Assembly (NCBI GenBank): GCA_003265685.1
Contig: QJOU01000038.1
Coordinates: 1-64,000, forward strand
Source: Piscinibacter caeni
GTDB taxonomy: Bacteria > Pseudomonadota > Gammaproteobacteria > Burkholderiales > Burkholderiaceae_C
Direction of reading: 5' to 3'
DNA length: 64,000 bases
Below the pieces are notes generated by a model that saw only the letters and a list, made by a program, of their open reading frames with translations, was not told the DNA's origin and did no database searches. Each line of letters begins with the position of its first letter. Within the stretch, counting starts at the first letter, position 1. The translations under genes were made by a program, and so were the position numbers. This document shows, piece after piece, positions 1 to 64,000 of this stretch.

Positions 1-1
1 G

Positions 2-1363
2 CAGCGCGCCGCCGTGCTGGCCGGCAACGACAGCGGCGCGCCGGCGCAGGCGGCCGCGGCCGAGCTGGCGCGCATCGCGCAGGGGCCGCTGCAGCAGCTG
101 CACGCGCTGGGCGTGCAGCTCGAGCTGGCGATCACCCGCTTCGAGATCGACGCGGCGCTGCAACTCGCGCCGCAGGCGGTGGCCGCGGCGCGCGCGCTCG
201 GCCGTGCCGACCTGGAGCTGCGCTTCGCGATCGCCTGGTCGGGCGCACTCGGCGACGCGCGCCGCACCGCCGAGGGCGTGGCCGTGCTCGAGCCCTGGCG
301 CGAGCGCATCGCGCACGAGGCCGCGCCCGAGCAGCGCTGGGCGTTCTGGGAGGCCTGGTCGCTGGCGCTCGACTACGACAACCGCCTGCGCGACGCGGCC
401 CAGGGCTGGCAGGCCTGCCAGGCGCTGGCCCGCGAAGGCGGCCGGCCGGACCTGCTGTGGCGCTCGCTGTCCAACGCCGCCGCCACGCTGGCCAAGACCG
501 GCCGGGTGCGCGAGGCCGTCGAGTTGTCGCGCCAGGCGCGCCAGGTGGCCTTGTCCACCGGCGAGGTCGGCCGCGTGCGGCTGCTGCAGATGCAGGCGCC
601 GCATGCCCACCGGCTGCGCGACATCGGCCACTACGACGAGGCGCTGCCCTTGCTCGAGGAGGTGCTGGCCGGCTACGGCGAGCAGGGCTCGGCCAGCGAC
701 CTGACCATGGCCGAGCAGCGCCTCGCGCTGCTGTTCATGCAGCTCGGCCAGCCGGCGCGCGCGGTGCCGCTGCTGGCGCAGGAGCGCGCTGGCGTGCCGC
801 CCGGCGTGGCGATGTTCCAGCAGGTGCTGCGCGCCGAGCTGGCGCGCCAGCTCGGGCAGGACGCGCTGGCGCCGATGCGCGCGGCGCTATCCATGCTGCC
901 GAACCCGGACGACGTGTTCCACCGCATCGCGACCCTGTTCGCCACCGCCGTGGTGCCGCCCGACGAGGCTGAGGCGCTGGCGGTCAGCCTGGCCGCCTGG
1001 GCCGGCCTGAAGGAGCGCTTCGGGCTCGCGCTGGCGGGCCATGTGCGCGCCGCCGCGGCCGCGCTGCGCCAGGGCGCGGCGGCGCGTGCGCTGCCGCATG
1101 CCGAGGCCGCGCTCGCGCTGGCGCGCGAGCACCAGCCGGAGAGCTTCTACCTCGGCGAGCTGTGGCTGGTGGCGGCGCGGGTGCAGGCCGCGCTCGGCCA
1201 CGACGCGGCGGCGCACCGGCTCGCCGCCGACGGCCGCGCCTGGGTGATGGGCCTGCACGACGCCCATGTGCCGCCGGCCTTCCGGCACAGCTTCCTGCAC
1301 CGCAATGCGGTCAACCGCGATCTGCTCGCGCTGGCGGCCGGCGCCGCGGTAACGGTGGCGTAA
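2..1363 (+). CDS. C-terminal part of a TPR-rich regulatory protein (5' end outside window)
   Basis: The frame is open from the first bases of the window, so the start lies upstream; about 453 codons are visible. The protein is almost entirely alanine/leucine-rich helix pairs typical of tetratricopeptide-like repeats, with no enzyme motif in the visible part. Such tails follow AAA/NACHT ATPase modules in large BTAD- or LuxR-type transcriptional activators of Betaproteobacteria, and the ending with VPPAFRHSFLHRN near the C-terminus resembles that group. The regulatory role is inferred from this resemblance. A small membrane protein gene follows 64 bp downstream on the same strand. Confidence 0.6.
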   Translation, partial: QRAAVLAGNDSGAPAQAAAAELARIAQGPLQQLHALGVQLELAITRFEIDAALQLAPQAVAAARALGRADLELRFAIAWSGALGDARRTAEGVAVLEPWRERIAHEAAPEQRWAFWEAWSLALDYDNRLRDAAQGWQACQALAREGGRPDLLWRSLSNAAATLAKTGRVREAVELSRQARQVALSTGEVGRVRLLQMQAPHAHRLRDIGHYDEALPLLEEVLAGYGEQGSASDLTMAEQRLALLFMQLGQPARAVPLLAQERAGVPPGVAMFQQVLRAELARQLGQDALAPMRAALSMLPNPDDVFHRIATLFATAVVPPDEAEALAVSLAAWAGLKERFGLALAGHVRAAAAALRQGAAARALPHAEAALALAREHQPESFYLGELWLVAARVQAALGHDAAAHRLAADGRAWVMGLHDAHVPPAFRHSFLHRNAVNRDLLALAAGAAVTVA

Positions 1364-1427
1364 CGGGTCGGCGCCTACAAACGCGCCAGGGCCTGCGCCG
1401 CAGGCCGACCCATCTCCGGAGCCGACC

Positions 1428-1568
1428 ATGAACGCCCCGCTTCACCGCGCACCGCCGCCCCGCGGCGACGCCGACCTGCGTTTCCTGCGCCGCCTGCTGG
1501 CCGCCGTGGCGGCCGGCGCGCTGCTGCTGCTCGCGTGGAACCAGCAGCGGCCGCTCGGCGGGTTGTGA
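1428..1568 (+). CDS. Small single-pass membrane protein, 46 aa
   Basis: A 46-residue protein begins with ATG eight to ten bases after a GGAG ribosome-binding site. A basic, proline-rich N-terminus (MNAPLHRAPPPRGDADL) is followed by one hydrophobic segment of about 16 residues (LLAAVAAGALLLLAW) and a short polar tail. The topology looks like an inner-membrane anchor. I recognise no family. It lies between the TPR protein and the convergent OmpA-like gene, whose stop is 11 bp away. It could be chance coding in GC-rich DNA, but the ribosome-binding site and clean hydrophobic helix favour a real gene. Confidence 0.45.
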   Translation: MNAPLHRAPPPRGDADLRFLRRLLAAVAAGALLLLAWNQQRPLGGL

Positions 1569-1578
1569 GCCCAGCGGC

Positions 1579-2265
1579 TCAGGGCGCCGGCGGGCGGATG
1601 AAGATCTCGACGCGGCGGTTCTGCGCCCGGCCGGATTCGGTGCTGTTGTCGGCCACCGGCTCGTTCGGGCCGCGGCCGTCCTGCGTCAGGCGCGCGGGGT
1701 CGACACCCTTGCTCGCCAGGTAGTTGGCCGCCGCGCGGGCGCGGTCCATCGACAGGCGCTGGTTCAGCGCGGCCGAGCCGGTGTTGTCGGTGTGGCCGAT
1801 GATGTTGCCGGTCACGCCGCAGTAGTCGGTGATGGTCTTGGCCACCGAGTCCAGCGTGGTGGCGAAGTCCGGCGTGATGTCGGCGCTGCCGGACCTGAAC
1901 ATGATCGAGCCCGGGATGTTGAGCTTGACCGAGCCGTCCTGCTGCTCCGTCATGCCCATCATGGAGTTGTACTTGGAGCCGGCCAGCGCACCGGCCAGCG
2001 CGCCGATCAGGATGCCGTTGCGCGCGCCCACCGACGATTTCTTCGCCGCGGCGCTGCCGATCAGCCCGCCGGCCACCGCGCCGAGGCCGGCGCCGATGGC
2101 GGCGTTCTTGGTGTTCGAGTTGGCCGGCGCGTTGCCGCCCAGCGGCTTGCAGCCGGCCTGGCCGGCGGTGGAGATCTGCTGCGGCTGCTGTTGCTGAGGC
2201 ATCGTCTGGCAGGCGGCCAGGGCGACGGCGGACAGGCTGACGAGGGCGATGCGGCGAACGGACAT
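1579..2265 (-). CDS. OmpA-family outer membrane lipoprotein
   Basis: A 228-residue protein. The start is the ATG at 2265 because a GGGAGG ribosome-binding site precedes it; an upstream in-frame start lacks one. Residues 1-17 form a lipoprotein signal with lipobox LAAC, followed by a glutamine-rich linker. Glycine-rich residues around 50-95 (GAGLGAVAGGLIGSAAA) resemble glycine-zipper domains. The C-terminal 110 residues are an OmpA_C peptidoglycan-binding domain, with the NIIGHTDNTGS and LSMDRARAAANYL segments and the terminal NRRVEIFI. It probably anchors the outer membrane to peptidoglycan, as in YiaD-type proteins. It is a single transcription unit. Confidence 0.9.
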   Translation of the reverse strand: MSVRRIALVSLSAVALAACQTMPQQQQPQQISTAGQAGCKPLGGNAPANSNTKNAAIGAGLGAVAGGLIGSAAAKKSSVGARNGILIGALAGALAGSKYNSMMGMTEQQDGSVKLNIPGSIMFRSGSADITPDFATTLDSVAKTITDYCGVTGNIIGHTDNTGSAALNQRLSMDRARAAANYLASKGVDPARLTQDGRGPNEPVADNSTESGRAQNRRVEIFIRPPAP

Positions 2266-2419
2266 GGATACCTCCCTGGGACGGTGCGGCCGGATGCGGG
2301 CCTGGAACGACGCTTGCACGAGTATAGGCAGCGCGTCGTGAAGGTCTGACGCGCGAGCCTGCGCGGCGTCAGGATGCGTGCAATATGCGGCGGCCCCGCG
2401 GGGCAGGCATCATGCGGCC

Positions 2420-2770
2420 ATGGACGATTCCGTCGACCACCTGGCCCAGGCACTGCGGCAGTTCGCCGACGAGCGCGACTGGGGGCAGTTCCACGCGCCG
2501 AAGAACCTGGCCTCGGCACTGATCGTCGAGGCCGGGGAACTGCTCGAGCACTTTCAATGGCTCAGCGAGGAGCAGAGCCGCCGGCTGCCGCCGGAACGGC
2601 TGGCGGCGGTGGGTGCCGAGATGGCCGACGTGCTGTTGTACCTGGTCCGCCTGGCCGACGTGCTGGGCGTGGACCTGATCGCCGCGGCGCAGGCCAAGAT
2701 GGCACTCAACGCGACGCGCTACCCCGTCGAGCGGGCGCGCGGCAGCAGCCGCAAGCACGACGAACCGTGA
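2420..2770 (+). CDS. MazG-like nucleotide pyrophosphohydrolase
   Basis: A 116-residue all-alpha NTP pyrophosphatase of the MazG/dCTPase (RS21-C6) type. Metal-binding acidic residues are visible in the EAGELLEHFQW segment and in EMADVLLYLVRLAD, the usual EExxE...ExxD pattern. The family hydrolyses non-canonical or excess (d)NTPs to the monophosphate and pyrophosphate, cleaning the nucleotide pool in the cytoplasm. Starting at MDDSVDHL matches the family's usual length; an in-frame ATG at 2378 would add 14 atypical residues. The next open frame starts 4 bp after its stop, so the two may have formed an operon before the second gene decayed. Confidence 0.8.
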   Translation: MDDSVDHLAQALRQFADERDWGQFHAPKNLASALIVEAGELLEHFQWLSEEQSRRLPPERLAAVGAEMADVLLYLVRLADVLGVDLIAAAQAKMALNATRYPVERARGSSRKHDEP

Positions 2771-2774
2771 CGCC

Positions 2775-3155
2775 GTGATCGTCTACCAGTCGAACAAGGC
2801 CGAATTCCTGCGTCACGCGCTGGTCGAGGATATCGACCTGGTGATCGGGCGCCAGTTCCGCAGTGCGCTCGGCCACGGCGTCGCCTCCGGCGAAGTCCGG
2901 GCCTGGAGGCACTCGTTGCTGGAGATGGCCCGGGTGCTCAGCGATTCGGAGATCCCGGAGGACGCCGGCATCGCGATCGCACTCAGGCTGTCGCGCCATG
3001 CGCGTGGCGGCTTGGAACGCATTGCAGAGGTTCTCGATGCGCTGCAGTTGTTGGCCTTGCACCCGCTGATCGGGCGGCCCGCCTCCGGCGGCCAGTGCGA
3101 GGTGGTGGTCGCGGCGCTGCGCGGGCAGCGGGAGGCGGGGTTTGGGGAAGGGTGA
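2775..3155 (+). pseudogene. Mosaic remnant: DUF2075 helicase N-terminus joined to ParE-toxin-like fragments
   Basis: The frame is open for 126 codons, but the parts belong to different families. Residues 1-69 (MIVYQSNKAEFL... to EIPEDAGIAI) match the N-terminus of DUF2075 DNA/RNA helicase-like proteins, normally over 600 residues. From about residue 70 the sequence resembles a RelE/ParE toxin with internal pieces missing: LERIAEVLDALQLLALHPLIGRP is a typical ParE middle, and LRGQREAGF looks like the ParE ending LRHQREAGY. No helicase motor is present and the ParE fold is incomplete. The reading frame probably survives by chance after deletions. Start GTG, 4 bp after the MazG-like gene. Confidence 0.6.
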
Positions 3156-3174
3156 GCGTCCCTTCGGGCCGCCG

Positions 3175-3206
3175 AAAAGCACGATGGGCGACTCCCGTCG
3201 CCCATC
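3175..3206 (-). terminator. Probable intrinsic terminator of metK
   Basis: A perfect 10-bp inverted repeat (GATGGGCGAC, loop TCCC, GTCGCCCATC) lies at 3183-3206. Read on the minus strand it is followed by a short T run (GCTTTT) at about 3175-3180, and metK ends upstream at 3329. No comparable T run exists on the plus strand. Confidence 0.5.
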
Positions 3207-3260
3207 CAGTCAGCCGCTGCGCGGTGGATTCCTTCGGCTTCGGCCGGGCCTAGGGGCCCT

Positions 3261-3286
3261 TAACTTCCGCCCGGGGGCGGAAGTTA
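3261..3286. repeat. Perfect 11-bp palindrome with 4-nt loop
   Basis: TAACTTCCGCC and GGCGGAAGTTA are perfectly complementary around a CGGG loop, between the metK stop codon and the terminator hairpin. There is no T run on either side. It may stabilise the metK 3' end or be a REP-like element. No other copy was noticed in the window. Confidence 0.5.
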
Positions 3287-3328
3287 GCCTGCGCCGGAAG
3301 ACCGATACCGCGCTGTCGCGCGGCGTGC

Positions 3329-4510
3329 TTACAGCCCGGCCGCAGCCTTGAGGGCTGCGGCTTTATCGGTCTTCTCCCAGCTGAACTCCGGCTCCTCGCG
3401 GCCGAAGTGCCCGTACGCCGCGGTCTTCTCGTAGATCGGGCGCAGCAGGTCCAGCATCTGGATGATGCCGCGCGGGCGCAGGTCGAAATGTTCGTTCACC
3501 AGCGCGGCGATCTTGTCGTCGGGCATCACGCCGGTGCCCTCGGTGTAGACCGTCACGTTCATCGGCCTGGCCACGCCGATGGCATAGGCCACCTGGATCT
3601 GGCACTGGCGCGCCAGCCCGGCGGCGACGATGTTCTTGGCCACGTAGCGCGCCGCGTAGGCGGCCGAGCGGTCGACCTTGGTCGGGTCCTTGCCCGAGAA
3701 CGCGCCGCCACCGTGCGGGCAGGCGCCGCCGTAGGTGTCGACGATGATCTTGCGCCCGGTCAGGCCGCAATCGCCCTGCGGGCCGCCGATCACGAAGCGC
3801 CCGGTCGGGTTGATCAGGAAGCGGGTGCCGTTCAGCCACTCCTTGGGCAGCACCGGCTTGATGATCTCCTCGATGACGGCCTCGTTGAACGAGTCCTTCA
3901 TCTTCTTCGGTGTCTCGCTCTGGTCGGGGCTGTGCTGGGTGGAGAGCACCACGGTGTCGATCGAGTGCGGCTTGCCGTCGACGTAGCGCATCGTCACCTG
4001 GCTCTTCGCGTCCGGGCGAAGGAAGGGCAGGCGGCCGTCCTTGCGCAGCTGCGCCTGGCGCTCGACGAGGCGGTGCGCGTAGTAGATCGGCGCGGGCATC
4101 AGCTCGGGCGTCTCGTCGCAGGCGTAGCCGAACATCAGGCCCTGGTCGCCGGCGCCGGTGTTCAGGTAGTCGTCGCTGGCGTGGTCCACGCCCTGCGCGA
4201 TGTCGTTGCTCTGCTTGTCGTAGGCGACGAGCACCGCGCAGCCCTTGTAGTCGATGCCGTACTCGGTGTTGTCGTAGCCGATGCGCTTGATCGTGTCGCG
4301 CGCCACCTGGATGTAGTCGACATGCGCGTTGGTGGTGATCTCGCCGGCCAGCACCACCAGGCCGGTGTTGGTGAGCGTCTCGGCGGCCACGCGGCTCTTC
4401 GGGTCCTGCTTGAAGATCGCGTCGAGGATCGCGTCCGAGATCTGGTCGGCCACCTTGTCGGGATGGCCTTCGGAGACGGATTCGGAGGTGAAAAGGAAGT
4501 CGTTCGCCAC
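3329..4510 (-). CDS. metK: S-adenosylmethionine synthetase
   Basis: A 393-residue protein, the normal betaproteobacterial MetK length. It makes S-adenosylmethionine from methionine and ATP in the cytoplasm. Visible signatures are [13 protein letters not shown] at the N-terminus (methionine/ATP site), [12 protein letters not shown] (adenine loop) and [19 protein letters not shown] (triphosphate and metal site). The start is GTG at 4510 (VANDFLF), preceded by GGAG. The frame stays open far upstream, but that part is antisense to the acyltransferase genes and not coding. It is divergent from the acyltransferase at 4643 across a 132-bp promoter region. A hairpin terminator candidate lies downstream. 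Confidence 0.97.
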
Positions 4511-4642
4511 TCTTAAACTCCAGACAGGTTGCAGACGCGTTGCCGGCCTGTGACTTTGCGGAGGAGCGGCGAACGCTTTAGCGGATTTTGTGAGTCGCCC
4601 CGCAAGTAGTTCAGTAACTCGGCGACGCCTGGATTTTAGTCG
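4511..4642. promoter_or_regulatory. Divergent promoter region metK / acyltransferase
   Basis: 132 bp between two divergent starts. It holds the GGAG ribosome-binding site of metK and is less GC-rich than its flanks. I do not recognise a SAM- or SAH-type riboswitch in it, and no strong sigma70 hexamer pair stands out. Confidence 0.4.
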
Positions 4643-5503
4643 ATGCTTTCCTTGTTCCGCTGGCTCTCGCGCCGCCCGCTGTGGCTTCTTCACGCCTTGG
4701 GATGGGGGGTCGGCTGGCTCACCTGGGCGCTCTCGCCCACCTACCGGCGGCGCCTGGCCGCGCTGGCGGCGCAGGCCGGCATCGCACCGGCGGCGCGGCG
4801 CGCCGCGGTGGGCGAGGCGGGCCGGATGGCGCTGGAACTGCCCTTCCTGTGGCTGCGGCCGGCCGACCAGCCCCTCGGGCCGCTGCTGCGCGTGGAGGGC
4901 GCCCAACTGGTCGATGCCGCCCACGCGGCCGGCCGCGGCCTGGTGCTGCTCACGCCGCACCTGGGCTGCTTCGAGATGTGCGCGCAGGCCTATGCCGAGC
5001 TCTTCTCGGCGCGCTACGGCCCGATCACGGTGCTCTACCGCCCGGCGCGCAAAGCCTGGCTGCGCGAGGTGACCGAGGCCTCGCGCGCGCGGCCCGGGGT
5101 GGCCACGGCGCCGGCCTCGCTGGCCGGCGTGCGGCAGATGATCCGTGCACTGCGGCGCGGCGAGGCGGTGGGGCTGCTGCCGGACCAGGTGCCGCCCGAG
5201 GGGCAGGGCGTGTGGGCGCCGTTCTTCGGGCGCGAGGCCTACACGATGACGCTGGCCGCGCGCCTGGTGCAGCAGACCGGCGCGACGCTGCTGCTGGTGT
5301 GGGGCGAGCGGTTGCGCCACGGGGCGGGCTACGTGGTGCGCTTCCAGCCGATGGGCGAGGCGCTGCCGGCCGACCCGGCCGCTCAGGCAGAATCCGCCGC
5401 CGTCGTGAACCGCGCGATGGAAGCGCTGATCCGGCAGTGCCCGCAGCAGTACCTGTGGGGATACCACCGCTACAAGGCGCCGCGCGCGCAACCCGCCGAA
5501 TAG
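4643..5503 (+). CDS. LpxL/HtrB-type lipid A acyltransferase (first copy)
   Basis: A 286-residue lysophospholipid/lipid A biosynthesis acyltransferase. An N-terminal hydrophobic segment (residues 1-30) would anchor it at the cytoplasmic face of the inner membrane. The catalytic HX4E motif is visible as HLGCFE, and the C-terminal [11 protein letters not shown] matches the family ending. It should transfer a secondary acyl chain from acyl-ACP to a lipid A precursor. A second, divergent homologue starts 23 bp downstream, suggesting a two-gene unit adding different acyl chains. Substrate preference cannot be read from the sequence. Confidence 0.88.
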
Positions 5504-5526
5504 AACCGTAGAACTGCGGAGGTCCG

Positions 5527-6405
5527 TTGGGAACACGCCTGCTGCTGGGCCTGCTGTGGCTGCTGCACGGGCTGCCGCTGGCAGCCCAGGCCGCGGTCGG
5601 CCGTGCGCTCGGGGGGCTGCTCTACCGGCTCGCCGGTTCGCGCCGCAAGGTGGCGCTGCGCAACCTCGAGCTGTGCCTGCCCGAACTCGACGCCGGCGCA
5701 CGCGAGCGGCTGGCGCGCGAGCATTTCGCCTGGCTCGGGCGTAGCCTGCTCGAGCGCGGGCTGCTGTGGTGGGCGCCGCGCGAGCGGCTCAAGCGGCTGA
5801 TCCACGTCGAGGGCGAGGTCGACCTGGCCGAGCGCAGCGCCAGGCCGGTGATGTGGCTGGTGCCGCACTTCCTCGCGCTCGACGTCGCCGGCGCGGCGGT
5901 GCTGCTGTTCCAGAAGCGCCGTGGTGCCTCGATCTACCAGCAGCAGAGCAACCCGGTGATGGACGAGGTGATGCGCCGCGGCCGGCTGCGCCTGGGCAAC
6001 GCGGTGATCTTCCCGCGCAGCGATTCGGCCAAGCCGCTGATCAGGGAGATCCGCCAGGGCACCGGCTTCTTCAACCTGCCTGACATGGATTTCGGTGCGA
6101 AGGACGCCGCCTTCGTGCCCTTCTTCGGCGTGCCGGCCGCCACGCTGCTCGCGCCCAGCCGCATGGCCCGGCTGCTCGACATGGTGGTGCAGCCGGTGAT
6201 TGCCGAGATGTTGCCCGGCGGGCAGGGCTACCGCGTGCGCTTCCTGCCGCCGCTGGAGGGCTTCCCGACCGAGGACGCGCTGGCCGACACCGCGCGCCTG
6301 AACCGCTGGATCGAGGAGCAGATCCGCGCCAACCCGGCGCAGTACCTGTGGGTGCACAAGCGTTTCAAGACACGCCCCGAGGGTGAGGCATCGCTGTACG
6401 GCTGA
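5527..6405 (+). CDS. LpxL/LpxM-type lipid A acyltransferase (second copy)
   Basis: A 292-residue paralogue of the preceding gene. The start is TTG at 5527, chosen because a GGAGG ribosome-binding site sits about five bases upstream and no ATG fits. The catalytic motif is the HX4D form (HFLALD), and the end has [16 protein letters not shown], typical of LpxL/LpxM proteins. An N-terminal hydrophobic stretch anchors it in the membrane. It lies 12 bp before dapF, so the two acyltransferase genes and dapF may be co-transcribed. It probably adds the other secondary acyl chain of lipid A. Confidence 0.88.
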
Positions 6406-6417
6406 GATAATCCGCCG

Positions 6418-7272
6418 ATGCGATTGCGCTTCACCAAGATGCAGGGCGCGGGCAACGACTTCGTCGTGCTCGACGCCACGCGCGCGCCGCTGGCGCTCAC
6501 GCCCGAGCAGCACCGCCGCCTGGGCGACCGGCGCTTCGGCGTGGGCGCCGACCAGATCCTCGTGGTCGAGAAGAGCGCCACGCCGGGCGTGGACTTCCGC
6601 TACCGCATCTTCAACGGTGGCAGCGGCGACGAGGTCGAGCAATGCGGCAACGGCGCGCGCTGCTTCGTGCGCTACGTGCTCGACAAGGGGCTGACCGACC
6701 AGCACACCGTTCGCGTCGAGACCATGAACACGCTGCTCGAACTGCGTGCGCAGGACGACGGCCGCGTGACGGTGGATATGAACGCGCCGGTGTTCGATCT
6801 GCCGGCCGTGCCCTTCGAGCCGCACGGCCTGCAGCCGCGCGAGCGCCATGGCTTCGCGCTCTGGCCGGTGCCCGTGGGGGGGCGCATCGTCGAGCTGGCG
6901 GTGCTGTCGATGGGCAACCCGCATGCGGTGCAGCTGGTCGATGACGTCGACCACGCGCCGGTCGAGATCCAGGGCCCGCTGATCGAACACGACGTGCACT
7001 TCCCGCGCCACGTCAACGCCGGCTTCCTGCAGGTCGTGGACCGCTCGCACGTGCGGCTGCGGGTGCACGAACGCGGCGCCGGCGAGACGCTCGCCTGTGG
7101 CACCGGCGCCTGCGCGGCGGTGGTGGCCGGCATCCGCCTCGGGCTGCTCGATCAGCGCGTCGAGGTCGAGGCGCGCGGCGGCCGGCTGACGATCGAGTGG
7201 GCCGGCGGCGATTCGCACGTATTCATGACCGGTCCGGCGCAGACCGTCTTCGAGGGGGAGATCGAGCTGTGA
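6418..7272 (+). CDS. dapF: Diaminopimelate epimerase
   Basis: A 284-residue DapF, interconverting LL- and meso-diaminopimelate for lysine and peptidoglycan synthesis in the cytoplasm. Both catalytic cysteines are present: C76 in QCGNGARC and C227 in ACGTGACA. The N-terminal [11 protein letters not shown] is the family signature. Length is normal. The stop overlaps the GTG start of the DUF484 gene (GTGA), indicating translational coupling within a dapF-DUF484-xerC unit, an arrangement also familiar in other proteobacteria. Confidence 0.97.
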
Positions 7273-7952
7273 CGAACCGCATCCAGGGCATCACCGAACA
7301 GGACATCGCGGAGTACCTGGCCAACAACCCGGCCTTCTTCGAGCGCCATGCCGAGCTGCTGGGCAGCGTGCAGCTGACCAGCCCCTACGGCCAGCGCACC
7401 GTCTCGCTGCAGGAGCGGCAGATGGAAATGCTGCGCGACAAGATCAAGGGCCTGGAGGGCAAGATCATCGAGATGATCCGCCACGGGCAGGAGAACGTCG
7501 CCATCGCCGACAAGCTGCACCGCTGGACGCGCACCCTGATGCTCACCGCCAACGCGGGCGACCTGCCCGACGTGCTGGTGGGCGAGCTGAAGCACCAGTT
7601 CCTGATCCCGCAGGCCGGCATCCGCGTCTGGGGCGCGGCCGACGCCTTCTCCGGCCTGCCGTTCACGCGCGAGGTCAGCGCCGACATCCGGAGCCTGGCC
7701 GGCAGCCTGACGCTGCCCTACTGCGGCGTGAACTCGGGCTTCGAGGCCGCGCAGTGGCTGGAGGATCCGGCCACCGCGATGTCGCTGGCGATGATCCCGC
7801 TGCGCCATGGCGCCACGATCGACGCCTTCGGCATGCTGGTGCTGGCCTCGCCCGACCCGACGCGCTACACCGCCGACATGGGCACCGAGTTCCTGCAACG
7901 CATCGGCGAGCTGGCGAGCGCCTGCCTGTCGCGGCTTCTTCCGGTCCGTTGA
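7269..7952 (+). CDS. DUF484 (GAF-like) protein
   Basis: A 227-residue DUF484-family protein. The N-terminal [18 protein letters not shown] is the family signature. A short coiled coil follows (about residues 40-75), then a GAF-like domain to the end. The biochemical role of the family is unknown; it is almost always placed between dapF and xerC, as here. The start is GTG overlapping the dapF stop by 4 bp. Its own stop overlaps a possible TTG start of xerC, so the three genes are probably translated as one unit. Confidence 0.9.
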
Positions 7953-8875
7953 GTGCCGCCGTGGACGACGACATCGTCCGCCATCTGCAATACCTCGAGG
8001 TCGAGCGCCGCCTCGCCGCGCGCACGCTGGCGATGTACGGCGAGGCCTTCGGGCGGCTGCGCGAGTTCCTCGCGAAGCAGCCGGTCGAGCTGCGTGCCGT
8101 GCAGGTGCACCACGTGCGCCGCTGGGCCGCGCAGCTGCATGCACAGGGCCTGGCGCCGCGCAGCATTGCGATCGTTCTGTCCGCGTGGCGCGGGCTGTAC
8201 CGCTGGCTGGGCCGCAATGGCCTGGTGGCGCTGAACCCGGTCGACGGCGTGCGCGCGCCCAAGGCCGGCAAGCCGCTGCCCAAGGCGCTGGCGGTGGACC
8301 AGGCGGTGGCGCTGGCCGATCACCACACGGCCGAGGCCAACCCGCTGCTCGACGCGCGCGACCACTGCATCGTCGAGCTGCTGTACGGCTGCGGGCTGCG
8401 CGTGGGCGAGCTGGTCGGGCTCGATGCCGCGCCGGGCCCGCAGGCCGCCGGCTGGCTGGATCTGGCCGACGCCAGCGCCCATGTGCTCGGCAAGGGCAGC
8501 AAGCGGCGCAGCGTGCCCGTCGGCCAGGCCGCGCTCGCGGCGGCGCGGCGCTGGCTCGAACTGCGAGCGCAACTCGCGCGGCCGGAGGAGCCCGCGCTCT
8601 TCGTCAGCACCCGCGGCACGCGGCTCACGCCCAGCCAGGTGCGCTCGCGGCTGAAGACCCGCGCGCTGCAGGCCGGGCTGCCGACGCACGTGCACCCGCA
8701 CATGCTGCGCCACTCGTTCGCCACGCACCTGCTGCAGTCCAGCGGCGACCTGCGCGCGGTGCAGGAGCTGCTGGGCCACGCCAACATCACCACCACGCAG
8801 GTCTACACGCGGCTGGACTTCGGCCACCTCTCGAAGGTGTACGACGCGGCGCATCCGCGGGCCCGACGCAAGTAG
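7949..8875 (+). CDS. xerC: Tyrosine recombinase XerC
   Basis: About 308 residues. XerC with XerD resolves chromosome dimers at dif. The N-terminal SAM-like domain spans roughly residues 8-95 and the catalytic domain about 115-300. Catalytic landmarks are the arginine in GCGLRVGEL, the lysine in GKGSKRRSVPV, HxxR in HMLRHSF, the histidine in LLGHANI and the tyrosine in TTTQVYTRLD. The start is uncertain: TTG at 7949 overlaps the DUF484 stop, and GTG at 7961 would remove four residues; neither has a clear ribosome-binding site. The gene order supports XerC over an element integrase. Confidence 0.92.
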   Translation: MSAAVDDDIVRHLQYLEVERRLAARTLAMYGEAFGRLREFLAKQPVELRAVQVHHVRRWAAQLHAQGLAPRSIAIVLSAWRGLYRWLGRNGLVALNPVDGVRAPKAGKPLPKALAVDQAVALADHHTAEANPLLDARDHCIVELLYGCGLRVGELVGLDAAPGPQAAGWLDLADASAHVLGKGSKRRSVPVGQAALAAARRWLELRAQLARPEEPALFVSTRGTRLTPSQVRSRLKTRALQAGLPTHVHPHMLRHSFATHLLQSSGDLRAVQELLGHANITTTQVYTRLDFGHLSKVYDAAHPRARRK

Positions 8876-8882
8876 TCCGGAC

Positions 8883-10070
8883 ATGAAGACCATCACGCTG
8901 CGCGAAGGCAAGGAGCGCTCGCTGCTGCGCCGCCACCCCTGGGTGTTCCAGGGCAGCGTCGCCAAGGGCAAGGCCGACCCGGGCGAGACGGTGCGCGTGG
9001 AGGCGAGTGACGGCCGCTTCCTCGCCTGGGCCTCGTACAGCCCGAGCTCGATGATCCGCGTGCGCGCCTGGAGCTTCGACGAGGCCGAGCGCATCGACGC
9101 CGCCTTCTTCGAGCGCCGCATCGCTGCCGCGCTGGCGCTGCGTGCGCGCCTGCCGATCGCCAGCGACGGCGTGCGCCTGGTGCACGGCGAGGCCGACGGC
9201 CTGCCCGGGCTGATCGTCGACCGGTATGCCGACGTGCTGTCGGCCCAGTTGCTCTCCGCCGGCACCGAGCGCTGGAAGGCGGTGATCGCCGATGCGCTGC
9301 TGGCCGCCACCGGCTGCACGCGGCTGTACGAGCGCAGCGATTCCGGCGTGCGCCAGCTCGAGGGCCTGGCGCCGGCCACCGGCTGGCTGCGCGGCGAAGG
9401 CGACACCACGGTGACGATCACCGAACACGGCTGGAAGCTCACGCTCGACGTGGCCGAGGGCCACAAGACCGGCTTCTACCTCGACCAGCGCGACAACCGG
9501 AAGCTGTTCGCCGACACCGTGCGGCACTTCGGCTTCGCCCGCGTGCTCAACTGCTACTGCTACACCGGCGGCTTCAGCGTGGCCGCGCTCGCCGGCGGCG
9601 CGCAGGAGGTGGTGAGCGTGGACTCGTCCGCGCCGGCGCTCGAGCGCGCGAGTGCGCATGTGTTGCTGAACGGCTTCGAACCCTCGCGCCACCAGGCGCT
9701 CGACGCCGACGTCAACCAGACGCTGCGCGAGATGCTCAAGCAGGGGCGCAGCTTCGACGCCATCGTGCTCGACCCGCCCAAGTTCGCGCCCACCGCCGCG
9801 CATGCCGAACGGGCCGCGCGCGCCTACAAGGACATCAACCGCCTGGCCTTCAAGCTGCTCGCACCGGGCGGGGCGCTGTTCACCTTCTCCTGCTCGGGCG
9901 GCGTGGGGCCGGAGCTGTTCCACAAGATCGTGGCCGGCGCGGGGCTCGACGCCGGCGTGGACGGCATCGTCTATGCCCGCCTGGCCGCCGCGCCCGACCA
10001 CCCGCAGACCATCACCTTCCCCGAAGGCGAGTACCTCAAGGGCCTGGTGGTGCTGAAGTCGGCAGCTTGA
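8883..10070 (+). CDS. rlmI: 23S rRNA m5C1962 methyltransferase (RlmI type)
   Basis: A 395-residue class I SAM-dependent methyltransferase of the RlmI/YccW group, which methylates C1962 of 23S rRNA. An N-terminal PUA domain (about residues 1-75, with RRHPWVFQGSV) precedes a Rossmann methyltransferase domain. The SAM-binding segment is VLNCYCYTGGFSVAA and the catalytic region VLDPPKFAP; FSCSGGV supplies the later conserved cysteine. It starts 7 bp after xerC. Its last 35 bp overlap the convergent Lrp-family gene. Confidence 0.9.
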   Translation: MKTITLREGKERSLLRRHPWVFQGSVAKGKADPGETVRVEASDGRFLAWASYSPSSMIRVRAWSFDEAERIDAAFFERRIAAALALRARLPIASDGVRLVHGEADGLPGLIVDRYADVLSAQLLSAGTERWKAVIADALLAATGCTRLYERSDSGVRQLEGLAPATGWLRGEGDTTVTITEHGWKLTLDVAEGHKTGFYLDQRDNRKLFADTVRHFGFARVLNCYCYTGGFSVAALAGGAQEVVSVDSSAPALERASAHVLLNGFEPSRHQALDADVNQTLREMLKQGRSFDAIVLDPPKFAPTAAHAERAARAYKDINRLAFKLLAPGGALFTFSCSGGVGPELFHKIVAGAGLDAGVDGIVYARLAAAPDHPQTITFPEGEYLKGLVVLKSAA

Positions 10071-10539
10071 GCCTCGGCGCGAACTTCGCGCGAAACACGC
10101 TGAAGAAGGCCTTCAGGTTGCGCACGTTCGCGTCCTGCGTGAACAGCTGCTGCACCAGCGCGTGGTAGGCCGGCATGTCGGCCACCTGCAGCACGAGCAC
10201 GAAATCCGGCCCCGGCGAAACGCGGTAGACCTGCTGCACCGAGGGCTCGGCCACCGCGCGCGCCTCGAACGCGGCCAGGTGCTCGGCGCCCTGCCGGTCG
10301 AGCGTCACCTCGACGATGGCCGTCAGCCCCGCGCCCAGCCGCTCGGGCGAGAGCAGGGCGACCAGCGACTCGATCACCCCCGTCTCGCGCAGCCGCTTCA
10401 CCCGCCGCAGGCAGGTGGCCGGCGAGGTGTGCACCGCGGCCGCCAGGGCCTGGTTGGTCAGCGAGGCGTCGGCCTGCAGGACGTCCAGGATGCGCAGGTC
10501 GGTCGCATCGAGTGTGACTTTTTCGGCGAGTTCAGGCAT
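10036..10539 (-). CDS. Lrp/AsnC-family transcriptional regulator
   Basis: A 167-residue regulator. Residues about 8-68 form the winged helix-turn-helix (LDATDLRILDVLQADASLTNQALA... RRVKRLRETGVI). The C-terminal half is the RAM/AsnC ligand-binding domain, which normally binds an amino acid and sets oligomer state. It lies divergent to glmS across a 131-bp intergenic region, so it may regulate itself or a neighbour; its ligand is unknown. Its 3' end overlaps the end of rlmI in opposite orientation. Confidence 0.92.
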   Translation of the reverse strand: MPELAEKVTLDATDLRILDVLQADASLTNQALAAAVHTSPATCLRRVKRLRETGVIESLVALLSPERLGAGLTAIVEVTLDRQGAEHLAAFEARAVAEPSVQQVYRVSPGPDFVLVLQVADMPAYHALVQQLFTQDANVRNLKAFFSVFRAKFAPRLKLPTSAPPGP

Positions 10540-10670
10540 CTCGTTTGAAAGGAATCTTCACCGTACTCAGGGGGTGGCTGAATATTCCATAGAGGCGCCT
10601 AATTTGCAATCACCAGCCGCGCAAGGCTGCCTAGCATCCGAGCCCAGTCGAACCAGCGAGGAACCTGCCC

Positions 10671-12539
<1,869 letters not shown>

Positions 12540-12916
12540 TGCGACTTCGCGTTCAATCGCACTCCTCAGCTTGCAAACCACCTGGAGAGTTCGCTCATAG
12601 GTGAATGGCGTTCACTTTGCATTTCCAGGGCTTTGTGGGCATTTTTTGCATTTCCAAGCTTCCGTGTGAGCGGCGGCGAGCTTTGAATCTTGGCGACCAA
12701 GCGGGCAAGCGGGTGATGTGTGGAAGCCTGGAAGCCTGGGCAAGCAGGGGCCTTCCTTCACGTCCCGCGAGCAAGGGCCTCTCTAGTGACCTGCCGCTCG
12801 GCGAGTTAGCGGGGCACCTCATCGCCGCAAGTAGGCAGCGCGAACCGAGGGACGAGGAGCGCCAAGGCAAGGATGTGCGTTCGAGCCTTCGCAACACGGC
12901 GGGTGAAACTGCTTCT
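12540..12916. other. glmS-proximal junction of the island, with direct repeats
   Basis: 377 bp without a convincing gene. GC content drops compared with glmS. TTTGCATTTCCA occurs twice in direct orientation at 12616-12627 and 12645-12656, and TGTGGGC, the same seven bases that begin the ends of Tn7, lies between them at 12634-12640, about 95 bp after the glmS stop. There is also GTGAA-TGGCG-TTCAC at 12601-12615. This may be the transposon end, but I cannot prove it without the matching far end. Confidence 0.4.
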
Positions 12917-14617
12917 CTATCGAATGTTGGCCAGGAGCTTCCTCGCGAGCACGCGGTTTCTGGGATTCGAAGTCGTCTGCATCTCGGCAAGCAGTCGAGT
13001 GATAGTTATGGAGGCTTTGGAGAGTTGCAAGCGGCTAACGGCCCACTCCACCGTGCGCTCAAAAAACGCACTCCTCTCTTCAATGAACTCGTTCGGATTC
13101 TTTGCTTCTATCACGAGGTGGCGTACGACTCTTGTGGGAATGCCTGTCTCACGTACCAAGTAGTTGATGGTGATCTGGCGCGGCTTTCCTGTCTGCCGCA
13201 TGCCGTTCGCGCGGGCCGCCTTGAGCACATCGACGACGACGTCTGTTTGCCGCTTCTCTTCTGATCTACGCTTCGAGTCCAGCTGGGATACGAACCACGT
13301 TTGGTCACGATGTATCGCGCGAAGAACTGCCTCCTTGCCCCGCGGGCGCAGGGCCGCGCGTCTTCGTACGTCAGGCAAGAGTGCCGCCAGAAGCTCGCGA
13401 TCGGCTCGCACGGACGGAATAGTCCTATTGGCTTCGCGCACATGGTCTCGCCGAGGAACTCGATGGTCCAACCACTCGTAGTCAAGCACTGCTACTGCCC
13501 AGAAAGCGGTGGGCAGAGACCGCCGGAGTGTGAACCAGCGTGCTCCCGGCACTTTCGCTAGGTATTGTTCCAGTCGGTCCTTAGCAACTCCTAACTCCAG
13601 TGCGCAGTTTGCCCTTCGCTGTGCCCTCCCTTCAGGAACCTTGGGCATCACCGATCGACGAGTAGCAACTAGCTTCGCGACCTCATCGAAGTCGAGACCG
13701 ATCCCGACAGCGATCGCGCACAGCACCTTAGGATGCAACGCTGAAAGCGTGACACGGTTCGGTATCGGGTGTGCTGTCGGCTGCGCTTTCGATGCTAAGG
13801 CGACAGAACTGCGGAGCAGCCACTGGAGCCAGACATCGCCGAAGACTCCGCGCAACAGGCGGATGGCTCTGTCGTTCCCAACGCTTGGAGGGAGTTCCAG
13901 CAAGCAGTCGCGCAAGGTACGCGCTAACGCACTCATGGAAAGAGTACCAGGCGTGGCGTCGAGGCAGGCGAACTCAAAGCAAGCGAGCCTATGTAGCGCG
14001 CCAATCTCGGCTGGTGCTGATCCTGAAAGTGTGAGATCCGCGCCGCAGGGGCACCGGGTTGACAACGCGGGCTTCTCACGAGCCGGCACCAGAACGCGTT
14101 GGCACGCGTGGCAATGGGACACCAACATAACCCCGTGAAGATGGCAGACGCTTGTGCCGTGAAGCTGGTGCGCGCGGTGTAGATAGGGCTCTGCATAGCG
14201 GCCCTGGTCCAGACGCAGACAAGTGGGGCATACCTGAAGCTCGACCCGGCGCATGTAGGAGTGCCGGCTAGGTGTCTTGGCCCCCTGACCACGAATCCAT
14301 ATCGGATTCAGTCGATCCTCCGCAACTGTCGACGTGTCGCCTAGTGCTTGGCTGGCGGCGAAGAAGCACTCCCAGTAGCCGCGAGTCGTGAGAGTCGTGG
14401 CGGTGCTCATCGATAGTCGGAACAGACCAAGTAGACGCACGGTCGAGTCCGTATCGTTCGGGTTGTCCATTAGCTGAGGTTCCCAAGCGGCGTGGGTGGT
14501 ACTACCCGCACGCCTTCGGATCGCAGCGAAGTGGTCATATGCATTGAGCGTGGCGACGCGAGGCAAATAGTTGCCGAGCAACTCATCAGGCAACGGTGCG
14601 TCAATGTTTGGGAACAT
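12917..14617 (-). CDS. TniQ/TnsD-family transposon targeting protein
   Basis: A 566-residue protein of the TniQ superfamily, nearer TnsD size (about 500) than short TniQ (300-400). The N-terminus has the PLPDELLGNYLPR motif. A zinc-binding module follows: C130xxC133, C158xxH161 (CHLHGV), C169xxC172 and CPCG at 189-192. A long basic, helical C-terminal half is probably for DNA recognition. TnsD of Tn7 binds the 3' end of glmS and directs insertion just downstream, and this gene is the first one after glmS, pointing toward it. No intact TnsA, TnsB or TnsC is nearby, so it is probably stranded. Codon use is less GC-biased than in flanking core genes. Confidence 0.85.
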   Translation of the reverse strand: MFPNIDAPLPDELLGNYLPRVATLNAYDHFAAIRRRAGSTTHAAWEPQLMDNPNDTDSTVRLLGLFRLSMSTATTLTTRGYWECFFAASQALGDTSTVAEDRLNPIWIRGQGAKTPSRHSYMRRVELQVCPTCLRLDQGRYAEPYLHRAHQLHGTSVCHLHGVMLVSHCHACQRVLVPAREKPALSTRCPCGADLTLSGSAPAEIGALHRLACFEFACLDATPGTLSMSALARTLRDCLLELPPSVGNDRAIRLLRGVFGDVWLQWLLRSSVALASKAQPTAHPIPNRVTLSALHPKVLCAIAVGIGLDFDEVAKLVATRRSVMPKVPEGRAQRRANCALELGVAKDRLEQYLAKVPGARWFTLRRSLPTAFWAVAVLDYEWLDHRVPRRDHVREANRTIPSVRADRELLAALLPDVRRRAALRPRGKEAVLRAIHRDQTWFVSQLDSKRRSEEKRQTDVVVDVLKAARANGMRQTGKPRQITINYLVRETGIPTRVVRHLVIEAKNPNEFIEERSAFFERTVEWAVSRLQLSKASITITRLLAEMQTTSNPRNRVLARKLLANIR

Positions 14618-15117
14618 CGCCCGTGAGGTTGGCTGGTTGGGGCGACGCAGCGTCCCTGCCGTCCCACTTCAACGGCATGACTTGAGGGCGGGGCGTGTGC
14701 GTGCGCGTGTGACGTCTCTGGCTCATCCGCAGTCTAGGGGTGCGGAGAACAGGCCGCTGCTGTTCAGCAGGCACGCAAACTGACCCGCAACGCAAATCCT
14801 TCCTTCAAATGACAAGACTTCCGTCAAACGGAAGAAAACCTGAACTGCAGGCTCCTCGAAGGCCCAGCTTGGGCCTTCAGACGCGAGAGGTGTTGTCGCC
14901 AACTCTCGGGACGGATATAAGTGGCTTCTCGACGTATCGCCGCGCGCCGAAGAACGTTCTGCACGTACGTACGCACATGTTCCCGAAAATTCTTCGTAGG
15001 TAACTACAAGCATGCGCAATCGAGATCGAGTTGTAGAGAATATCTGCGCTTCCATGCGCGAGCTCGCAACGGCGGAGTCGGTGCAGTCGACGCTGATTCA
15101 CTCCTACTAGGCAACTC
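14618..15117. other. 500-bp gap between the two TniQ-type genes, with two tight hairpins
   Basis: No gene is recognised. Two perfect short inverted repeats lie close together: CTTCCGT-CAA-ACGGAAG at 14818-14834 and GAAGGCCCA-GCT-TGGGCCTTC at 14858-14878. Neither is followed by a convincing T run. The gap separates the divergent tniQ genes and should hold their promoters; the hairpins could be terminators of lost genes or relics of an inserted element. Confidence 0.45.
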
Positions 15118-15492
15118 GTGGCGAACAACGTGCTTAGTTCGCTTCGGGCACAGGGAGTCAGTTCTGGTAGCCAAGAATCGGCGGTGATGTGTGTGCGGCG
15201 TGCTGACGAATGGGCGACTAAACATCTAGTGCCCAAGCTGCCAACTATCGTCGAACCACATCTCGATGAAGTGCTTGGATCTTGGCTTGCGCGTCTCTCG
15301 CTCTACAACGGGCCGCGAGTGTGGGACTCCTTCACCAGCCGGGTCGGCTATGGCCGACTGCGTGACGAACTCTTCAATCTCTTCGAGTACAGCAAGAGTG
15401 TCTGCGAACTCTTCGAGGCGCTCGGCACCGACTGGGTAATGGCGAGTAGTCGAAGAGCGCCTCGGCGGCGACTGAGTGCAAGGCTTTCCTGA
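15118..15492 (+). pseudogene. TniQ-family N-terminal fragment
   Basis: An open frame of 124 codons. Residues about 38-75 (LVPKLPTIVEPHLDEVLGSW, then LARLSLYNGPRVWDSF) match the start of TniQ proteins, in which a PxPxExLxSWLxRLA-like motif opens the domain. The frame then runs for about 50 residues without the CxxC zinc module and stops at 15492, where a complete TniQ would need 300 or more residues. It is oriented opposite to the long TniQ/TnsD gene and directly precedes the P-loop gene, the usual tniB/tnsC-tniQ neighbourhood. The true start is unclear (GTG 15118 or internal GTG codons). Confidence 0.55.
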
Positions 15493-15722
15493 CCAATCGA
15501 GAACGCGAGTCCAGAGAATCTTCCTCAAAATGGAAGTTTTCGCGTCTGATGGAAGAATTGCAAGACGGCCTATCCCCGAGAACGGGAAGACAACGCTCAA
15601 AGAGGGAGAGAGACTTCTCGTTCGGCTGCGACTCGGCTATAAGGTTCCGTCTCGATGTGCGAGCACACCTCGATGAACGTTCAGGTAACGCCCGAACGGA
15701 CTCATGCAGAGAAGGAGTCGGA

Positions 15723-16241
15723 ATGAACAACTTGGTCACCAGGCAACTGATCGAAGCTGCGATGCGCAGGAATCCGTTCATCAGCCGGTCTTTAACTGGC
15801 TCTTCCGCGCGAGAAGCATGGGATTCTAGGGCTGGCGGTTTCGCGATCATTGGCCCTACGGGGGCAGGAAAGTCCGCTTTGGTCAAGACTTATCTCGAAT
15901 CGTATTTCACAACTGGACTGCGCGAACACTGGGCCGTAAGCCTCACCTACACCGAAGTGGCACCGCGAACGGCGGTGCTGCTCGTCATCAATCTCTGGGA
16001 CCGGCTGGTCATCGAGATTGCGTGCGATGCCCTGATGCCGGAGTGGCGTGTCGTCGACACCCTCGTGAAGCTTGCCGACCGTCGCGGTAAGCCGCATTCG
16101 ATACTCTTGGACTCGAATATGCTCTGTCAGGATCTTACGGGCTGGGCGAAGCGCAACGACATCGAGCTGCGCCTGCTCGCGTCTGTCTGTCCGGGCATCC
16201 CCGATCCGGCCGAGCGTGCTTTGAGCGGACCTCGACAATGA
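15723..16241 (+). pseudogene. TnsC/TniB-like P-loop ATPase fragment fused to IS3-type transposase debris
   Basis: The ATG at 15723 has a good AAGGAG ribosome-binding site. Residues 1-95 carry a Walker A motif (GPTGAGKS, 44-51) after NPFISR, resembling the AAA+ regulators TniB/TnsC, which bridge transposase and target protein. No Walker B follows. From about residue 98 the sequence instead resembles IS3-family OrfB (EWRVVDTLVKLADRRGKP, then SILLD and GWAKR), but the DNGxE catalytic motif is degenerate (LLDSNM). So an intact translation start leads into a truncated ATPase joined to transposase remains. The IS3 assignment is weaker than the P-loop. Confidence 0.5.
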
Positions 16242-16368
16242 GAAGTCGTGATGGACGCCTCCAATGACGTGGAACGGCGGCACCGGTCCCGAGATTGAGC
16301 ATGCGCCGAGTCATGTACTTCGGCCTAGCTGAGACGAGCGAAGTTGGTTGGTCGAGTAGTCGAACAGA

Positions 16369-16869
16369 ATGAGAACTGCCGGTGGCGATGCCGAACTGTG
16401 GGAGAACTTCGACCCGTCGACGCTGTCCCAGTACGTACGAACGCGGAAACAGATTGGCCGACGCTGGGTGAGCGGAGAGGCCGCTTCGGCGACGCTTGCG
16501 CGCACGGTCGGCGACACCGCAGCCACTTGGCTTTTGGACCAGGTTGAGAGTGATCTCTCGTGGCTGACCGGTGGAGAACTAGTCCCCTCAGCCTGGCGCT
16601 TGTGCGTCCTTCAAAGCTCCAGCTGCTATCTTGTTCCTGCCGTCGCACCGGAATTTCGCCTTCACCGCGACGATCGGCACTTCGACCGCGAAATGTCAGC
16701 AGACGCAGCGGGTCTATGTGCGACACTCTTTTGCCTGAATCGGCTCGGCCACCTCATGGCTGATCAGATGCCGTTTTCTCCGGGGAAGTGGGTCAAGCCA
16801 GAGCGCAAATTTGTTGCGTTCAGCCACCTTCACCCGGAGGCACGAGCGATATGGGCGGTGCTCAACTAG
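16369..16869 (+). CDS. Hypothetical protein, 166 aa
   Basis: I do not recognise it confidently. The middle has ATLARTVGDTAATWLLDQVESDLSW written as helix, then short beta-like stretches (AWRLCVLQSS, YLVPAV). The arrangement vaguely recalls small mobile-element proteins of the DUF6876 sort, but the match is weak. The C-terminus is rich in aromatic and basic residues (GKWVKPERKFVAFSHLH). No signal peptide or membrane segment. It sits between the transposon remnants and a convergent unknown gene, inside the lower-GC island, so it is probably cargo. Confidence 0.5.
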   Translation: MRTAGGDAELWENFDPSTLSQYVRTRKQIGRRWVSGEAASATLARTVGDTAATWLLDQVESDLSWLTGGELVPSAWRLCVLQSSSCYLVPAVAPEFRLHRDDRHFDREMSADAAGLCATLFCLNRLGHLMADQMPFSPGKWVKPERKFVAFSHLHPEARAIWAVLN

Positions 16870-16924
16870 AAGCATTGCCGGCGGCCTGGCAAGCGGGAGG
16901 CTGGCGGGCTCCTGACGTTCAGGC

Positions 16925-17380
16925 TCAGCTCGAAGGCTGCACCGCTTTGATCACGGCGATGGTTGCGAGGTCGGTGATGTGAGAGCCGGCAAGCTGAAGA
17001 AAGGGTCCGCTTAGGACCTGGCCGTCCGTGGTTCGAAATGCGAATGCTGTGCTGCCACCACGGTCCCAGTCGCGGCCTTCCAGAATCTCTGTGATCTGCG
17101 CCGCTTTCCACACCCCAGTTCCACTGCACCAAGCGGGCAGCATGCAGGCAAGCTCGACGAGCGTCCCGCTCTCGTTCTCCCTGGCGGCCGCAACCACGTC
17201 AGAGTCCCAACAGAAGCAGATCGTCGTTCTGGCGAGCTCCTCTCCCGAATCGCTCGCGAAGGTGGCGATGAACCAGGGCAGCTGACCGAACAGCCGCATC
17301 GCTCGCCAATGACCAGCAGTTGGAGAGACGCGAAGGCCCGCGGGAACATCGAATTCGAACTCCGGAAGTGAGACAAACAT
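16925..17380 (-). CDS. Hypothetical protein, 151 aa
   Basis: A cytoplasmic protein with no recognised family. The start ATG at 17380 has a purine-rich stretch (AAGGGAAGA) upstream. Mixed alpha/beta composition is predicted by eye, with two cysteines in TICFCWDSD and a C-terminal helix (ITDLATIAVIKAVQ). It is convergent with the 166-aa gene and divergent from the XRE regulator gene. The palindromic operator at 17401-17420 lies immediately upstream of its start, so it is probably controlled by that regulator. Confidence 0.5.
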   Translation of the reverse strand: MFVSLPEFEFDVPAGLRVSPTAGHWRAMRLFGQLPWFIATFASDSGEELARTTICFCWDSDVVAAARENESGTLVELACMLPAWCSGTGVWKAAQITEILEGRDWDRGGSTAFAFRTTDGQVLSGPFLQLAGSHITDLATIAVIKAVQPSS

Positions 17381-17400
17381 GGCTGGACGATCTTCCCTTG

Positions 17401-17420
17401 CTGGGTTATTAATAACTCAG
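17401..17420. promoter_or_regulatory. 20-bp palindromic operator, XRE-type
   Basis: CTGGGTTATTAATAACTCAG is a palindrome with one mismatched pair; its core GTTATTAATAAC is perfect. It lies between the divergent 151-aa gene and the first XRE gene. A near copy of the core (GTTATAAATAAC) recurs at 17848-17859, before the second XRE gene. This spacing and repetition fit an autoregulatory XRE operator. Confidence 0.6.
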
Positions 17421-17514
17421 AGCACGATCCTCGGTGGGAAGCTTGCGCGTTGCAAGCGCGACGACGCCATCTCCGGGTGTGCGCACCGGGAATGAATTCG
17501 CCTTTCGCATACGC

Positions 17515-17847
17515 GTGAGCACAACGAAGCTTGGCCAGAGGTACGAGGACGCCCGTTCGACGGGGCTCCGCATCGATGTTCTGGGATCCTTGCTTCGTGC
17601 GGCGCGCTACGCAGCGCGTCTACGTCAGGTAGATCTTGCTGAGTGCTTGGGCTTGAGCCAAACGGTTATCAGCAACGTCGAGCGAGGAGCCCGCCCGCTC
17701 AGCGTCATGGAGCTGAGGGATTGGCTTCGTGCGCTTGGAGTCGACTTTGTTCAGTTCGCTGACCGGCTGGATAGATCGTTGACCGATGGGCCGGCGAGCC
17801 CGGTTGCGGCTGCCCGGCCGGTAGCCAAGAGGCGACGAAAGCTTTGA
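17515..17847 (+). CDS. XRE-family helix-turn-helix regulator (first)
   Basis: About 110 residues from GTG at 17515; an earlier in-frame GTG at 17434 would add 27 residues that do not look like part of the fold. The HTH_XRE domain covers about residues 22-80 (LGSLLRAARYAARLRQVDLAECLGLSQ, then TVISNVERGARPL). A basic tail KRRRKL follows. It is preceded by the 20-bp palindrome and followed by its near copy, suggesting autoregulation and control of the second XRE gene 49 bp downstream. It is probably a repressor of island functions. Confidence 0.75.
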   Translation: MSTTKLGQRYEDARSTGLRIDVLGSLLRAARYAARLRQVDLAECLGLSQTVISNVERGARPLSVMELRDWLRALGVDFVQFADRLDRSLTDGPASPVAAARPVAKRRRKL

Positions 17848-17859
17848 GTTATAAATAAC
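17848..17859. promoter_or_regulatory. Second XRE operator-like site
   Basis: GTTATAAATAAC matches the perfect core palindrome GTTATTAATAAC at 17405-17416 in 11 of 12 positions. It lies just after the first XRE gene (the overlap with its stop codon is at the boundary) and 38 bp before the second XRE gene. Confidence 0.5.
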
Positions 17860-17896
17860 GTGGTGCCAGAAGGACGAAGCATGGACGCTCGCCTGG

Positions 17897-18187
17897 ATGG
17901 CAATCCGGCGGCGAACGACTCTTCCTCGTGGGCGACCCAAGGGCGCACTAAGCTTCGATGCGGAAGTCGCACAAGCATTTGGCGGCGTCTTGAGGAAGGC
18001 GCGTGTAGCTGCCGAGATGTCGCAGGAGGCCCTCGCCCACTTGTCACGGGTGGAGAGGTCGTATCTTGGTCGGATCGAGCGAGGACAAAGTCAACCGACG
18101 TTGCTTGTGATCCTCAAGGTTGCCGCTGCCCTGGGATGGGATGGAGCCATGTTGGTGGCCGCTACGGAGGACGCGATGAAGTCGTGA
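17897..18187 (+). CDS. XRE-family helix-turn-helix regulator (second)
   Basis: A 96-residue protein. An N-terminal basic arm (MAIRRRTTLPRGRPKG) precedes an HTH_XRE domain (about residues 25-85: FGGVLRKARVAAEMSQEALA, then RVERSYLGRIERGQSQPTL). The last part resembles the short regulators of integrative elements and controller proteins. It is the second of two tandem XRE genes and shares an operator motif with the first. No sensor domain is present. It is likely a repressor of the downstream antitoxin-like pair or the integrase. Confidence 0.8.
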   Translation: MAIRRRTTLPRGRPKGALSFDAEVAQAFGGVLRKARVAAEMSQEALAHLSRVERSYLGRIERGQSQPTLLVILKVAAALGWDGAMLVAATEDAMKS

Positions 18188-18257
18188 GCCACGTCTCTGG
18201 GAGATGATCGCCTCGTCCGTGTGTCGAGCACCGCGACACGTTCACAGGAGAGTGACA

Positions 18258-18431
18258 GTGGCGCAAGACCTACATGCGATGCAGGGCGACGATCAAGGCG
18301 CAGTGTTGTCGCCTGAAGAATTGGAGGAGCTTGAGGCAGCCCTTGCCGACGACCAGGCGGGCAACGTAGTCGCGGGCGAAGAGTTCCTCCGCGGCCTTCG
18401 CGCATCACTAGACCCATCTGCGGCAGGATGA
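18258..18431 (+). CDS. Small acidic protein, 57 aa, partner of the ParS/MbcA-like gene
   Basis: GTG start with CAGGAGAG six bases upstream. The product is short and acidic: after ten residues comes SPEELEELEAALADDQAG and then EEFLRGLRASLDP, predicted to be two helices. Its stop overlaps the next start as ATGA. The pattern resembles antidote or ribbon-helix-helix-free addiction-module components, but I do not recognise a family. The overlap shows it is co-translated with the DUF2384-type gene. Confidence 0.55.
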   Translation: MAQDLHAMQGDDQGAVLSPEELEELEAALADDQAGNVVAGEEFLRGLRASLDPSAAG

Positions 18432-18724
18432 GCTCGCCCGACGCTTTCTTCGGGGCAACCAACGAAGCGCTCAGGCGCTACAGTGCGCGCATGCAGCCGA
18501 CCGATGTGCCCGATGTTTCCGCGCTGGTGGCGCTCGTCGGGCGGGTCGTGGTCGAAAGTGGCGGTCCGGCAGGCTTCGACGCGCATGCCTGGACTACCCG
18601 CTGGCTTTCTAGGCCGGCGCCTGCCCTTGGCGGGAAGCGCCCGATGGAGTACATGGGAACTCCCGAAGGCAGGGCGCTTCTCGCAACGTTAGTCATGCGG
18701 ATGCAGTCGGGCGCGTACACCTGA
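18428..18724 (+). CDS. MbcA/ParS/Xre-type antitoxin (DUF2384-like)
   Basis: A 98-residue protein. The C-terminal 50 residues (WLSRPAPALGGKRPMEYMGT, then EGRALLATLVMRMQSGAYT) match the toxin-binding domain of MbcA/ParS/Xre antitoxins, in which LGGxxPxxxLxTxEG is diagnostic. In known systems the partner toxin is a RES-domain NAD+ phosphorylase or ADP-ribosyltransferase encoded just downstream. No RES gene follows here; the next gene is the integrase 270 bp away. The N-terminal helices lack a clear helix-turn-helix. It overlaps the 57-aa gene by 4 bp. Confidence 0.7.
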   Translation: MSSPDAFFGATNEALRRYSARMQPTDVPDVSALVALVGRVVVESGGPAGFDAHAWTTRWLSRPAPALGGKRPMEYMGTPEGRALLATLVMRMQSGAYT

Positions 18725-18944
18725 CCCGCGTGCATCTCGCGGCCCCTCAACACAGTGCGAGCGGGGTTGGAGAGGCTGCCGCCCAGTCCCGGAGTTCGAG
18801 CAGATCGCGACACGGTTCGACTACCGGCGCGTCCCCGGGTGTTAATTTGCAGAGCGATTGGCATCGACACATGGCTGCGCGTGCCGAGCCTCCCATCCAA
18901 GCGACCAAGACCCTCACGAAGCACATCGCGCTAAGCGTGCTATC

Positions 18945-18964
18945 GCGATAACTATTGTTATCGC
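18945..18964. promoter_or_regulatory. Perfect 8-bp inverted repeat upstream of the integrase
   Basis: GCGATAAC-TATT-GTTATCGC is a perfect inverted repeat ending 33 bp before the integrase ATG. The half-site GTTAT is the one found in the XRE operators at 17405 and 17848, but arranged outward instead of inward. It may be an operator through which the island's XRE proteins control the integrase. Confidence 0.5.
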
Positions 18965-18996
18965 ACTACCCACTTCAAACCGCTAAACTGGCAGCC

Positions 18997-20682
18997 ATGA
19001 AATCCGCGCAGGCGCTCGCACTGGTCGCCCCAGGCGAGGAGGGCTTCCCGTCGGCGGACGAACTTGCCGCCCTGCGCGCCTGGTATGCGGGTTTGACGGC
19101 GCGCGAATCGGTCCAGCGGTACCTCGGTCGGCAAAAGGCCAGCGGGCAGTCGTCGCGCTCGATGCTGTCGAACGTGCGACGGAAGCTGGCGCGGCATGCT
19201 CGGGCTCGCCAGCGCGATGACTTGGCGGAGGTCTTCGAACATGAGGCTGCTGATCGCCTGGGGCGTGCTCGCAGCGCCGTGCACACGATCGAGGTCCTCC
19301 GGCACTTGCCGGTGCCGCAGCCCGCGATCTCAGATGCAGTGGCGGCATGGCTGCCTGCGCGCGTATCGGCGGCGTTGAAGCGAGCCGGGATCGAGTCACT
19401 CGCCGACCTGACAGTTCGTGTGCCGCGACGTCGACAGTGGTGGACTGCTGTCCCCGGTCTGGGAGTGACCGCGGCGCGACAGGTCGAAGCGTTCTTCGCC
19501 CGCTACCCCGATCTGACCGCGCGTGCTCAAGCACTCATCAAGGCATCGGCTCCGGTCCTGAGACCGTGGGAGCAGTTTGTCGTTCCAACGGATATCGACG
19601 GATCGAGTGGCACGTTTCGGGCCCCCAGGGCTACCTGCGCACTCGATGCGAACAACGACTTCTCTGCAGTGGAAGCGTGGCTGACGCTCCAGGAGTCACC
19701 GGCGACGCAGCGCGCCTATCGGAAGGAGGCGGAGCGGCTGATGCTATGGGCGATCCATGAGCGGGACCGGGCATTGTCGTCTCTGACGACTGAAGATGCG
19801 ATCGCGTACCGGGCCTTTCTACGCAAGCCCATGCCCCGCGACAGATGGGTCGGGCCGGCGCGTCCGCGTTCGTCGCCAGAGTGGCGACCTTTCGCCGCTC
19901 CGTTGTCGGCTAGGTCGGTGGCGTACGCGCTGTCGGTGCTCGGCGCGCTGTACCGCTGGCTGATCGAGCAACGCTACCTGTTGGCCAATCCGTTCGCTGG
20001 GATCAAAGTCAAAGGGGGTAAGCAAGGTGCCCCGCTCGACGCACAGCGAGGGTTCTCGACCTATGAATGGTCACTCGTCCGCGAGGCCGCGGAGCACCTG
20101 GAGTGGACTGATGACTGGAGCGAGTCGGCAGCTCAGCGCCTGCGGTTCCTGCTGGACTTTTGGCGTGCAACGGGACTGCGACCAAGCGAGATGGTGGGAG
20201 CCAACCTGGGGCACATCCGGCGTGACGACCACGGGGATGACTGGGTTCACGTGCTTGGGAAGGGACACAAGGAAGGGGATGTTGCGATCCCTCTTTCGGC
20301 CATCGGTGCGCTCGAGCGGTACCTCTCGCAGCGGGGCCTGCCAACGACGCGTACACGCTGGCACCCCAACACGCCGCTCGTCCCTTCGCTTGAGGGTGAG
20401 GGCGGGATCACGGCACCTCGTGTCTGGGCGGTATTCCGCCGATTCTTTAGTCAGGCCGCGCAGCATCTTCAGGAGGCGGCACCCGGCACCGCGCAGAAGT
20501 TGCTTCGAGCAACACCGCATTGGCTTCGACATACGCATGCGACACACGCACTGGAGGCCGGCGCCGAGTTGACAACCGTGAGGGACAACTTACGGCATGC
20601 GTCTGTGGCCACGACGTCGGTGTACCTCCATACGGATCAGGCGCGACGATCTCGTCAGATGAGAGAGGCGTTTCCCGCGTAG
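18997..20682 (+). CDS. Tyrosine recombinase/integrase with DUF3701 N-terminal domain
   Basis: A 561-residue phage-type integrase from ATG 18997. The N-terminal ~95 residues (APGEEGFPSADELAALRAWY, then YLGRQKASGQSSRSML) are the DUF3701 domain typical of a group of large integrases on betaproteobacterial islands. A core-binding SAM-like domain follows (about 225-335) and then the catalytic domain: arginine in ATGLRPSEM, HxxR in HWLRHTHATH, second histidine in LRHASVATTS and tyrosine in TTSVYLHTD. All catalytic residues are present, so it may be active. It belongs to the island; no att duplication was identified. Confidence 0.88.
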   Translation: MKSAQALALVAPGEEGFPSADELAALRAWYAGLTARESVQRYLGRQKASGQSSRSMLSNVRRKLARHARARQRDDLAEVFEHEAADRLGRARSAVHTIEVLRHLPVPQPAISDAVAAWLPARVSAALKRAGIESLADLTVRVPRRRQWWTAVPGLGVTAARQVEAFFARYPDLTARAQALIKASAPVLRPWEQFVVPTDIDGSSGTFRAPRATCALDANNDFSAVEAWLTLQESPATQRAYRKEAERLMLWAIHERDRALSSLTTEDAIAYRAFLRKPMPRDRWVGPARPRSSPEWRPFAAPLSARSVAYALSVLGALYRWLIEQRYLLANPFAGIKVKGGKQGAPLDAQRGFSTYEWSLVREAAEHLEWTDDWSESAAQRLRFLLDFWRATGLRPSEMVGANLGHIRRDDHGDDWVHVLGKGHKEGDVAIPLSAIGALERYLSQRGLPTTRTRWHPNTPLVPSLEGEGGITAPRVWAVFRRFFSQAAQHLQEAAPGTAQKLLRATPHWLRHTHATHALEAGAELTTVRDNLRHASVATTSVYLHTDQARRSRQMREAFPA

Positions 20683-20897
20683 CGACGCCGCCAGCCCGGG
20701 TCGCAATTGGAGCTTTAGACTGATCTGAGTCACTCAATCGCCGCCACCGAACGACCTCTCTCGCGCAAAGCGGTCACCCAAGGGCTCGCGGCACCGATGT
20801 CGGCTCCGCCTCTGTCAGCAGTCGGTCGCCGTCCCGCGGCGGCGGGCGCGACCCTTCAACGACTGCTGTCCCGACCGAAGGCCGGCAGGACTCGACC
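20683..20897. other. Intergenic spacer between integrase and IS1182 element
   Basis: 215 bp in which I see no gene or recognisable signal apart from the left copy of the GACC target duplication at its right edge. Confidence 0.4.
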
Positions 20898-22511
20898 GAG
20901 GCTGTGTGAGAACTCGCTGACCCAAGCATTTGGAACGGCCACTGCGGCGAGGGCCGCGGCCGCACAGCGCGTTGAGTTCTGGGCGAAGGGCCTTCGCCCT
21001 ACGCCCTCATCGCTGCCATCAGCGGCCCGGCGCCGAGGATCTTGATCGTCCGCTTCAGGTTGTAGGCCAGAACCTGCAAGCTCATCTCGGTTCGCACCCG
21101 CGGCATTGTCTTGGTCAGGAAGTGACTCGGCCCCATCCAGGCCTTGAGCGTTCCGAACACGTGCTCGACGGTCTGTCTTCGCAGCTTCATGGCCTCAGGG
21201 GCACCCTCCAGCCGCTGTTGAACGACATCCAGGATGTCTTCGTGCTCCCAGCGAGCGATGCGCCGGTACTTGCCCTTCGTGCACCGCGGCTTCATCGGGC
21301 ACTGCGGACAGTCTGAGGACCAATACTTGTGCTGGGTCTTGCCCGCTTCCTCTGTGGTGAAGCGGTAAATCGCGATCTTCCCGGCGGGACACCGGTACTC
21401 GTCGTTCTTGGCGTCGTACACGAAGTCCCGCTTATCGAAGAGACCTTCGGCCAGGTTGTTCGAGGTCATGGGCTTGGGCACGACAGCGGCCACACCCGCA
21501 CGCTCGCACTCCAGGATCTCGTAGCCTTCGTAGTAGCCGCGATCGGCCAGCGCGATCAGTTCGTCTTCCCCAGCGGCCGCCTTGGCTAGCTTGGCCATAC
21601 CGGCGAGCTGGTCCCGGTCGTGGCCTACGTTGGTCACCTCGTGGGCCACGATGAGGTGGTGCTTGGCATCGACTGCAGCTTGAACGTTGTAGCCCACGAT
21701 GCCCGTGCCTCGACCGCTGGTGGCCATCGAGCGTGCGTCGGGGTCGGTCAGGGAGATCTGCCCATCCTCGGACGCCTTCATCTGCTCACCGATCGCCTCC
21801 AGCGCCTGCATCTGCTGTTTGACCTTGGCGATCTTGTCCTTGAGGTGAGCGACCCGGCCGGGCAACACAGCGGTTGCGTCGCGGTCGGCGCGATCGAGCT
21901 CGACCAGGTAGCGCTTGATGCTGTCCTCGAGCTGCTCGATGCGGGCTTGCAGCTTGCGGTCGGTGAAGTTCTTGTCGCGGTTGTTGACCGCCTTGAACTT
22001 GCTGCCGTCGATGGCGACGATGCCGTCGGTGAAGAGCTTCATCCGGCGGCACAGCAGCACGAACTCCTTGCAGACCTTGCAGACCTTGCGGATCGCCTCG
22101 CCGTTGTCGCGGCGGAAGTCAGCGATCGTCTTGAAGTCCGGTGCCAGACGCCCGGTGAGCCAGATCAACTCGAGGTTGCGTTGCGATTCGGTCTCCAGGC
22201 GGCGGCTGGACTGCACGCGGTTGAGATAGCCGTAGACGTAGATCTTGAGCAGGGTCGCCGGGCCGTACCCGGGCCGGCCCGTTGCAGCCGGATAAGCGCG
22301 CTCGAAGCCCAGCTTCCTCAGATCGAGCTCATCGACGAAGACATCGATGACGCGGACTGTGCTGTCCTCGTGGATCCAGTCATCGCGTCGCTCGGGGAAG
22401 AGCGCGCTCTGCGTTCGATCCTGCCCTTCGACGTACCGTCCCATCGATCACTCCCGCCGGTCTGACGGGCGCTATGACATCGGTCGAGGCAAAGAGTTTC
22501 CACACGGCCTC
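20898..22511. mobile_element. Complete IS1182-family insertion sequence
   Basis: A 1614-bp element bounded by imperfect terminal inverted repeats: GAGGCTGTGTGAGAACTC on the left and, read inward from the right, GAGGCCGTGTGGAAACTC (15 of 18 identical). GACC flanks both ends (20894-20897 and 22512-22515), a 4-bp target duplication. It contains one intact transposase gene, so it is probably a recent, potentially mobile insertion. Confidence 0.85.
20999..22444 (-). CDS. IS1182-family transposase
   Basis: A 481-residue DDE transposase, full length for the family. The N-terminal DUF772 domain has the GYGPATLLKIYVYGYLN segment. The catalytic core includes VAIDGSKFKAVN (first aspartate), ALADRGYYEG (second) and the TVEHVFGTLKAWMG region (glutamate). 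A cysteine cluster (CPQCPMKPRCTKGK) near residue 380 is also typical. No frameshift or internal stop. A shorter relative of the same family survives as a remnant at 52445-52803. Confidence 0.93.
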   Translation of the reverse strand: MGRYVEGQDRTQSALFPERRDDWIHEDSTVRVIDVFVDELDLRKLGFERAYPAATGRPGYGPATLLKIYVYGYLNRVQSSRRLETESQRNLELIWLTGRLAPDFKTIADFRRDNGEAIRKVCKVCKEFVLLCRRMKLFTDGIVAIDGSKFKAVNNRDKNFTDRKLQARIEQLEDSIKRYLVELDRADRDATAVLPGRVAHLKDKIAKVKQQMQALEAIGEQMKASEDGQISLTDPDARSMATSGRGTGIVGYNVQAAVDAKHHLIVAHEVTNVGHDRDQLAGMAKLAKAAAGEDELIALADRGYYEGYEILECERAGVAAVVPKPMTSNNLAEGLFDKRDFVYDAKNDEYRCPAGKIAIYRFTTEEAGKTQHKYWSSDCPQCPMKPRCTKGKYRRIARWEHEDILDVVQQRLEGAPEAMKLRRQTVEHVFGTLKAWMGPSHFLTKTMPRVRTEMSLQVLAYNLKRTIKILGAGPLMAAMRA

Positions 22512-22730
22512 GACCCATACCAGCCCATCGGCGCGCTCCGAAGCTGCCCGACGACCGGGCTGGATCCTTCACGTTCCGTATCTGCGAAGATGCTGCTCGT
22601 GGCCTCCGGCGGTCGGCCATCAACCGCCGTTGATGTGGGGCGGCTTCCGGGGCTTCATCTTCCGAGTGCGCGCCGGAGGCAACCCGCTACATGCTCGCCG
22701 AGCGACTGCCGCGGGCTGCCGCGCAGGCAG

Positions 22731-24455
22731 TCAGAATCCAGCTGCCTGCCCGTCGAAGCGCGACTCGCTGGCGCCGGCCCAGCCGCCGCCCGGCAGTCGC
22801 ATGATGGCTTGGTAGCCGCCGTAGAACACCGTACGGCCAAGGCGGTGGCGCCGGAAGACCAGTGCACGCAGGGTCGCTTCCGGGAAGCCGCTCTCGAGGT
22901 TGACGGTGCCGCCGTCGGTCAGGGTGCCGCCGGTCGGCCCCGCGTCGCCCAGTTCGCTGTCCCAGTAGATGCGAGGCGCGTCGCCGGCCTCCTGCAGGTT
23001 CATGCCGAAGTCGATCAGGTTGATGGCGATCTGCACGTGGCCCTGTGGCTGCATGTCGCCGCCCATCACGCCAAAGCTGACCCAGGGTTCGCCGTCCCTG
23101 GTGATGAAGCCCGGGATGATGGTGTGGAACGGCCGCTTGCCGGGCGCGTACACGTTGGGGTGCGCCGGGTCGAGCGCGAACTGCTGGCCACGGTCCTGCA
23201 GGATGAAGCCCAAGCCCTCGGGCGCCATGCCGCTGCCCATGCCCGCGTAATTGCTCTGGATCAGCGAGACCATGTTGCCGTCGGCATCGGCCGTCGTCAG
23301 GTAGACGGTGTCGGCGCCCTTCAGGGACAGGCCGGGCTCGACCGTGCGCCGTGCCCGCTCTGGGTCGATCAGTGTGCGGCGCTTTGCGGCGTAGTCCTTC
23401 GACAGCAGCGCGTCGACCGGAGTCTTGAAGAACGCGGGGTCGGCATACAGGCGGGCGCGATCGGCATACGACAGCTTCAGCGACTCGACCACCCAGTGCA
23501 CATGGTCGACGCTGCCGAAACCGGCCCTGGGCAGGTCGAACGCCTCGAGCAGGTTCAGCGTCTGCAGCGCAGCGATGCCCTGCCCATTGGGCGGCAGTTC
23601 CCAGATGTCGTGGCCGCGATAGCGCACCGATACCGGCTGCACCCATTCGCCGCGGTGCTCGGCCAGGTCCTCGGCGCTCAGGTAACCGCCCTGGCGCTTC
23701 ATGTACTCCGCGATGCGGCGGGCGATGTCGCCGCGGTAGAAGGCCTCGCGGCCACCGCGTGCCAGTGCCTCATAGGTGTCGGCCATGTTCGGGTTTGTCC
23801 AGTGCTGGCCCTTGCGCGGCCCTTCGCCGTCCCGGGTGAACTGCTCGCGGATGCCGGGGTACTTCAGCAGGTAGCGCAGGTTGCGTTGCCAACCGATGGC
23901 GATGATCTCGCTGACGGGGAACCCTTCGCGCGCATAGCGGATGGCCGGCGCCAGCACGGCGCCCATCGGCAGCCTGCCGAAACGGGCATGCAGCGCAAAC
24001 CAGCCGTCGACGGCGCCTGGCACGCTCACCGGCAGCGGGCCGAACTCGGGGATCTCCTTCGCCCCGAGGCGGTCGAGTTCGGCCTTGAGCGACTCGTAGC
24101 TCAGCGCCATCGGCGATCGGCCGCTGCCGTTGTAGCCCACCAGCGTCCGGGCTTTGGCGTCCCATACGAGAGCGAACAGGTCGCCGCCGATGCCGGCGCC
24201 CGTGGGCTCCATCAGTCCCAGCGCGGCGTTGGCGGCAATCGCAGCGTCCACCGCGCTGCCGCCCTGGCGCAGGATGTCGAGCGCTACCTGTGTGGCCAGC
24301 GGCTGGCTGGTGGCGGCCATCGCGTGCGGCGCCAGCACTTCTGAACGCGTCGCGAACAGCGCACCGACTGGGCGATCGGCTGCCGCGGCCTGCACCGTCC
24401 AGATGACGAGCAGGATCGCCCGCAGCCAGCGTCCTGTCTTGCGTGTCGTTGTCAT
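22731..24455 (-). CDS. ggt: Exported gamma-glutamyltransferase (GGT family)
   Basis: A 574-residue Ntn-hydrolase. Residues 1-26 are a Sec signal peptide ending in VQAAAA, so the enzyme is periplasmic. The family is made as a proenzyme that cleaves itself before a threonine; here T383 in ADTVYLTTADADG is in the right place, giving subunits of about 355 and 190 residues. It should hydrolyse or transfer gamma-glutamyl groups of glutathione or related compounds. The motif DTVYLT rather than TTHYSV indicates a YwrD-like subgroup, so the substrate is less certain. Divergent from the S9 peptidase gene. Confidence 0.88.
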   Translation of the reverse strand: MTTTRKTGRWLRAILLVIWTVQAAAADRPVGALFATRSEVLAPHAMAATSQPLATQVALDILRQGGSAVDAAIAANAALGLMEPTGAGIGGDLFALVWDAKARTLVGYNGSGRSPMALSYESLKAELDRLGAKEIPEFGPLPVSVPGAVDGWFALHARFGRLPMGAVLAPAIRYAREGFPVSEIIAIGWQRNLRYLLKYPGIREQFTRDGEGPRKGQHWTNPNMADTYEALARGGREAFYRGDIARRIAEYMKRQGGYLSAEDLAEHRGEWVQPVSVRYRGHDIWELPPNGQGIAALQTLNLLEAFDLPRAGFGSVDHVHWVVESLKLSYADRARLYADPAFFKTPVDALLSKDYAAKRRTLIDPERARRTVEPGLSLKGADTVYLTTADADGNMVSLIQSNYAGMGSGMAPEGLGFILQDRGQQFALDPAHPNVYAPGKRPFHTIIPGFITRDGEPWVSFGVMGGDMQPQGHVQIAINLIDFGMNLQEAGDAPRIYWDSELGDAGPTGGTLTDGGTVNLESGFPEATLRALVFRRHRLGRTVFYGGYQAIMRLPGGGWAGASESRFDGQAAGF

Positions 24456-24623
24456 GCTGTTGCTCCCCGTCGTGGTGCCCGTGGAACCCTCGCCTGTCCG
24501 GCGGACATTGTTCCTGAATCGTGGACGCGGCGCCGCGCGGCCGTGCCTCGGGGACCGACGACTTCAGACCTTCGTTCCTATAGAGTCTCGGGCTCGCGCC
24601 TGCGACGCGCTCGAAAGGTCGCC

Positions 24624-26582
24624 ATGAAGATCTCCAGTCTGGCCTGCGCGTGCTTTCTGCCGCTGCTCGCCCCTGCAATGGCCTCGGCCCAGAGCTCGGG
24701 CGCAGACGATCGCCAGCTCACCCCGCCGCGGTCGATCACATCCAACTCCAATCCGAAAGCTCGCCCCATCCCGATCGATGATCTCTACTACACGCGCTCG
24801 GTGGTCGACGCGTCGTGGTCTCCGGACGGGAAGGAAATCGCCTTCTCGATGGACATGTCCGGCCGGTCGAACCTGTGGAAGGTCAGCGCCGCAGGCGGCT
24901 GGCCGATCCAGCTGGTCCAGTCCGACGAGCGGCAGCGTGGTGCCACATGGTCACCCGACGGCAGATGGATCGTTTTCCAGCAGGATGGGGGCGGCAACGA
25001 GCTGTGGGACATCTTGGCCGTCCCTGGCGAGGGCGGCGAAGTCGTGAACCTGACCGGCTCGGCCGACATCGCCGAGGAAGCGCCGCGTTGGTCGCCGGAC
25101 GGCCGGACCATCGCGCTGAACGTCAAGGCCAAGACAGGCACGCAGTTCGATCTCGCGCTCCTGGACTGGGCCAGCCGCAAGATCCGCCAACTGACCCACG
25201 AGCGCTCGCCCGACCGCTCCTGGAGTTCCGTCGCCTGGAGCGCGGACGGCAAGACCCTGTACGCCAATCGGACCGAGGCGACCGAGTCCGACGGTGATGT
25301 ATTCGCGATCGATGTCGCGACCGGCAAGAGCACCAACCTCACGCCGCACCAGAGCAACGTCCTGCACGTCGCGTCCTCGCTGTCGCCCGACGGCAAGTCC
25401 TTGCTGATCAGCTCCAATGCGAGGGGCGGCTACCAGAACGTGGCCATGCTCGACATCGCCAGCGGGCAGTTGACCTGGGTGACGGACACGCGGTGGGAGG
25501 CGAACGCCGGAGACTTCTCCCCTTCCGGCCAATCGCTGACCTACACCTTGAATGCGGATGGCCGCAGCGACGTGTACCAGGTCGACATCGCCACGCGGCG
25601 CGCCGAAAGGATGCCGATGAAAGCCGGCATCAACAGGCTGGGTGCGACTCAGGGCTCTTACGCACCTGGCGGAGACCGGCTTCTGCTCTCGCACGAGAGC
25701 TCGGGCGAGCCGGCGGACTTCTGGGTTCACGACACGGTGTCCGGCCGCGACACGCAGCTGACCCATACCGCCATCGCCAGCCTCGGCTCCGCCGCCATGC
25801 CCGAGGCGCAGATCGTCCACTACAAGAGCTTCGACGGGCTGACCATCAGCGCGCTGCTGTGGATGCCGTTCAACCTACAGCGCGACGGCACCCATCCCGC
25901 AGTGGTGCTGCCGCACGGCGGGCCGACCTGGCAGATGAAGGACTACTGGAGCCCGGACATCGCGGCGCTGGTGTCCCGCGGCTACATCTGCATCGCGCCC
26001 AACGTGCGCGGGTCGACCGGCTACGGCATGGCGTTCCAGCGCGCCAACTACCAGGATCTGGGCGGCGGCGATCTGCAGGACGAGGTCCACGCCGCGAGCT
26101 TCCTGACGGAGACGGGCTACGTCGATCCGAAACGGATCGGCATCACCGGCGGCTCGTACGGCGGATACATGACGATGATGGCGATTGCCAAGACGCCCGA
26201 CCTCTGGGCGGCCGGGGTGGAGGTGGTCGGCCCGTTCGACTGGATGAGCATGCTCAAGCACGCCGACCCGCTGGTGGCTCAGTACATCCGAAGTCTATTG
26301 GGAGATCCGGTGAAGGACGCGGACATCTACCGCAAGTCCGCCCCGATCACCTACATCCGCGATGTCAAGGCGCCGTTGCTGGTCCTGCAGGGGGACAACG
26401 ACCCCCGAATCCCCAAGGAGGAAGCCCTGCAGGTCGTCGACTTGCTGAAGAAGGACGGCAAGGTGGTGGAAGCGCACTTCTATCCCGCTGAAGGCCACGG
26501 CTTCCACAAGCGTGAGAACCAGATCGATGCCACGCGCCGCACGGTGGAGTGGTTCAACAAGTATCTAAAGGCCAAACAGTAG
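24624..26582 (+). CDS. Secreted S9-family serine peptidase (prolyl oligopeptidase type)
   Basis: A 652-residue protein. Starting at ATG 24624 gives a clear signal peptide (residues 1-24, cut after ASA). An N-terminal beta-propeller follows, with repeated SPDGKEIAF/SPDGRWIVF-type WD40-like blades, then an alpha/beta hydrolase domain from about residue 400. The nucleophile elbow is GGSYGGYM; the aspartate is in QGDNDPRIP and the histidine in EGHGFHK. The family includes dipeptidyl and acylaminoacyl peptidases. It is divergent from ggt, suggesting a peptide-scavenging locus in the periplasm. Confidence 0.93.
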   Translation: MKISSLACACFLPLLAPAMASAQSSGADDRQLTPPRSITSNSNPKARPIPIDDLYYTRSVVDASWSPDGKEIAFSMDMSGRSNLWKVSAAGGWPIQLVQSDERQRGATWSPDGRWIVFQQDGGGNELWDILAVPGEGGEVVNLTGSADIAEEAPRWSPDGRTIALNVKAKTGTQFDLALLDWASRKIRQLTHERSPDRSWSSVAWSADGKTLYANRTEATESDGDVFAIDVATGKSTNLTPHQSNVLHVASSLSPDGKSLLISSNARGGYQNVAMLDIASGQLTWVTDTRWEANAGDFSPSGQSLTYTLNADGRSDVYQVDIATRRAERMPMKAGINRLGATQGSYAPGGDRLLLSHESSGEPADFWVHDTVSGRDTQLTHTAIASLGSAAMPEAQIVHYKSFDGLTISALLWMPFNLQRDGTHPAVVLPHGGPTWQMKDYWSPDIAALVSRGYICIAPNVRGSTGYGMAFQRANYQDLGGGDLQDEVHAASFLTETGYVDPKRIGITGGSYGGYMTMMAIAKTPDLWAAGVEVVGPFDWMSMLKHADPLVAQYIRSLLGDPVKDADIYRKSAPITYIRDVKAPLLVLQGDNDPRIPKEEALQVVDLLKKDGKVVEAHFYPAEGHGFHKRENQIDATRRTVEWFNKYLKAKQ

Positions 26583-26884
26583 CGTCGATACCCAACGCAG
26601 GACGGAGCGCACTCGGCGTAACCCAGCGAAAGGGCCAACGAACGACTGCTTCGCGTCAGCGAATCAGCGACGACGAGGAATGTCGGTCCAGGGTCGCCAC
26701 ATGACCCACCCCTGCCAAGCTGACCGCCGGATAGCAGCCCTTCAAGTACTGGAACCCAGAAGCAGTCCTTCGTCGGCGGTGCGGTCGACCCCACACCGGA
26801 AGTTCCCACCAACGCCTTGAACCGCCGGAGATCGGCCGCTCGACGACGGACCGAGTCGCATGCGCACTGCGCACGAGAGCTGCG
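26583..26884. other. Intergenic region without recognised gene
   Basis: About 300 bp between convergent genes. No coding signature, hairpin terminator or repeat stands out. Confidence 0.4.
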
Positions 26885-27886
26885 TCATCGACGAGGTGCG
26901 ACGCCCAGGATTCTTTGCAGCACCTCGGCGTCGTCCGGCAACAGCCCAACCTTGGCGATTCGCTGCGTCAGCGTTGCCCAGTTGCGGTCGACCGCGAAGA
27001 CCCGCCGGAACAACGGTAGCGAATCGTTCAGCCGACCCATGTTGACCAGCGCAACCGCGTGCCAGTACATCATTTCGGCGTTCTCGGGCATGAGGCGCGA
27101 GGCCGCCCGATACGACGCCAATGCGGCCTCGCTGTCCTTGGCCTCCATCGCTTGGTCGCCCGCATTCATGAAGTTGTAGGCGCGCTGCACCTTCGCCAGA
27201 CGCCGCAGTTCTCTCAAGGGCTCGGCGCTGTCATCGACCCGCACGTCGAACAGCCGGTCGCCCAGACCTCCAGTCGCCTTGGCCGCGACCACGATCAGCG
27301 CTGCGGACTGCTTGCCGCGGATGTCACCGCCGGCTGCCTGAGCCGCATCGAGCGCCGCGAGCAGCCGCTCGGCAAGGTCGCCCTTGGTGCTTTCGAAGGC
27401 ACGCGCCATCGACGGCCAGACCTTGTCATTGAGCATCATATTGGCCTGGGCCGAGAATTCCGCACCGGTGACGTGCCCTGCGGCCGCGATGTTCTTCGCA
27501 CCGGTGTGGGCCGCCACCCGGCCTTGCGCATCGATCATCGCCACCTGTCGCACGTCGCGTCCGTCGTCGGAGGCAAGCAATGCGGCAAGCGCCTCGGGCG
27601 CACTCTTGCCAGAGCGCATCATCTGAAGGCCTTCTCGACCGTACTTGAGGTCCGGGAACGACTGAGTCGCCACCGCACCGACGCCTGCCTCGGCCCAGGG
27701 CACGACAGGTCCAACGCCGAACCAGTGCGACTGGACCGCCACGCCGATCTGGCCGGTCGCCGCATCGCGGGCCACGATGGAGAAGGTGTGTATCGGGCGT
27801 GATGGTCGGCCTGGATCGGCCGCAGCGGTCACCAGATGCATGGAAACGAGCGCAAGAGTTGCCGCACGCGCAAGACCTGATCGCAT
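26885..27886 (-). CDS. Exported DUF1028 protein with C-terminal TPR-like region
   Basis: A 333-residue protein. The start ATG at 27886 has a GGAGG site, while upstream frames do not. Residues 1-22 are a signal peptide (MRSGLARAATLALVS, ending in AAA). The DUF1028 domain follows (HTFSIVARDAATGQIGVAVQ, then GVGAVATQS), an Ntn-hydrolase-like fold of unknown reaction. The last ~110 residues are TPR-like helices (YNFMNAGDQAMEAKDSEAAL, then ALVNMGRLNDSL). Its proximity to an exported GGT and S9 peptidase may indicate a shared role in periplasmic peptide turnover, but it is a separate transcription unit. Confidence 0.85.
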   Translation of the reverse strand: MRSGLARAATLALVSMHLVTAAADPGRPSRPIHTFSIVARDAATGQIGVAVQSHWFGVGPVVPWAEAGVGAVATQSFPDLKYGREGLQMMRSGKSAPEALAALLASDDGRDVRQVAMIDAQGRVAAHTGAKNIAAAGHVTGAEFSAQANMMLNDKVWPSMARAFESTKGDLAERLLAALDAAQAAGGDIRGKQSAALIVVAAKATGGLGDRLFDVRVDDSAEPLRELRRLAKVQRAYNFMNAGDQAMEAKDSEAALASYRAASRLMPENAEMMYWHAVALVNMGRLNDSLPLFRRVFAVDRNWATLTQRIAKVGLLPDDAEVLQRILGVAPRR

Positions 27887-28340
27887 GTCATCCTCCGTCA
27901 TCTCTGTGTCGCAAGCAGCGGCGACACGTCCCTGTGGGAACTGTGGCGTCAGTGGCTCGCTATCACAAGCCCAAGAGAATTCTCCGCCAAGTGACACGCG
28001 GTGCGCAGTCCGCTCGTACAACGATGGCGCAGCGCCATACCCGCCGCCGCGGAGTCTCCTTTGGGTGACTGCGTGGTTGCCTGACCGGCTGCTTCAGGGC
28101 GGCGAGATCGGCACAGTGAATGTCGCTTCAGGGTCGAGTCCGTCTGCTGACGATGGACCGCTTCTCGGCTGCCCAACCTCAACGGCTGCTTTGCGGCGGT
28201 GAACTCGGCGCGGCGTCGGTCAAGACCCGACCCAAAGGAGCCGGTGGGCGAGACAGAAGGATCGCCCGAAACCAGTCAAACGACGGGGGGCCGTGCCAGC
28301 AAAGCCGCGGCCCCACGATTCGCAACTCGACGCACCGGCC
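27887..28340. other. Intergenic region without recognised gene
   Basis: 454 bp between the DUF1028 start and the end of the ribbon-helix-helix gene. Apart from the GGAGG site of the DUF1028 gene I see nothing I can support. Confidence 0.4.
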
Positions 28341-28739
28341 TCAGTTCAGCGCCCGCTTGGGCTGGCACGCCTCGTTTGGCCGTGCGACCGCCCGTGGCAC
28401 GCGCTGCAGGCCGTCGAGTACTCGGTCGGCATCGAGGGAGCGGATCGGGATGGCCGCATCGCGCGGGATGAGGCCCTGGGCGATCAGGTTCTCATAGCGC
28501 AGCGCACACACTCGCAAGAACGATGAGAAGTTGCCGACCGCACCGCGGTCGGCCACCAACTCGTCGTAGAGCTTCTCGATCAGCTGCGCAGCCGTCATCC
28601 CGTCGCGGCCGGCGATCTCGTCCAGCACGGCCCAGTGCAGGTTCTCCAGCCTGAGGCTGGTGACCACACCATGGAGCCGCACCGATCGCGTACGGCTCTC
28701 GTAGCTGCTGGGGTCAGCGCTGATGAAGATCTTGCACAT
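28341..28739 (-). CDS. Ribbon-helix-helix domain protein
   Basis: A 132-residue protein. The N-terminal 85 residues (MCKIFISADPSSYESRTRSV, then RLHGVVTSLRLENLHWAVLDEIA) match the RHH_4 family of ribbon-helix-helix proteins, in which the strand VTSLRLEN would enter the DNA major groove. The last ~40 residues (RVLDGLQRVPRAVARPNEAC) are an unrelated basic tail. It is probably a small DNA-binding regulator; target unknown. It lies 34 bp downstream of the DJ-1/PfpI gene on the same strand and may be co-transcribed with it. Confidence 0.7.
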   Translation of the reverse strand: MCKIFISADPSSYESRTRSVRLHGVVTSLRLENLHWAVLDEIAGRDGMTAAQLIEKLYDELVADRGAVGNFSSFLRVCALRYENLIAQGLIPRDAAIPIRSLDADRVLDGLQRVPRAVARPNEACQPKRALN

Positions 28740-28773
28740 GCTGGGGCTCCCGATGGCGTGATTCCGCGGAATG

Positions 28774-29349
28774 CTAGAGGCTGATGCGTGTGCCGAGCGC
28801 TGTCAGGAACTGGCCGATCCACGCTGGGTGTGCAGGCCAGGCCGGCGCGCTCACCAAGTTGCCGTCGGTCACGGCGGCATCGATGGCAATGCCCATGTAC
28901 TCGGCGCCGGCCAGCTCAACCTCGACCTGACACGCCGGGTAGGCGCTGAGCTTGCGCCCCTTGATCATGCCAGTCGCTGCCAGCAGCTGTGCGCCGTGGC
29001 AGATGGACGCCACGGGCTTGTTGCTGGACAGGAAGTGCCGGGTGATCTCGATCACGCGGGTGTTCATGCGCAGGTACTCCGGCGCGCGGCCGCCGGGCAC
29101 CACCAACGCGTCGTACTTGGCGGGGTCGATCTCGGCAAAGCTGGCGTTCAGGGTGAAGCGATGCCCGGGCTTTTCGCTGTAGGTCTGCTGGCCCTCGAAG
29201 TCGTGGATCGCCGTCATCACGTAGTCGCCGCTCTTCTTGTCGGGCGCCACGGCGTGCACGGTATGGCCCACGGCCTGCAGTGCCTGGAAGGGCACCATCA
29301 CTTCGTAGTCTTCGCCGAAATCACCGCACAGCATCAGGATCTTGCTCAT
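28774..29349 (-). CDS. DJ-1/PfpI-family protein
   Basis: A 191-residue class I glutamine amidotransferase-like protein. The reactive nucleophile-elbow cysteine is C117 in SICHGAQLL with H118 next to it, and E13 in DFGEDYEV sits where the family glutamate contacts that cysteine. The family includes intracellular proteases, deglycases and stress-response chaperones; the sequence does not decide between these. The ATG has GGAGACC upstream. Cytoplasmic, no signal peptide. It probably heads a two-gene unit with the ribbon-helix-helix protein. Confidence 0.88.
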
Positions 29350-29932
29350 CTGAAGGTCTCCGTTTCAGGACGTTGAGCCGCCATTGTTCGCGGCTGGCGC
29401 CGGCAAAGGTAGTAGCGGCGTATCGGGCGGGACGTGGTTTACCCTGATCAACGACCTCTGGTCGCGCCGGACTCCGAGAGAGTGACTTCCCCTGCTCCAG
29501 CCCAGCGAGGCACCGAGACGACCCTGCCTCAGATCTGCCGCCCAGACTGGCGACGCTGTGGCGCAAACGCGCGACGAGCAACCATCCGCGAATCGGCGGT
29601 GTCCATCCAGACGACGGCTGTCGGTAGGTGAGCCCCTGCCCGCTCATCGCCGCGCTGATGGTCGCCGACGCACAGGCCGGCTGACGCGCAGTCGGGGACG
29701 AGGGCGACGAGCCGCGAGGGACGCCCAGACGTCGCAGCGAAGCTCGCATAGGGCGCGCAACTGTCCGGATCGAGTCCCCGCGCGAGCATCTAGCCGAGGC
29801 GGCACGCAAGCCATGGCTCTTCCTCGACCAAGCCGCTGGAGCGGCTCATGACGGAAGTCAAGCTCCGCTGCCGGCGGGCGGGATAACCTGCGCCCAGGAA
29901 GAGGCGTGGAGCGCCTCCTCGGTGGATCTGCA
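29350..29932. other. Long intergenic region without recognised gene
   Basis: 583 bp between the divergent PfpI and exporter operons. No reading frame shows family signatures or a good ribosome-binding site. It should contain the promoters of both flanking units, but none could be pinned down by eye. Confidence 0.4.
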
Positions 29933-31195
29933 ATGCGTGCGCGAGAGGATAACGATGGTGCATCCACCGCTTCCGTGGCCCCGCCGCGACGCTTGCGCTC
30001 GTCGCGGCAACCCGTGCCGCAGGCGGGTTCGGACGCGCCGTCCATGAGCCGCAGCCGGCTGGCGCTGTTCGCACTTGTCGCCGTGTTGTCGGTCGCGGCT
30101 GCGACCGGCGCGTACCGGCGCTTTGCCATGGCGACCGACGTGCCGGTGGTGCTTGCCACGCCGGGCGCCGTGGCCGCCCGCGTGGTGGGGCCGGGCACGG
30201 TCCAGGCACGCGTTCCCGTCACACTCAGCGCCCGCGTCGGCGCTACGGTCAGTCGGGTCCACGTCGACGTCGGCGATGCGGTGCGCAGAGGTCAGCTGCT
30301 CGTGACGCTCGACGACCGGGACCTGAGCGCGCGCCGTGGTGTCGTGTCCGGCCAGCAGGAGGCCTTGCTGCGCAGCGTCGAAGGCGCTCGTGCCGCGCTG
30401 GCCAAGGCGCAGGCCGACCTCGATCTCGCCCGCAGCAGGCAGCGTCGCGATCTCGAGCTGCTGGCGCAGGGCTTCGTCTCGCGGGCCGTGCTCGACGCGT
30501 CCAACGCTGCACTCGACGCAGCGGCTGCGGGCGTGGACGCCGCACGGGCGACCCTGTCCGCACGCGAGGCCGATGTCCGCACCCTGGTGCAGGAGGCCCG
30601 CTATGCAGACACCGTGCTGTCCTACACGCGCATCGTCGCGCCGATGGACGGCATCGTGGTGCAGCGCCTGGGCGAAGCAGGCAACACGGTCGTGCCGGGG
30701 ACGGCGCTGCTGAAGCTCGTGGACCCGGATTCGCTGTGGGTGGCCACGCGGGTGGACGAGTCGGTGGTCGGCCGCGTGCAGCCCGGCCAGGCGGCGAGCA
30801 TCCGGCTGCGCAGCGGCGAGACACTGGCCGGCAAGGTGGCGCGCATCGCCCGCCAGTCCGATGCCGCGACACGCGAGCTCGACGTGCATGTCGCCTTCGA
30901 CACCACGCCGCAGCGCTTTGCGATCGACCAGGAGGCCGAGGTCACCATCGACGTCGGCGAGGACCGGGGCGTGCTGGTTCCGCTGACGGCCCTGGCGCGC
31001 GACAGTACCGGCCGAGCGGTCGTGCTGATCGTCGACGGTGGACGGACGCGAGCGCAGCCGGTGGTGACGGGCGGTGCCGATGCGCGCCACGTGCTCGTCC
31101 GAAAGGGCCTGGCAGGCGGCGAGGCGGTCGTGGCGGTGGCCGAGGGCGTGAAGCCGAACCAGCGCGTGCAGCCGGCCCCGGTCGCCGCACCCTGA
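29933..31195 (+). CDS. Periplasmic adaptor (HlyD/MacA-like membrane fusion protein)
   Basis: About 420 residues. After a basic N-terminal arm comes one transmembrane segment (LALFALVAVLSVAAATGAY). The periplasmic part has a lipoyl half (RVHVDVGDAVRRGQLLVTLD), a coiled-coil hairpin (about residues 120-215, rich in Ala/Arg), the second lipoyl half (IVAPMDGIVVQRLGEAGNTV) and beta-barrel domains. It should couple the inner-membrane ABC exporter encoded next to an outer-membrane channel. The start is uncertain: ATG 29933, or ATG 30044 right before the membrane segment. It lies 24 bp upstream of the permease gene. Confidence 0.87.
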   Translation: MRAREDNDGASTASVAPPRRLRSSRQPVPQAGSDAPSMSRSRLALFALVAVLSVAAATGAYRRFAMATDVPVVLATPGAVAARVVGPGTVQARVPVTLSARVGATVSRVHVDVGDAVRRGQLLVTLDDRDLSARRGVVSGQQEALLRSVEGARAALAKAQADLDLARSRQRRDLELLAQGFVSRAVLDASNAALDAAAAGVDAARATLSAREADVRTLVQEARYADTVLSYTRIVAPMDGIVVQRLGEAGNTVVPGTALLKLVDPDSLWVATRVDESVVGRVQPGQAASIRLRSGETLAGKVARIARQSDAATRELDVHVAFDTTPQRFAIDQEAEVTIDVGEDRGVLVPLTALARDSTGRAVVLIVDGGRTRAQPVVTGGADARHVLVRKGLAGGEAVVAVAEGVKPNQRVQPAPVAAP

Positions 31196-31219
31196 GGCGC
31201 CCGGCATCCGCATCGAGCC

Positions 31220-32413
31220 ATGGAACTCGCGCTGAAGGACATCCGCCGGCACCTGGGCAAGTTCCTCGTGACGATCGCGGGCGTGGCGCTGCTGCTGACG
31301 ATCGTGCTGGTGATGAACGGCATCTACCAGGGCAACATCCGGGACGGCGTCTGGCTGATCGACAACACGGCCGCCGACCTGTGGGTCGTGGAGCGCGGCC
31401 GCGGGGGGCCGTTCAACGAGGCGTCGCGCATCCCGCTGGACAGCTTCAAGAGCGTGGCCGCGACGCCCGGCGTCGCGCACGCCAGCCCGCTGGCCCTGTA
31501 CACGGCGCAGCGGGCCATCGACGGTCGCGAACAGCAGTTTACCGTGATCGGCTACGACATCTTCGGCGGCGCGGGCGGCCCGGACCGTCTCGTCCAGGGC
31601 CGGACCCTCCATGCGCCGCACTACGAGATGGTGGCCGACCGCAAGCTCGGGCTGCGACTCGGCGAAGGGGTGCCGCTGGGCGGCGACCTGTACAGCGTGG
31701 TCGGCATCACCAGCGGGGCCGTCGATTCGGGCGGCAATCCGCTGATCTATCTGGCCCTGCCCGACGCGCAGAAAGTGCAGTTCGAGCAGGACAAGCGCGC
31801 CATCGGCGCGGCCGCCGCCGCGAACCTGCAGCGGCTCGAGCGCGCCGGCTATCCGGCCGACCAGGCCGCTCGACTGTTGCCGCTGCTCGCCGACGGCACG
31901 AACAACGTGAACGCCGTGCTGGTGACGCTGGCGCCGGGAGCCGACGGCGCGGTCGTGGCGCGGCACATCCGGGACTGGCTGTACTTCAACGTCTACACGA
32001 CGGGCGAGGAGCGCGCGCTGATGCTCGAGGGCAAGCTGAGCCGGATGTCCGCTGTGCTGGGACTGTTCCGCACCCTGCTCGTGATCGTGTGCATCGTCAT
32101 CATCGCCCTCATCGTCTACGTGCTGACGATCGAGAAGATCAAGTCCATCGCGACGCTCAAGCTCATCGGCGCGCCCAACGGGCTGATCGTACGGCTCATC
32201 ATGACCCAGTCGATGCTGCTGACGCTGGCGAGCTTCGTGCTCGCCTACACGCTGCGCGACCTGATCGCGCCCGGCTTCCCGCGCACGCTGGCGTTCGTGC
32301 CGGCTGAGACGGCCGTCACCTTCGGCGTCATGCTGCTCGGCGGCGTACTGGCCAGCCTGATGGCGGTGTGGCACGCACTGCGCACCCCGGCGCAGCTGGC
32401 GCTGGGAGGTTGA
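31220..32413 (+). CDS. ABC exporter permease (DevC/MacB-type FtsX-like)
   Basis: A 397-residue protein with an N-terminal transmembrane helix (residues 15-35), a long periplasmic domain (about 40-280) and three C-terminal transmembrane helices. This is the architecture of FtsX/MacB/DevC permeases, which act mechanically rather than as classical transport tunnels. The cytoplasmic coupling region IEKIKSIATLKLIGA is the typical FtsX motif. It sits between the adaptor and the ATPase, forming a complete tripartite-pump inner part. Substrate unknown; DevBCA exports glycolipids and MacAB exports toxins and macrolides. Confidence 0.88.
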   Translation: MELALKDIRRHLGKFLVTIAGVALLLTIVLVMNGIYQGNIRDGVWLIDNTAADLWVVERGRGGPFNEASRIPLDSFKSVAATPGVAHASPLALYTAQRAIDGREQQFTVIGYDIFGGAGGPDRLVQGRTLHAPHYEMVADRKLGLRLGEGVPLGGDLYSVVGITSGAVDSGGNPLIYLALPDAQKVQFEQDKRAIGAAAAANLQRLERAGYPADQAARLLPLLADGTNNVNAVLVTLAPGADGAVVARHIRDWLYFNVYTTGEERALMLEGKLSRMSAVLGLFRTLLVIVCIVIIALIVYVLTIEKIKSIATLKLIGAPNGLIVRLIMTQSMLLTLASFVLAYTLRDLIAPGFPRTLAFVPAETAVTFGVMLLGGVLASLMAVWHALRTPAQLALGG

Positions 32414-32414
32414 C

Positions 32415-33131
32415 GTGAGCGTCGTCGCGATCCACGGGGTCTCGCAGACCTTCGGGCACGGCGAGCTGGCGGTGCAGGCGCTCAAGCCGACCAGCCTGAG
32501 CGTCGAAGCCGGCGAGCTGGTGGCGTTGCTCGGGCCAAGCGGCTCCGGCAAGAGCACGCTGCTGCTGGCCATCAGCCTGATCCAGCCGCCGACCACCGGA
32601 CAAATCATCATCGACGGGCAGACGCTGTACGACGGCGGGCCGACCCGCGTCGACGTGCGTGCGTTCCGCCGCCGCAAGATCGGCTTCATCTTCCAGCAGC
32701 ACAACCTGATTCCGTTCCTGACCGCGCTGGAGAACGTCGCGCTGATGCTGCAGCTCAACGGCGTGGGGCGGCGCGAGTCGACGCGGCGCGCCCGGGACGT
32801 GCTGGCCTACCTGGAGATCGGCCACCGCGCGGCTTCGCTGCCGGCCAGGCTGTCCGGCGGCGAGCAGCAGCGCGTCGCGATCGCACGCGCGCTGGCCAAC
32901 GAGCCGGCGCTGATCCTGGCCGACGAGCCTACGGCCGCGCTGGACACCGAACGCGGCAGCAAGGTGATGGCGATGCTGCGCAGGATCGCGCGCGAACGCC
33001 GTTCCGCGGTGATCGCCGTCACCCACGACCACCGCATGATCGAGGGCTTCGACACCGTCTACCACCTCGAGGACGGGCGGTTGGCGCGGGTGGATCGCGG
33101 CACGCCGACGGACAGGAGCGCGCCGCGCTGA
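32415..33131 (+). CDS. ABC exporter ATPase (LolD/DevA/MacB-type)
   Basis: A 238-residue nucleotide-binding subunit with all motifs: Walker [10 protein letters not shown]-loop FIFQQHNL, signature LSGGEQQR, Walker B LILADEPT and the H-loop histidine in VTHDHR. It starts with GTG one base after the permease stop, so the three genes 29933-33131 form one operon. It drives the FtsX-like permease. No outer membrane channel gene is nearby, so a shared TolC-like protein is probably used. Confidence 0.93.
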
Positions 33132-33869
33132 GCTTCAGGGGTCGGTGCTCTGGTCGTTGGCCGAACTGGTGCGGCCCCTTGCTCGATCATTCCGGCCGCC
33201 TCCATGGCTCGAAGGGGTCGCCGGGCGCAAATCCGTCGACTGCAATGAGGCTGCACCGAATGTCCAGGGCAGTCGGCGCAGCGTGGCCGACTACGCGTTG
33301 GACCCCGAGAACGCCGCGCGATTGTGGGAGGTGTCGAAGGGCATGCTCGCGTCTTGATCGGCCAGACGCGATTCTTCAAGAGTGTGGTCGATCTGCAGTA
33401 GAGCCGTCGTTGGCGGGCGACAGGAACTGGCCGGGCATAGCCTGCGAGAGGTTGAGACGAGTCGCCGAAAACCTGCCGTTCGCAGCCTCACACGGCCGAG
33501 ATTTCCGAGCACGGCGCCTAGGACCGCTAGTGGCCGTGACTGCCAGCGGCGAATGGCTGCTGCGGAGCATCCTCAATATTGATGACGGCTTGCGGGCGGC
33601 GAATTCGCCGGCCTCGCCGTCAAGCCGCGACCCTGCGGAGACATGCGATGCGTCGAACTCGCGGCCCCGAAGCTGCCGGTCCTGTCGCGTTGGGCGCTCC
33701 GGCCTGAGCGCGAAGGACCCAAGCCGCTGCGCCACACGCCACACCCGATCGCGGCCCAGCGTCGCATCGAGGTTCGGTGATGTCTGCGATCGTGACGCGG
33801 TCTGGCGCCGACGAGCGTGCGTTGTCGAGTACGCCCTCAAGACTGGCGCTCGATGCGGCCGTATGCCGA
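33132..33869. other. Decayed region: SDR C-terminal remnant and dispersed repeat
   Basis: 738 bp without an intact gene. At about 33250-33357 (+) the frame reads RRSVADYALDPENAARLWEV, which looks like the C-terminus of a short-chain dehydrogenase; the rest of that gene is absent. From about 33405 to 33560 lies a repeat related to 38865-39005, both containing CTAGGACCGCT followed by GTGGCCG. Confidence 0.4.
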
Positions 33870-36374
33870 CTACGCCTCAAATGGCTCAGCCAAGACACGC
33901 GGTAGCTCGAGGCCGAATACACTTCCGCGCCCCGGTTCGCTGGAAACCGACACCGATCCGCCTTGCGACTCGATGATGCGTTTCGTCAGCGCCAGTCCAA
34001 TGCCCAGCCCATCGTACTGCTTGGTGTTGCCCTCGCTCAACTGCTGGAAGTCGCTGAACAAGCGAGGTATGTCGGCCGGTCGAATGCCGATGCCGGAGTC
34101 CTGCACCTCCAACCTGAGAGTCCGATCCGGCAAGGCGCGCGCGCGCACCATCACATGTCCGCCTGACGCGGTGAACTTGACCGCGTTGGAGAGGTATGAC
34201 GACAGCGATTGCTCCAACCGGAGCGGATCGACAAAGGCGAACGAAGCTTGTGAGTCGACGCTTGATTCGATGGCGATCTTCTTTCCTCGAGCTTCGACAT
34301 CGAATACTGACAACACGTTGTCGATCACGTGGCGAATGCTGGTGTGCTCGGCATTGGTTTCCAGTCGCCCCGACTCGGCTTGAGCCACCTGCAAGACGGA
34401 GTCGATCAACGTCAGGAGCTTCGAACCACTGACCTTGACCTGATTCAGGTACTGGTCAAACTTGGGCGTACCCGCCCCGATTGCGCCCGACCGCAGCAGT
34501 TCGGCAAACCCGATAACGGCGTTGAGCGGCGTGCGCATCTCATGCGAGACGTTTGATAGGAATGCGCGCTTGACACGGCTGACCTCGCGAAGGTGACGGT
34601 TCTCTGCCTCGAGTTCGGCAGACTTGAGTCGAACCTGCTCGGCGAGTTGGAGCGCAGTCACATCGTGCATCACTGACCGCGTTCTCGCGAAGTGACCATC
34701 GGCGTCGTAGACGGCCACGGCCGACATGCGGACTCGGCGGCGCTCGCCGCGGCGTGGTACGAGGTCGAACTCCACGTTGTCGACCCGCCCTTCCTTGACG
34801 AAGCGGGGAAACAAACTCCTGAACTGCGCCTGCCCAGCGGCGTCGAGGAAATCGCTAGGAGTTGCCCTGCCGACGACCTCGTCGCGGCTGCAGCCGATCC
34901 ACCTCAGACCCACTTGGTTCATCCGTACGATGACGCCGTTTGCGTCAAGCGAGTAGTAGGCGCACGGCGCGTTCTCGTATAGATCGTTGAGTTCCTCGTT
35001 GGCCATCAGCAGCTTCTGCGTCAGACGCTTGCGCTCGGTGATATCGCGAACGGAGCAATAGACCAGCTCCTGCGCATTGACTCGGATTGCCAGCGCCTGG
35101 ACTTCGACGTCCAGGGTCACCCCGTCCCCTCGCCGGTAGGTCGACTTGAACCGCCTTGCTTCGCCCATGGGAAGTTCGGCCAACCATCGATTGATTTCGT
35201 CAGCAGGGAAGTGGGTGTCCCAGCCCGAGACATGCTGACCAATCAGGTCGCTGCGGTCGCGGCTGAGCATCGCGGCGAAGGAGTCGCTGACCTCTTGCAC
35301 GCGACCATTCCTGTCCAGCACCTGTACTCCATCGCTGGCTGCGCGCAAGAGCGCGCGATTGCGCAGGCCCTGGTTCGCCAGCTCGAGCGCGCTTGCGTTC
35401 TCGTGGCGACGCGATCGAAGCACAATAAGAGATGCACCGAACATGATCAATACCGCCGCGGCAAACAAGACGGCAATCTGCCACGCCTGCTTTCTCCAGG
35501 CCGCGAAGTAGTCTGCGGTCGACAGACCGACAAGGACCATCAGCGGGTAGTCCTCGACAGCTCGATAGGACGACATTCGCTCAATGCCGTCGAGCGCAGT
35601 GGGCGTCACGTAGAAGCCTGCGTGGGGGTTGGCAAGCAGCGCCGCTTCGAGATCCCTGGAAACCTTGGTCGACCCGATGGCTGGGGGCTCCGAGATGCTC
35701 GGTGCATGCCGGGCCACCAACTGCCGTGACGCGGTTCGCAGCGAGATCGCGCCCGTGGCACCTATGTCGACCTCCGCAAAGCGTTGCCGGAACGCATCGG
35801 TGGACACGTTCGCATAGATCACCCCTGCAAATGTGCCGTCCGGTTGCTGCAGCCGACGGGCCAGGACGAGCACCCATGTCTGGCTGATGCGCGCAAATAC
35901 AGGTCCGGAGACGATGAGCTCGTCCTTGACCCCCGACTGAGCGCGGTGGAAGAAGTCCCGATCGCTAAGGTCGATGTTCGCGCCTGGGCCTACGGCACGC
36001 CCGTGGCGAACGATGCCGGCGGCATCGGTGACGCGCAGGCTATCTGCCCAGGGTACCAGGACGAGTTGATCGTCCAGAAGTGTGCGCAGTTCGTCGACCG
36101 CCACCGGCTTGCGAGCCATCGAAGCTCGGACGGTCAGCAGTGCCATGTCGATGCGGCGCAGCTCAGCAGCCAGCGTCTGACTCAATGCTACGGCGATGGA
36201 CTCAGCGGCATCCTGGGCCTTGGCGGAGTTGGCACGATGGCTCGACTGAAGAGCCAGTAGGGACAGCGTCGCGAGCAACGTGGCGACAACCAAGTTGCTG
36301 ATGAGTAGCCAGCGCGCCGTCAAACTGAGCGTTTGGTCCCGCGCCGCATTGGGTTCTTCGGCAGTTGGGTACAT
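33870..36374 (-). CDS. Membrane sensor histidine kinase with Cache-like and PAS domains
   Basis: An 834-residue protein. Two transmembrane helices (about residues 23-45 and 310-332) enclose a periplasmic double-Cache-like sensor. In the cytoplasm come two PAS domains (about 350-460 and 475-600, the first ending in YCSVRDITERKRL), a HisKA domain with phosphorylated histidine in NVSHEMRTPLNAV, and an HATPase_c domain with DSGIGI and GLGIGLAL boxes. There is no receiver domain or cognate regulator nearby, so it is an orphan kinase by position. Divergent from the chemoreceptor gene. Confidence 0.93.
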   Translation of the reverse strand: MYPTAEEPNAARDQTLSLTARWLLISNLVVATLLATLSLLALQSSHRANSAKAQDAAESIAVALSQTLAAELRRIDMALLTVRASMARKPVAVDELRTLLDDQLVLVPWADSLRVTDAAGIVRHGRAVGPGANIDLSDRDFFHRAQSGVKDELIVSGPVFARISQTWVLVLARRLQQPDGTFAGVIYANVSTDAFRQRFAEVDIGATGAISLRTASRQLVARHAPSISEPPAIGSTKVSRDLEAALLANPHAGFYVTPTALDGIERMSSYRAVEDYPLMVLVGLSTADYFAAWRKQAWQIAVLFAAAVLIMFGASLIVLRSRRHENASALELANQGLRNRALLRAASDGVQVLDRNGRVQEVSDSFAAMLSRDRSDLIGQHVSGWDTHFPADEINRWLAELPMGEARRFKSTYRRGDGVTLDVEVQALAIRVNAQELVYCSVRDITERKRLTQKLLMANEELNDLYENAPCAYYSLDANGVIVRMNQVGLRWIGCSRDEVVGRATPSDFLDAAGQAQFRSLFPRFVKEGRVDNVEFDLVPRRGERRRVRMSAVAVYDADGHFARTRSVMHDVTALQLAEQVRLKSAELEAENRHLREVSRVKRAFLSNVSHEMRTPLNAVIGFAELLRSGAIGAGTPKFDQYLNQVKVSGSKLLTLIDSVLQVAQAESGRLETNAEHTSIRHVIDNVLSVFDVEARGKKIAIESSVDSQASFAFVDPLRLEQSLSSYLSNAVKFTASGGHVMVRARALPDRTLRLEVQDSGIGIRPADIPRLFSDFQQLSEGNTKQYDGLGIGLALTKRIIESQGGSVSVSSEPGRGSVFGLELPRVLAEPFEA

Positions 36375-36683
36375 GCATCCCCGACAACTTGCCGGTCGAA
36401 CGTTCTTCTTCGTGAATTATCTGAGTGGGTGTTTGACACTTCACATGGAGACCACGCCTTTGTGATCGCACACCTGAGACCTGCTTCACGGAAACCGCGA
36501 CTGAGGCGTTGCGGCGATGCCTACCCACCGGCAACACGTCGGTCGATCAGATGAGAACTCCCGACAGATCCGTGGCCGGCTAGGTCCGCACACGCCTCAT
36601 TTCTTCGCTGGTGTGGTCGATAACCAGAGTCATCACAATCCCTGAAGCGGCCCGTGCGCTTGCGCACGCGGCTGCTGCCGACG
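36375..36683. other. Divergent intergenic region, kinase / chemoreceptor
   Basis: About 309 bp, less GC-rich than the flanks. It must hold both promoters. I see no gene in it, and no palindrome I would call an operator. Confidence 0.4.
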
Positions 36684-38579
36684 ATGAGCCAGCCGCTGAG
36701 CGACTTCTTCCGCCACCACGGTGCCTGGGCTCCCGGCGTGCGCCTGTTCCGCCGCCTGCAGTTCCCGTCCAAGGCGATGATCATCCTCGGCGTGATGCTG
36801 GTGCCGGTGGCGCTACTGGGCTGGAACTACTTCGGCGACAAGGCGGCCGCGATCGGCTTCACCGCCAAGGAACGCATCGGCGTGGAATACGCCCGCGTCG
36901 TGCTGCCGCTGGTGCTGCAGGCCCAGCACCTGCGCGCCGAGCCGGGCCAGGCGGGCACGGCATCCGACTACGAAGCGCAGCTGCGCAAGCTCGACGAGGT
37001 CGAGGCGCGCCTGGGCGCGCAGCTCGACACCGCGAAGGCGGTCGCCGCGCTGAAGGCGGCCCAGCCCGCGCCGCAACCCGACTGGACCAAGGCCTACGAG
37101 GCGCAGACCGCGCGTGTCAATGCGGCGCTGGCGCTGCTGACCCAGGTGGCCGATGGCTCCAACCTGACGCTGGATCCCGACCTGGACAGCTACTACCTGA
37201 TGGACGCGGTGTTCGCCGCGCTGCCGACGGCGCTCGATGCCACGGCGCGCCTGCGCGACCTGGCGCTGGCGAAGTCGCGTGCCGCGATCGGCGGCCCCGC
37301 CGCCGAGCGCGAGCTGGCGCGTGCCGAGGCGGTGGGCGATGCGAGTGACGAACGCTGGGCCGCCGGCATGCCCAAGGTCTACGACCTGCACCCTGGCCTG
37401 AAGGAGAAGCTGCGCGAGGACGAGGCGCGCCGTGCCATGCACGCGCTGCACGAGCTGGCCGGTGCCGCCCAGCCGCAGGCGCCGCAGCTCGTGCAGGCCG
37501 GAGCGGCGGCGATCGAGCAGCTGCAGCGTGTGCAGCTCGCGTCGCTCGACAAGCTGGACGAACTGCTGGCCGTGCGCGAGTCGGGCCTCGCGACGCAGCG
37601 CAACATCACGGCCGTGGTCGTCGTGCTCGCGCTGCTGGCTGCCGGCTACCTGTTCCGCAGCTTCTACCTGGTGACGCACGGCGGCCTGCGCGAGGTGCAG
37701 AAGCACCTCGAGGCGATGACTGCCGGCGACCTGACGACCCAGCCACGGCCCTGGGGCCAGGACGAGGCGGCGCGGCTGATGGGCTCGCTGTCGGACATGC
37801 AGGCCTCGCTGCGCGGCATCGTGCACCAGGTGCGCGGCGCGTCGGACAACATCGTGCACTCCAGCACCGAGATCTCCGACGGCTCGATGGACCTGTCGTC
37901 GCGCACCGAGCAGACCGCCGCCAACCTGGAACAGTCCGCCTCGGCGATGGAGCAGATCTCCTCGACCGTCCGCACGACCGCCGACAACGCCGTCGAGGCC
38001 GCCAAGCTGGCCGCCGGCAACGCGCAGCTCGCCGAGCGCGGCGGGCAGATCATCGGCACGATGGTCGAGACGATGAACGACATCCACACTTCGTCGAGCA
38101 AGATCAACGACATCATCGGCGTGATCGACGGCATCGCGTTCCAGACCAACATCCTCGCGCTGAACGCCGCCGTCGAGGCGGCCCGCGCCGGCGAGGCCGG
38201 CCGCGGCTTCGCGGTGGTGGCCTCCGAGGTGCGTGCGCTGGCGCAGCGTTCCTCCTCCGCTGCGCGCGAGATCAAGGACCTGATCTCGGCCAGCGTCGGC
38301 AAGGTCGATGCCGGCGCCGGCATCGTGCGCAGCGCCGGCTCGACGATCGCCGAGATCGTCGCCAGCGCGCGGCAGGTCAACACGCTGCTCAGCGCCATCT
38401 CCACCGGCGCGCGCGAGCAGGCGCAGGGTGTCGGCCAGACCACCGCCGCCGTGCACGAGCTGGACACGATGACGCAGCAGAACGCCGCGCTGGTCGAGCA
38501 GACCGCTGCCGCAGCCGCCTCGCTGCGCGACCAGGCCAAGCAGCTCGCCGAGCGCGTGGCGCAGTTCCAGCTGCCGTAG
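36684..38579 (+). CDS. Methyl-accepting chemotaxis protein
   Basis: A 631-residue receptor from ATG 36684 (a GTG at 36654 is an alternative). A first transmembrane helix lies at about residues 32-50, a large alanine-rich periplasmic helical domain follows, and a second membrane helix is at about 310-330. A HAMP-like segment follows, then the signalling domain with the hairpin tip ([20 protein letters not shown], then [20 protein letters not shown]). It should bind CheW/CheA and be methylated on flanking helices. No C-terminal NWETF-type pentapeptide is present. Ligand unknown. Confidence 0.92.
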
Positions 38580-39070
38580 TTGCTGATCCCCGCTCCCGAG
38601 TCGGCTGCTAGACCTTCGGCAGGCGTGAAATCGCGTGACTCCCGCCAGCGAGCCGAGGTGCGTTGATATGTGCTGCGATCGTCAAGACCGGCGGCACGGA
38701 TCGGATTGCGCCGGCGCATGGATGGAGCAGGCGGTTGGCGCGACAAGGTCTTCCTCAAACGGCCGTTGCACAGCGTGGTCTACGAGGAGGTTTTCCCTGC
38801 GGCAATCAGGGCCACACAGTGACCAACTGCAGCTTGTGTCGTGCCAGAAAGCCGTCGGTCCCCGACGACGGCTCCTGGCCGGGTCGAGCCACCGGTGGGT
38901 TCGGATTGCTCGCCGGAAAGCTGCCGCTCGCGGGCTCGCCCGCGGAGAAATCTCGAGCGCTCCGGCTAGGACCGCTTGTGGCCGGGACCACCAGGACAGC
39001 GCGGGAGCACATAGCTGCCACTCAAGGCGACCGCCCCAGCTGATGGCTGACGCGGCCGCCGCGGGTAGGT
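38580..39070. other. Non-coding stretch with dispersed repeat copy
   Basis: 491 bp without a recognised gene. About 38865-39005 resembles 33405-33560 (shared TCGCCG...AA.CTGCCG.TCGC and CTAGGACCGCT.GTGGCCG blocks), in the same orientation. Confidence 0.4.
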
Positions 39071-39161
39071 TCAGATCTCGGCTTGGTCAGAGATCTCGAG
39101 CGCATCGTCGACTTCGATGCCCAGGTACCTTACCGTCGACTCCAGCTTGGAGTGCCCGAGC
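39071..39161 (-). pseudogene. C-terminal fragment of a tyrosine recombinase, cut by IS481
   Basis: Thirty codons read QLGHSKLESTVRYLGIEVDD then ALEISDQAEI and stop. This is the characteristic end of a large group of integrases, with the LGHxxxxxTxxYL box. The 5' part is missing because the IS481-type element begins at 39162. A similar but longer fragment lies at 51702-51935 on the other strand. Confidence 0.7.
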
Positions 39162-40201
39162 TGTGAAGCTTCAATAGGTTGTGTCCGGTGTTCATCCGGA
39201 CTGGGTTTGAGGGACTGGAAATGGCCAAACCCCCAATCCTCACGGAGACCCGCCGGATGAACACCCACAAGCATGCCCGATTGACGTAAGCACGGCGCCT
39301 CGAGATGGTCCGGCAGATGACCGAACTGGGGTTGAGCGCCGGCCGAGCTGCGGCGGCGCAAGGCGTGACCCCGGCGACCGCTCGGAAGTGGCTCGGGCGC
39401 TATCTGGCGCATGGTGATGCCGGCTTGGCCGATGCATCCTCACGTCCGCTTCGCTCGCCCAGGAGCATTGAGCTGGGCAAGGCACTGCTCATCGTTGAGC
39501 TGCGCCAGCGCCGCATGCGGCAGGCACGAATTGCTCGCAGCGTGGGCGTCTCCGAGGCCACGCCCAGCCGCATGCTCAAGCGTGCCGGCCTGTCCAAGCT
39601 GTCGGACTCGCAGCCGCGCGAGCCCGTGCAGCGCTACGAGCACAAGCAGCCGAGCGATCTGCTGCACATCGACACCAAGAAGCTCGGGCGCATCGAGAGG
39701 CCCAGTCACCGGGTGACCGGCAACCGTCGCGACAGCGTCGACGGTGCGGGCTGGGAGTTCCTGTTCGTGGCGGTCGATGACCATGCTCGCGTGGCCTACC
39801 CCCCATGCATCCCGACGAGCGCACCTCCAGCGCCGTGCAGTTCCTACCCGACGCGGTGACCTACTACAACCGTCTGGGCGTAACCATCAAGCGGCTGCTG
39901 ACCGACAACGGCTCTTCCTTCCGCTCCAAGCCGTTCAAGACTGCCTGCGAGCAACTCGGCATCACCCACAAGTTCACCCGAGCCTACCGGCCGCACACCA
40001 ACGGCAAAGCCGAGCGCTTCATCCAGTCGGCGCTGCGCGAGTGGGCCTACGGCTGGATCTACCGGTGCAGCGCGGAGCGTCGCCAGGCCCTCCACAGCTG
40101 GCATCAACACTACAACTGGCACCGCCCGCATCACGGTATCGGCTGCATCGCGCCAGCCTCCCGCCTACCGCGACCTCGATACAACCTCTTGACGGCTCAC
40201 A
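39162..40201 (+). mobile_element. IS481-family element, defective (copy 1)
   Basis: About 1040 bp with imperfect terminal inverted repeats: TGTGAAGCTTCAATAGGTTGT at the left and, read inward from the right, TGTGAGCCGTCAAGAGGTTGT (17 of 21). The transposase inside is broken. The left end interrupts an integrase gene and the right end cuts an MFS transporter gene. The same end sequence recurs on copy 2 at 63198-63218. Confidence 0.75.
39257..40200 (+). pseudogene. IS481-family transposase with stop codon and frameshift
   Basis: It starts MNTHKHARLT and hits a TAA at codon 11 (39287-39289), where copy 2 reads a tyrosine codon. The frame then continues with the HTH region (VRQMTELGLSAGRAAAA) and the first catalytic aspartate (LHIDTKKLG). 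Near 39800 one base is missing (TACCCCCCATGCAT), moving the rest into another frame: HPDERTSSAVQFL, LLTDNGSSF (second aspartate) and NGKAERFIQ (glutamate). All catalytic residues are still written, but the gene cannot make an active protein without suppression. Confidence 0.85.
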
Positions 40202-40883
40202 CTCGCGCCGCTCCCGCTGGTCGTGTGGATACGCCGCCCCGGCATTGCCGCACGCGCGCGCCGTGGTGCGCCAGCCCTGGCTGCAGATGTTCAGGGCCTA
40301 CTTCGCGGAGCCGGGCAACGGGCGTTGGTCGCTGTTCCTCGTCTGCCACGCGATCTCGGGGGTGGCCGGCTCGAGCCTGATCGGCGTGATCCTGGTCGAC
40401 ATCCAGTGGCCGCTGACGCGCATCGGCCTCGTGATGAACATCATCGGGCCGGCCACGGCCGCGCTGACATCGCTGCTCGCGGGTTGGGTGTTCAGCCGCC
40501 ACGCCCGCCGGTCCTGCCTGCTGGTAACGATGCTGCTCCAGGCGCTACTGAACCTCGCGCTGCTGCCGTTGATCGCCAATCACTATGCCGTGCCGGTGGC
40601 TGGCATCGTGGTGGTGACGCTGGTGGTCCCCACCGCAGTGGCCAACCTGATCGTCAAGACGGCGGTGATGGACCGCAGTGCGGCGAGCGACGACAAGGCG
40701 ACCCACTTCACGCTGCAAGGCTCGATGAGCCAGGCCGGCGGGCTGGTCGCCGTCGTCGCGGCGCCGGCCGCAACCCAGGTCGTCGGCTATCCGGCCGTCG
40801 TGCTGTTCCGGCTGGTGGCGGGCGTCGCGTCGCTCGCGCTGCTGTCCGGGCCCGCCGTCGCGCGTTCGGTGCAGGCCGCATGA
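40202..40883 (+). pseudogene. C-terminal half of an MFS transporter (possibly siderophore uptake)
   Basis: About 205 codons of an MFS protein remain, containing roughly six transmembrane segments (for example SLIGVILVDIQWPLTRIGLV, ALTSLLAGWVFSRHARRSCL and VVVTLVVPTAVANLIVKTAV). The N-terminal half is replaced by the IS481-type element. Near 40202-40250 the matching frame (LAPLPLVVWIRRPG) is out of register with the rest, so a frameshift is also likely. The pattern recalls RhtX/FptX-type siderophore transporters, which is a tentative assignment. Confidence 0.6.
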
Positions 40884-40907
40884 GGCGCATGCCGCGGCCG
40901 CAGCAGG

Positions 40908-41066
40908 TCAGCCCCGCTCGAGAACGACGCCCTGCGTGAGCCCGTCGACCGCGGCGTCGCAGATCATCCGGTCCAGCGCGTCCAGTGCGCAGACCGCGTG
41001 CGGCGCAACGGTGCCGAGTCTGGACGCGTCGGCCAGCAGCATGCGCACCGCCGCGCCTTCGACCAT
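40908..41066 (-). pseudogene. DeoR-family regulator, C-terminal fragment
   Basis: Fifty-two codons (VRMLLADASRLGTVAPHAVC then ALDALDRMICD) match the end of DeoR-type sugar-phosphate-sensing domains, where LADxSKxG is typical. No DNA-binding domain is found upstream; the frame runs into unrelated sequence. Confidence 0.5.
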
Positions 41067-41086
41067 TGCGCGCTTGCTTGCGGCGC

Positions 41087-41192
41087 GGCGGCGGGGGCCT
41101 CGGGATCGGACTTGCCGTCGTCCGAGAGATCGTCCAGCGTCACCGCGGTCGGGTCGAGGCAAGCAGTCCAGCTCTGGGTCAGGGCTCGGTGA
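41087..41192 (+). pseudogene. Histidine kinase ATPase-domain fragment
   Basis: About 35 codons read GGGGLGIGLAVVREIVQRHR then GRVEASSPALGQGS, the G2 box and following strand of a HATPase_c domain. Nothing of the rest of the kinase is present. With the DeoR fragment next to it, this forms a patch of gene debris; 41193-41393 holds nothing I recognise. Confidence 0.55.
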
Positions 41193-41393
41193 GACGGCCT
41201 GCCGCCGGGCGGTCTGCTTCCTGGAGAACCCGACACTCGCACCCAAGTGGTCAGCGATCGAGGCCGGTGCCATCTGCGTGCACCCGGACTCGGCCGGAAG
41301 CCGCCGCAGAACGACCCTGCCTCCAGCCTTCTTCCGCAACATCCCGCGTCGGAACCTGACGCGGCTCGACGGCGCAACCTTCGGGCCCGCCGG

Positions 41394-42221
41394 TCAGGCC
41401 GCCGCCTCGAGGAGCGTCGTCGCGATCAGCTGGTCCAGCAGTTCCTGGCCCGGCGTCGGGATGAGCGCCGCGCCCGCCAGGCCGCGCACTCGGTCGAATG
41501 CGTCGTCGAGCGGGCGGCCGCGCAGCACCGGCCCGTGCGCCGACGCGACGGTCCGCACGCCGCAGGCCTCGACCGTGTCGACGTGGCGCCCGTAGGCGGT
41601 GCGGTCGAGCCAGGCATGCCAGGGCGAGACGGCGCTGTTCATCGCGGACATCTGGGCCAGTTGCTGATCCGACAGGTCGTCGGCGTCCAGCGAGCCCGGC
41701 GTCAGGCAGGCGAAGGTGTCGACGATCCACATCGCCGCCGTCGTCGGGTCGAACAGGCCGCGTGTCGTCGGGCCGTCGAAGATGGGTGGGCGGAACAGTC
41801 GCAGCACGCGGTCACCGACGTCGAGACGGTCGCCCGGCTCAAGCCAGCGCATGCGCTGCAGCGGAAGCGCGGGTTTCTCCAGCGCGAGGCGCTCGACGCT
41901 GAAGAAGTTGGTCACCAGCGTCGCGTTCGGGCAGCGCTCGAGCACATCGAGCAGCCCGCCGGTGTGGTCGCCGTCGTCGTGCGACAGGAAGATCCAGCGC
42001 ACGTCCTCGGGCTCGACGACCGAAAACACCTTCTCGAGCCAGAGGGCACGGTGCAGCGGGGCGCCGGTGTCGACGATGACGGGCTCCCGGCCGCGGATCA
42101 CCATCGAGTTGACAGGCAGGTAGAGGCCTTCGCCGGCCGGCGCCAGGTTGGGGATCAGGAAGGTGTCGGGGGCGATCAGGTGCGGCTGCGTCGCCGGCAC
42201 ATGGGGAGTGAAGGAGGACAT
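41394..42221 (-). CDS. Metallo-beta-lactamase-fold hydrolase/flavoprotein-like
   Basis: A 275-residue MBL-fold protein resembling the oxygen-binding diiron (ODP/FprA-like) domain. The metal motif reads SHDDGDHTGG, where an aspartate replaces the second histidine of HxHxDH, a variant seen in the ODP group. Later ligands may include the aspartate in WIVDTFA and the histidine in ASAHGPVLRG. There is no flavodoxin domain. The start is ATG 42221, with GGAAAG upstream. Substrate unknown. It stands alone between gene debris and a small exported protein. Confidence 0.8.
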   Translation of the reverse strand: MSSFTPHVPATQPHLIAPDTFLIPNLAPAGEGLYLPVNSMVIRGREPVIVDTGAPLHRALWLEKVFSVVEPEDVRWIFLSHDDGDHTGGLLDVLERCPNATLVTNFFSVERLALEKPALPLQRMRWLEPGDRLDVGDRVLRLFRPPIFDGPTTRGLFDPTTAAMWIVDTFACLTPGSLDADDLSDQQLAQMSAMNSAVSPWHAWLDRTAYGRHVDTVEACGVRTVASAHGPVLRGRPLDDAFDRVRGLAGAALIPTPGQELLDQLIATTLLEAAA

Positions 42222-42332
42222 GGTCGTTTCTTTCCGCGTCGGCGCGTGCAGCAAGGCCTTGCCGGCGGCGCCGCGGCGCCGACACAGGCGATTCGGTCGG
42301 CGACGGGTCGCCTCGGGATCGCAAGGGCGCCG

Positions 42333-42620
42333 TCAGGGCGACGCCGTGGGCCGGGACGATCGGCCCCGCGCGCACGGCAGCAGTGCCAGGCCGAGCAGGC
42401 CCAGCGCGACCGCCGCGGTCTCGGTTGCCGTCGACGTCGCGCCCTGCACCATGGCGTCGGCGCGGCTCAGGGGTCGGGCAGCCGGCGCGGCCTGCAGCTG
42501 TTGCGGCGTTGCGGCGCTGCAGTCCGGCACAGCGGCCTGGGCGGTGGCGGCCGCCAGCAGGCCGGCGAGAACGGTCGGGACCGTCGAACGCGCGAACCGG
42601 TGGGTCAGGAAGGCTTGCAT
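42333..42620 (-). CDS. Small exported protein with C-terminal membrane segment, 95 aa
   Basis: Starting at ATG 42620, the product has a signal peptide (MQAFLTHRFARSTVPTVLAG, ending in AQA), a short central part with one cysteine, and a second hydrophobic segment near the C-terminus (TAAVALGLLGLALLPCARGR). The layout of signal, linker, hydrophobic helix and arginine-rich end resembles sorting-tail proteins such as PEP-CTERM, but no PEP motif is visible. No family recognised. It is 14 bp from the NmrA-like gene end. Confidence 0.45.
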   Translation of the reverse strand: MQAFLTHRFARSTVPTVLAGLLAAATAQAAVPDCSAATPQQLQAAPAARPLSRADAMVQGATSTATETAAVALGLLGLALLPCARGRSSRPTASP

Positions 42621-42646
42621 CGGGTGCCTCACGTCGGATCGGGACC

Positions 42647-43612
42647 TCAGGCCACGGCGCGCGGCGCGATCGGCAGCTGCGCGGCGTGCCGGGCGAGGAA
42701 GTTCTCGAAGCGCATCAGCGCAGGGTGCAGCGCGCGGGTCGCAGCGACGTCGCGCAGCGCACAGTAGTCGTCATTGAACACCTGCTTGAAGCGGAACATG
42801 TTGGCCAGCTCGTCGGCGCCCTCGAAGCCGAGCCGCGCGTAGTCGGCCGGGTCCATCGCCACGTGCCGCACCGGTTCGCCGAGCGCCTTCGAGAGGGCAC
42901 CGGCGATCTGGGCGCCGGTCAGGTGCTCCCCGGCGATGCCGACCCGGCGGCCGATCGCGGCCTCGCCCTGACGGAACAGCGCGGCGGCGCAGGCCCCGAT
43001 GTCGCCTGCCGCGATGGCGGGCAGCGGCGCTTCGCCCATCGGCAGCACGAAGCCGAGGCGGCCGTCGACACCACGCCGCGGTTGCATGCCGAAATGGATC
43101 AGCTTGTCAAAGTGGAACGAGGTCAGCAGCCGTGTCAGCGGCAAGCCGCGGCCGATGAAGGCCTGGTCGGCCTGGCCCTTGGCGTCGTGGTGCGGCACGT
43201 TGCAGCCGCCGCGCAGCACCGGCATCAGGCGGCCGTCGGGCTCGACGAAGCGGCGGGTGTCCTCCAGCGTCGACCAGATGACGTGCCGCACGCCGCAGCG
43301 CCGCGCTGCCTCGGCCAGATGCTCGGCTTGGCGCAGCTCGCGCTCGGGCGACCGGTGCTCCCAGGAGTTGGTGACGCAGAAGGCGCCGTATGCACCCTGC
43401 ATCGCGCGCTCGAGGGTGCACGGTTCGTCGAGGTCGGCGGCGCACAGTTCGGCGCCCTGCGCGGCCAGGGCCTGCGCGGCGGCGCAGCCGGGGCGGCGGG
43501 TGACGGCGCGCACGCGGAACGGGCGGCCGGCAAGCTGCAGCAGCGCGCGGGCCAGGCCGCCGCCCTGCGCGCCGGTGGCGCCGAACACGGTGATCAGCGG
43601 GACGAGGCTCAT
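42647..43612 (-). CDS. NmrA-like NAD(P)-binding protein
   Basis: A 321-residue atypical short-chain dehydrogenase of the NmrA/HSCARG group. The dinucleotide motif is VFGATGAQGGGLARAL at the N-terminus. The active-site tyrosine and lysine of true SDRs are not evident, as usual in this group, whose members often sense NADP(H) ratio or act as isoflavone reductase-like enzymes. The start at 43612 has GGAGCC upstream; further upstream open frame is antisense-like and not coding. It lies just downstream of the MalT-type regulator, same strand, perhaps under its control. Confidence 0.85.
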   Translation of the reverse strand: MSLVPLITVFGATGAQGGGLARALLQLAGRPFRVRAVTRRPGCAAAQALAAQGAELCAADLDEPCTLERAMQGAYGAFCVTNSWEHRSPERELRQAEHLAEAARRCGVRHVIWSTLEDTRRFVEPDGRLMPVLRGGCNVPHHDAKGQADQAFIGRGLPLTRLLTSFHFDKLIHFGMQPRRGVDGRLGFVLPMGEAPLPAIAAGDIGACAAALFRQGEAAIGRRVGIAGEHLTGAQIAGALSKALGEPVRHVAMDPADYARLGFEGADELANMFRFKQVFNDDYCALRDVAATRALHPALMRFENFLARHAAQLPIAPRAVA

Positions 43613-43706
43613 CGGTAGGCTCCGGTGTCGGGTGGCGTGCCGGGTGCAGCGCCTGGACGTCACTGTTCCGCGACGAGCGCCCGGCCGCATCGACCGAAAG
43701 GAGCCA

Positions 43707-46454
43707 TCACCGCGCGGGACGGGCCATGGCCCGGCGGCCCGAGGGCGGCGACAAGCCGGTGGGCCGCGGGCCGAGACGGCCGGACGGCCAGGTGAGTGCG
43801 CCCGGCGCGCCGGCCGGCGAGCGGGCGTGGTGCCAGGCGGCGATCTGCCCGCGCGACGCCAGGCCCAGCTTGGCCAGCGTGTTGGCGACGTGGCGCTTGA
43901 CCGTGTGCGGGCTGACATCGAGGGCGCGCGCGATGAGCTTGTTGCTTTGGCCACGCGCGATCAGCGCCACGACCTCCAGCTCGCGCTCCGACAGACGCTC
44001 GGCCGCCGGGCCGACCGCCCGGACCGCGGTCGCGCTGCCGGCCGGGTCGGACGACACGGGCCGCGACGCGGTCGCCAGCGCCCAGGTTCGCAGGGTGGCC
44101 TGCGCGGCGGCGTCCAGCCGCCCGGACCAGTCGGCGCGCGCCAGCACCTGCAGGGCGTCGCCCGCGAACACCGCGCCGCGCGGCCCGTCCGCCGCCTGTG
44201 CCAGCAGCACCGCAAGCGTGGCGCCGGCAGCGTCGCGTTCGCCAGCCTGCCACTGCAGCAGCGCCAGGCGCACGCGCAGTTCGGCGCCCTGACCGAGCAG
44301 ATCGGTCGCCGATCCTTGCGCCAGCGCGGCCTGCCAATGCCGGCGGGCCCCCTCGGCGTCACCGTCGAGCGCGGCCTGCGTGCCGTGCAGGCCGAGCAGC
44401 GGCTGCAGACGGCGTGGCGTCACGTCGGGCAGCGTCTCCTGCAGGCGCTGCAGCGCCTCCAGCCATTCGCGCAGCGCGCTGCGGTCCTGCGCCGCACCGG
44501 CGATTCGGGCGGCGAAATACAGCACGTGCCACACACCCCAGCCGCCGTAGCTGAGCGGCTGCTCGGCGACGCGGCGTCGCATCCAGCCCACCGCCTCGTC
44601 GCGCGCCCCGACCGCCACCGTCAAGGCCGACCGCAGCGCCAGGGCATGATTGCGCGAGATCACCTCGTGGCCGCCCCAGAGTGCGTCGCCCATCGCCTCG
44701 TCGAGCCGCGCCTGCGCTTCGGCGAGGCGGCCGAGCCAGAGGGCGCGCCAGCCCAGCGTGAGCAGTGCGAAGGTGCGCAGCGGCACCGGGCGCTCGCCGG
44801 CCACCGCCAGCGCGCCCTGCGCCCAGGTCAGCGTCAGCGGCGCCATGCCGCGGCACGCGGTCTGACGCGGCGACGGCAGGTTGGCCCACTCCGGCACGGT
44901 GGTGCATCCCTGCAGCAGACGGACGAGCCGGGCAAACGCCGGTGCTACCGCGTCGTACTCGCCACTCTCCATCGCGAGCCAGCCGGCCGCGGTGGCGCTC
45001 TGCAGGCGCGCCTCAAGCTCGGTCCGCGGGCCCGGCTCCGGCCCCTCCAGCCCCGCCAACACCTCGGCCGCCTCGGCGATGCGGCCCAGCGCGACGAGGA
45101 TGCAGGCCCGCCGACCACGCATCGACTGTGCTGCCGCCTCGTCACCCTGCGCCCGGTACAGAACGTCGGCGGATGCGAAGTGACGCTCCGCCTCCTGCTG
45201 GCGCCAGACAGTCTGCTTGGCGTAGCCGGCCACGCGCTGCCAGTCGGCGGACGTCGCCCGGAAGGCCTCCGGGTAGGCGTCGAGCAGGCGCAGCACGCTC
45301 TGCACTGCCCCGCCGGTGTTGAGGTCGGGTGCGGCCGCCAGCAGCGAGCGTGCGGCCTCGTCGAGTCGGCCGGCCGCCAACCACAGCGACTGGCGCCGCA
45401 GCGGGTCGGTCTCGAGCGCCGCGGCGCGTGCCAGCAGCGGCTGCCAATCCTCGGGACGCTCGACGCGCAGGCGGTGCTGCAGCGCATCGCGGAACAGGTC
45501 GTGCAGGCGCAGCGTGCCGGCGGCCTCGTCGGACACGCTCGCGAACAGGCCGCGGCGCTCGATCTCGTCGAGCCAGCGTGCGGTGCGCGCGTCGCCGGTC
45601 AGCGCCAGGCAGCGTGCCTGGTCGAGTTCGTGCAGCACGCTGGTGTCGAGCAGGAAGGCACGCAGGTCGGCATCCAGGTAGGCCAGTACCTCGGTCGCCA
45701 GGAAGTCGAAGGCCGCGCGGTCGACGGCCGCCTCCGGCGCGGCGCCCTGGGCACCGCTGAGCATCAGACGCAGGCCGGCGGCCCAGCCGGCGGTCCGCCG
45801 GTGCAGGGTCTGCGCGGCCTCGACGTCCAGCCCCAGGCCGGCGCACCAGTCCCGCACCTCGTCGACCTCGAACGCCAGGTCGCTCTCGCGGAAGGTCGCC
45901 AGCTCACCGGCCGCCGCGACCCGCGCCAACAGGCCCGACGGGCTGTCGCGGCTGGCCAGCACCAGGGTCCACCGCGTCGGCAGCCGTTCGACCAGGCGCG
46001 TCAGCAGTTGCCGCGCCGAGTCATCGGCCAGGTGATGCAGGTCGTCGACCACGATGGTTCCGCGCTCGAGCTCGGTGGCGCCCATGGCGTTGACGAGGTC
46101 GTCCACCGCGCGCTGGCGTGTGCCCGCGTCGCCCGCAGTCGCGGCGGCCAGCAGGCCTTCGGGCGCAATGCGCAACGGGAGGTCGAACGGATCGAGCGCG
46201 GCGAGCAGGCACTCGAGCAGGCGATGCAGGTCGTCGCCAGGGTCGAGCGAGACCCAGGCCAAGCCGTGTCCAGGTGCTGGGGGCGTCAGCGCACGAACCA
46301 GCAGTGCGGTCTTGCCGTATCCGGCTGCGGCCGCCACCAGCACGGCGCGGTAGCCCGCCACCGCGGCGCGCAAGCGCGCTTCCAGCGCCGGGCGCGCGAG
46401 ATGCTGCTCGCGACGCGGCACTGGCGGTTGGATCTTGGCGAGCGCAAATCCCAC
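43707..46454 (-). CDS. MalT-type LuxR-family transcriptional activator
   Basis: A 915-residue regulator starting with GTG. The N-terminal NTPase has Walker A (AAAGYGKTALL) and a Walker B-like TIVVDDLHHL. A winged-helix segment and a long TPR-like superhelix follow (about residues 330-830). The C-terminal LuxR HTH is at about 840-900 (LSERELEVVALIARGQSNKL, then IARALDVSPHTVKRHVANTL). This is the MalT/AcoK architecture: ATP plus an inducer cause oligomerisation and DNA binding. The inducer is unknown. The opposite strand carries a very long open frame that is only a GC-bias artefact. Confidence 0.93.
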   Translation of the reverse strand: MGFALAKIQPPVPRREQHLARPALEARLRAAVAGYRAVLVAAAAGYGKTALLVRALTPPAPGHGLAWVSLDPGDDLHRLLECLLAALDPFDLPLRIAPEGLLAAATAGDAGTRQRAVDDLVNAMGATELERGTIVVDDLHHLADDSARQLLTRLVERLPTRWTLVLASRDSPSGLLARVAAAGELATFRESDLAFEVDEVRDWCAGLGLDVEAAQTLHRRTAGWAAGLRLMLSGAQGAAPEAAVDRAAFDFLATEVLAYLDADLRAFLLDTSVLHELDQARCLALTGDARTARWLDEIERRGLFASVSDEAAGTLRLHDLFRDALQHRLRVERPEDWQPLLARAAALETDPLRRQSLWLAAGRLDEAARSLLAAAPDLNTGGAVQSVLRLLDAYPEAFRATSADWQRVAGYAKQTVWRQQEAERHFASADVLYRAQGDEAAAQSMRGRRACILVALGRIAEAAEVLAGLEGPEPGPRTELEARLQSATAAGWLAMESGEYDAVAPAFARLVRLLQGCTTVPEWANLPSPRQTACRGMAPLTLTWAQGALAVAGERPVPLRTFALLTLGWRALWLGRLAEAQARLDEAMGDALWGGHEVISRNHALALRSALTVAVGARDEAVGWMRRRVAEQPLSYGGWGVWHVLYFAARIAGAAQDRSALREWLEALQRLQETLPDVTPRRLQPLLGLHGTQAALDGDAEGARRHWQAALAQGSATDLLGQGAELRVRLALLQWQAGERDAAGATLAVLLAQAADGPRGAVFAGDALQVLARADWSGRLDAAAQATLRTWALATASRPVSSDPAGSATAVRAVGPAAERLSERELEVVALIARGQSNKLIARALDVSPHTVKRHVANTLAKLGLASRGQIAAWHHARSPAGAPGALTWPSGRLGPRPTGLSPPSGRRAMARPAR

Positions 46455-46720
46455 CGCAAAATCATAGACACGCGCGCGGCTGGCGCGAAGCGGCGTCAGC
46501 CGGACCGAAGGCGCTCCGACTCGGCGGCGACCGCCGGTGCAAGGCAGGCGTGCCGGCCTGCGGGGCGCCGCGTTGCTGAAGCATCAGGATTGCCGACGCT
46601 TCCGGACAGGTGCTGCGCCCGACAGGGTTCAACGCCGGCAGCATCTCGGAAACGAAGAGCGCCATCGTCACCATCGCGGCGTGGGCATCTTCGATGCAGA
46701 GCACTCGCGCGCGCCGAGCC

Positions 46721-47428
46721 TCAGGCGAGGTACGCATAGGGGTCTGTGCGGCCCTCGACCGGCGGACCGCCCAGGAATCGCCAGCCCAGGCGTGGCGCGA
46801 AGCCATGCCGGTGGCTCAGCTCCGACGCGAAGAGCGTCATGCGTTCCACGACGCGCGAGTTGCGGGTGGCACCGCCATCGATGAACCTGAAGGGCGAGCG
46901 GGCGAACAGCGACGTCACCCTCTGCTTCGCGTCCTCGTCGTCCCCCAGCACGTACACATCGCTCAGACCTTCGTCGAACTGCGGGTGGCCAAAGGTCTCC
47001 CAGAAGATGTTCTTGAAGATGCCCACGACCGTCGATTCGGGCAGCAGTTTCGCGAGCTCCTCGCCAGCGCTCGTGTCCCACGGCAGGATGTAATCGGAAT
47101 AGTCGTGGTTGAACGGGTTCGAGATGTCGATGACGACCTTGCCGGCGAGCTGCGCCCGCTGCCGGCGCAGCAGATCGAAGAGGCCGTCGCGGATGAAGGC
47201 GGCGGGCAGAACGAAGGGGGCCTGTAGGGCGAGGGCGTAGGTGCCCGCCGTGATCGCCTGGGGCGCGAGGACCTTGGCGATCGCTTGCGCCCGCGCGGGC
47301 GTCCTGGACCCAAGGATCACCCGGTGTCCGTTACGGACGAGCTGGTCAGCGATCCTCACGGCCATTCTCCCGGTCCCCAGGATGCCGACGGTTTGCGTGT
47401 CCATGGCTGCGCCTTCGTTCTCGTTCAT
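46721..47428 (-). CDS. NADP-dependent oxidoreductase, F420/NADPH-type Rossmann fold
   Basis: A 235-residue protein of the coenzyme F420-dependent NADP oxidoreductase (NADP_oxidored) fold. The nucleotide-binding motif is VGILGTGRMAVRIADQLV, followed by LGSRTPARA. The start is ATG 47428, chosen because it overlaps the stop of the upstream gene as ATGA; MDTQ at 47404 is an alternative. No F420 biosynthesis genes are in the window, so it more likely uses NADP(H) with another partner. It is the last gene of a five-gene unit (50511 to 46721). Confidence 0.8.
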   Translation of the reverse strand: MNENEGAAMDTQTVGILGTGRMAVRIADQLVRNGHRVILGSRTPARAQAIAKVLAPQAITAGTYALALQAPFVLPAAFIRDGLFDLLRRQRAQLAGKVVIDISNPFNHDYSDYILPWDTSAGEELAKLLPESTVVGIFKNIFWETFGHPQFDEGLSDVYVLGDDEDAKQRVTSLFARSPFRFIDGGATRNSRVVERMTLFASELSHRHGFAPRLGWRFLGGPPVEGRTDPYAYLA

Positions 47429-48453
47429 TCGTTCACCAGCACGACGTTGCCCAGTGCGCCGTTGGCGCCAACCAGTTCGTGCGCCTGCGCTGCCTCGGCG
47501 AGGACGAACGCGCGGTCCAGCACGGGCTTGATGCGGCCCTGGGCCACCTGCTGCAATCCCCACGTGAACTCCTCCAGGTCGCCCATCAGCGTGCCGCGCA
47601 GCGTCTTGTGCGCGAAGAAGAACTCGCGCACCTGGATCGTCGCCTCGTTGCCGGTGACGAATCCCATGGTCACGACGGTGCCGCCCACGCGCGTCGCATC
47701 GATGCTGCGCTGCAGGACGGTTCCGCCGAGGTTGTCGATCGTCACGTCGGCGCCGCGCCCGTGGCTCCAGTCGATGACCCGCTTGACGAAGTCGTCGCGG
47801 CGCACGTCCACCACCAGGTCCGCTCCGAGCTGCCTGACCAGTTCGGCCTTCTCCTCGGAGTCCACCGTGGTCGCCACGTGGGCGCCGAGCGACTTTGCGA
47901 GCTGGATGCTGAAGCTGCTCGTGCCGGCCGCGCCGGCCTGGATCAGCACATGGTCGCCGGCGCGCACCTGCCCGACGGTGCGCACGGCGCGCACTCCGGT
48001 GACGAGCACCATGGGCAGGGTTGCGACCTGCGCGGGCGTCAGACCGGTCGAATCCTTGACGACCCAGCGTGCGGGCACCTCCACGTACTGCGCGTAAGTG
48101 CCCCAGCGCAGGATGCCGCCGATGGCGTAGGAGGGGGCCGCGCTGAGCGGCCGGGTGTCGTCGTCGCGCCCGTCGAGCGGGTAGCCGGGCATGGGAATCA
48201 CGCGGTCACCGGTCACGAATCCGGTGACGCCGGGGCCGACTTCCGCGATCACGCCGGAGGCGTCCGAGCCGAGCACATGCGGCAAGGCGATGTCACGCGT
48301 GATGACGCCCTGGCGCAGGAAGACTTCGAGCCGGTTGACGCCGGAGGCGAGGACCTTGATCAGGACATGGCCGGCCCGTGGCTTCGGTGTGGGGACCTCT
48401 TCGAGCTTAAGGACGCTCGCCGGGCCGAATTCTCTGAACAATGCTGCTTTCAT
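47425..48453 (-). CDS. Zinc-independent MDR family oxidoreductase (quinone oxidoreductase-like)
   Basis: A 342-residue medium-chain dehydrogenase/reductase. The GroES-like domain has the HVLGSDASGVIAEVG segment, and the Rossmann motif is AGAAGTSSFSIQLAKSLGA. Zinc ligands of alcohol dehydrogenases are not preserved, so it is closer to NADPH:quinone oxidoreductase or enoyl reductases. Both ends overlap neighbours by ATGA (48453 with the RidA gene, 47428 with the NADP oxidoreductase), showing coupled translation. It probably reduces an unsaturated intermediate of the pathway encoded by the operon. Confidence 0.87.
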   Translation of the reverse strand: MKAALFREFGPASVLKLEEVPTPKPRAGHVLIKVLASGVNRLEVFLRQGVITRDIALPHVLGSDASGVIAEVGPGVTGFVTGDRVIPMPGYPLDGRDDDTRPLSAAPSYAIGGILRWGTYAQYVEVPARWVVKDSTGLTPAQVATLPMVLVTGVRAVRTVGQVRAGDHVLIQAGAAGTSSFSIQLAKSLGAHVATTVDSEEKAELVRQLGADLVVDVRRDDFVKRVIDWSHGRGADVTIDNLGGTVLQRSIDATRVGGTVVTMGFVTGNEATIQVREFFFAHKTLRGTLMGDLEEFTWGLQQVAQGRIKPVLDRAFVLAEAAQAHELVGANGALGNVVLVNE

Positions 48454-48911
48454 GGGGTGTTGGTGGTGGGTGGGGAAAGGGTGAAGGACACCAGCAGCTC
48501 GATGGCCGCGCCGCTGGGAAGATGGGTGATGGGAATGAGCCCCCGGGCATGCCGTCCGCGGGGGCCCAGGAACTCCATGAACGTTTCGGATGCCGCGTCC
48601 AGCACGGCCGGCAGTGCGTCGAAGCCAGGCGCACACGCGATATAGCCGTCCACGCGTGCAAGCTCGATCGCATCGAGTCCCCCGGGCACCGCCTTGTCGA
48701 TCTGGCCGAGCACATTCAGTGCGGCGGCGCGCGCCGCTTCACGGCCGGCGCGCAGGTCCAGCGCATCGCCGAGGCGGCCCGGGTGCACCATCTTTCCGTC
48801 GTTGATCGGGAACTGGCCGGAGACGAAGCCTGCGGGACCGCGCACCACGACGGCCTGGTATGCACCCAGCGGTGCGGGCACTTGTGTGGGGATCGAGTCG
48901 AGGTTGCTCAT
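48450..48911 (-). CDS. RidA/YjgF-family protein (first)
   Basis: A 153-residue RidA-like protein of the longer subgroup. FVSGQFPI is the usual first strand motif and FMEFLGPRGRHARGLIPITHLP carries an arginine near the position of the catalytic arginine of imine deaminases. RidA proteins hydrolyse enamines and imines; in the Rut pathway RutC acts on 3-aminoacrylate. Next to a flavin monooxygenase and flavin reductase, such a role is likely here. It overlaps the MDR gene by 4 bp and lies 3 bp after the flavin reductase gene. Confidence 0.82.
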   Translation of the reverse strand: MSNLDSIPTQVPAPLGAYQAVVVRGPAGFVSGQFPINDGKMVHPGRLGDALDLRAGREAARAAALNVLGQIDKAVPGGLDAIELARVDGYIACAPGFDALPAVLDAASETFMEFLGPRGRHARGLIPITHLPSGAAIELLVSFTLSPPTTNTP

Positions 48912-48914
48912 GGT

Positions 48915-49469
48915 CTATGCGCCGGCAGTCGCGATCGACGCGGGGATCTCGTCCGCGCCTTCTCGCGCGCACTGCAAGGCGGCATAGGCGCGGCGAAAGT
49001 GCAGCAGCGGGGTTCGTTCATTGCACTCGGCGCTCAGGACCATGGCGGCGATGCAAACGTGATCGCCCGCATCCCAGCGCCCGAACCGCACGGCCGTCAA
49101 CCGGACCGCGCCTGCGGCGATGGTCGCGGTGTCGTCGCGGCCCTTCGGGCGATGCAGCCAGGACGCGGGTACCGCGGGCCGGTTCGGGCGCGCCAGCGCC
49201 TCGGCAATGTGGCGCTGCGAGTGCCCCAGGACCGTGAGCCCGAAACGGCCGCGGTCGAGCGACGGCAGCATCGAACTGCCCCGCTGCAGCGCGAACAGGA
49301 CCAGCGGAGGGTCGAGCGACAGGCTGATCAGCGAACTGAGGGTCACGCCGCGGACGGACTGTCCGTCAGCGACCGTCAACACGGCCACCGACGCAGCATG
49401 GTTGGCCATGGCCGTGCGAAACGCGGCCGGATTCAGGTCGGCGTGGTCGATCACGGTGTCGCCATCCAT
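48915..49469 (-). CDS. Flavin reductase (RutF/HpaC-like)
   Basis: A 184-residue flavin reductase domain protein. FRTAMANHAASVAVLTVADG at the N-terminus and VRGVTLSSLISLSLDPPLVL are the flavin-binding signatures, and DHVCIAAMVLS is typical of the C-terminal half. It should supply reduced FMN or FAD to the luciferase-like monooxygenase encoded 7 bp upstream, forming a two-component oxygenase. The ATG at 49469 follows closely on the upstream stop. Confidence 0.88.
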   Translation of the reverse strand: MDGDTVIDHADLNPAAFRTAMANHAASVAVLTVADGQSVRGVTLSSLISLSLDPPLVLFALQRGSSMLPSLDRGRFGLTVLGHSQRHIAEALARPNRPAVPASWLHRPKGRDDTATIAAGAVRLTAVRFGRWDAGDHVCIAAMVLSAECNERTPLLHFRRAYAALQCAREGADEIPASIATAGA

Positions 49470-49476
49470 GGCGGCC

Positions 49477-50511
49477 TCACGCCGGCACCGCGCGGACTTC
49501 GGCCTGCGCCATGGCCGTGGCGGCGTGTACCGCCGGCAGGACCTCGTCGGCGAGCTCACGCATGACGTCCGAGGCCGGTCGCTGGCCATACTTGAGGTTG
49601 AAGATCACGTGGCGGACGCCGATGGCGTGCAACCGGGTCAGCAGCTGCACCAAGGGACGCCGTCCGAGGCGATAACCCAGGTGCATCGAGGTGGGGGCGG
49701 CGTCGGGGTCGCGCAGCAGGTCGATGTAGAGCGACTGTGCGAAGGGCAGGTCGGCGGTGGGCCTTACGCTCGCTTGGGCACGCTTCCATTCGACGATCAG
49801 CCGTGCCTGAAGGTCCGGCTCCCGCGGATACGACAGCCAGCCCTGGGCATGCTCGGCAATCCACTCCAGGCTCTGTCCGCTGCGCCCAGTGACCAGCACC
49901 GGAATCCCGCCGGCAACGGCCTTCGGAACCAGATCGACGCCCTGCATCGCGCCGTACCGGCTCCGGATGGCGGGGAACGACTCGGTGAGCGCCCGTCGAA
50001 ACACCAACAGGTTCTCACGGAACAACTCGGCCCGTTCGTCGAGGCCCACCCCGAACGCCGGGAACTCGCTCGGCCGGTCACCCGAGGCGACGCCGAGCAC
50101 CAGGCGCCCGCCGCTGAGCTGATCCACCGATGCCGCGGCCTTGGCCGTGTGCAAGGGGTGGCGCAGCGGCAGGATGATCGCCGCCGTGCCGAGCGCGATG
50201 GTGCTCGTGCGGGCGGCGATATGTCCCAGGTAGACGAACGGGTCGAAGATCTGCCCGATGTCGCCGAAGCCTGGGTCGCGCAGCGGCACGTCCCGAAACC
50301 ACAGCGCGTCGAAGCCCGTCGATTCGGCGAACTGCGCCAGCTCGGTCTGGCCCTGCATGGTGGGCTGATCGCCGCTGTAGGCCTCGATGGGGAACAGCAC
50401 GCCCAGCGTGAGTCGGGGCTGGCCGAACAGTTGCCGATAGCCACGGCTGTGCTCCACCGGCACGGCGCGGTTGACCGACAAGAGGTGAGGTTCGCGAGGA
50501 AGGGGCGACAT
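49477..50511 (-). CDS. Luciferase-like flavin-dependent monooxygenase (LLM class)
   Basis: A 344-residue TIM-barrel monooxygenase. LTLGVLFPIEAYSGDQPTMQ, FDALWFRDVPLRDPGFGDIG and GGRLVLGVASGDRP are conserved blocks, close to the BA3436-type subgroup as I remember it. It would use reduced flavin from the adjacent reductase and O2 to oxygenate an organic substrate, possibly opening an N-heterocycle as RutA does. The start at 50511 has GGGAGAA upstream. First gene of the unit and divergent from a LysR regulator, which probably controls it. Confidence 0.88.
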   Translation of the reverse strand: MSPLPREPHLLSVNRAVPVEHSRGYRQLFGQPRLTLGVLFPIEAYSGDQPTMQGQTELAQFAESTGFDALWFRDVPLRDPGFGDIGQIFDPFVYLGHIAARTSTIALGTAAIILPLRHPLHTAKAAASVDQLSGGRLVLGVASGDRPSEFPAFGVGLDERAELFRENLLVFRRALTESFPAIRSRYGAMQGVDLVPKAVAGGIPVLVTGRSGQSLEWIAEHAQGWLSYPREPDLQARLIVEWKRAQASVRPTADLPFAQSLYIDLLRDPDAAPTSMHLGYRLGRRPLVQLLTRLHAIGVRHVIFNLKYGQRPASDVMRELADEVLPAVHAATAMAQAEVRAVPA

Positions 50512-50616
50512 GGATGTTCTCCCAGGTGCCTGTGGTGATGCCATTGCACTGGAATGTCTAATCTGTCCAACGGGTTGAAATCTAGAGTCCCGTGAATGGA
50601 AGAACAACCAAGACTT

Positions 50617-50633
50617 TGATCCGCGTAAGATCA
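50617..50633. promoter_or_regulatory. Possible LysR-type binding site
   Basis: TGATC-CGCGTAA-GATCA is a dyad 26 bp before the LysR start, in the region shared with the divergent monooxygenase operon. LysR boxes are usually short dyads of this kind. No second site was seen. Confidence 0.4.
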
Positions 50634-50659
50634 GAAAAACTAATCGATCAAATCGACCT

Positions 50660-51589
50660 ATGCGCCGTCTCACCCATCTGAACGGACTGCGCGCCCTCGA
50701 GGCTGCAGCGCGCCATCGCAGCTTCGCGCTCGCCGCCGAGGAGTTGTCCGTGACACCGGCAGCGGTCAGCCAGCAGATCAAGACCTTGGAGGATTACCTC
50801 GGCGTCGTGCTGTTCAGGCGCATCGCAAGGGGCGTCGTCCTCACCGACACGGCGCAGGCCATGCTGCCCGAGCTGCGCCAGGGCTTCGATCTGATCGCAG
50901 CCGGCCTGGCGCGAGCTGCAGAAGCCACCGGCCGTTCGACCTTGGTCGTGAGCTTGACGCCTTCGGTGGCCGCCAAATGGTTGATGCCGCGCCTGGAGCG
51001 GTTCACCGCCATGCATCCCGAGATCGAGATCCGACTCGACACCACGACGCGGCTCGTCGAGTTCTCGCGCGAGCAGGTCGACGTGGCACTGCGCTACGGC
51101 GGTGGGCGCTGGCCGGGGTTGCGGGCGACGCTCTTGATGACGGAAGAAGTCTTCCCCGTCTGCAGCCCCAGGCTGTTGACCGGCCGCAGCGGGCTGCGCC
51201 GGATCGAGGACCTGTCACGTCACACGCTGATCCACGACGCGTCGATGCCCGCGGCCAGCGCGTTCCCGCAGTGGTCCACGTGGCTGGAGGCGGCGGGCGC
51301 CTCGCGGCTCGACGTCACGCGCGGGCTGCACTTGAATGCGTCCATGCTGGCGATCCAAGCGGCGATCGAAGGTCAGGGCGTGGCCCTGGGCCGCAGCGTG
51401 CTTGTGGCCGACGACCTGGCCACCGGCAGGCTGGTCAGGCCATTTGCGTTCCGCTTTCCGCTGCAGTTCGGCTACCACATCGTGCATCCACGCCGGCCGT
51501 CCCAGCCGCACGCCGTCGACGCCTTCTGCACCTGGCTCGAGGCGGAAGCGCATCCGCCCGCTGCGAAAAGGCCTGACCGGATTCGGTGA
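50660..51589 (+). CDS. LysR-family transcriptional regulator (GcvA-like)
   Basis: A 309-residue LTTR. The N-terminal winged HTH (about residues 5-65: LNGLRALEAAARHRSFALAA, then AVSQQIKTLEDYLG) and the PBP2-type effector domain resemble GcvA/AmpR. It is divergent from the monooxygenase operon at 49477-50511, the classic LTTR arrangement, so it is the likely activator of that operon in response to a pathway compound. Confidence 0.93.
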   Translation: MRRLTHLNGLRALEAAARHRSFALAAEELSVTPAAVSQQIKTLEDYLGVVLFRRIARGVVLTDTAQAMLPELRQGFDLIAAGLARAAEATGRSTLVVSLTPSVAAKWLMPRLERFTAMHPEIEIRLDTTTRLVEFSREQVDVALRYGGGRWPGLRATLLMTEEVFPVCSPRLLTGRSGLRRIEDLSRHTLIHDASMPAASAFPQWSTWLEAAGASRLDVTRGLHLNASMLAIQAAIEGQGVALGRSVLVADDLATGRLVRPFAFRFPLQFGYHIVHPRRPSQPHAVDAFCTWLEAEAHPPAAKRPDRIR

Positions 51590-51701
51590 CCGAACGGGGC
51601 CGTCCGGTCTCGAGGGGCTTGCTCGAGGCCCGCCTTCGCGATGGTGGGCCCGATTCGTGGTCCGATTCTTGACCCGACTCGTGGCCGGGACCGAGATCGG
51701 G

Positions 51702-51935
51702 ATGCGGCGGTACGCTCGCATCCTCGGTGGCGGGGTCGATGAGCTTGGCCTCGACAGGGCCGGCTACGGTACCCACTCGATGCGGTGCACTAAGACGACG
51801 TTGATGTATCGCCGCACGAAGAATCATCGGGCTGTCCAGCTGCTGCTTGGCCACTCGAAGATCGAGTCGACAGTGAGGTGCCTCGGAGTCGAGGTCGACG
51901 ACGCAATCGAGCGGTCCGAGCAAACGGAGATCTGA
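51702..51935 (+). pseudogene. C-terminal fragment of a tyrosine recombinase (second)
   Basis: About 77 codons (RYARILGGGVDELGLD, YGTHSMRCTK, RRTKNHRAVQLLLGHSK, ESTVRCLGVEVDDAI) form the end of the same integrase group as the fragment at 39071-39161. The HxxR motif (HSMR) and LGH box remain; the catalytic tyrosine position is a cysteine (VRCL instead of VRYL). The 5' part is missing. Confidence 0.7.
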
Positions 51936-52444
51936 GCGCGGAGCAGCCTGCGCCGCGCCTGGCGCGGCGTCCCGGGGCCGGCTGAGCGGACAGCTTCCTG
52001 GTGCGCGGCCGTACCAGCGGCTCCGACCAGAAAGCGACCTTCCGCTCCGCCTAAGGAAGGAGGCCGTCTCGACTCCGTTGCGCCCGAGCAGCACATCACC
52101 AGCCTCGACACCGGCCAGCTGCTCCGGACCGCTGACCTGCTCGACGCAGCGCAGCCGCGCAACGGGAGGTTCACTGGCACAGCGATTGCCGATGTCACGT
52201 ATGGCCTTGCGAGCCCATCCTGCAAACGCCCTGACCCTGGCCGCGCTTGGCTTGGTGCCGGGCGGAGCACACGTGCTTGAGCTGCCCGCCAAGATGAGCT
52301 GTTCACCGTCCCTGTAGGATGATGTTGCGAATACGCAGTACGCCTGGTACGGACTTGCAGGCGCAGCGGTCCAGGTCTTCGGCGCACTCACCGTTGCGGC
52401 ACTGGAGTCTTCGAAGAACATCTCTCTCCAGCCTTGCCCACCAC
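51936..52444. other. Intergenic region without recognised gene
   Basis: About 509 bp between the integrase fragment and the IS1182 remnant. Open frames exist on the minus strand but none shows a family signature. Confidence 0.4.
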
Positions 52445-52803
52445 TGTCTGCACGTTGTAGCCGACGATGCCCGTGCCACGCCCGCTCGTAGCCATGGAGC
52501 GGGCGTCCGGATCGGTCAGCGAGAGCTGTTGGTCCTTGGTGGATCTCATCTCGCGCCCTACTAGCTGCAGTTGCCTGACCTGCGCGCGCACATTCGCGGT
52601 CTTGGACGTCAGGTGCTCCACGCGGCCAGGAAGAGCGGCAGACGGCTCTCGATCGGCGCGATCGAGCTCGGCGAGATGGTGGGCGATGCTGTCTTCGAGC
52701 TGCTGCAGCCGTGCCTCGAGCTTGCACTCGGTGAAGTTCTTGTCCCGGTTGTTCACCGCCTTGAACTTGCTGCCGTCGATGGCCACGATCCCGTGATCGA
52801 ACA
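52445..52803 (-). pseudogene. IS1182-family transposase remnant
   Basis: About 120 codons (HGIVAIDGSKFKAVNNRDKN to ATSGRGTGIVGYNVQ) correspond to the middle of the transposase at 20999-22444, with clear divergence (for example EPSAALPGRVEHLTSK). Both ends are missing. It abuts the 3' end of the AceE-type gene, marking an old recombination boundary. Confidence 0.85.
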
Positions 52804-52854
52804 GCCTTGAAGGCTGCCGGCGACGAGGCGGGCGGAAGAGAACGATGCTTTCAG

Positions 52855-55563
52855 TCAACATGCCCAAGGCGCCGTTGCATCGGCGTCGATGCCGTAGCGC
52901 CTGATCGCCTGACCACAGAGACCGCGATCAACACGGCCGGTGCGCGCCAGGGAATCCAGGGCAGCCAGGACGATGTGAACGCGATCCACCTCGAAGAAGG
53001 TGCGCAGTGCAGTTCGCGTGTCGCTGCGGCCGAAACCGTCGGTACCCAGCACGGTGAACGGAGCGGTCACGTGCCCGGCCACCAGTTGGGGCCAGGCGCG
53101 AACGTAGTCGCTGGCGGCGATCACAGGGGCATCGCCCGCGAGACACGCAGCCAGATGGCTCCGGCGCTGAGGTTCTTCCGGGTGCATGCGATTGAACCGC
53201 TCGATTTCGCGCGCCTCGCGCGAGAGTTCGCTGTAGCTCGTCGCGCTCCAGACTTCGGCACCGATCTGCCAGTCGTCACGCAGCAGGTCCGCAGCCGCGA
53301 TCACTTCGCGAAGGATGGCACCCGACCCGAGCAGACGGACCGCGGGAATTGCATCACCACCCTCGACTCCCACGTTGGCATATCTGTACAGGCCGCGTAT
53401 GACGTCCCTGGCTGCACCATCGGGCAGCGAGGGCTGCGCGTAGTTCTCGTTCATCAGCGTGACGTAGTAGAAGACGTCGCGTTGCTGCTCGAGCATCTCT
53501 CGCGTGCCGTGATCGAGGATGACGGCGAGCTCGGCGGCGAACGCCGGGTCGTAGGCCCGGCAGTTGGGTACGGTGGATGCCGTGAGAAGGCTGCTGCCGT
53601 CTTGGTGTTGCAGGCCTTCGCCGCCGAGCGTGGTGCGGCCGGCCGTCGCCCCGAGCAGGAATCCGCGGGCGCGCTGGTCGGCGGCCGCCCAGATCGCGTC
53701 GCCCACGCGCTGGAAACCGAACATCGAGTAGTAGATGTAGAACGGCAGCATGGGCAGGCCGTGAACGCTGTAGCTCGTGGCTGCGGCCGTCCAGCTCGCG
53801 ATGGCGCCCGCCTCGCTGATGCCCTCTTCGAGGATCTGCCCGTCAAGCGCCTCGCGGTAGGAAAGCACCGAGCCGATGTCCTCAGGCTCGTAGCGCTGGC
53901 CCACGCTCGAGTAGATGCCGACCTGCTTGAACAGGTTGGCCATGCCAAATGTGCGCGCCTCGTCGGCGACGATCGGCACGACGCGCGGACCGAAGGCTGC
54001 ATCCTTCATCAGGTTGCCCAGCAGGCGGACGAAGGCCATCGTCGTGGACATCTCCTTGCCTGCCGCACGGACTGCGAATGCACCGTATTCGTCGAGTGCC
54101 GGCACGGGGAGCACCTGCGTCGTCGGCAACCTGTGGGGCAGGGGACCGCCCAGCTTGGCGCGCCGCTCCCGCAGGTAGCGCATGTCGGCGCTGTCGTCGG
54201 CGGGTCTGACAAACGCGAGCTGGGTCGCCTGCGCGTCGGAGAGGGGCAAGTTGAAACGGTTGCGGAACTCGATGAGCGCGCCGTCGTCCAGCTTCTTCTG
54301 GCTGTGCGTGGTCATCTTGCCCTGACCGGCCGAGCCCATGCCGTAGCCCTTCTTGGTGTGGGCCAGCACCACCGTCGGCTCGCCACGATGCGCTGCTGCG
54401 GCCGCGTAGGCAGCGTGGATCTTCACGAGGTCGTGGCCGCCGCGCTTCAGGCGGTCGATCTGCTCGTCGGTCATCCCCTCGGCCAGGCGCACCAGTTCCT
54501 CGTGCTGGCCAAAGAAGTTGTCACGGTTGAAGCGCCCGTCCTTGGCCGCAAAGGTCTGCATCTGGCCGTCCACCGTGTGGGCAAACACGCGCGTCAGCGC
54601 CCCCGTGAGGTCGCGTGCGAACAGCCCGTCCCAGTCGCTGCCCCAGATGAGCTTGATCACGTTCCAGCCGGCACCGCGGAACAGCTTCTCGAGCTCGTCG
54701 ATGATGCGGCCGTTGCCGCGCACCGGCCCGTCGAGGCGCTGCAGGTTGCAGTTGACGACCCAGATCAGGTTGTCGAGCTTCTCGCGTGCGGCCAGCGTCA
54801 GCGCGCTCATGCTCTCGGGCTCGTCCATCTCGCCGTCCCCGAAGACGCCCCACACCTTCCGGCCTTTGCAGTTCAACAACCCTCGATCGGTCAGGTAGCG
54901 CATGAAACGCGCTTGGTAGATCGAGCTGATCGGCCCGATTCCCATCGAGCCGGTCGGAAACTGCCAGAAGTCGGGCATCAGGTACGGATGCGGGTAGCTC
55001 GACAGGCCTCTCGCGCCGGCTTGGGAGGCACGGAGTTCCTGGCGGTAGTGCGAAAGGTCCGCTTCGCTCAACCGTCCTTCGAGGAAGGCGCGCGCATAGA
55101 CACCCGGCGCGCTGTGCGGCTGGAAGAACACGAGGTCACCGCCATGGCCGTCGGTGCGTGCGCGGAAGAAGTGGTTGAACCCGACCTCGAACAGGTCGGC
55201 GGCGCTCGCATAGCTCGCGATGTGGCCGCCGAGTTCGCCGTATGCCGTATTGGCGCGGGCCACCATGGCCAGCGCATTCCAGCGCATCAGTGATGCAAGT
55301 CGCTCCTCGATCGCGAGATCGCCGGGGAAGGCGGGCTGCCGCTCCACCGGAATGCTGTTGACGTAAGGCGTTACGAGCTCCGGCGACCAGGCGATGCGCG
55401 GGTCGCGCGCCACGGCGGCCAGTTCGTCGAGGATGTATCGTGCGCGCTCCGGCCCCTGTGCCGCGAGGACGGACAGCAACGCATCGCGCCACTCCGCGGT
55501 TTCGATGGGGTCGATGTCGCCGCGGTCGGAGGCCAGATGGCGGGCCAGGCTGTGGTCGGTCAT
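52855..55563 (-). CDS. AceE-type homodimeric 2-oxoacid dehydrogenase E1 (pyruvate dehydrogenase E1-like)
   Basis: A 902-residue thiamine-diphosphate enzyme with the size and fold of AceE (887 in E. coli). The ThDP motif is FGDGEMDEPES...VNCNLQRLDGP; AHTKKGYGMG and HQDGSSLL are also characteristic, and the end ATAPWAC replaces the usual NPRLA. It decarboxylates pyruvate or a related 2-oxoacid and passes the acyl group to an E2 lipoyl protein. No E2 or E3 gene is adjacent, so it must borrow them or act like MdeB-type paralogues on another 2-oxoacid. It is the last gene of the 61437-52855 operon, 8 bp after the PhzF-like gene. Confidence 0.9.
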   Translation of the reverse strand: MTDHSLARHLASDRGDIDPIETAEWRDALLSVLAAQGPERARYILDELAAVARDPRIAWSPELVTPYVNSIPVERQPAFPGDLAIEERLASLMRWNALAMVARANTAYGELGGHIASYASAADLFEVGFNHFFRARTDGHGGDLVFFQPHSAPGVYARAFLEGRLSEADLSHYRQELRASQAGARGLSSYPHPYLMPDFWQFPTGSMGIGPISSIYQARFMRYLTDRGLLNCKGRKVWGVFGDGEMDEPESMSALTLAAREKLDNLIWVVNCNLQRLDGPVRGNGRIIDELEKLFRGAGWNVIKLIWGSDWDGLFARDLTGALTRVFAHTVDGQMQTFAAKDGRFNRDNFFGQHEELVRLAEGMTDEQIDRLKRGGHDLVKIHAAYAAAAAHRGEPTVVLAHTKKGYGMGSAGQGKMTTHSQKKLDDGALIEFRNRFNLPLSDAQATQLAFVRPADDSADMRYLRERRAKLGGPLPHRLPTTQVLPVPALDEYGAFAVRAAGKEMSTTMAFVRLLGNLMKDAAFGPRVVPIVADEARTFGMANLFKQVGIYSSVGQRYEPEDIGSVLSYREALDGQILEEGISEAGAIASWTAAATSYSVHGLPMLPFYIYYSMFGFQRVGDAIWAAADQRARGFLLGATAGRTTLGGEGLQHQDGSSLLTASTVPNCRAYDPAFAAELAVILDHGTREMLEQQRDVFYYVTLMNENYAQPSLPDGAARDVIRGLYRYANVGVEGGDAIPAVRLLGSGAILREVIAAADLLRDDWQIGAEVWSATSYSELSREAREIERFNRMHPEEPQRRSHLAACLAGDAPVIAASDYVRAWPQLVAGHVTAPFTVLGTDGFGRSDTRTALRTFFEVDRVHIVLAALDSLARTGRVDRGLCGQAIRRYGIDADATAPWAC

Positions 55564-55571
55564 GTGGAAGA

Positions 55572-56477
55572 TCAATGGATGCCGGTGGCCTGCGCCAACT
55601 CGACCTGGATCGTGTGGACATGGCGTGTCGTACCGCCGACGAACAGGCGTTCGATGCCGGGATCGCCGACTTCGATCTGCACCATCAGGCGCGATGGCGA
55701 GGGGGGCGCCATGCACGCTCCTTGTTCGATGATCAGTCGCCGCTCCGGCACGCCGCCGCGATCGTGCAAGTAGCAGCCCAGAGGGCCGGCGGCCATGCCC
55801 GTGGCGGCCTCCTCGGGTATGCCGAAGCGCGGCGCGAACATGCGTGTGGTGGCATGGCAGCCCCCTTCGGAAGGCGCCCAGGCGTAGTAGCCGACCAGAT
55901 CGAGATCCTCGCTGATCGCTTCGATTTCCTGCATGTCCGGCGCCAGGGACTGCAGCGCCTCGCGGTCACGCATGCCCACGAGGAGGAAGCGGTTGCCTGT
56001 CGAGACGACGATGGGCGGATGTGCGACGGAAAGCGCTGCGGCAGACGCCCCGACGCTGGCCTGGATCCGAGCGCGGGGGGCGCGCGCGCTGACGTTGGCC
56101 GGTTCGACGTAGACCGGCGAGCGCTGCTCCATCGCAGCGCGCTGTCCTTCGATGAAGACGGCGCGGCACCCGTCGATGGTTTCCTTGCTGCTGCGGCCGG
56201 CGCCCACCCGGCCGAGCTGGCGCAGATAGCTGAACGCAGCGATCGTGGCGTGACCACAGTGCGCGATCTGGCGCGTCGGTGTGAAGAACTCGAGCCGGAA
56301 GGCCGCGGCCGTCGAACGCGAGACGAACGCCGTCTCCGACAGGCCCGCAGCAGCGGCGATCGCCTGTCTCTCGGCCGGCGAGAGGCCATCGGCGTCGAGC
56401 ACGACGCCGGCCGGGTTGCCGCCTGCGCCCTGGTGGTCGAAGGCATGCACCACGTGAACCTGAACTGCGCGGCTCAT
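55572..56477 (-). CDS. PhzF-family isomerase/epimerase-like protein
   Basis: A 301-residue two-domain protein with the DapF-like PhzF fold. HVVHAFDHQGAGGNPAGVVL at the N-terminus, then the conserved glutamate in LSETAFV, and FFTPTRQIAHCGHATIA are the signature blocks. PhzF itself isomerises trans-2,3-dihydro-3-hydroxyanthranilate, but most members have unknown substrates. No other phenazine genes are present, so a catabolic isomerisation is more likely. Its start overlaps the upstream FAH stop as ATGA. Confidence 0.88.
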   Translation of the reverse strand: MSRAVQVHVVHAFDHQGAGGNPAGVVLDADGLSPAERQAIAAAAGLSETAFVSRSTAAAFRLEFFTPTRQIAHCGHATIAAFSYLRQLGRVGAGRSSKETIDGCRAVFIEGQRAAMEQRSPVYVEPANVSARAPRARIQASVGASAAALSVAHPPIVVSTGNRFLLVGMRDREALQSLAPDMQEIEAISEDLDLVGYYAWAPSEGGCHATTRMFAPRFGIPEEAATGMAAGPLGCYLHDRGGVPERRLIIEQGACMAPPSPSRLMVQIEVGDPGIERLFVGGTTRHVHTIQVELAQATGIH

Positions 56478-57448
56478 GGATGGGGCCCCGAAACGCCGGG
56501 CGCAGCGGCGACGCGGTTGCGCAGTTGCCCGATGTGCTCGATCTCGCACACGACCTCGTCGCCCGGCGACAGGTAGCGCGTGGCGGCATTCACGAGCTTG
56601 CGGCCGTTGACGCGCGCGCCCAGCTCCGGATCGCTGCCCCAGCCGGTGCCGCCGGGCGTGCCCGTGGAGATCACGACGCCGGGACGCAGAGTGATGTAGG
56701 TGGAGAAGAAGGCGACCAGCTGGGCCACCGTCCAGATCATCTTTCCGGTATTGTTTTCCTGTCGCACCTCGCGGTTCACGAGCGTGCGGATCGCGAGTTG
56801 CTGCGGATCGCCGACTTCATCGCGGGTCACGATGGCCGGGCCGATCGGCGCGCAGGTGTCGAAGCTCTTGCCCGGGCCCAGCGCATAGTACGAGGAGCCG
56901 TCCGCGCGCAGTCGCACCTGGCGATCGCGCGCCGTCACGTCGTTCATGATGGAGTAACCGAACACATGCTCGAGCGCCTGCGTTTCGGGGATGTGGCGGC
57001 CCGACTTGCCGATGACGATCAGCAACTCGACCTCGTAGTCGAGCTTGTTCGTGACGTGGCGATCGAGCAGGATCGGCTCGCCGGTGGCGATCACACCCAG
57101 CGGGTTCTTCAGGAAGAACTCCGGTTCGCGTCCGTCGACCTCCGGCTTCTCGTCGCGATGATCCCAGTAGTTCTCGCCGCTGCACAAGATGAGGCGCGGC
57201 TCGATGGGCGCGAGCAGGGTGATGTCCGCCAGGCGACGGCGCGGACAATCGCTGCTGGCCGCGCGGCCCATCAGCTGAAGCCCGCGCTCGCCCTGGCCGA
57301 TCAGGGACACGGTGTCGCTGCAGGCCGAGCGTTCCGCGGGTGTTACATCGGGTTCCCTCGACAAGGCGTCGACCAGGTCGATCACGCCGCCGTCGGTCAG
57401 CAGCCCCGTGCGTCCGCCGTCGGGATCTCGATATCGGACAAGTCGCAT
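56474..57448 (-). CDS. Fumarylacetoacetate hydrolase-family protein (first)
   Basis: A 324-residue FAH-family enzyme. Its metal ligands are in DYEVELLIVIGK (ExE) and further acidic residues near DVTARDRQ; the ending has VVISTGTPGGTGWGSDP. The family cleaves carbon-carbon bonds of acylpyruvates or decarboxylates and hydrates 2-oxo acids. Two members in one operon suggest two steps, or different substrates. It lies 5 bp after the substrate-binding protein gene and overlaps phzF-like by 4 bp. Confidence 0.88.
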   Translation of the reverse strand: MRLVRYRDPDGGRTGLLTDGGVIDLVDALSREPDVTPAERSACSDTVSLIGQGERGLQLMGRAASSDCPRRRLADITLLAPIEPRLILCSGENYWDHRDEKPEVDGREPEFFLKNPLGVIATGEPILLDRHVTNKLDYEVELLIVIGKSGRHIPETQALEHVFGYSIMNDVTARDRQVRLRADGSSYYALGPGKSFDTCAPIGPAIVTRDEVGDPQQLAIRTLVNREVRQENNTGKMIWTVAQLVAFFSTYITLRPGVVISTGTPGGTGWGSDPELGARVNGRKLVNAATRYLSPGDEVVCEIEHIGQLRNRVAAAPGVSGPHP

Positions 57449-57453
57449 GGCAG

Positions 57454-58479
57454 TCAGGCCTTCAGGAACGACGAATCGAAGATCTCGGCGAGCACCAGCT
57501 TCCTCTTGAGGACGCCGTTGACCTCCAGCACCTTCTGCGTGTTGTCGAGCAGCGCCGCATCGACCGTGCCGGTCGCGGAGACCGCCTGCTTGACCCGTTG
57601 CACCCCTGCGACGAGCACGTCGTCCGCGAGTCCGCTGAAGGCCGGCTTGAGTGCCTTCGCGATCTCTTCGTGCGAGCTCTGGATCAGGAAGCCCGAGGCC
57701 TTGCGATACGCCGACACGACCTTCGTCACCGTGAGGCGGTTGGCCTTGATGTAGTCCGGCGTGGCCCACAGGCCTTCCATCAGGAAGGAGGGCAGCGACG
57801 GATCGTCGCCCCGCGCGTTGTCGATCAGCGTCACGGCGACGCCCTGGCTGACGAGGGATTCGCCGATCGGCACGGAGATGTAGATGGCATCGAGGTTGCC
57901 TTGCCGGAGCGCGGCGGCCAGCGAAGGGGCATCGCCCATGCCGGTGATTTCCGCGTCCTTGTCGGGATCCATCCCCGCGGCGATGAAGTTGTAGCGGGCC
58001 ATCTGCCAGGTCAGCGCACCTGGGCGGGTGACGCCGATGCGCAGCCCCTTCAGACGGCGGATCCTCTCGGTGACCGGAGTCGACGCCGCAATGCCCAGCT
58101 TGTCGGCCGCACTCTTTCGCATGGTGACGTTGATGATCGACCGGGACAGCAGGGCCAGCACGCAATTGAGCTTCTGGCCTTGCTGCAGGGCGGGGAACAC
58201 CTGCGCACCGTCGTTCACCGTGAACTCGGCGCGGCCGGCCAGCACGATCTGCACGTCGGGCCCGCCGCCGCCCGCATTGACGAGTTCGACGTCCAGGCCC
58301 TCGGCCTTGAAGTAGCCGTTCTGCTGGGCCACGTAGCTCTGGATGTAGGCCAGCGAACTCACGGCCTGGGTCACCTTGATCGGCGTCAGGGCTTGTGCTC
58401 GGACCATCGGACTTGTCGCGACAACGGCAGTCGCCGCGCCGACGGCCTTCAGCAGGCCGCGGCGATCGAAACCAGACAT
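57454..58479 (-). CDS. ABC transporter substrate-binding protein (NitT/TauT-type)
   Basis: A 341-residue periplasmic binding protein of the NMT1/SsuA-like class. The start at 58479 has AAGGAGAG upstream and gives a twin-arginine signal (RRGLLKAVGAATAVVA, cut near VRAQA). The mature part has the typical YVAQQNGYFKAEGLDVELV and AAALRQGNLDAIY segments. It works with the permease and ATPase encoded upstream. Such systems import nitrate, sulfonates, taurine, thiamine precursors or aromatic acids; the operon context favours an aromatic or heterocyclic acid. Confidence 0.9.
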   Translation of the reverse strand: MSGFDRRGLLKAVGAATAVVATSPMVRAQALTPIKVTQAVSSLAYIQSYVAQQNGYFKAEGLDVELVNAGGGGPDVQIVLAGRAEFTVNDGAQVFPALQQGQKLNCVLALLSRSIINVTMRKSAADKLGIAASTPVTERIRRLKGLRIGVTRPGALTWQMARYNFIAAGMDPDKDAEITGMGDAPSLAAALRQGNLDAIYISVPIGESLVSQGVAVTLIDNARGDDPSLPSFLMEGLWATPDYIKANRLTVTKVVSAYRKASGFLIQSSHEEIAKALKPAFSGLADDVLVAGVQRVKQAVSATGTVDAALLDNTQKVLEVNGVLKRKLVLAEIFDSSFLKA

Positions 58480-58526
58480 GGAACTCTCCTTGGCGAAGGG
58501 ACTCGTGCAGGGTGTCCGTTGAGGAC

Positions 58527-59363
58527 TCAGGCGTCGATCTGGCCGATGCGGCTGGGCGGTCGCCAGCGCAGCATGCGGGCCTCGAACATCGTGAACAGCG
58601 CGTTCATGGCCGACACGATCACCATCAGGATGACCAGGCCCGCCATCGTGCCGGTGGTGTTGTACTGGGCAGTCTCGACCTGGATCTTCCAACCGAGGCC
58701 TGCGCTGGACGCGACGAACTCGCCGATGATCGCGCCGATCAGTGCGTAGGGAATCGAGAGCTTGAGCCCGAGGAAGATGTAGGGCGTGGCCGCCGGCAGC
58801 ACGACCTTCCGAAAGATTTCGCGATTGCCTGCCCCCATCACCCAGGCCAGGTCCACGTACGACTTCTCCACCGCTCGGATGCCCGAGTAGGTGTTGTAGA
58901 ACATCACGAAGAACACCAGCGTGAAGACGAGCACGATCTTGGGCATCAGTCCGATGCCGAACCACACCACGAACAGCGGCGCCAGCGCGACGCGCGGAAT
59001 GCCGTTGATGGCAACGAGGAACGGGTCGAGCACCGCAGCCAGCATGGTCGAGCGCGAGAGGAAGATTCCTGCGAGCAAGCCGCCGACGGCGCCGAGGCCG
59101 AAACCGACGCCGGTGGCCGTCATCGTGAAGTAGAAGTGCTTGAAGAAGTCCTTGCGAACGAAGTCCCAGATGTACTGCGCGATCAGGCTGGGCCGCGAGA
59201 CCCAGAACACATCGAACAGCCGGCCCGACGCCAGCTCCCAGAAGCCCAGCAGCAGCACCAGGATGGCCAGCCGCAAGATCGTGATCCGGTGTTCCATGTG
59301 CAGCTTCCTGGGGGTGGCGCCAATCCTGCGGCCCGACAATGCCACTTGCGGGACTGCGCTCAT
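58527..59363 (-). CDS. ABC transporter permease (NitT/TauT-type)
   Basis: A 278-residue inner-membrane permease with about six transmembrane helices and the BPD_transp_1 EAA loop (EKSYVDLAWVMGAGNREIFR). The start overlaps the stop of the ATPase gene as ATGA, so both are coupled. The substrate-binding protein gene follows after 47 bp. Confidence 0.92.
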   Translation of the reverse strand: MSAVPQVALSGRRIGATPRKLHMEHRITILRLAILVLLLGFWELASGRLFDVFWVSRPSLIAQYIWDFVRKDFFKHFYFTMTATGVGFGLGAVGGLLAGIFLSRSTMLAAVLDPFLVAINGIPRVALAPLFVVWFGIGLMPKIVLVFTLVFFVMFYNTYSGIRAVEKSYVDLAWVMGAGNREIFRKVVLPAATPYIFLGLKLSIPYALIGAIIGEFVASSAGLGWKIQVETAQYNTTGTMAGLVILMVIVSAMNALFTMFEARMLRWRPPSRIGQIDA

Positions 59364-60160
59364 GCGGCCACCCCCGCCTTGGCACGGGTGCCCATGATCT
59401 CCTCTTCGAGCTGGTCTCCCAGGGTGGAGAGCAGGCGCCTGAACTCGGGGTGCTCGTGGATGTGCCGGATGTCGCGTGGCCGCGGGAGGCCGATGTCGTG
59501 CACGGCCTTCACGCTGCCGGGGCGGCGTGTCAGCACCATGACGCGGTCGCCCAGGGCGATCGCCTCGTGGAGATCGTGGGTGATGAAGATCACGGTCTTC
59601 TTCTCCTGCGACCAGATGTCGAGCAGCTGCTGCTGCAACAGCAGCCGGGTCTGCGCGTCGAGCGGCCCGAACGGCTCGTCCATGATGATCACGCGCGGCG
59701 AATAGGACAGCGCGCGCACGATGTTGCCGCGCTGACGCATGCCGCCCGACAGCTCGTAGGGATACCGACTCTCGAAGCCGGCGAGCTGCACCTTGGCGAG
59801 GTAGTCGCGCGCGATTCGTGTGCGTTCCGCCGGCGCCACGCCGCGCAGCTCCAGCGGAAACTCCACGTTCTGCTGCAGGGTGCGCCACGGGTACAGGTTG
59901 TCGTCCTGCATCACGTAGCCGATCTTCATGCGATCGATCTCGGGGCGGCCTTCGAGCAGGATCGTCCCGCCGCTGGGCTTCTCCAGCCCCACGAGCAGAT
60001 TGAGCAGCGTCGACTTGCCGCAGCCGCTCGGCCCCACGATGGTGAGGAATTCGCCGTCGCGCACGTCGACGCTGATGTTGCCGATCGCCTCGACCGAACC
60101 ACGTGCAGTGCGGAAGGTCTTGGCGACGTCCCGGAACTCGAGAATGGGCGCCTGTGTCAT
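59360..60160 (-). CDS. ABC transporter ATPase (SsuB/TauB-type)
   Basis: A 266-residue ATPase with Walker A GPSGCGKS, Q-loop VMQDDNLYPW, signature LSGGMRQR, Walker B VIIMDEPFGPLD and H-loop THDLHEA. It energises import through the adjacent permease. Located 22 bp after the second FAH-type gene, and overlapping the permease start by 4 bp. Confidence 0.95.
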   Translation of the reverse strand: MTQAPILEFRDVAKTFRTARGSVEAIGNISVDVRDGEFLTIVGPSGCGKSTLLNLLVGLEKPSGGTILLEGRPEIDRMKIGYVMQDDNLYPWRTLQQNVEFPLELRGVAPAERTRIARDYLAKVQLAGFESRYPYELSGGMRQRGNIVRALSYSPRVIIMDEPFGPLDAQTRLLLQQQLLDIWSQEKKTVIFITHDLHEAIALGDRVMVLTRRPGSVKAVHDIGLPRPRDIRHIHEHPEFRRLLSTLGDQLEEEIMGTRAKAGVAA

Positions 60161-60182
60161 GCCGTCTCCTTGAGCGCGTCGC

Positions 60183-61037
60183 TCATTGAAGGTCCGGAGC
60201 CAGCACCGTCTGGCGCTGCTGGCCGAGTCCGGTGATGCGGATGTCCACCGTGTCGCCGGGCTTCAGCCACTTCGGCGGTTTGTGCCCCATGCCGACGCCC
60301 GGAGGCGTGCCCGTGCTGACCACGTCGCCTGGCTCCAGCGTCATGAAACGGCTGATGTAGTGGATCAGATGGCTCACGCCGAAGACCATCGCAGCCGTGT
60401 TGCCCCGCTGCGCGCGCTGCCCGTTCACGTCGAGCTCGATGTCCAGCGCCTGAGGGTCGGCGATCTCGTCGGGCGTCACCAGCCACGGGCCGAGCGGCGC
60501 GAACGTATCGCAGGCCTTGCCCTTGACCCATTGGCCGCCGCGCTCGAGCTGGAACGCCCGCTCGGAGACGTCGTTGAGGATGGTGTAGCCGGCGATGCAG
60601 CCCGGTGCGTCATCGAGGCGGAGGTTGCGCGCCGCGTGCCCGATCACCACGGCCAGCTCGGCTTCCCAGTCGAGTTTCTCGCCGCCCGGCGGACAGCGGA
60701 TCGCGTCGTTGGGACCGGCCAGCGCCGAGCTCGGCTTCATGAAGATGGCCGGCTCGCTCGGGATCGGCACGCCCGCCTCGGCGCAGTGATCGGCGTAGTT
60801 CATGCCGGCGCAGACGATCTTGCGGATGCCGGCGACCGGCACACCGATGCGTACGTCGGGAGGCACCAGCGGCAGGAGCGACAGGTCGGCCCGTGCGAGT
60901 GTGCCGACGATGTCGGCGATGGGCGTGACCGCGAGGTCGTAGTCGGGCAGCAGCGCCGAGGCGTCGCGGATGCGGCCGGCGGCATCGAGTACGCCGGCCC
61001 TCTCGCGGCCGATCGGCCCGAATCTGAGCAGCTTCAT
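60183..61037 (-). CDS. Fumarylacetoacetate hydrolase-family protein (second)
   Basis: A 284-residue FAH-family protein of the fumarylpyruvate hydrolase/oxaloacetate decarboxylase-like group. Metal-binding glutamates lie in DWEAELAVVIG; the catalytic region includes CAGMNYADHC and KPSSALAGPNDAI, and the end VVSTGTPPGVGMGHKPPKWL is typical. Only about a quarter of its residues appear shared with the first FAH gene by eye, so it is not a recent duplicate. It lies 7 bp downstream of the RidA gene, as the second gene of the operon. Confidence 0.9.
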   Translation of the reverse strand: MKLLRFGPIGRERAGVLDAAGRIRDASALLPDYDLAVTPIADIVGTLARADLSLLPLVPPDVRIGVPVAGIRKIVCAGMNYADHCAEAGVPIPSEPAIFMKPSSALAGPNDAIRCPPGGEKLDWEAELAVVIGHAARNLRLDDAPGCIAGYTILNDVSERAFQLERGGQWVKGKACDTFAPLGPWLVTPDEIADPQALDIELDVNGQRAQRGNTAAMVFGVSHLIHYISRFMTLEPGDVVSTGTPPGVGMGHKPPKWLKPGDTVDIRITGLGQQRQTVLAPDLQ

Positions 61038-61044
61038 TCCGACC

Positions 61045-61437
61045 TCAGGCCAGCGCGATGGCCTCGATCTCGATGTCGAACTCCCAAGGCCAGGATCCGA
61101 CGGTAATGAACGAGCGCGCCGGCGGCTCGTGGGGAAAGTACTCGGCGTAGATCTTGTTGACGTCGTTGAAGTACGCGGCGTTCGTGATGTAGACCGTCGT
61201 CTTGAGAACCTTGTCCAGCGACGAACCGGCCTCTTCGAGTGCGCGCTTGACGTTCTCGAGCGACTGACGGGTCTGCACGAGGATGTCACCGCGCACGAGT
61301 TCCCCGGTCTGCCAGTTCACCGGCGGCAGGCCCGATACGAAGACGAAGCCGTTGCCGCTGGTGGCGGCAGACAACGGGATCTTGCGAGCGACCATCTGTT
61401 CGCCCAGCTTCCCGCAACCGTGCACCTTCTTCCCCAT
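61045..61437 (-). CDS. RidA/YjgF-family enamine/imine deaminase (second)
   Basis: A 130-residue RidA protein. FVFVSGLPPVNWQTGELVRG and VLKTTVYITNAAYFNDVNKI are family blocks, and PPARSFITVGSWPWEFDIEIEAIA carries the conserved arginine of active imine deaminases. It is the first gene of the catabolic operon, with AAGGAGCGG before the ATG and a strong promoter upstream. It should hydrolyse an enamine/imine made during degradation of a nitrogen-containing compound. Confidence 0.9.
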   Translation of the reverse strand: MGKKVHGCGKLGEQMVARKIPLSAATSGNGFVFVSGLPPVNWQTGELVRGDILVQTRQSLENVKRALEEAGSSLDKVLKTTVYITNAAYFNDVNKIYAEYFPHEPPARSFITVGSWPWEFDIEIEAIALA

Positions 61438-61447
61438 GTTCCGCTCC

Positions 61448-61459
61448 TTTGTGGACAAA
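61448..61459. promoter_or_regulatory. Possible GntR operator
   Basis: TTTGT-GG-ACAAA is a short perfect dyad 10 bp from the RidA start codon, overlapping the ribosome-binding region and about 20 bp downstream of the predicted -10 box. FadR-type repressors bind short dyads of this kind near promoters. Confidence 0.45.
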
Positions 61460-61477
61460 TATTCAACCAATGAAGAC

Positions 61478-61506
61478 ATATTAGTAAACCAAAGATGTCG
61501 TGTCAA
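61478..61506 (-). promoter_or_regulatory. Strong sigma70-type promoter of the RidA-AceE operon
   Basis: On the minus strand, TTGACA (61506-61501), a 17-bp spacer and TAATAT (61483-61478) form a near-consensus promoter, 41 bp before the RidA start. Expected transcription start near 61470. The AT-rich region between the divergent genes supports this reading. Confidence 0.75.
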
Positions 61507-61671
61507 ACGACCGATGCAGCGAACCGAGTTGGATTGGTGCAAACACCTATCCTCCTCGTGAATGACGCAGCCGCCCCGTGGATCGGGCGAACAGCAGACC
61601 AATACTGACACTTTATGGACTGATAGTGGCTACAATCCACACCATCGGAGATACAAACACACCCACCGGGC

Positions 61672-62406
61672 ATGAACGTTCGAGAGCGCTCTCGAGAGGT
61701 CTGCAAGTCGCTGCGTCGCTATGTCATGGGCCGCATCGCCTCGGGGCAACTCCGGCCTGGGGACAAACTGCCGACCGAGCGTGAATTGGTCGAGATCTTC
61801 GGCGGAGGCCGGAGCACTGTCCGCAGGGCGCTCGAGTCCCTCGAGAGGGAGGGCCTCATCGGCCGTGAAGTCGGGCGCGGCACTTTCGTGAAGGAAGCGC
61901 CCTCGGGTGCGTCGCCGGCCAAGTTGTCACCAATTGGTTCACTTTCTGCGCCACTCGTCGACGACCTGGCGCATATCTCCCGCATCGCGAGCCCTACCGA
62001 CGTGATGGAGCTGCGCCTCGTTCTGGAGCCGGCGGTGGTCGAACAGGCCGTGAGCCGCGCCAGCCAGGCGGAGATCGACACCATGTACGACTGTCTGCGG
62101 CAGGCCAAGCAGTCGCAGACGCTCGAGGATTTCGAGCACTGGGACGACATGTTGCACCGCTCATTCGCGGCTGCATCGCGCAATCCGCTGGTGGTCGCGG
62201 TTTACGCGATGATCAGTTCCGTGCGCCTCGAGGCGCAGTGGGGTGAGCTAAAGCGCCGCACCCTGACCGATGAAATGAAGCAGAAGCACTTTGATGAACA
62301 TGTGCGAATCGTCGACGCGGTACGGGACCGCAATGCCCAGGTAGCGCGCGCCGAGATGCATCAGCACTTGGACCACATCCGCAGGAACATGTTCGGCCTG
62401 ACATGA
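61672..62406 (+). CDS. GntR/FadR-family transcriptional regulator
   Basis: A 244-residue regulator. The winged HTH occupies about residues 10-75 (LPTERELVEIFGGGRSTVRR, then ALESLEREGLIGREVGRGTF) and an all-helical FCD effector domain follows (DVMELRLVLEPAVVEQAVSR). It is divergent from the RidA-AceE operon across 234 bp and is the natural candidate for its repressor. FCD ligands are usually organic acids from the pathway controlled. Confidence 0.93.
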   Translation: MNVRERSREVCKSLRRYVMGRIASGQLRPGDKLPTERELVEIFGGGRSTVRRALESLEREGLIGREVGRGTFVKEAPSGASPAKLSPIGSLSAPLVDDLAHISRIASPTDVMELRLVLEPAVVEQAVSRASQAEIDTMYDCLRQAKQSQTLEDFEHWDDMLHRSFAAASRNPLVVAVYAMISSVRLEAQWGELKRRTLTDEMKQKHFDEHVRIVDAVRDRNAQVARAEMHQHLDHIRRNMFGLT

Positions 62407-62581
62407 TGGAATCCGCCGCATGTAGGCGGCATCCGCATGGCTGCACCTGCCTTCGACGTCACGCCGTTCGGCCACGGCGTCGAGGGGTGTCCGCGCAGTT
62501 CCGTCTCTAGAACCGAGCAAGGTCAGACGCCCACAGGAGAGCCTTTCCTGGTGGCTCGGGTGTCGTTCTCGCTACGGGCGA

Positions 62582-63121
62582 ACGCATGCGGCTGTGATCG
62601 TCCACGGCGACGGAGACCTGTTCCCAGCCGATGTCGCGTGCGCGCTGAGTCCGGTCGCCGGTGATCCGGTGCCCGACCTTGTCGAACCGGCCGAGCTTCT
62701 TGATGTCGATGTGAAGCAACTCGCCAGGGTGCTCGCGCTCGTAGCGCTGTATCGGCTCGCTGGGGCGCAGGTCGGTCAGCCTGGACAGGCCCGCTCGCTT
62801 CTGGATGCGGCTCACGGTCGCCTTGGACACGCCCAGGCACGAGGCGATCTGCGCTTGCAGGCACAGCCTGCGGCGCAGTTCCACCATGGCCAGCGCGACC
62901 TGCGGCGCGATGGCTCGAGGTGACTTCCGTGGTCGCGAAGACTTGTCCAACAGAGCCGCCTGCCCGTCAGCCAGGTAGCGGCCAAGCCATTGGCGAGCAG
63001 TAACCGCGCTGACGCCGTGTCGGGCAGCAGCTTCGGCGGCGCAGACGCCTCGCTCGGTGATGTCTTGAACCATCTCCAAGCGACGCAGGTAGGTCAACCG
63101 GGCATTCTTATGGGTGTTCAT
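62582..63121 (-). pseudogene. IS481-family transposase, C-terminus missing
   Basis: The gene starts MNTHKNARLTYLRRLEMVQD, continues through the HTH region and the first catalytic aspartate (LHIDIKKLGRF), and loses homology after AVDDHSR at about codon 178. The second aspartate and the glutamate (DNGSSF, NGKAERF in copy 1) are absent, so it is inactive. The frame continues with unrelated residues to 62507. Confidence 0.85.
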
Positions 63122-63218
63122 CCGGATCGGGTTCTTGAGTGGACTGGGGGTTTGGCGATTTCCAGTCTCTCAAAACCTCTCCGGGTGAACACCGGCAACA
63201 ACCTATTGAACCTTCACA
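62582..63218 (-). mobile_element. IS481-family element, 3'-truncated (copy 2)
   Basis: The end TGTGAAGGTTCAATAGGTTGT at 63218-63198 matches the left end of copy 1 (39162) with one difference. The element runs leftwards through the transposase start (63121) and is cut after about codon 180. The other end is missing. It is inverted relative to copy 1. Confidence 0.8.
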
Positions 63219-63479
63219 GTTAGACCATCGCAGACGACTTGCCAGGGGAGTTCTTCAACGGAGTAGGCTGCAAGCCGCCGGTCGGGCCGCACTCCAAACA
63301 ACTCGCGTCGTCGGCGTTCACCCGAAGGGCAGGATCTCGGCGACGGGTCTGAGCTTCTGACGAGACCGTGCGCACGTAGAAGCTGACCGGACCCGATGGG
63401 CGAAGCGCAGCGTTGATGGTCGCGGCACTCGTTGCAGGGCCGCAGAAGGCGCGGCGACGCTGGGGGAGGAGGAAGGGCG

Positions 63480-63779
63480 TCACCGACATGCCCGGTCCGG
63501 CGCGTCGGGCAGACCCTTCAGCAGTGCTCTGGGCCGGACCGACGTCGAGGCGCCGGCCACCACGTCGTCCAGCGTGCCACCCGAGGCGGCCGCCAGGTCT
63601 GCCGCCAGGCTGGGTGCCGTGGTCAGCAGGTCCAGCGCCCGGCGACGCAGCGCCGACGCAGCGCGGCGGGCCTGCCAGGCCCGCCAGACCGAGGCGAGTG
63701 CGTCAAGGCGATCCGATGCCGCGAGTCGCAGGCGCGCTTTGAAACGGCGCGCGGGGGGAACGATCGTCGTGGTGTGCAA
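63480..63779 (-). CDS. Small basic hypothetical protein, 99 aa
   Basis: TTG start with GGAGAG six bases upstream. The product is alanine- and arginine-rich, with a helix (LDALASVWRAWQARRAASAL) followed by SLAADLAAASGGTLDDVV. The WRxWQxRR pattern vaguely recalls DUF1127 proteins, but the match is too weak to name. Divergent from the LysR gene at the window edge. Confidence 0.45.
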   Translation of the reverse strand: MHTTTIVPPARRFKARLRLAASDRLDALASVWRAWQARRAASALRRRALDLLTTAPSLAADLAAASGGTLDDVVAGASTSVRPRALLKGLPDAPDRACR

Positions 63780-63900
63780 GGTGCTCTCCGGAACCGGATC
63801 CGGGAGGATCCACGCGAGAACTCTAGGTCCGAGATTCGCATCCAGGTAGAGTTACTATGCCGTTTCAGTACCAACCAGAAGTTGCGAAAGCGACCCCGCC

Positions 63901-64000
63901 ATGGACACCTTGCGTGCCATCACGCTCTTCGTCGATGCCGCCGCTGCCGGCAGCTTCCAGCGTGTCGCGCTGGCCCGAGCCATCACGCCACAGGCGGTGA
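63901..64000 (+). CDS. LysR-family regulator, N-terminal part (cut by window end)
   Basis: The first 33 codons (MDTLRAITLFVDAAAAGSFQ, then RVALARAITPQAV) match the start of LysR helix-turn-helix domains. The remainder lies outside the window. It is divergent from the 99-aa gene. Confidence 0.75.
   Translation, partial: MDTLRAITLFVDAAAAGSFQRVALARAITPQAV

Follow-up and report, generated by a model that had tools for sequence, protein, structure and literature searches.

In the TnsD pathway of Tn7, insertion takes place after glmS, and the TnsD site in Escherichia coli is described as the last 36 bp of that gene (PMC2918618). Other Tn7-like loci carry two proteins of the TniQ/TnsD type. Faure et al. 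(2023; PMC10293859) report 1,048 dual loci with tandem tniQ/tnsD genes near tnsC, of which, in their description, one protein is usually longer than 400 aa and the second is substantially smaller. The CAST elements of types I-B, I-D and I-F3 combine TnsD with a second TniQ, which is presented as working with Cas proteins (PMC11406308). The Tsy transposon, as outlined by Faure et al., pairs a tyrosine recombinase with the target selector TnsF.

We analyzed a stretch of 64,000 nucleotides (hereafter, the window) of Piscinibacter caeni, in which a gene for a 566-aa TniQ protein adjoins glmS. A TniQ gene in this position is easily mistaken for TnsD or for the remains of a Tn7 element. The DNA that follows glmS probably represents the glmS-facing end of a dual-TniQ Tn7-like element, with the 566-aa protein as its second selector (TniQ2) and not TnsD. 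The dual-TniQ family resembles the Tn7/TnsD pathway in its site after glmS, its TnsA, TnsB, TnsC and TnsD-domain protein, the CCCH zinc motif and, in relatives, the short repeats that border the element on either side. It differs in that the TnsD domain is missing from the window protein, and in that the family core is remote from glmS and directed toward it. The dual loci of Faure et al. likewise have a pair of TniQ/TnsD proteins in each element. However, both are 544–657 aa long here, and the second TniQ is found toward glmS and distant from tnsC in two relatives (G430 and G001) and the window, unlike the dual loci as they are described there. As in the CAST elements, a protein-guided homing factor is accompanied by a second TniQ, but TniQ2 has a long C-terminal part. 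No Cas families were found in the 9 island ORFs or in 7 tested cargo ORFs of the Dyella element; other cargo was inspected by eye.

The island downstream of glmS

The G+C content falls from 0.69–0.77 over 1–12 kb to 0.56–0.63 over 13–19 kb in the window profile, and the low-G+C island begins past the glmS stop codon at 12539. The similarity of relatives' DNA across glmS stops within 12 bp of the stop codon in all 18 loci, 2 of which have an additional, separate short match further on. The island is thus located directly downstream of glmS, as is a Tn7-like element at attTn7. Its features are as follows.

10671–12539, plus strand: glmS, the attachment-site gene (SIS and GATase domains; glmS of relatives)
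12616–12656, plus strand: TTTGCATTTCCA in two identical copies (12616 and 12645), offset by 29 bp; candidate glmS-facing transposon end (putative TnsB sites)
12917–14617, minus strand: TniQ2-clade protein of 566 aa, intact, facing glmS (Pfam TniQ, TniQ2 clade)
14777–14842 (14777–14798 minus strand, 14799–14833 plus strand): tentative, unproven abutting transposon ends (weight matrix)
15118–15492, plus strand: ORF that includes part of the N-terminal region of another TniQ2 gene (residues 40–105; TniQ2 profile)
15549–16241, plus strand: ORF with a short TnsC-type P-loop fragment (residues 72–119; TnsC profile), then an IS3-type transposase remnant (rve/IS3, weak)
16369–16869, plus strand: antirestriction protein, cargo (Pfam Antirestrict, E = 7.5e-13)
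16925–17380, minus strand: protein without a Pfam match, shared with the glmS island of relative G321 (phmmer E = 1.1e-15; 31% identity)
17434–18187, plus strand: two HTH regulators (17434–17847 and 17897–18187), each with a homologue in the G321 island
18428–18724, plus strand: protein with an Xre/MbcA/ParS antitoxin C-terminal domain (Pfam E = 2.5e-10)
18955–20682, plus strand: DUF3701 tyrosine recombinase of a plasmid-common type, likely cargo (Pfam)
20999–22444, minus strand: IS1182 transposase close to the apparent right edge of the low-G+C island (NCBIfam E = 5.9e-130; G+C profile)

The preliminary description had pointed to the G+C drop, the 566-aa TniQ-like gene, the second TniQ fragment and the P-loop fragment as partly decayed Tn7-like DNA at the glmS site, and Pfam, profiles and G+C content bear this out. 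The 566-aa gene is convergent with glmS, and 377 bp separate the two stop codons. Its product matches Pfam TniQ (PF06527; E = 3.6e-13) over residues 7–165, as well as the TniQ models of PADLOC for CAST (E = 8.7e-14 and weaker). The CCCH zinc module noticed earlier consists of C130, C133, C158 and H161, which are invariant in all eight aligned TniQ2 proteins, and its spacing matches that given for C124, C127, C152 and H155 of E. coli TnsD (PMC2918618). The TniQ domain and this module place the protein in the TniQ family. The best Foldseek match is a TnsD–TnsC–DNA complex (8v32; E = 7.8e-4, probability 1.00), with a TM-score of only 0.29–0.35. A plasmid search with the protein returned zero matches.

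The 15.1–16.2 kb stretch is decayed. The second TniQ fragment is below the Pfam cut-off (E = 0.0083), and it matches positions 4–70 of the TniQ2 profile with 45.7 bits (E = 1e-13 among 630 contig ORFs). The P-loop fragment scores 18.9 bits with the TnsC profile (E = 1.7e-5 among the 630 ORFs, the next-best of which reaches 5.7 bits) over 48 aa only; the match is short and low-scoring, and therefore the earlier label "TnsC/TniB-like" is acceptable, if short and weak. Further on, the same ORF shows a likeness to IS3-type transposases (rve E = 0.019, below the cut-off; one IS3 match, E = 7e-3). For the IS1182 copy, nothing longer than 9-bp matches emerged when terminal repeats were sought.

Two TniQ clades and the layout of intact relatives

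In a sample of 60 genomes (this genome and 59 relatives), 10 of the 29 TniQ matches fall within 60 kb downstream of glmS, which is a hot spot of Tn7-like elements among these genomes. Relatives of TniQ2 were detected by an alignment-based contig search, whereas a single-protein query detected none. TniQ2 forms a separate clade of ten proteins (support 100/100), in which the window protein is sister to that of G321 (98/95) on a long branch. TniQ1 forms another clade of nine (98/97), on the same side of a 100/100 split as the TniQ/TnsD proteins of other glmS elements. Pfam TnsD (PF15978) matches all five TniQ1 proteins tested (E = 3.5e-19 to 4.7e-52) and none of seven TniQ2 proteins (the window, G321, G204 and G001 at E ≤ 1; Dyella, Dechloromonas and G430 at E ≤ 0.1). 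The 566-aa protein, without a match even at E ≤ 1, is not TnsD, to which the preliminary description had likened it. The suggestion that its long C-terminus marks a distinct subtype is right as to a distinct TniQ clade, but the length is ordinary for that clade (544–592 aa). A TniQ1 gene occurs in the same element or contig for 8 of the 10 TniQ2 genes; the two without one are on the contig of the window and on that of G321, which is short. The tree thus puts the 566-aa protein among the second TniQs from elements in which TniQ1/TnsD and TnsABC are also present.

The element of G430, a Burkholderiales MAG, is intact. There, glmS is followed after 236 bp by TniQ2 facing glmS, then by 32 kb of cargo and by TniQ1-TnsC-TnsB-TnsA at the far end. 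The glmS-TniQ2 layout is the same as in the window, and the core is 34–40 kb away. The repeat TTATGGATAATT occurs in two copies after glmS and in one inverted copy 27 bp past TnsA. Because G430 is intact with this layout, a lone TniQ adjoining glmS may be the normal glmS-facing end of an element. Since the transposase of G430 is tens of kilobases from the glmS-facing TniQ, surveys beside tnsC alone would miss the second selector.

In this family, the core (TnsA-TnsB-TnsC-TniQ1/TnsD) appears to occupy the end distant from glmS and to read toward it. The core is directed toward glmS in all five dual-TniQ elements in which both could be placed (G430, Dyella, Methylotenera, G204 and G001); TnsA was not detected in G001. 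In the other loci with glmS and TnsA, the core points away from glmS in 13 of 13, but these loci extend just 10 kb past the TniQ match, and far-away arrangements are therefore invisible there.

The transposase core and the candidate ends

The preliminary description held that the core transposase genes had been lost, and proposed a search for TnsA and TnsB homologues elsewhere in the genome. They were found on another contig (C11), which has open frames for TnsA (recognized by comparison), TnsB, TnsC and a TnsD-domain TniQ; therefore, the core is not lost genome-wide. The 59 kb after glmS on the window contig (C25) contain no core gene besides the TnsC fragment, so that a loss from this copy is possible. 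The assembly comprises 310 contigs, with 2.8% contamination. The two contigs share short blastn matches only (39–105 bp).

An insertion that had degraded, with its own TnsABC deleted and the C11 core belonging to an unrelated second element at a different site, is a serious alternative, although we consider its chances somewhat short of even. The decayed TniQ2 and TnsC fragments, the missing core, and the IS3 and IS1182 sequences within the island are in its favor. So is C11's own end motif, which adjoins a second, different Tn7-type end, the latter judged by eye. On the other hand, the intact TniQ2 adjoining glmS fits the G430 layout, and the only TniQ-domain genes detected by Pfam in this genome are TniQ2 on C25 and TniQ1 on C11, as expected for one split pair. 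The end of the C11 core is of the family type (best weight-matrix score 17.3 at C11:47067, with C11 left out of the matrix and no shuffle control), in favor of the preferred reading of a dual-TniQ element. Under this reading, the two halves could have come apart by rearrangement, or the C11 core could be a separate copy, possibly acting in trans. The two explanations overlap in this last point, and their probabilities do not sum to one.

The end repeats proposed for the window itself are candidates, not proven. Copies of TTTGCATTTCCA with at most one mismatch do not recur in 71.7 kb, and the repeats look by eye like the G204 end. A repeat of this length was reached in 51 of 20,000 Markov simulations of the segment, with the repeat picked after the fact. 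A weight matrix built from 15 end sites of relatives does not support the repeats at 12616 and 12645, its maximum in 12540–12739 being 0.0, under the shuffle mean of 2.0. The site at 14777, which by eye resembles the far end of G430, has the top score of the contig (12.9, or 11.3 on the island's own composition), but this is not significant, as shuffled islands have their 95% level at 14.3. Neither the empty glmS site that the preliminary description asked for nor a right boundary was found. Synteny comparisons of 22–41.9 kb with 20 genomes, and of C11 43.0–62.9 kb with 9 genomes, gave scattered matches only, and therefore neither an empty site nor a C25–C11 link is demonstrable.

Possible roles of TniQ2

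We suppose that the element was brought to glmS by TniQ1, which has the TnsD domain. TniQ2 would recruit TnsC via its N-terminal TniQ module, and its C-terminal half may pick another target, perhaps mobile DNA. TnsE serves the second pathway of Tn7, to mobile DNA. In the Dyella element, unlike Tn7, TnsE was not found in the 7 tested of 10 called cargo ORFs. It is conceivable, but rather unlikely at present, that TniQ2 is a CRISPR-independent second selector with its own DNA target bound via the long C-terminal extension. The family would then have two purely protein-guided pathways, with the selector gene at the glmS-facing end in some members, and in this genome selector and core would act in trans from separate loci. 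A second TniQ of such length, and free of CRISPR, would add a new candidate module for protein-guided, site-specific insertion. When the TniQ2 proteins of Dyella and Dechloromonas were compared with plasmids, each gave one near-full-length match, and both matches are to a single Burkholderia cenocepacia record. In that record the gene is broken into a pair of ORFs, and the queried core genes were not found within 12 kb of it.

TniQ2 is improbable as the protein that binds glmS and homes the family's elements to it. Its gene is the first past glmS in the window, G321 and G430, and of the 9 TniQ2 genes that could be placed, 7 follow glmS on the same contig, 0.2–63 kb downstream. However, the TnsD domain sits in TniQ1, which sides with the TniQ/TnsD proteins of other glmS elements, and TniQ2 also occurs in two elements away from glmS (Dechloromonas and Cupriavidus necator). 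The latter partly realize what the preliminary description had proposed as a refutation, namely the same tniQ locus away from glmS.

As in the Tsy transposon of Faure et al., a tyrosine recombinase and an HTH gene are near the target selector, which here is a TniQ, unlike in Tsy as described. An integrative element of TniQ2 and the DUF3701 recombinase without TnsABC, a mirror image of Tsy, is nevertheless very hard to credit: TniQ2, the 16925 protein, the two HTH regulators and the recombinase are common to glmS islands of two genera, but gene order and strands are unlike between the two islands, and no recombinase match was found at the other TniQ2 loci examined. Moreover, this recombinase is of a type common on plasmids, with 3190 matching plasmid records, of which 1174 cover at least 80% of the protein.

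Identity of the 566-aa TniQ protein

The 566-aa protein is encoded on the minus strand (12917-14617), pointing at glmS. A TniQ domain was detected in it by Pfam, and a search for the TnsD domain gave no match. Its relatives are members of Tn7-like elements that hold a pair of TniQ proteins alongside TnsA, TnsB and TnsC:

Dyella, Dechloromonas, Methylotenera, Cupriavidus necator, G430 (groundwater Burkholderiales MAG) and G204 (genome of a relative): dual-TniQ elements with TnsABC
G001 (genome of a relative): dual-TniQ element with TnsB and TnsC, no TnsA detected
Herminiimonas: 4.4-kb contig with two TniQ genes only

We designate the companion protein with a TnsD domain as TniQ1, and the second protein, which corresponds to the 566-aa protein, as TniQ2. 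Pfam matched TnsD in all five TniQ1 proteins tested and in none of seven TniQ2 proteins. In the tree, a 100/100 split leaves TniQ1 on one side together with TniQ/TnsD proteins from other elements at glmS, and TniQ2 is a clade of its own, in which the window protein is placed next to that of G321, a Burkholderiales MAG of the same family. The inner branching order is unsure because the branches are long, that of the window protein being among those flagged. The best fold match of a structure model built from 8 sequences (mean pLDDT of 69.7) was a TnsD-TnsC-DNA complex (E = 7.8e-4, probability 1.00, TM-score 0.29-0.35), and ranks 2-13 were also TniQ or TnsD complexes. A sequence search against solved structures returned a TniQ chain (E = 0.0011).

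Dual tniQ-tnsD loci have been published, with a second protein that is usually much smaller (PMC10293859). Our literature search, in which subscription journals were thinly covered, found no description of a second TniQ that is long and CRISPR-free and lies at the end facing glmS.

Arrangement of dual-TniQ elements relative to glmS

In G430, glmS is followed after 236 bp by TniQ2 pointing at glmS, about 32 kb of cargo, and then TniQ1, TnsC, TnsB and TnsA, with the core genes oriented toward glmS. Its end repeat, TTATGGATAATT, occurs twice past glmS and once inverted, 27 bp past TnsA. TniQ2 of G001 lies 6.7 kb past glmS and the core at about 41-46 kb, and the elements of Dyella, Methylotenera and G204 have their two TniQ genes together with the core, far from glmS. 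The core is oriented toward glmS in all five of these placed elements. In the other loci holding glmS and TnsA (13 of 13), TnsA is the core gene nearest to glmS and the core is oriented away; these loci extend just 10 kb past the TniQ match, a range in which distant arrangements are invisible. One locus (L160), with a weak glmS-like match and no TnsA, was excluded from the 13.

Seven of the ten TniQ2 genes are downstream of glmS on the same contig, at 0.2-63 kb, and two are away from it (Dechloromonas, other contig; C. necator, other replicon); the Herminiimonas gene has no placement relative to glmS. On the large replicon of Burkholderia cenocepacia, a TniQ2 relative is broken into two ORFs (L213, 11992-13710), and none of the queried core genes was found within 12 kb of it.

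The insertion site and cargo

In all 18 loci of relatives, DNA similarity over glmS ends no more than 12 bp from the stop codon; two of these loci have one detached short match further on (110 and 188 bp). Direct A+T-rich repeats of the Tn7-end type were recognized by eye shortly past the stop codon in 6 of 17 loci; the set in G001, also judged by eye, differs from the others. Therefore, the region past glmS is a hot spot for Tn7-like insertion. Among 60 genomes (our own and 59 relatives), 17 of 29 TniQ matches share a contig with glmS; ten, in six genomes, lie within 60 kb downstream and one within 60 kb upstream. Rough arithmetic for genomes of about 4.5 Mb gives a chance expectation well below 1, with matches within one genome not being independent. 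Divergent second glmS copies, mostly 62-65% identical, were observed in two relatives, G003 (C8:147447-148765, L097) and G006 (C38:3-1775, L098); that of G003 is fragmented and at a contig end, with TniQ genes 13-15 kb downstream.

In the window, glmS ends at 12539, and the composition profile falls from a G+C of 0.69-0.77 to 0.56-0.63 past it. An empty site was not found, nor was a target duplication or the right boundary of the element. The stretch at 15.1-16.2 kb is decayed and contains the N-terminus of a TniQ2, a TnsC-type P-loop of 48 aa and remains of an IS3-type element; Tn7-like cargo often carries IS elements, IS3 foremost (PMC8649781). Cargo-like genes follow at 16.4-22.4 kb (antirestriction protein, HTH regulators, antitoxin-domain protein, plasmid-type recombinase and IS1182). 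Four of them also adjoin TniQ2 in G321: the gene at 16925, whose product has no Pfam family, those for the two HTH regulators, and that for the recombinase, which is of the DUF3701 type. This set (window 16925-20682; L130 11641-14029) spans two genera, and its gene order differs. The cargo of G430 (L201-L203, by eye only) and Dyella (L199) looks defence-rich; that of Dyella includes a methyl-directed restriction enzyme, a DNA methylase, Vsr, HerA and AIPR.

Core genes and candidate ends in P. caeni

The draft assembly comprises 6.87 Mb in 310 contigs, and the window covers the first 64 kb of a 71.7-kb contig (C25). TnsA, TnsB and an intact TnsC were not found in the 59 kb of C25 past glmS. A separate contig, C11, carries TnsA, TnsB and TnsC as open frames, along with one for a TniQ1 that has a TnsD domain; this TniQ1 and the window TniQ2 are the only TniQ-domain genes detected by Pfam in the genome. 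A family-type end motif at C11:47067 (weight-matrix score of 17.3, no shuffle control) abuts, by eye, a different Tn7-type end about a dozen bp away. At this junction (L009, 4007-4095), the second end is similar to the Tn7-type end found on the glmS side in G006 and G003 and faces opposite to the end of the TnsABC-TniQ1 element; the arrangement looks like Tn7-like insertions stacked at a place other than glmS.

The candidate ends in the window are two exact 12-mers, a length matched in 51 of 20000 simulations for a segment picked after the fact, and the weight matrix built from end sites of the dual-TniQ family did not recognize them. By eye, TTTGTGGGCATTTTTTGCATTTCC at 12540-12700 resembles TTGCGGGTCTTTTTTGCATTGCT, the G204 end past glmS (L113).
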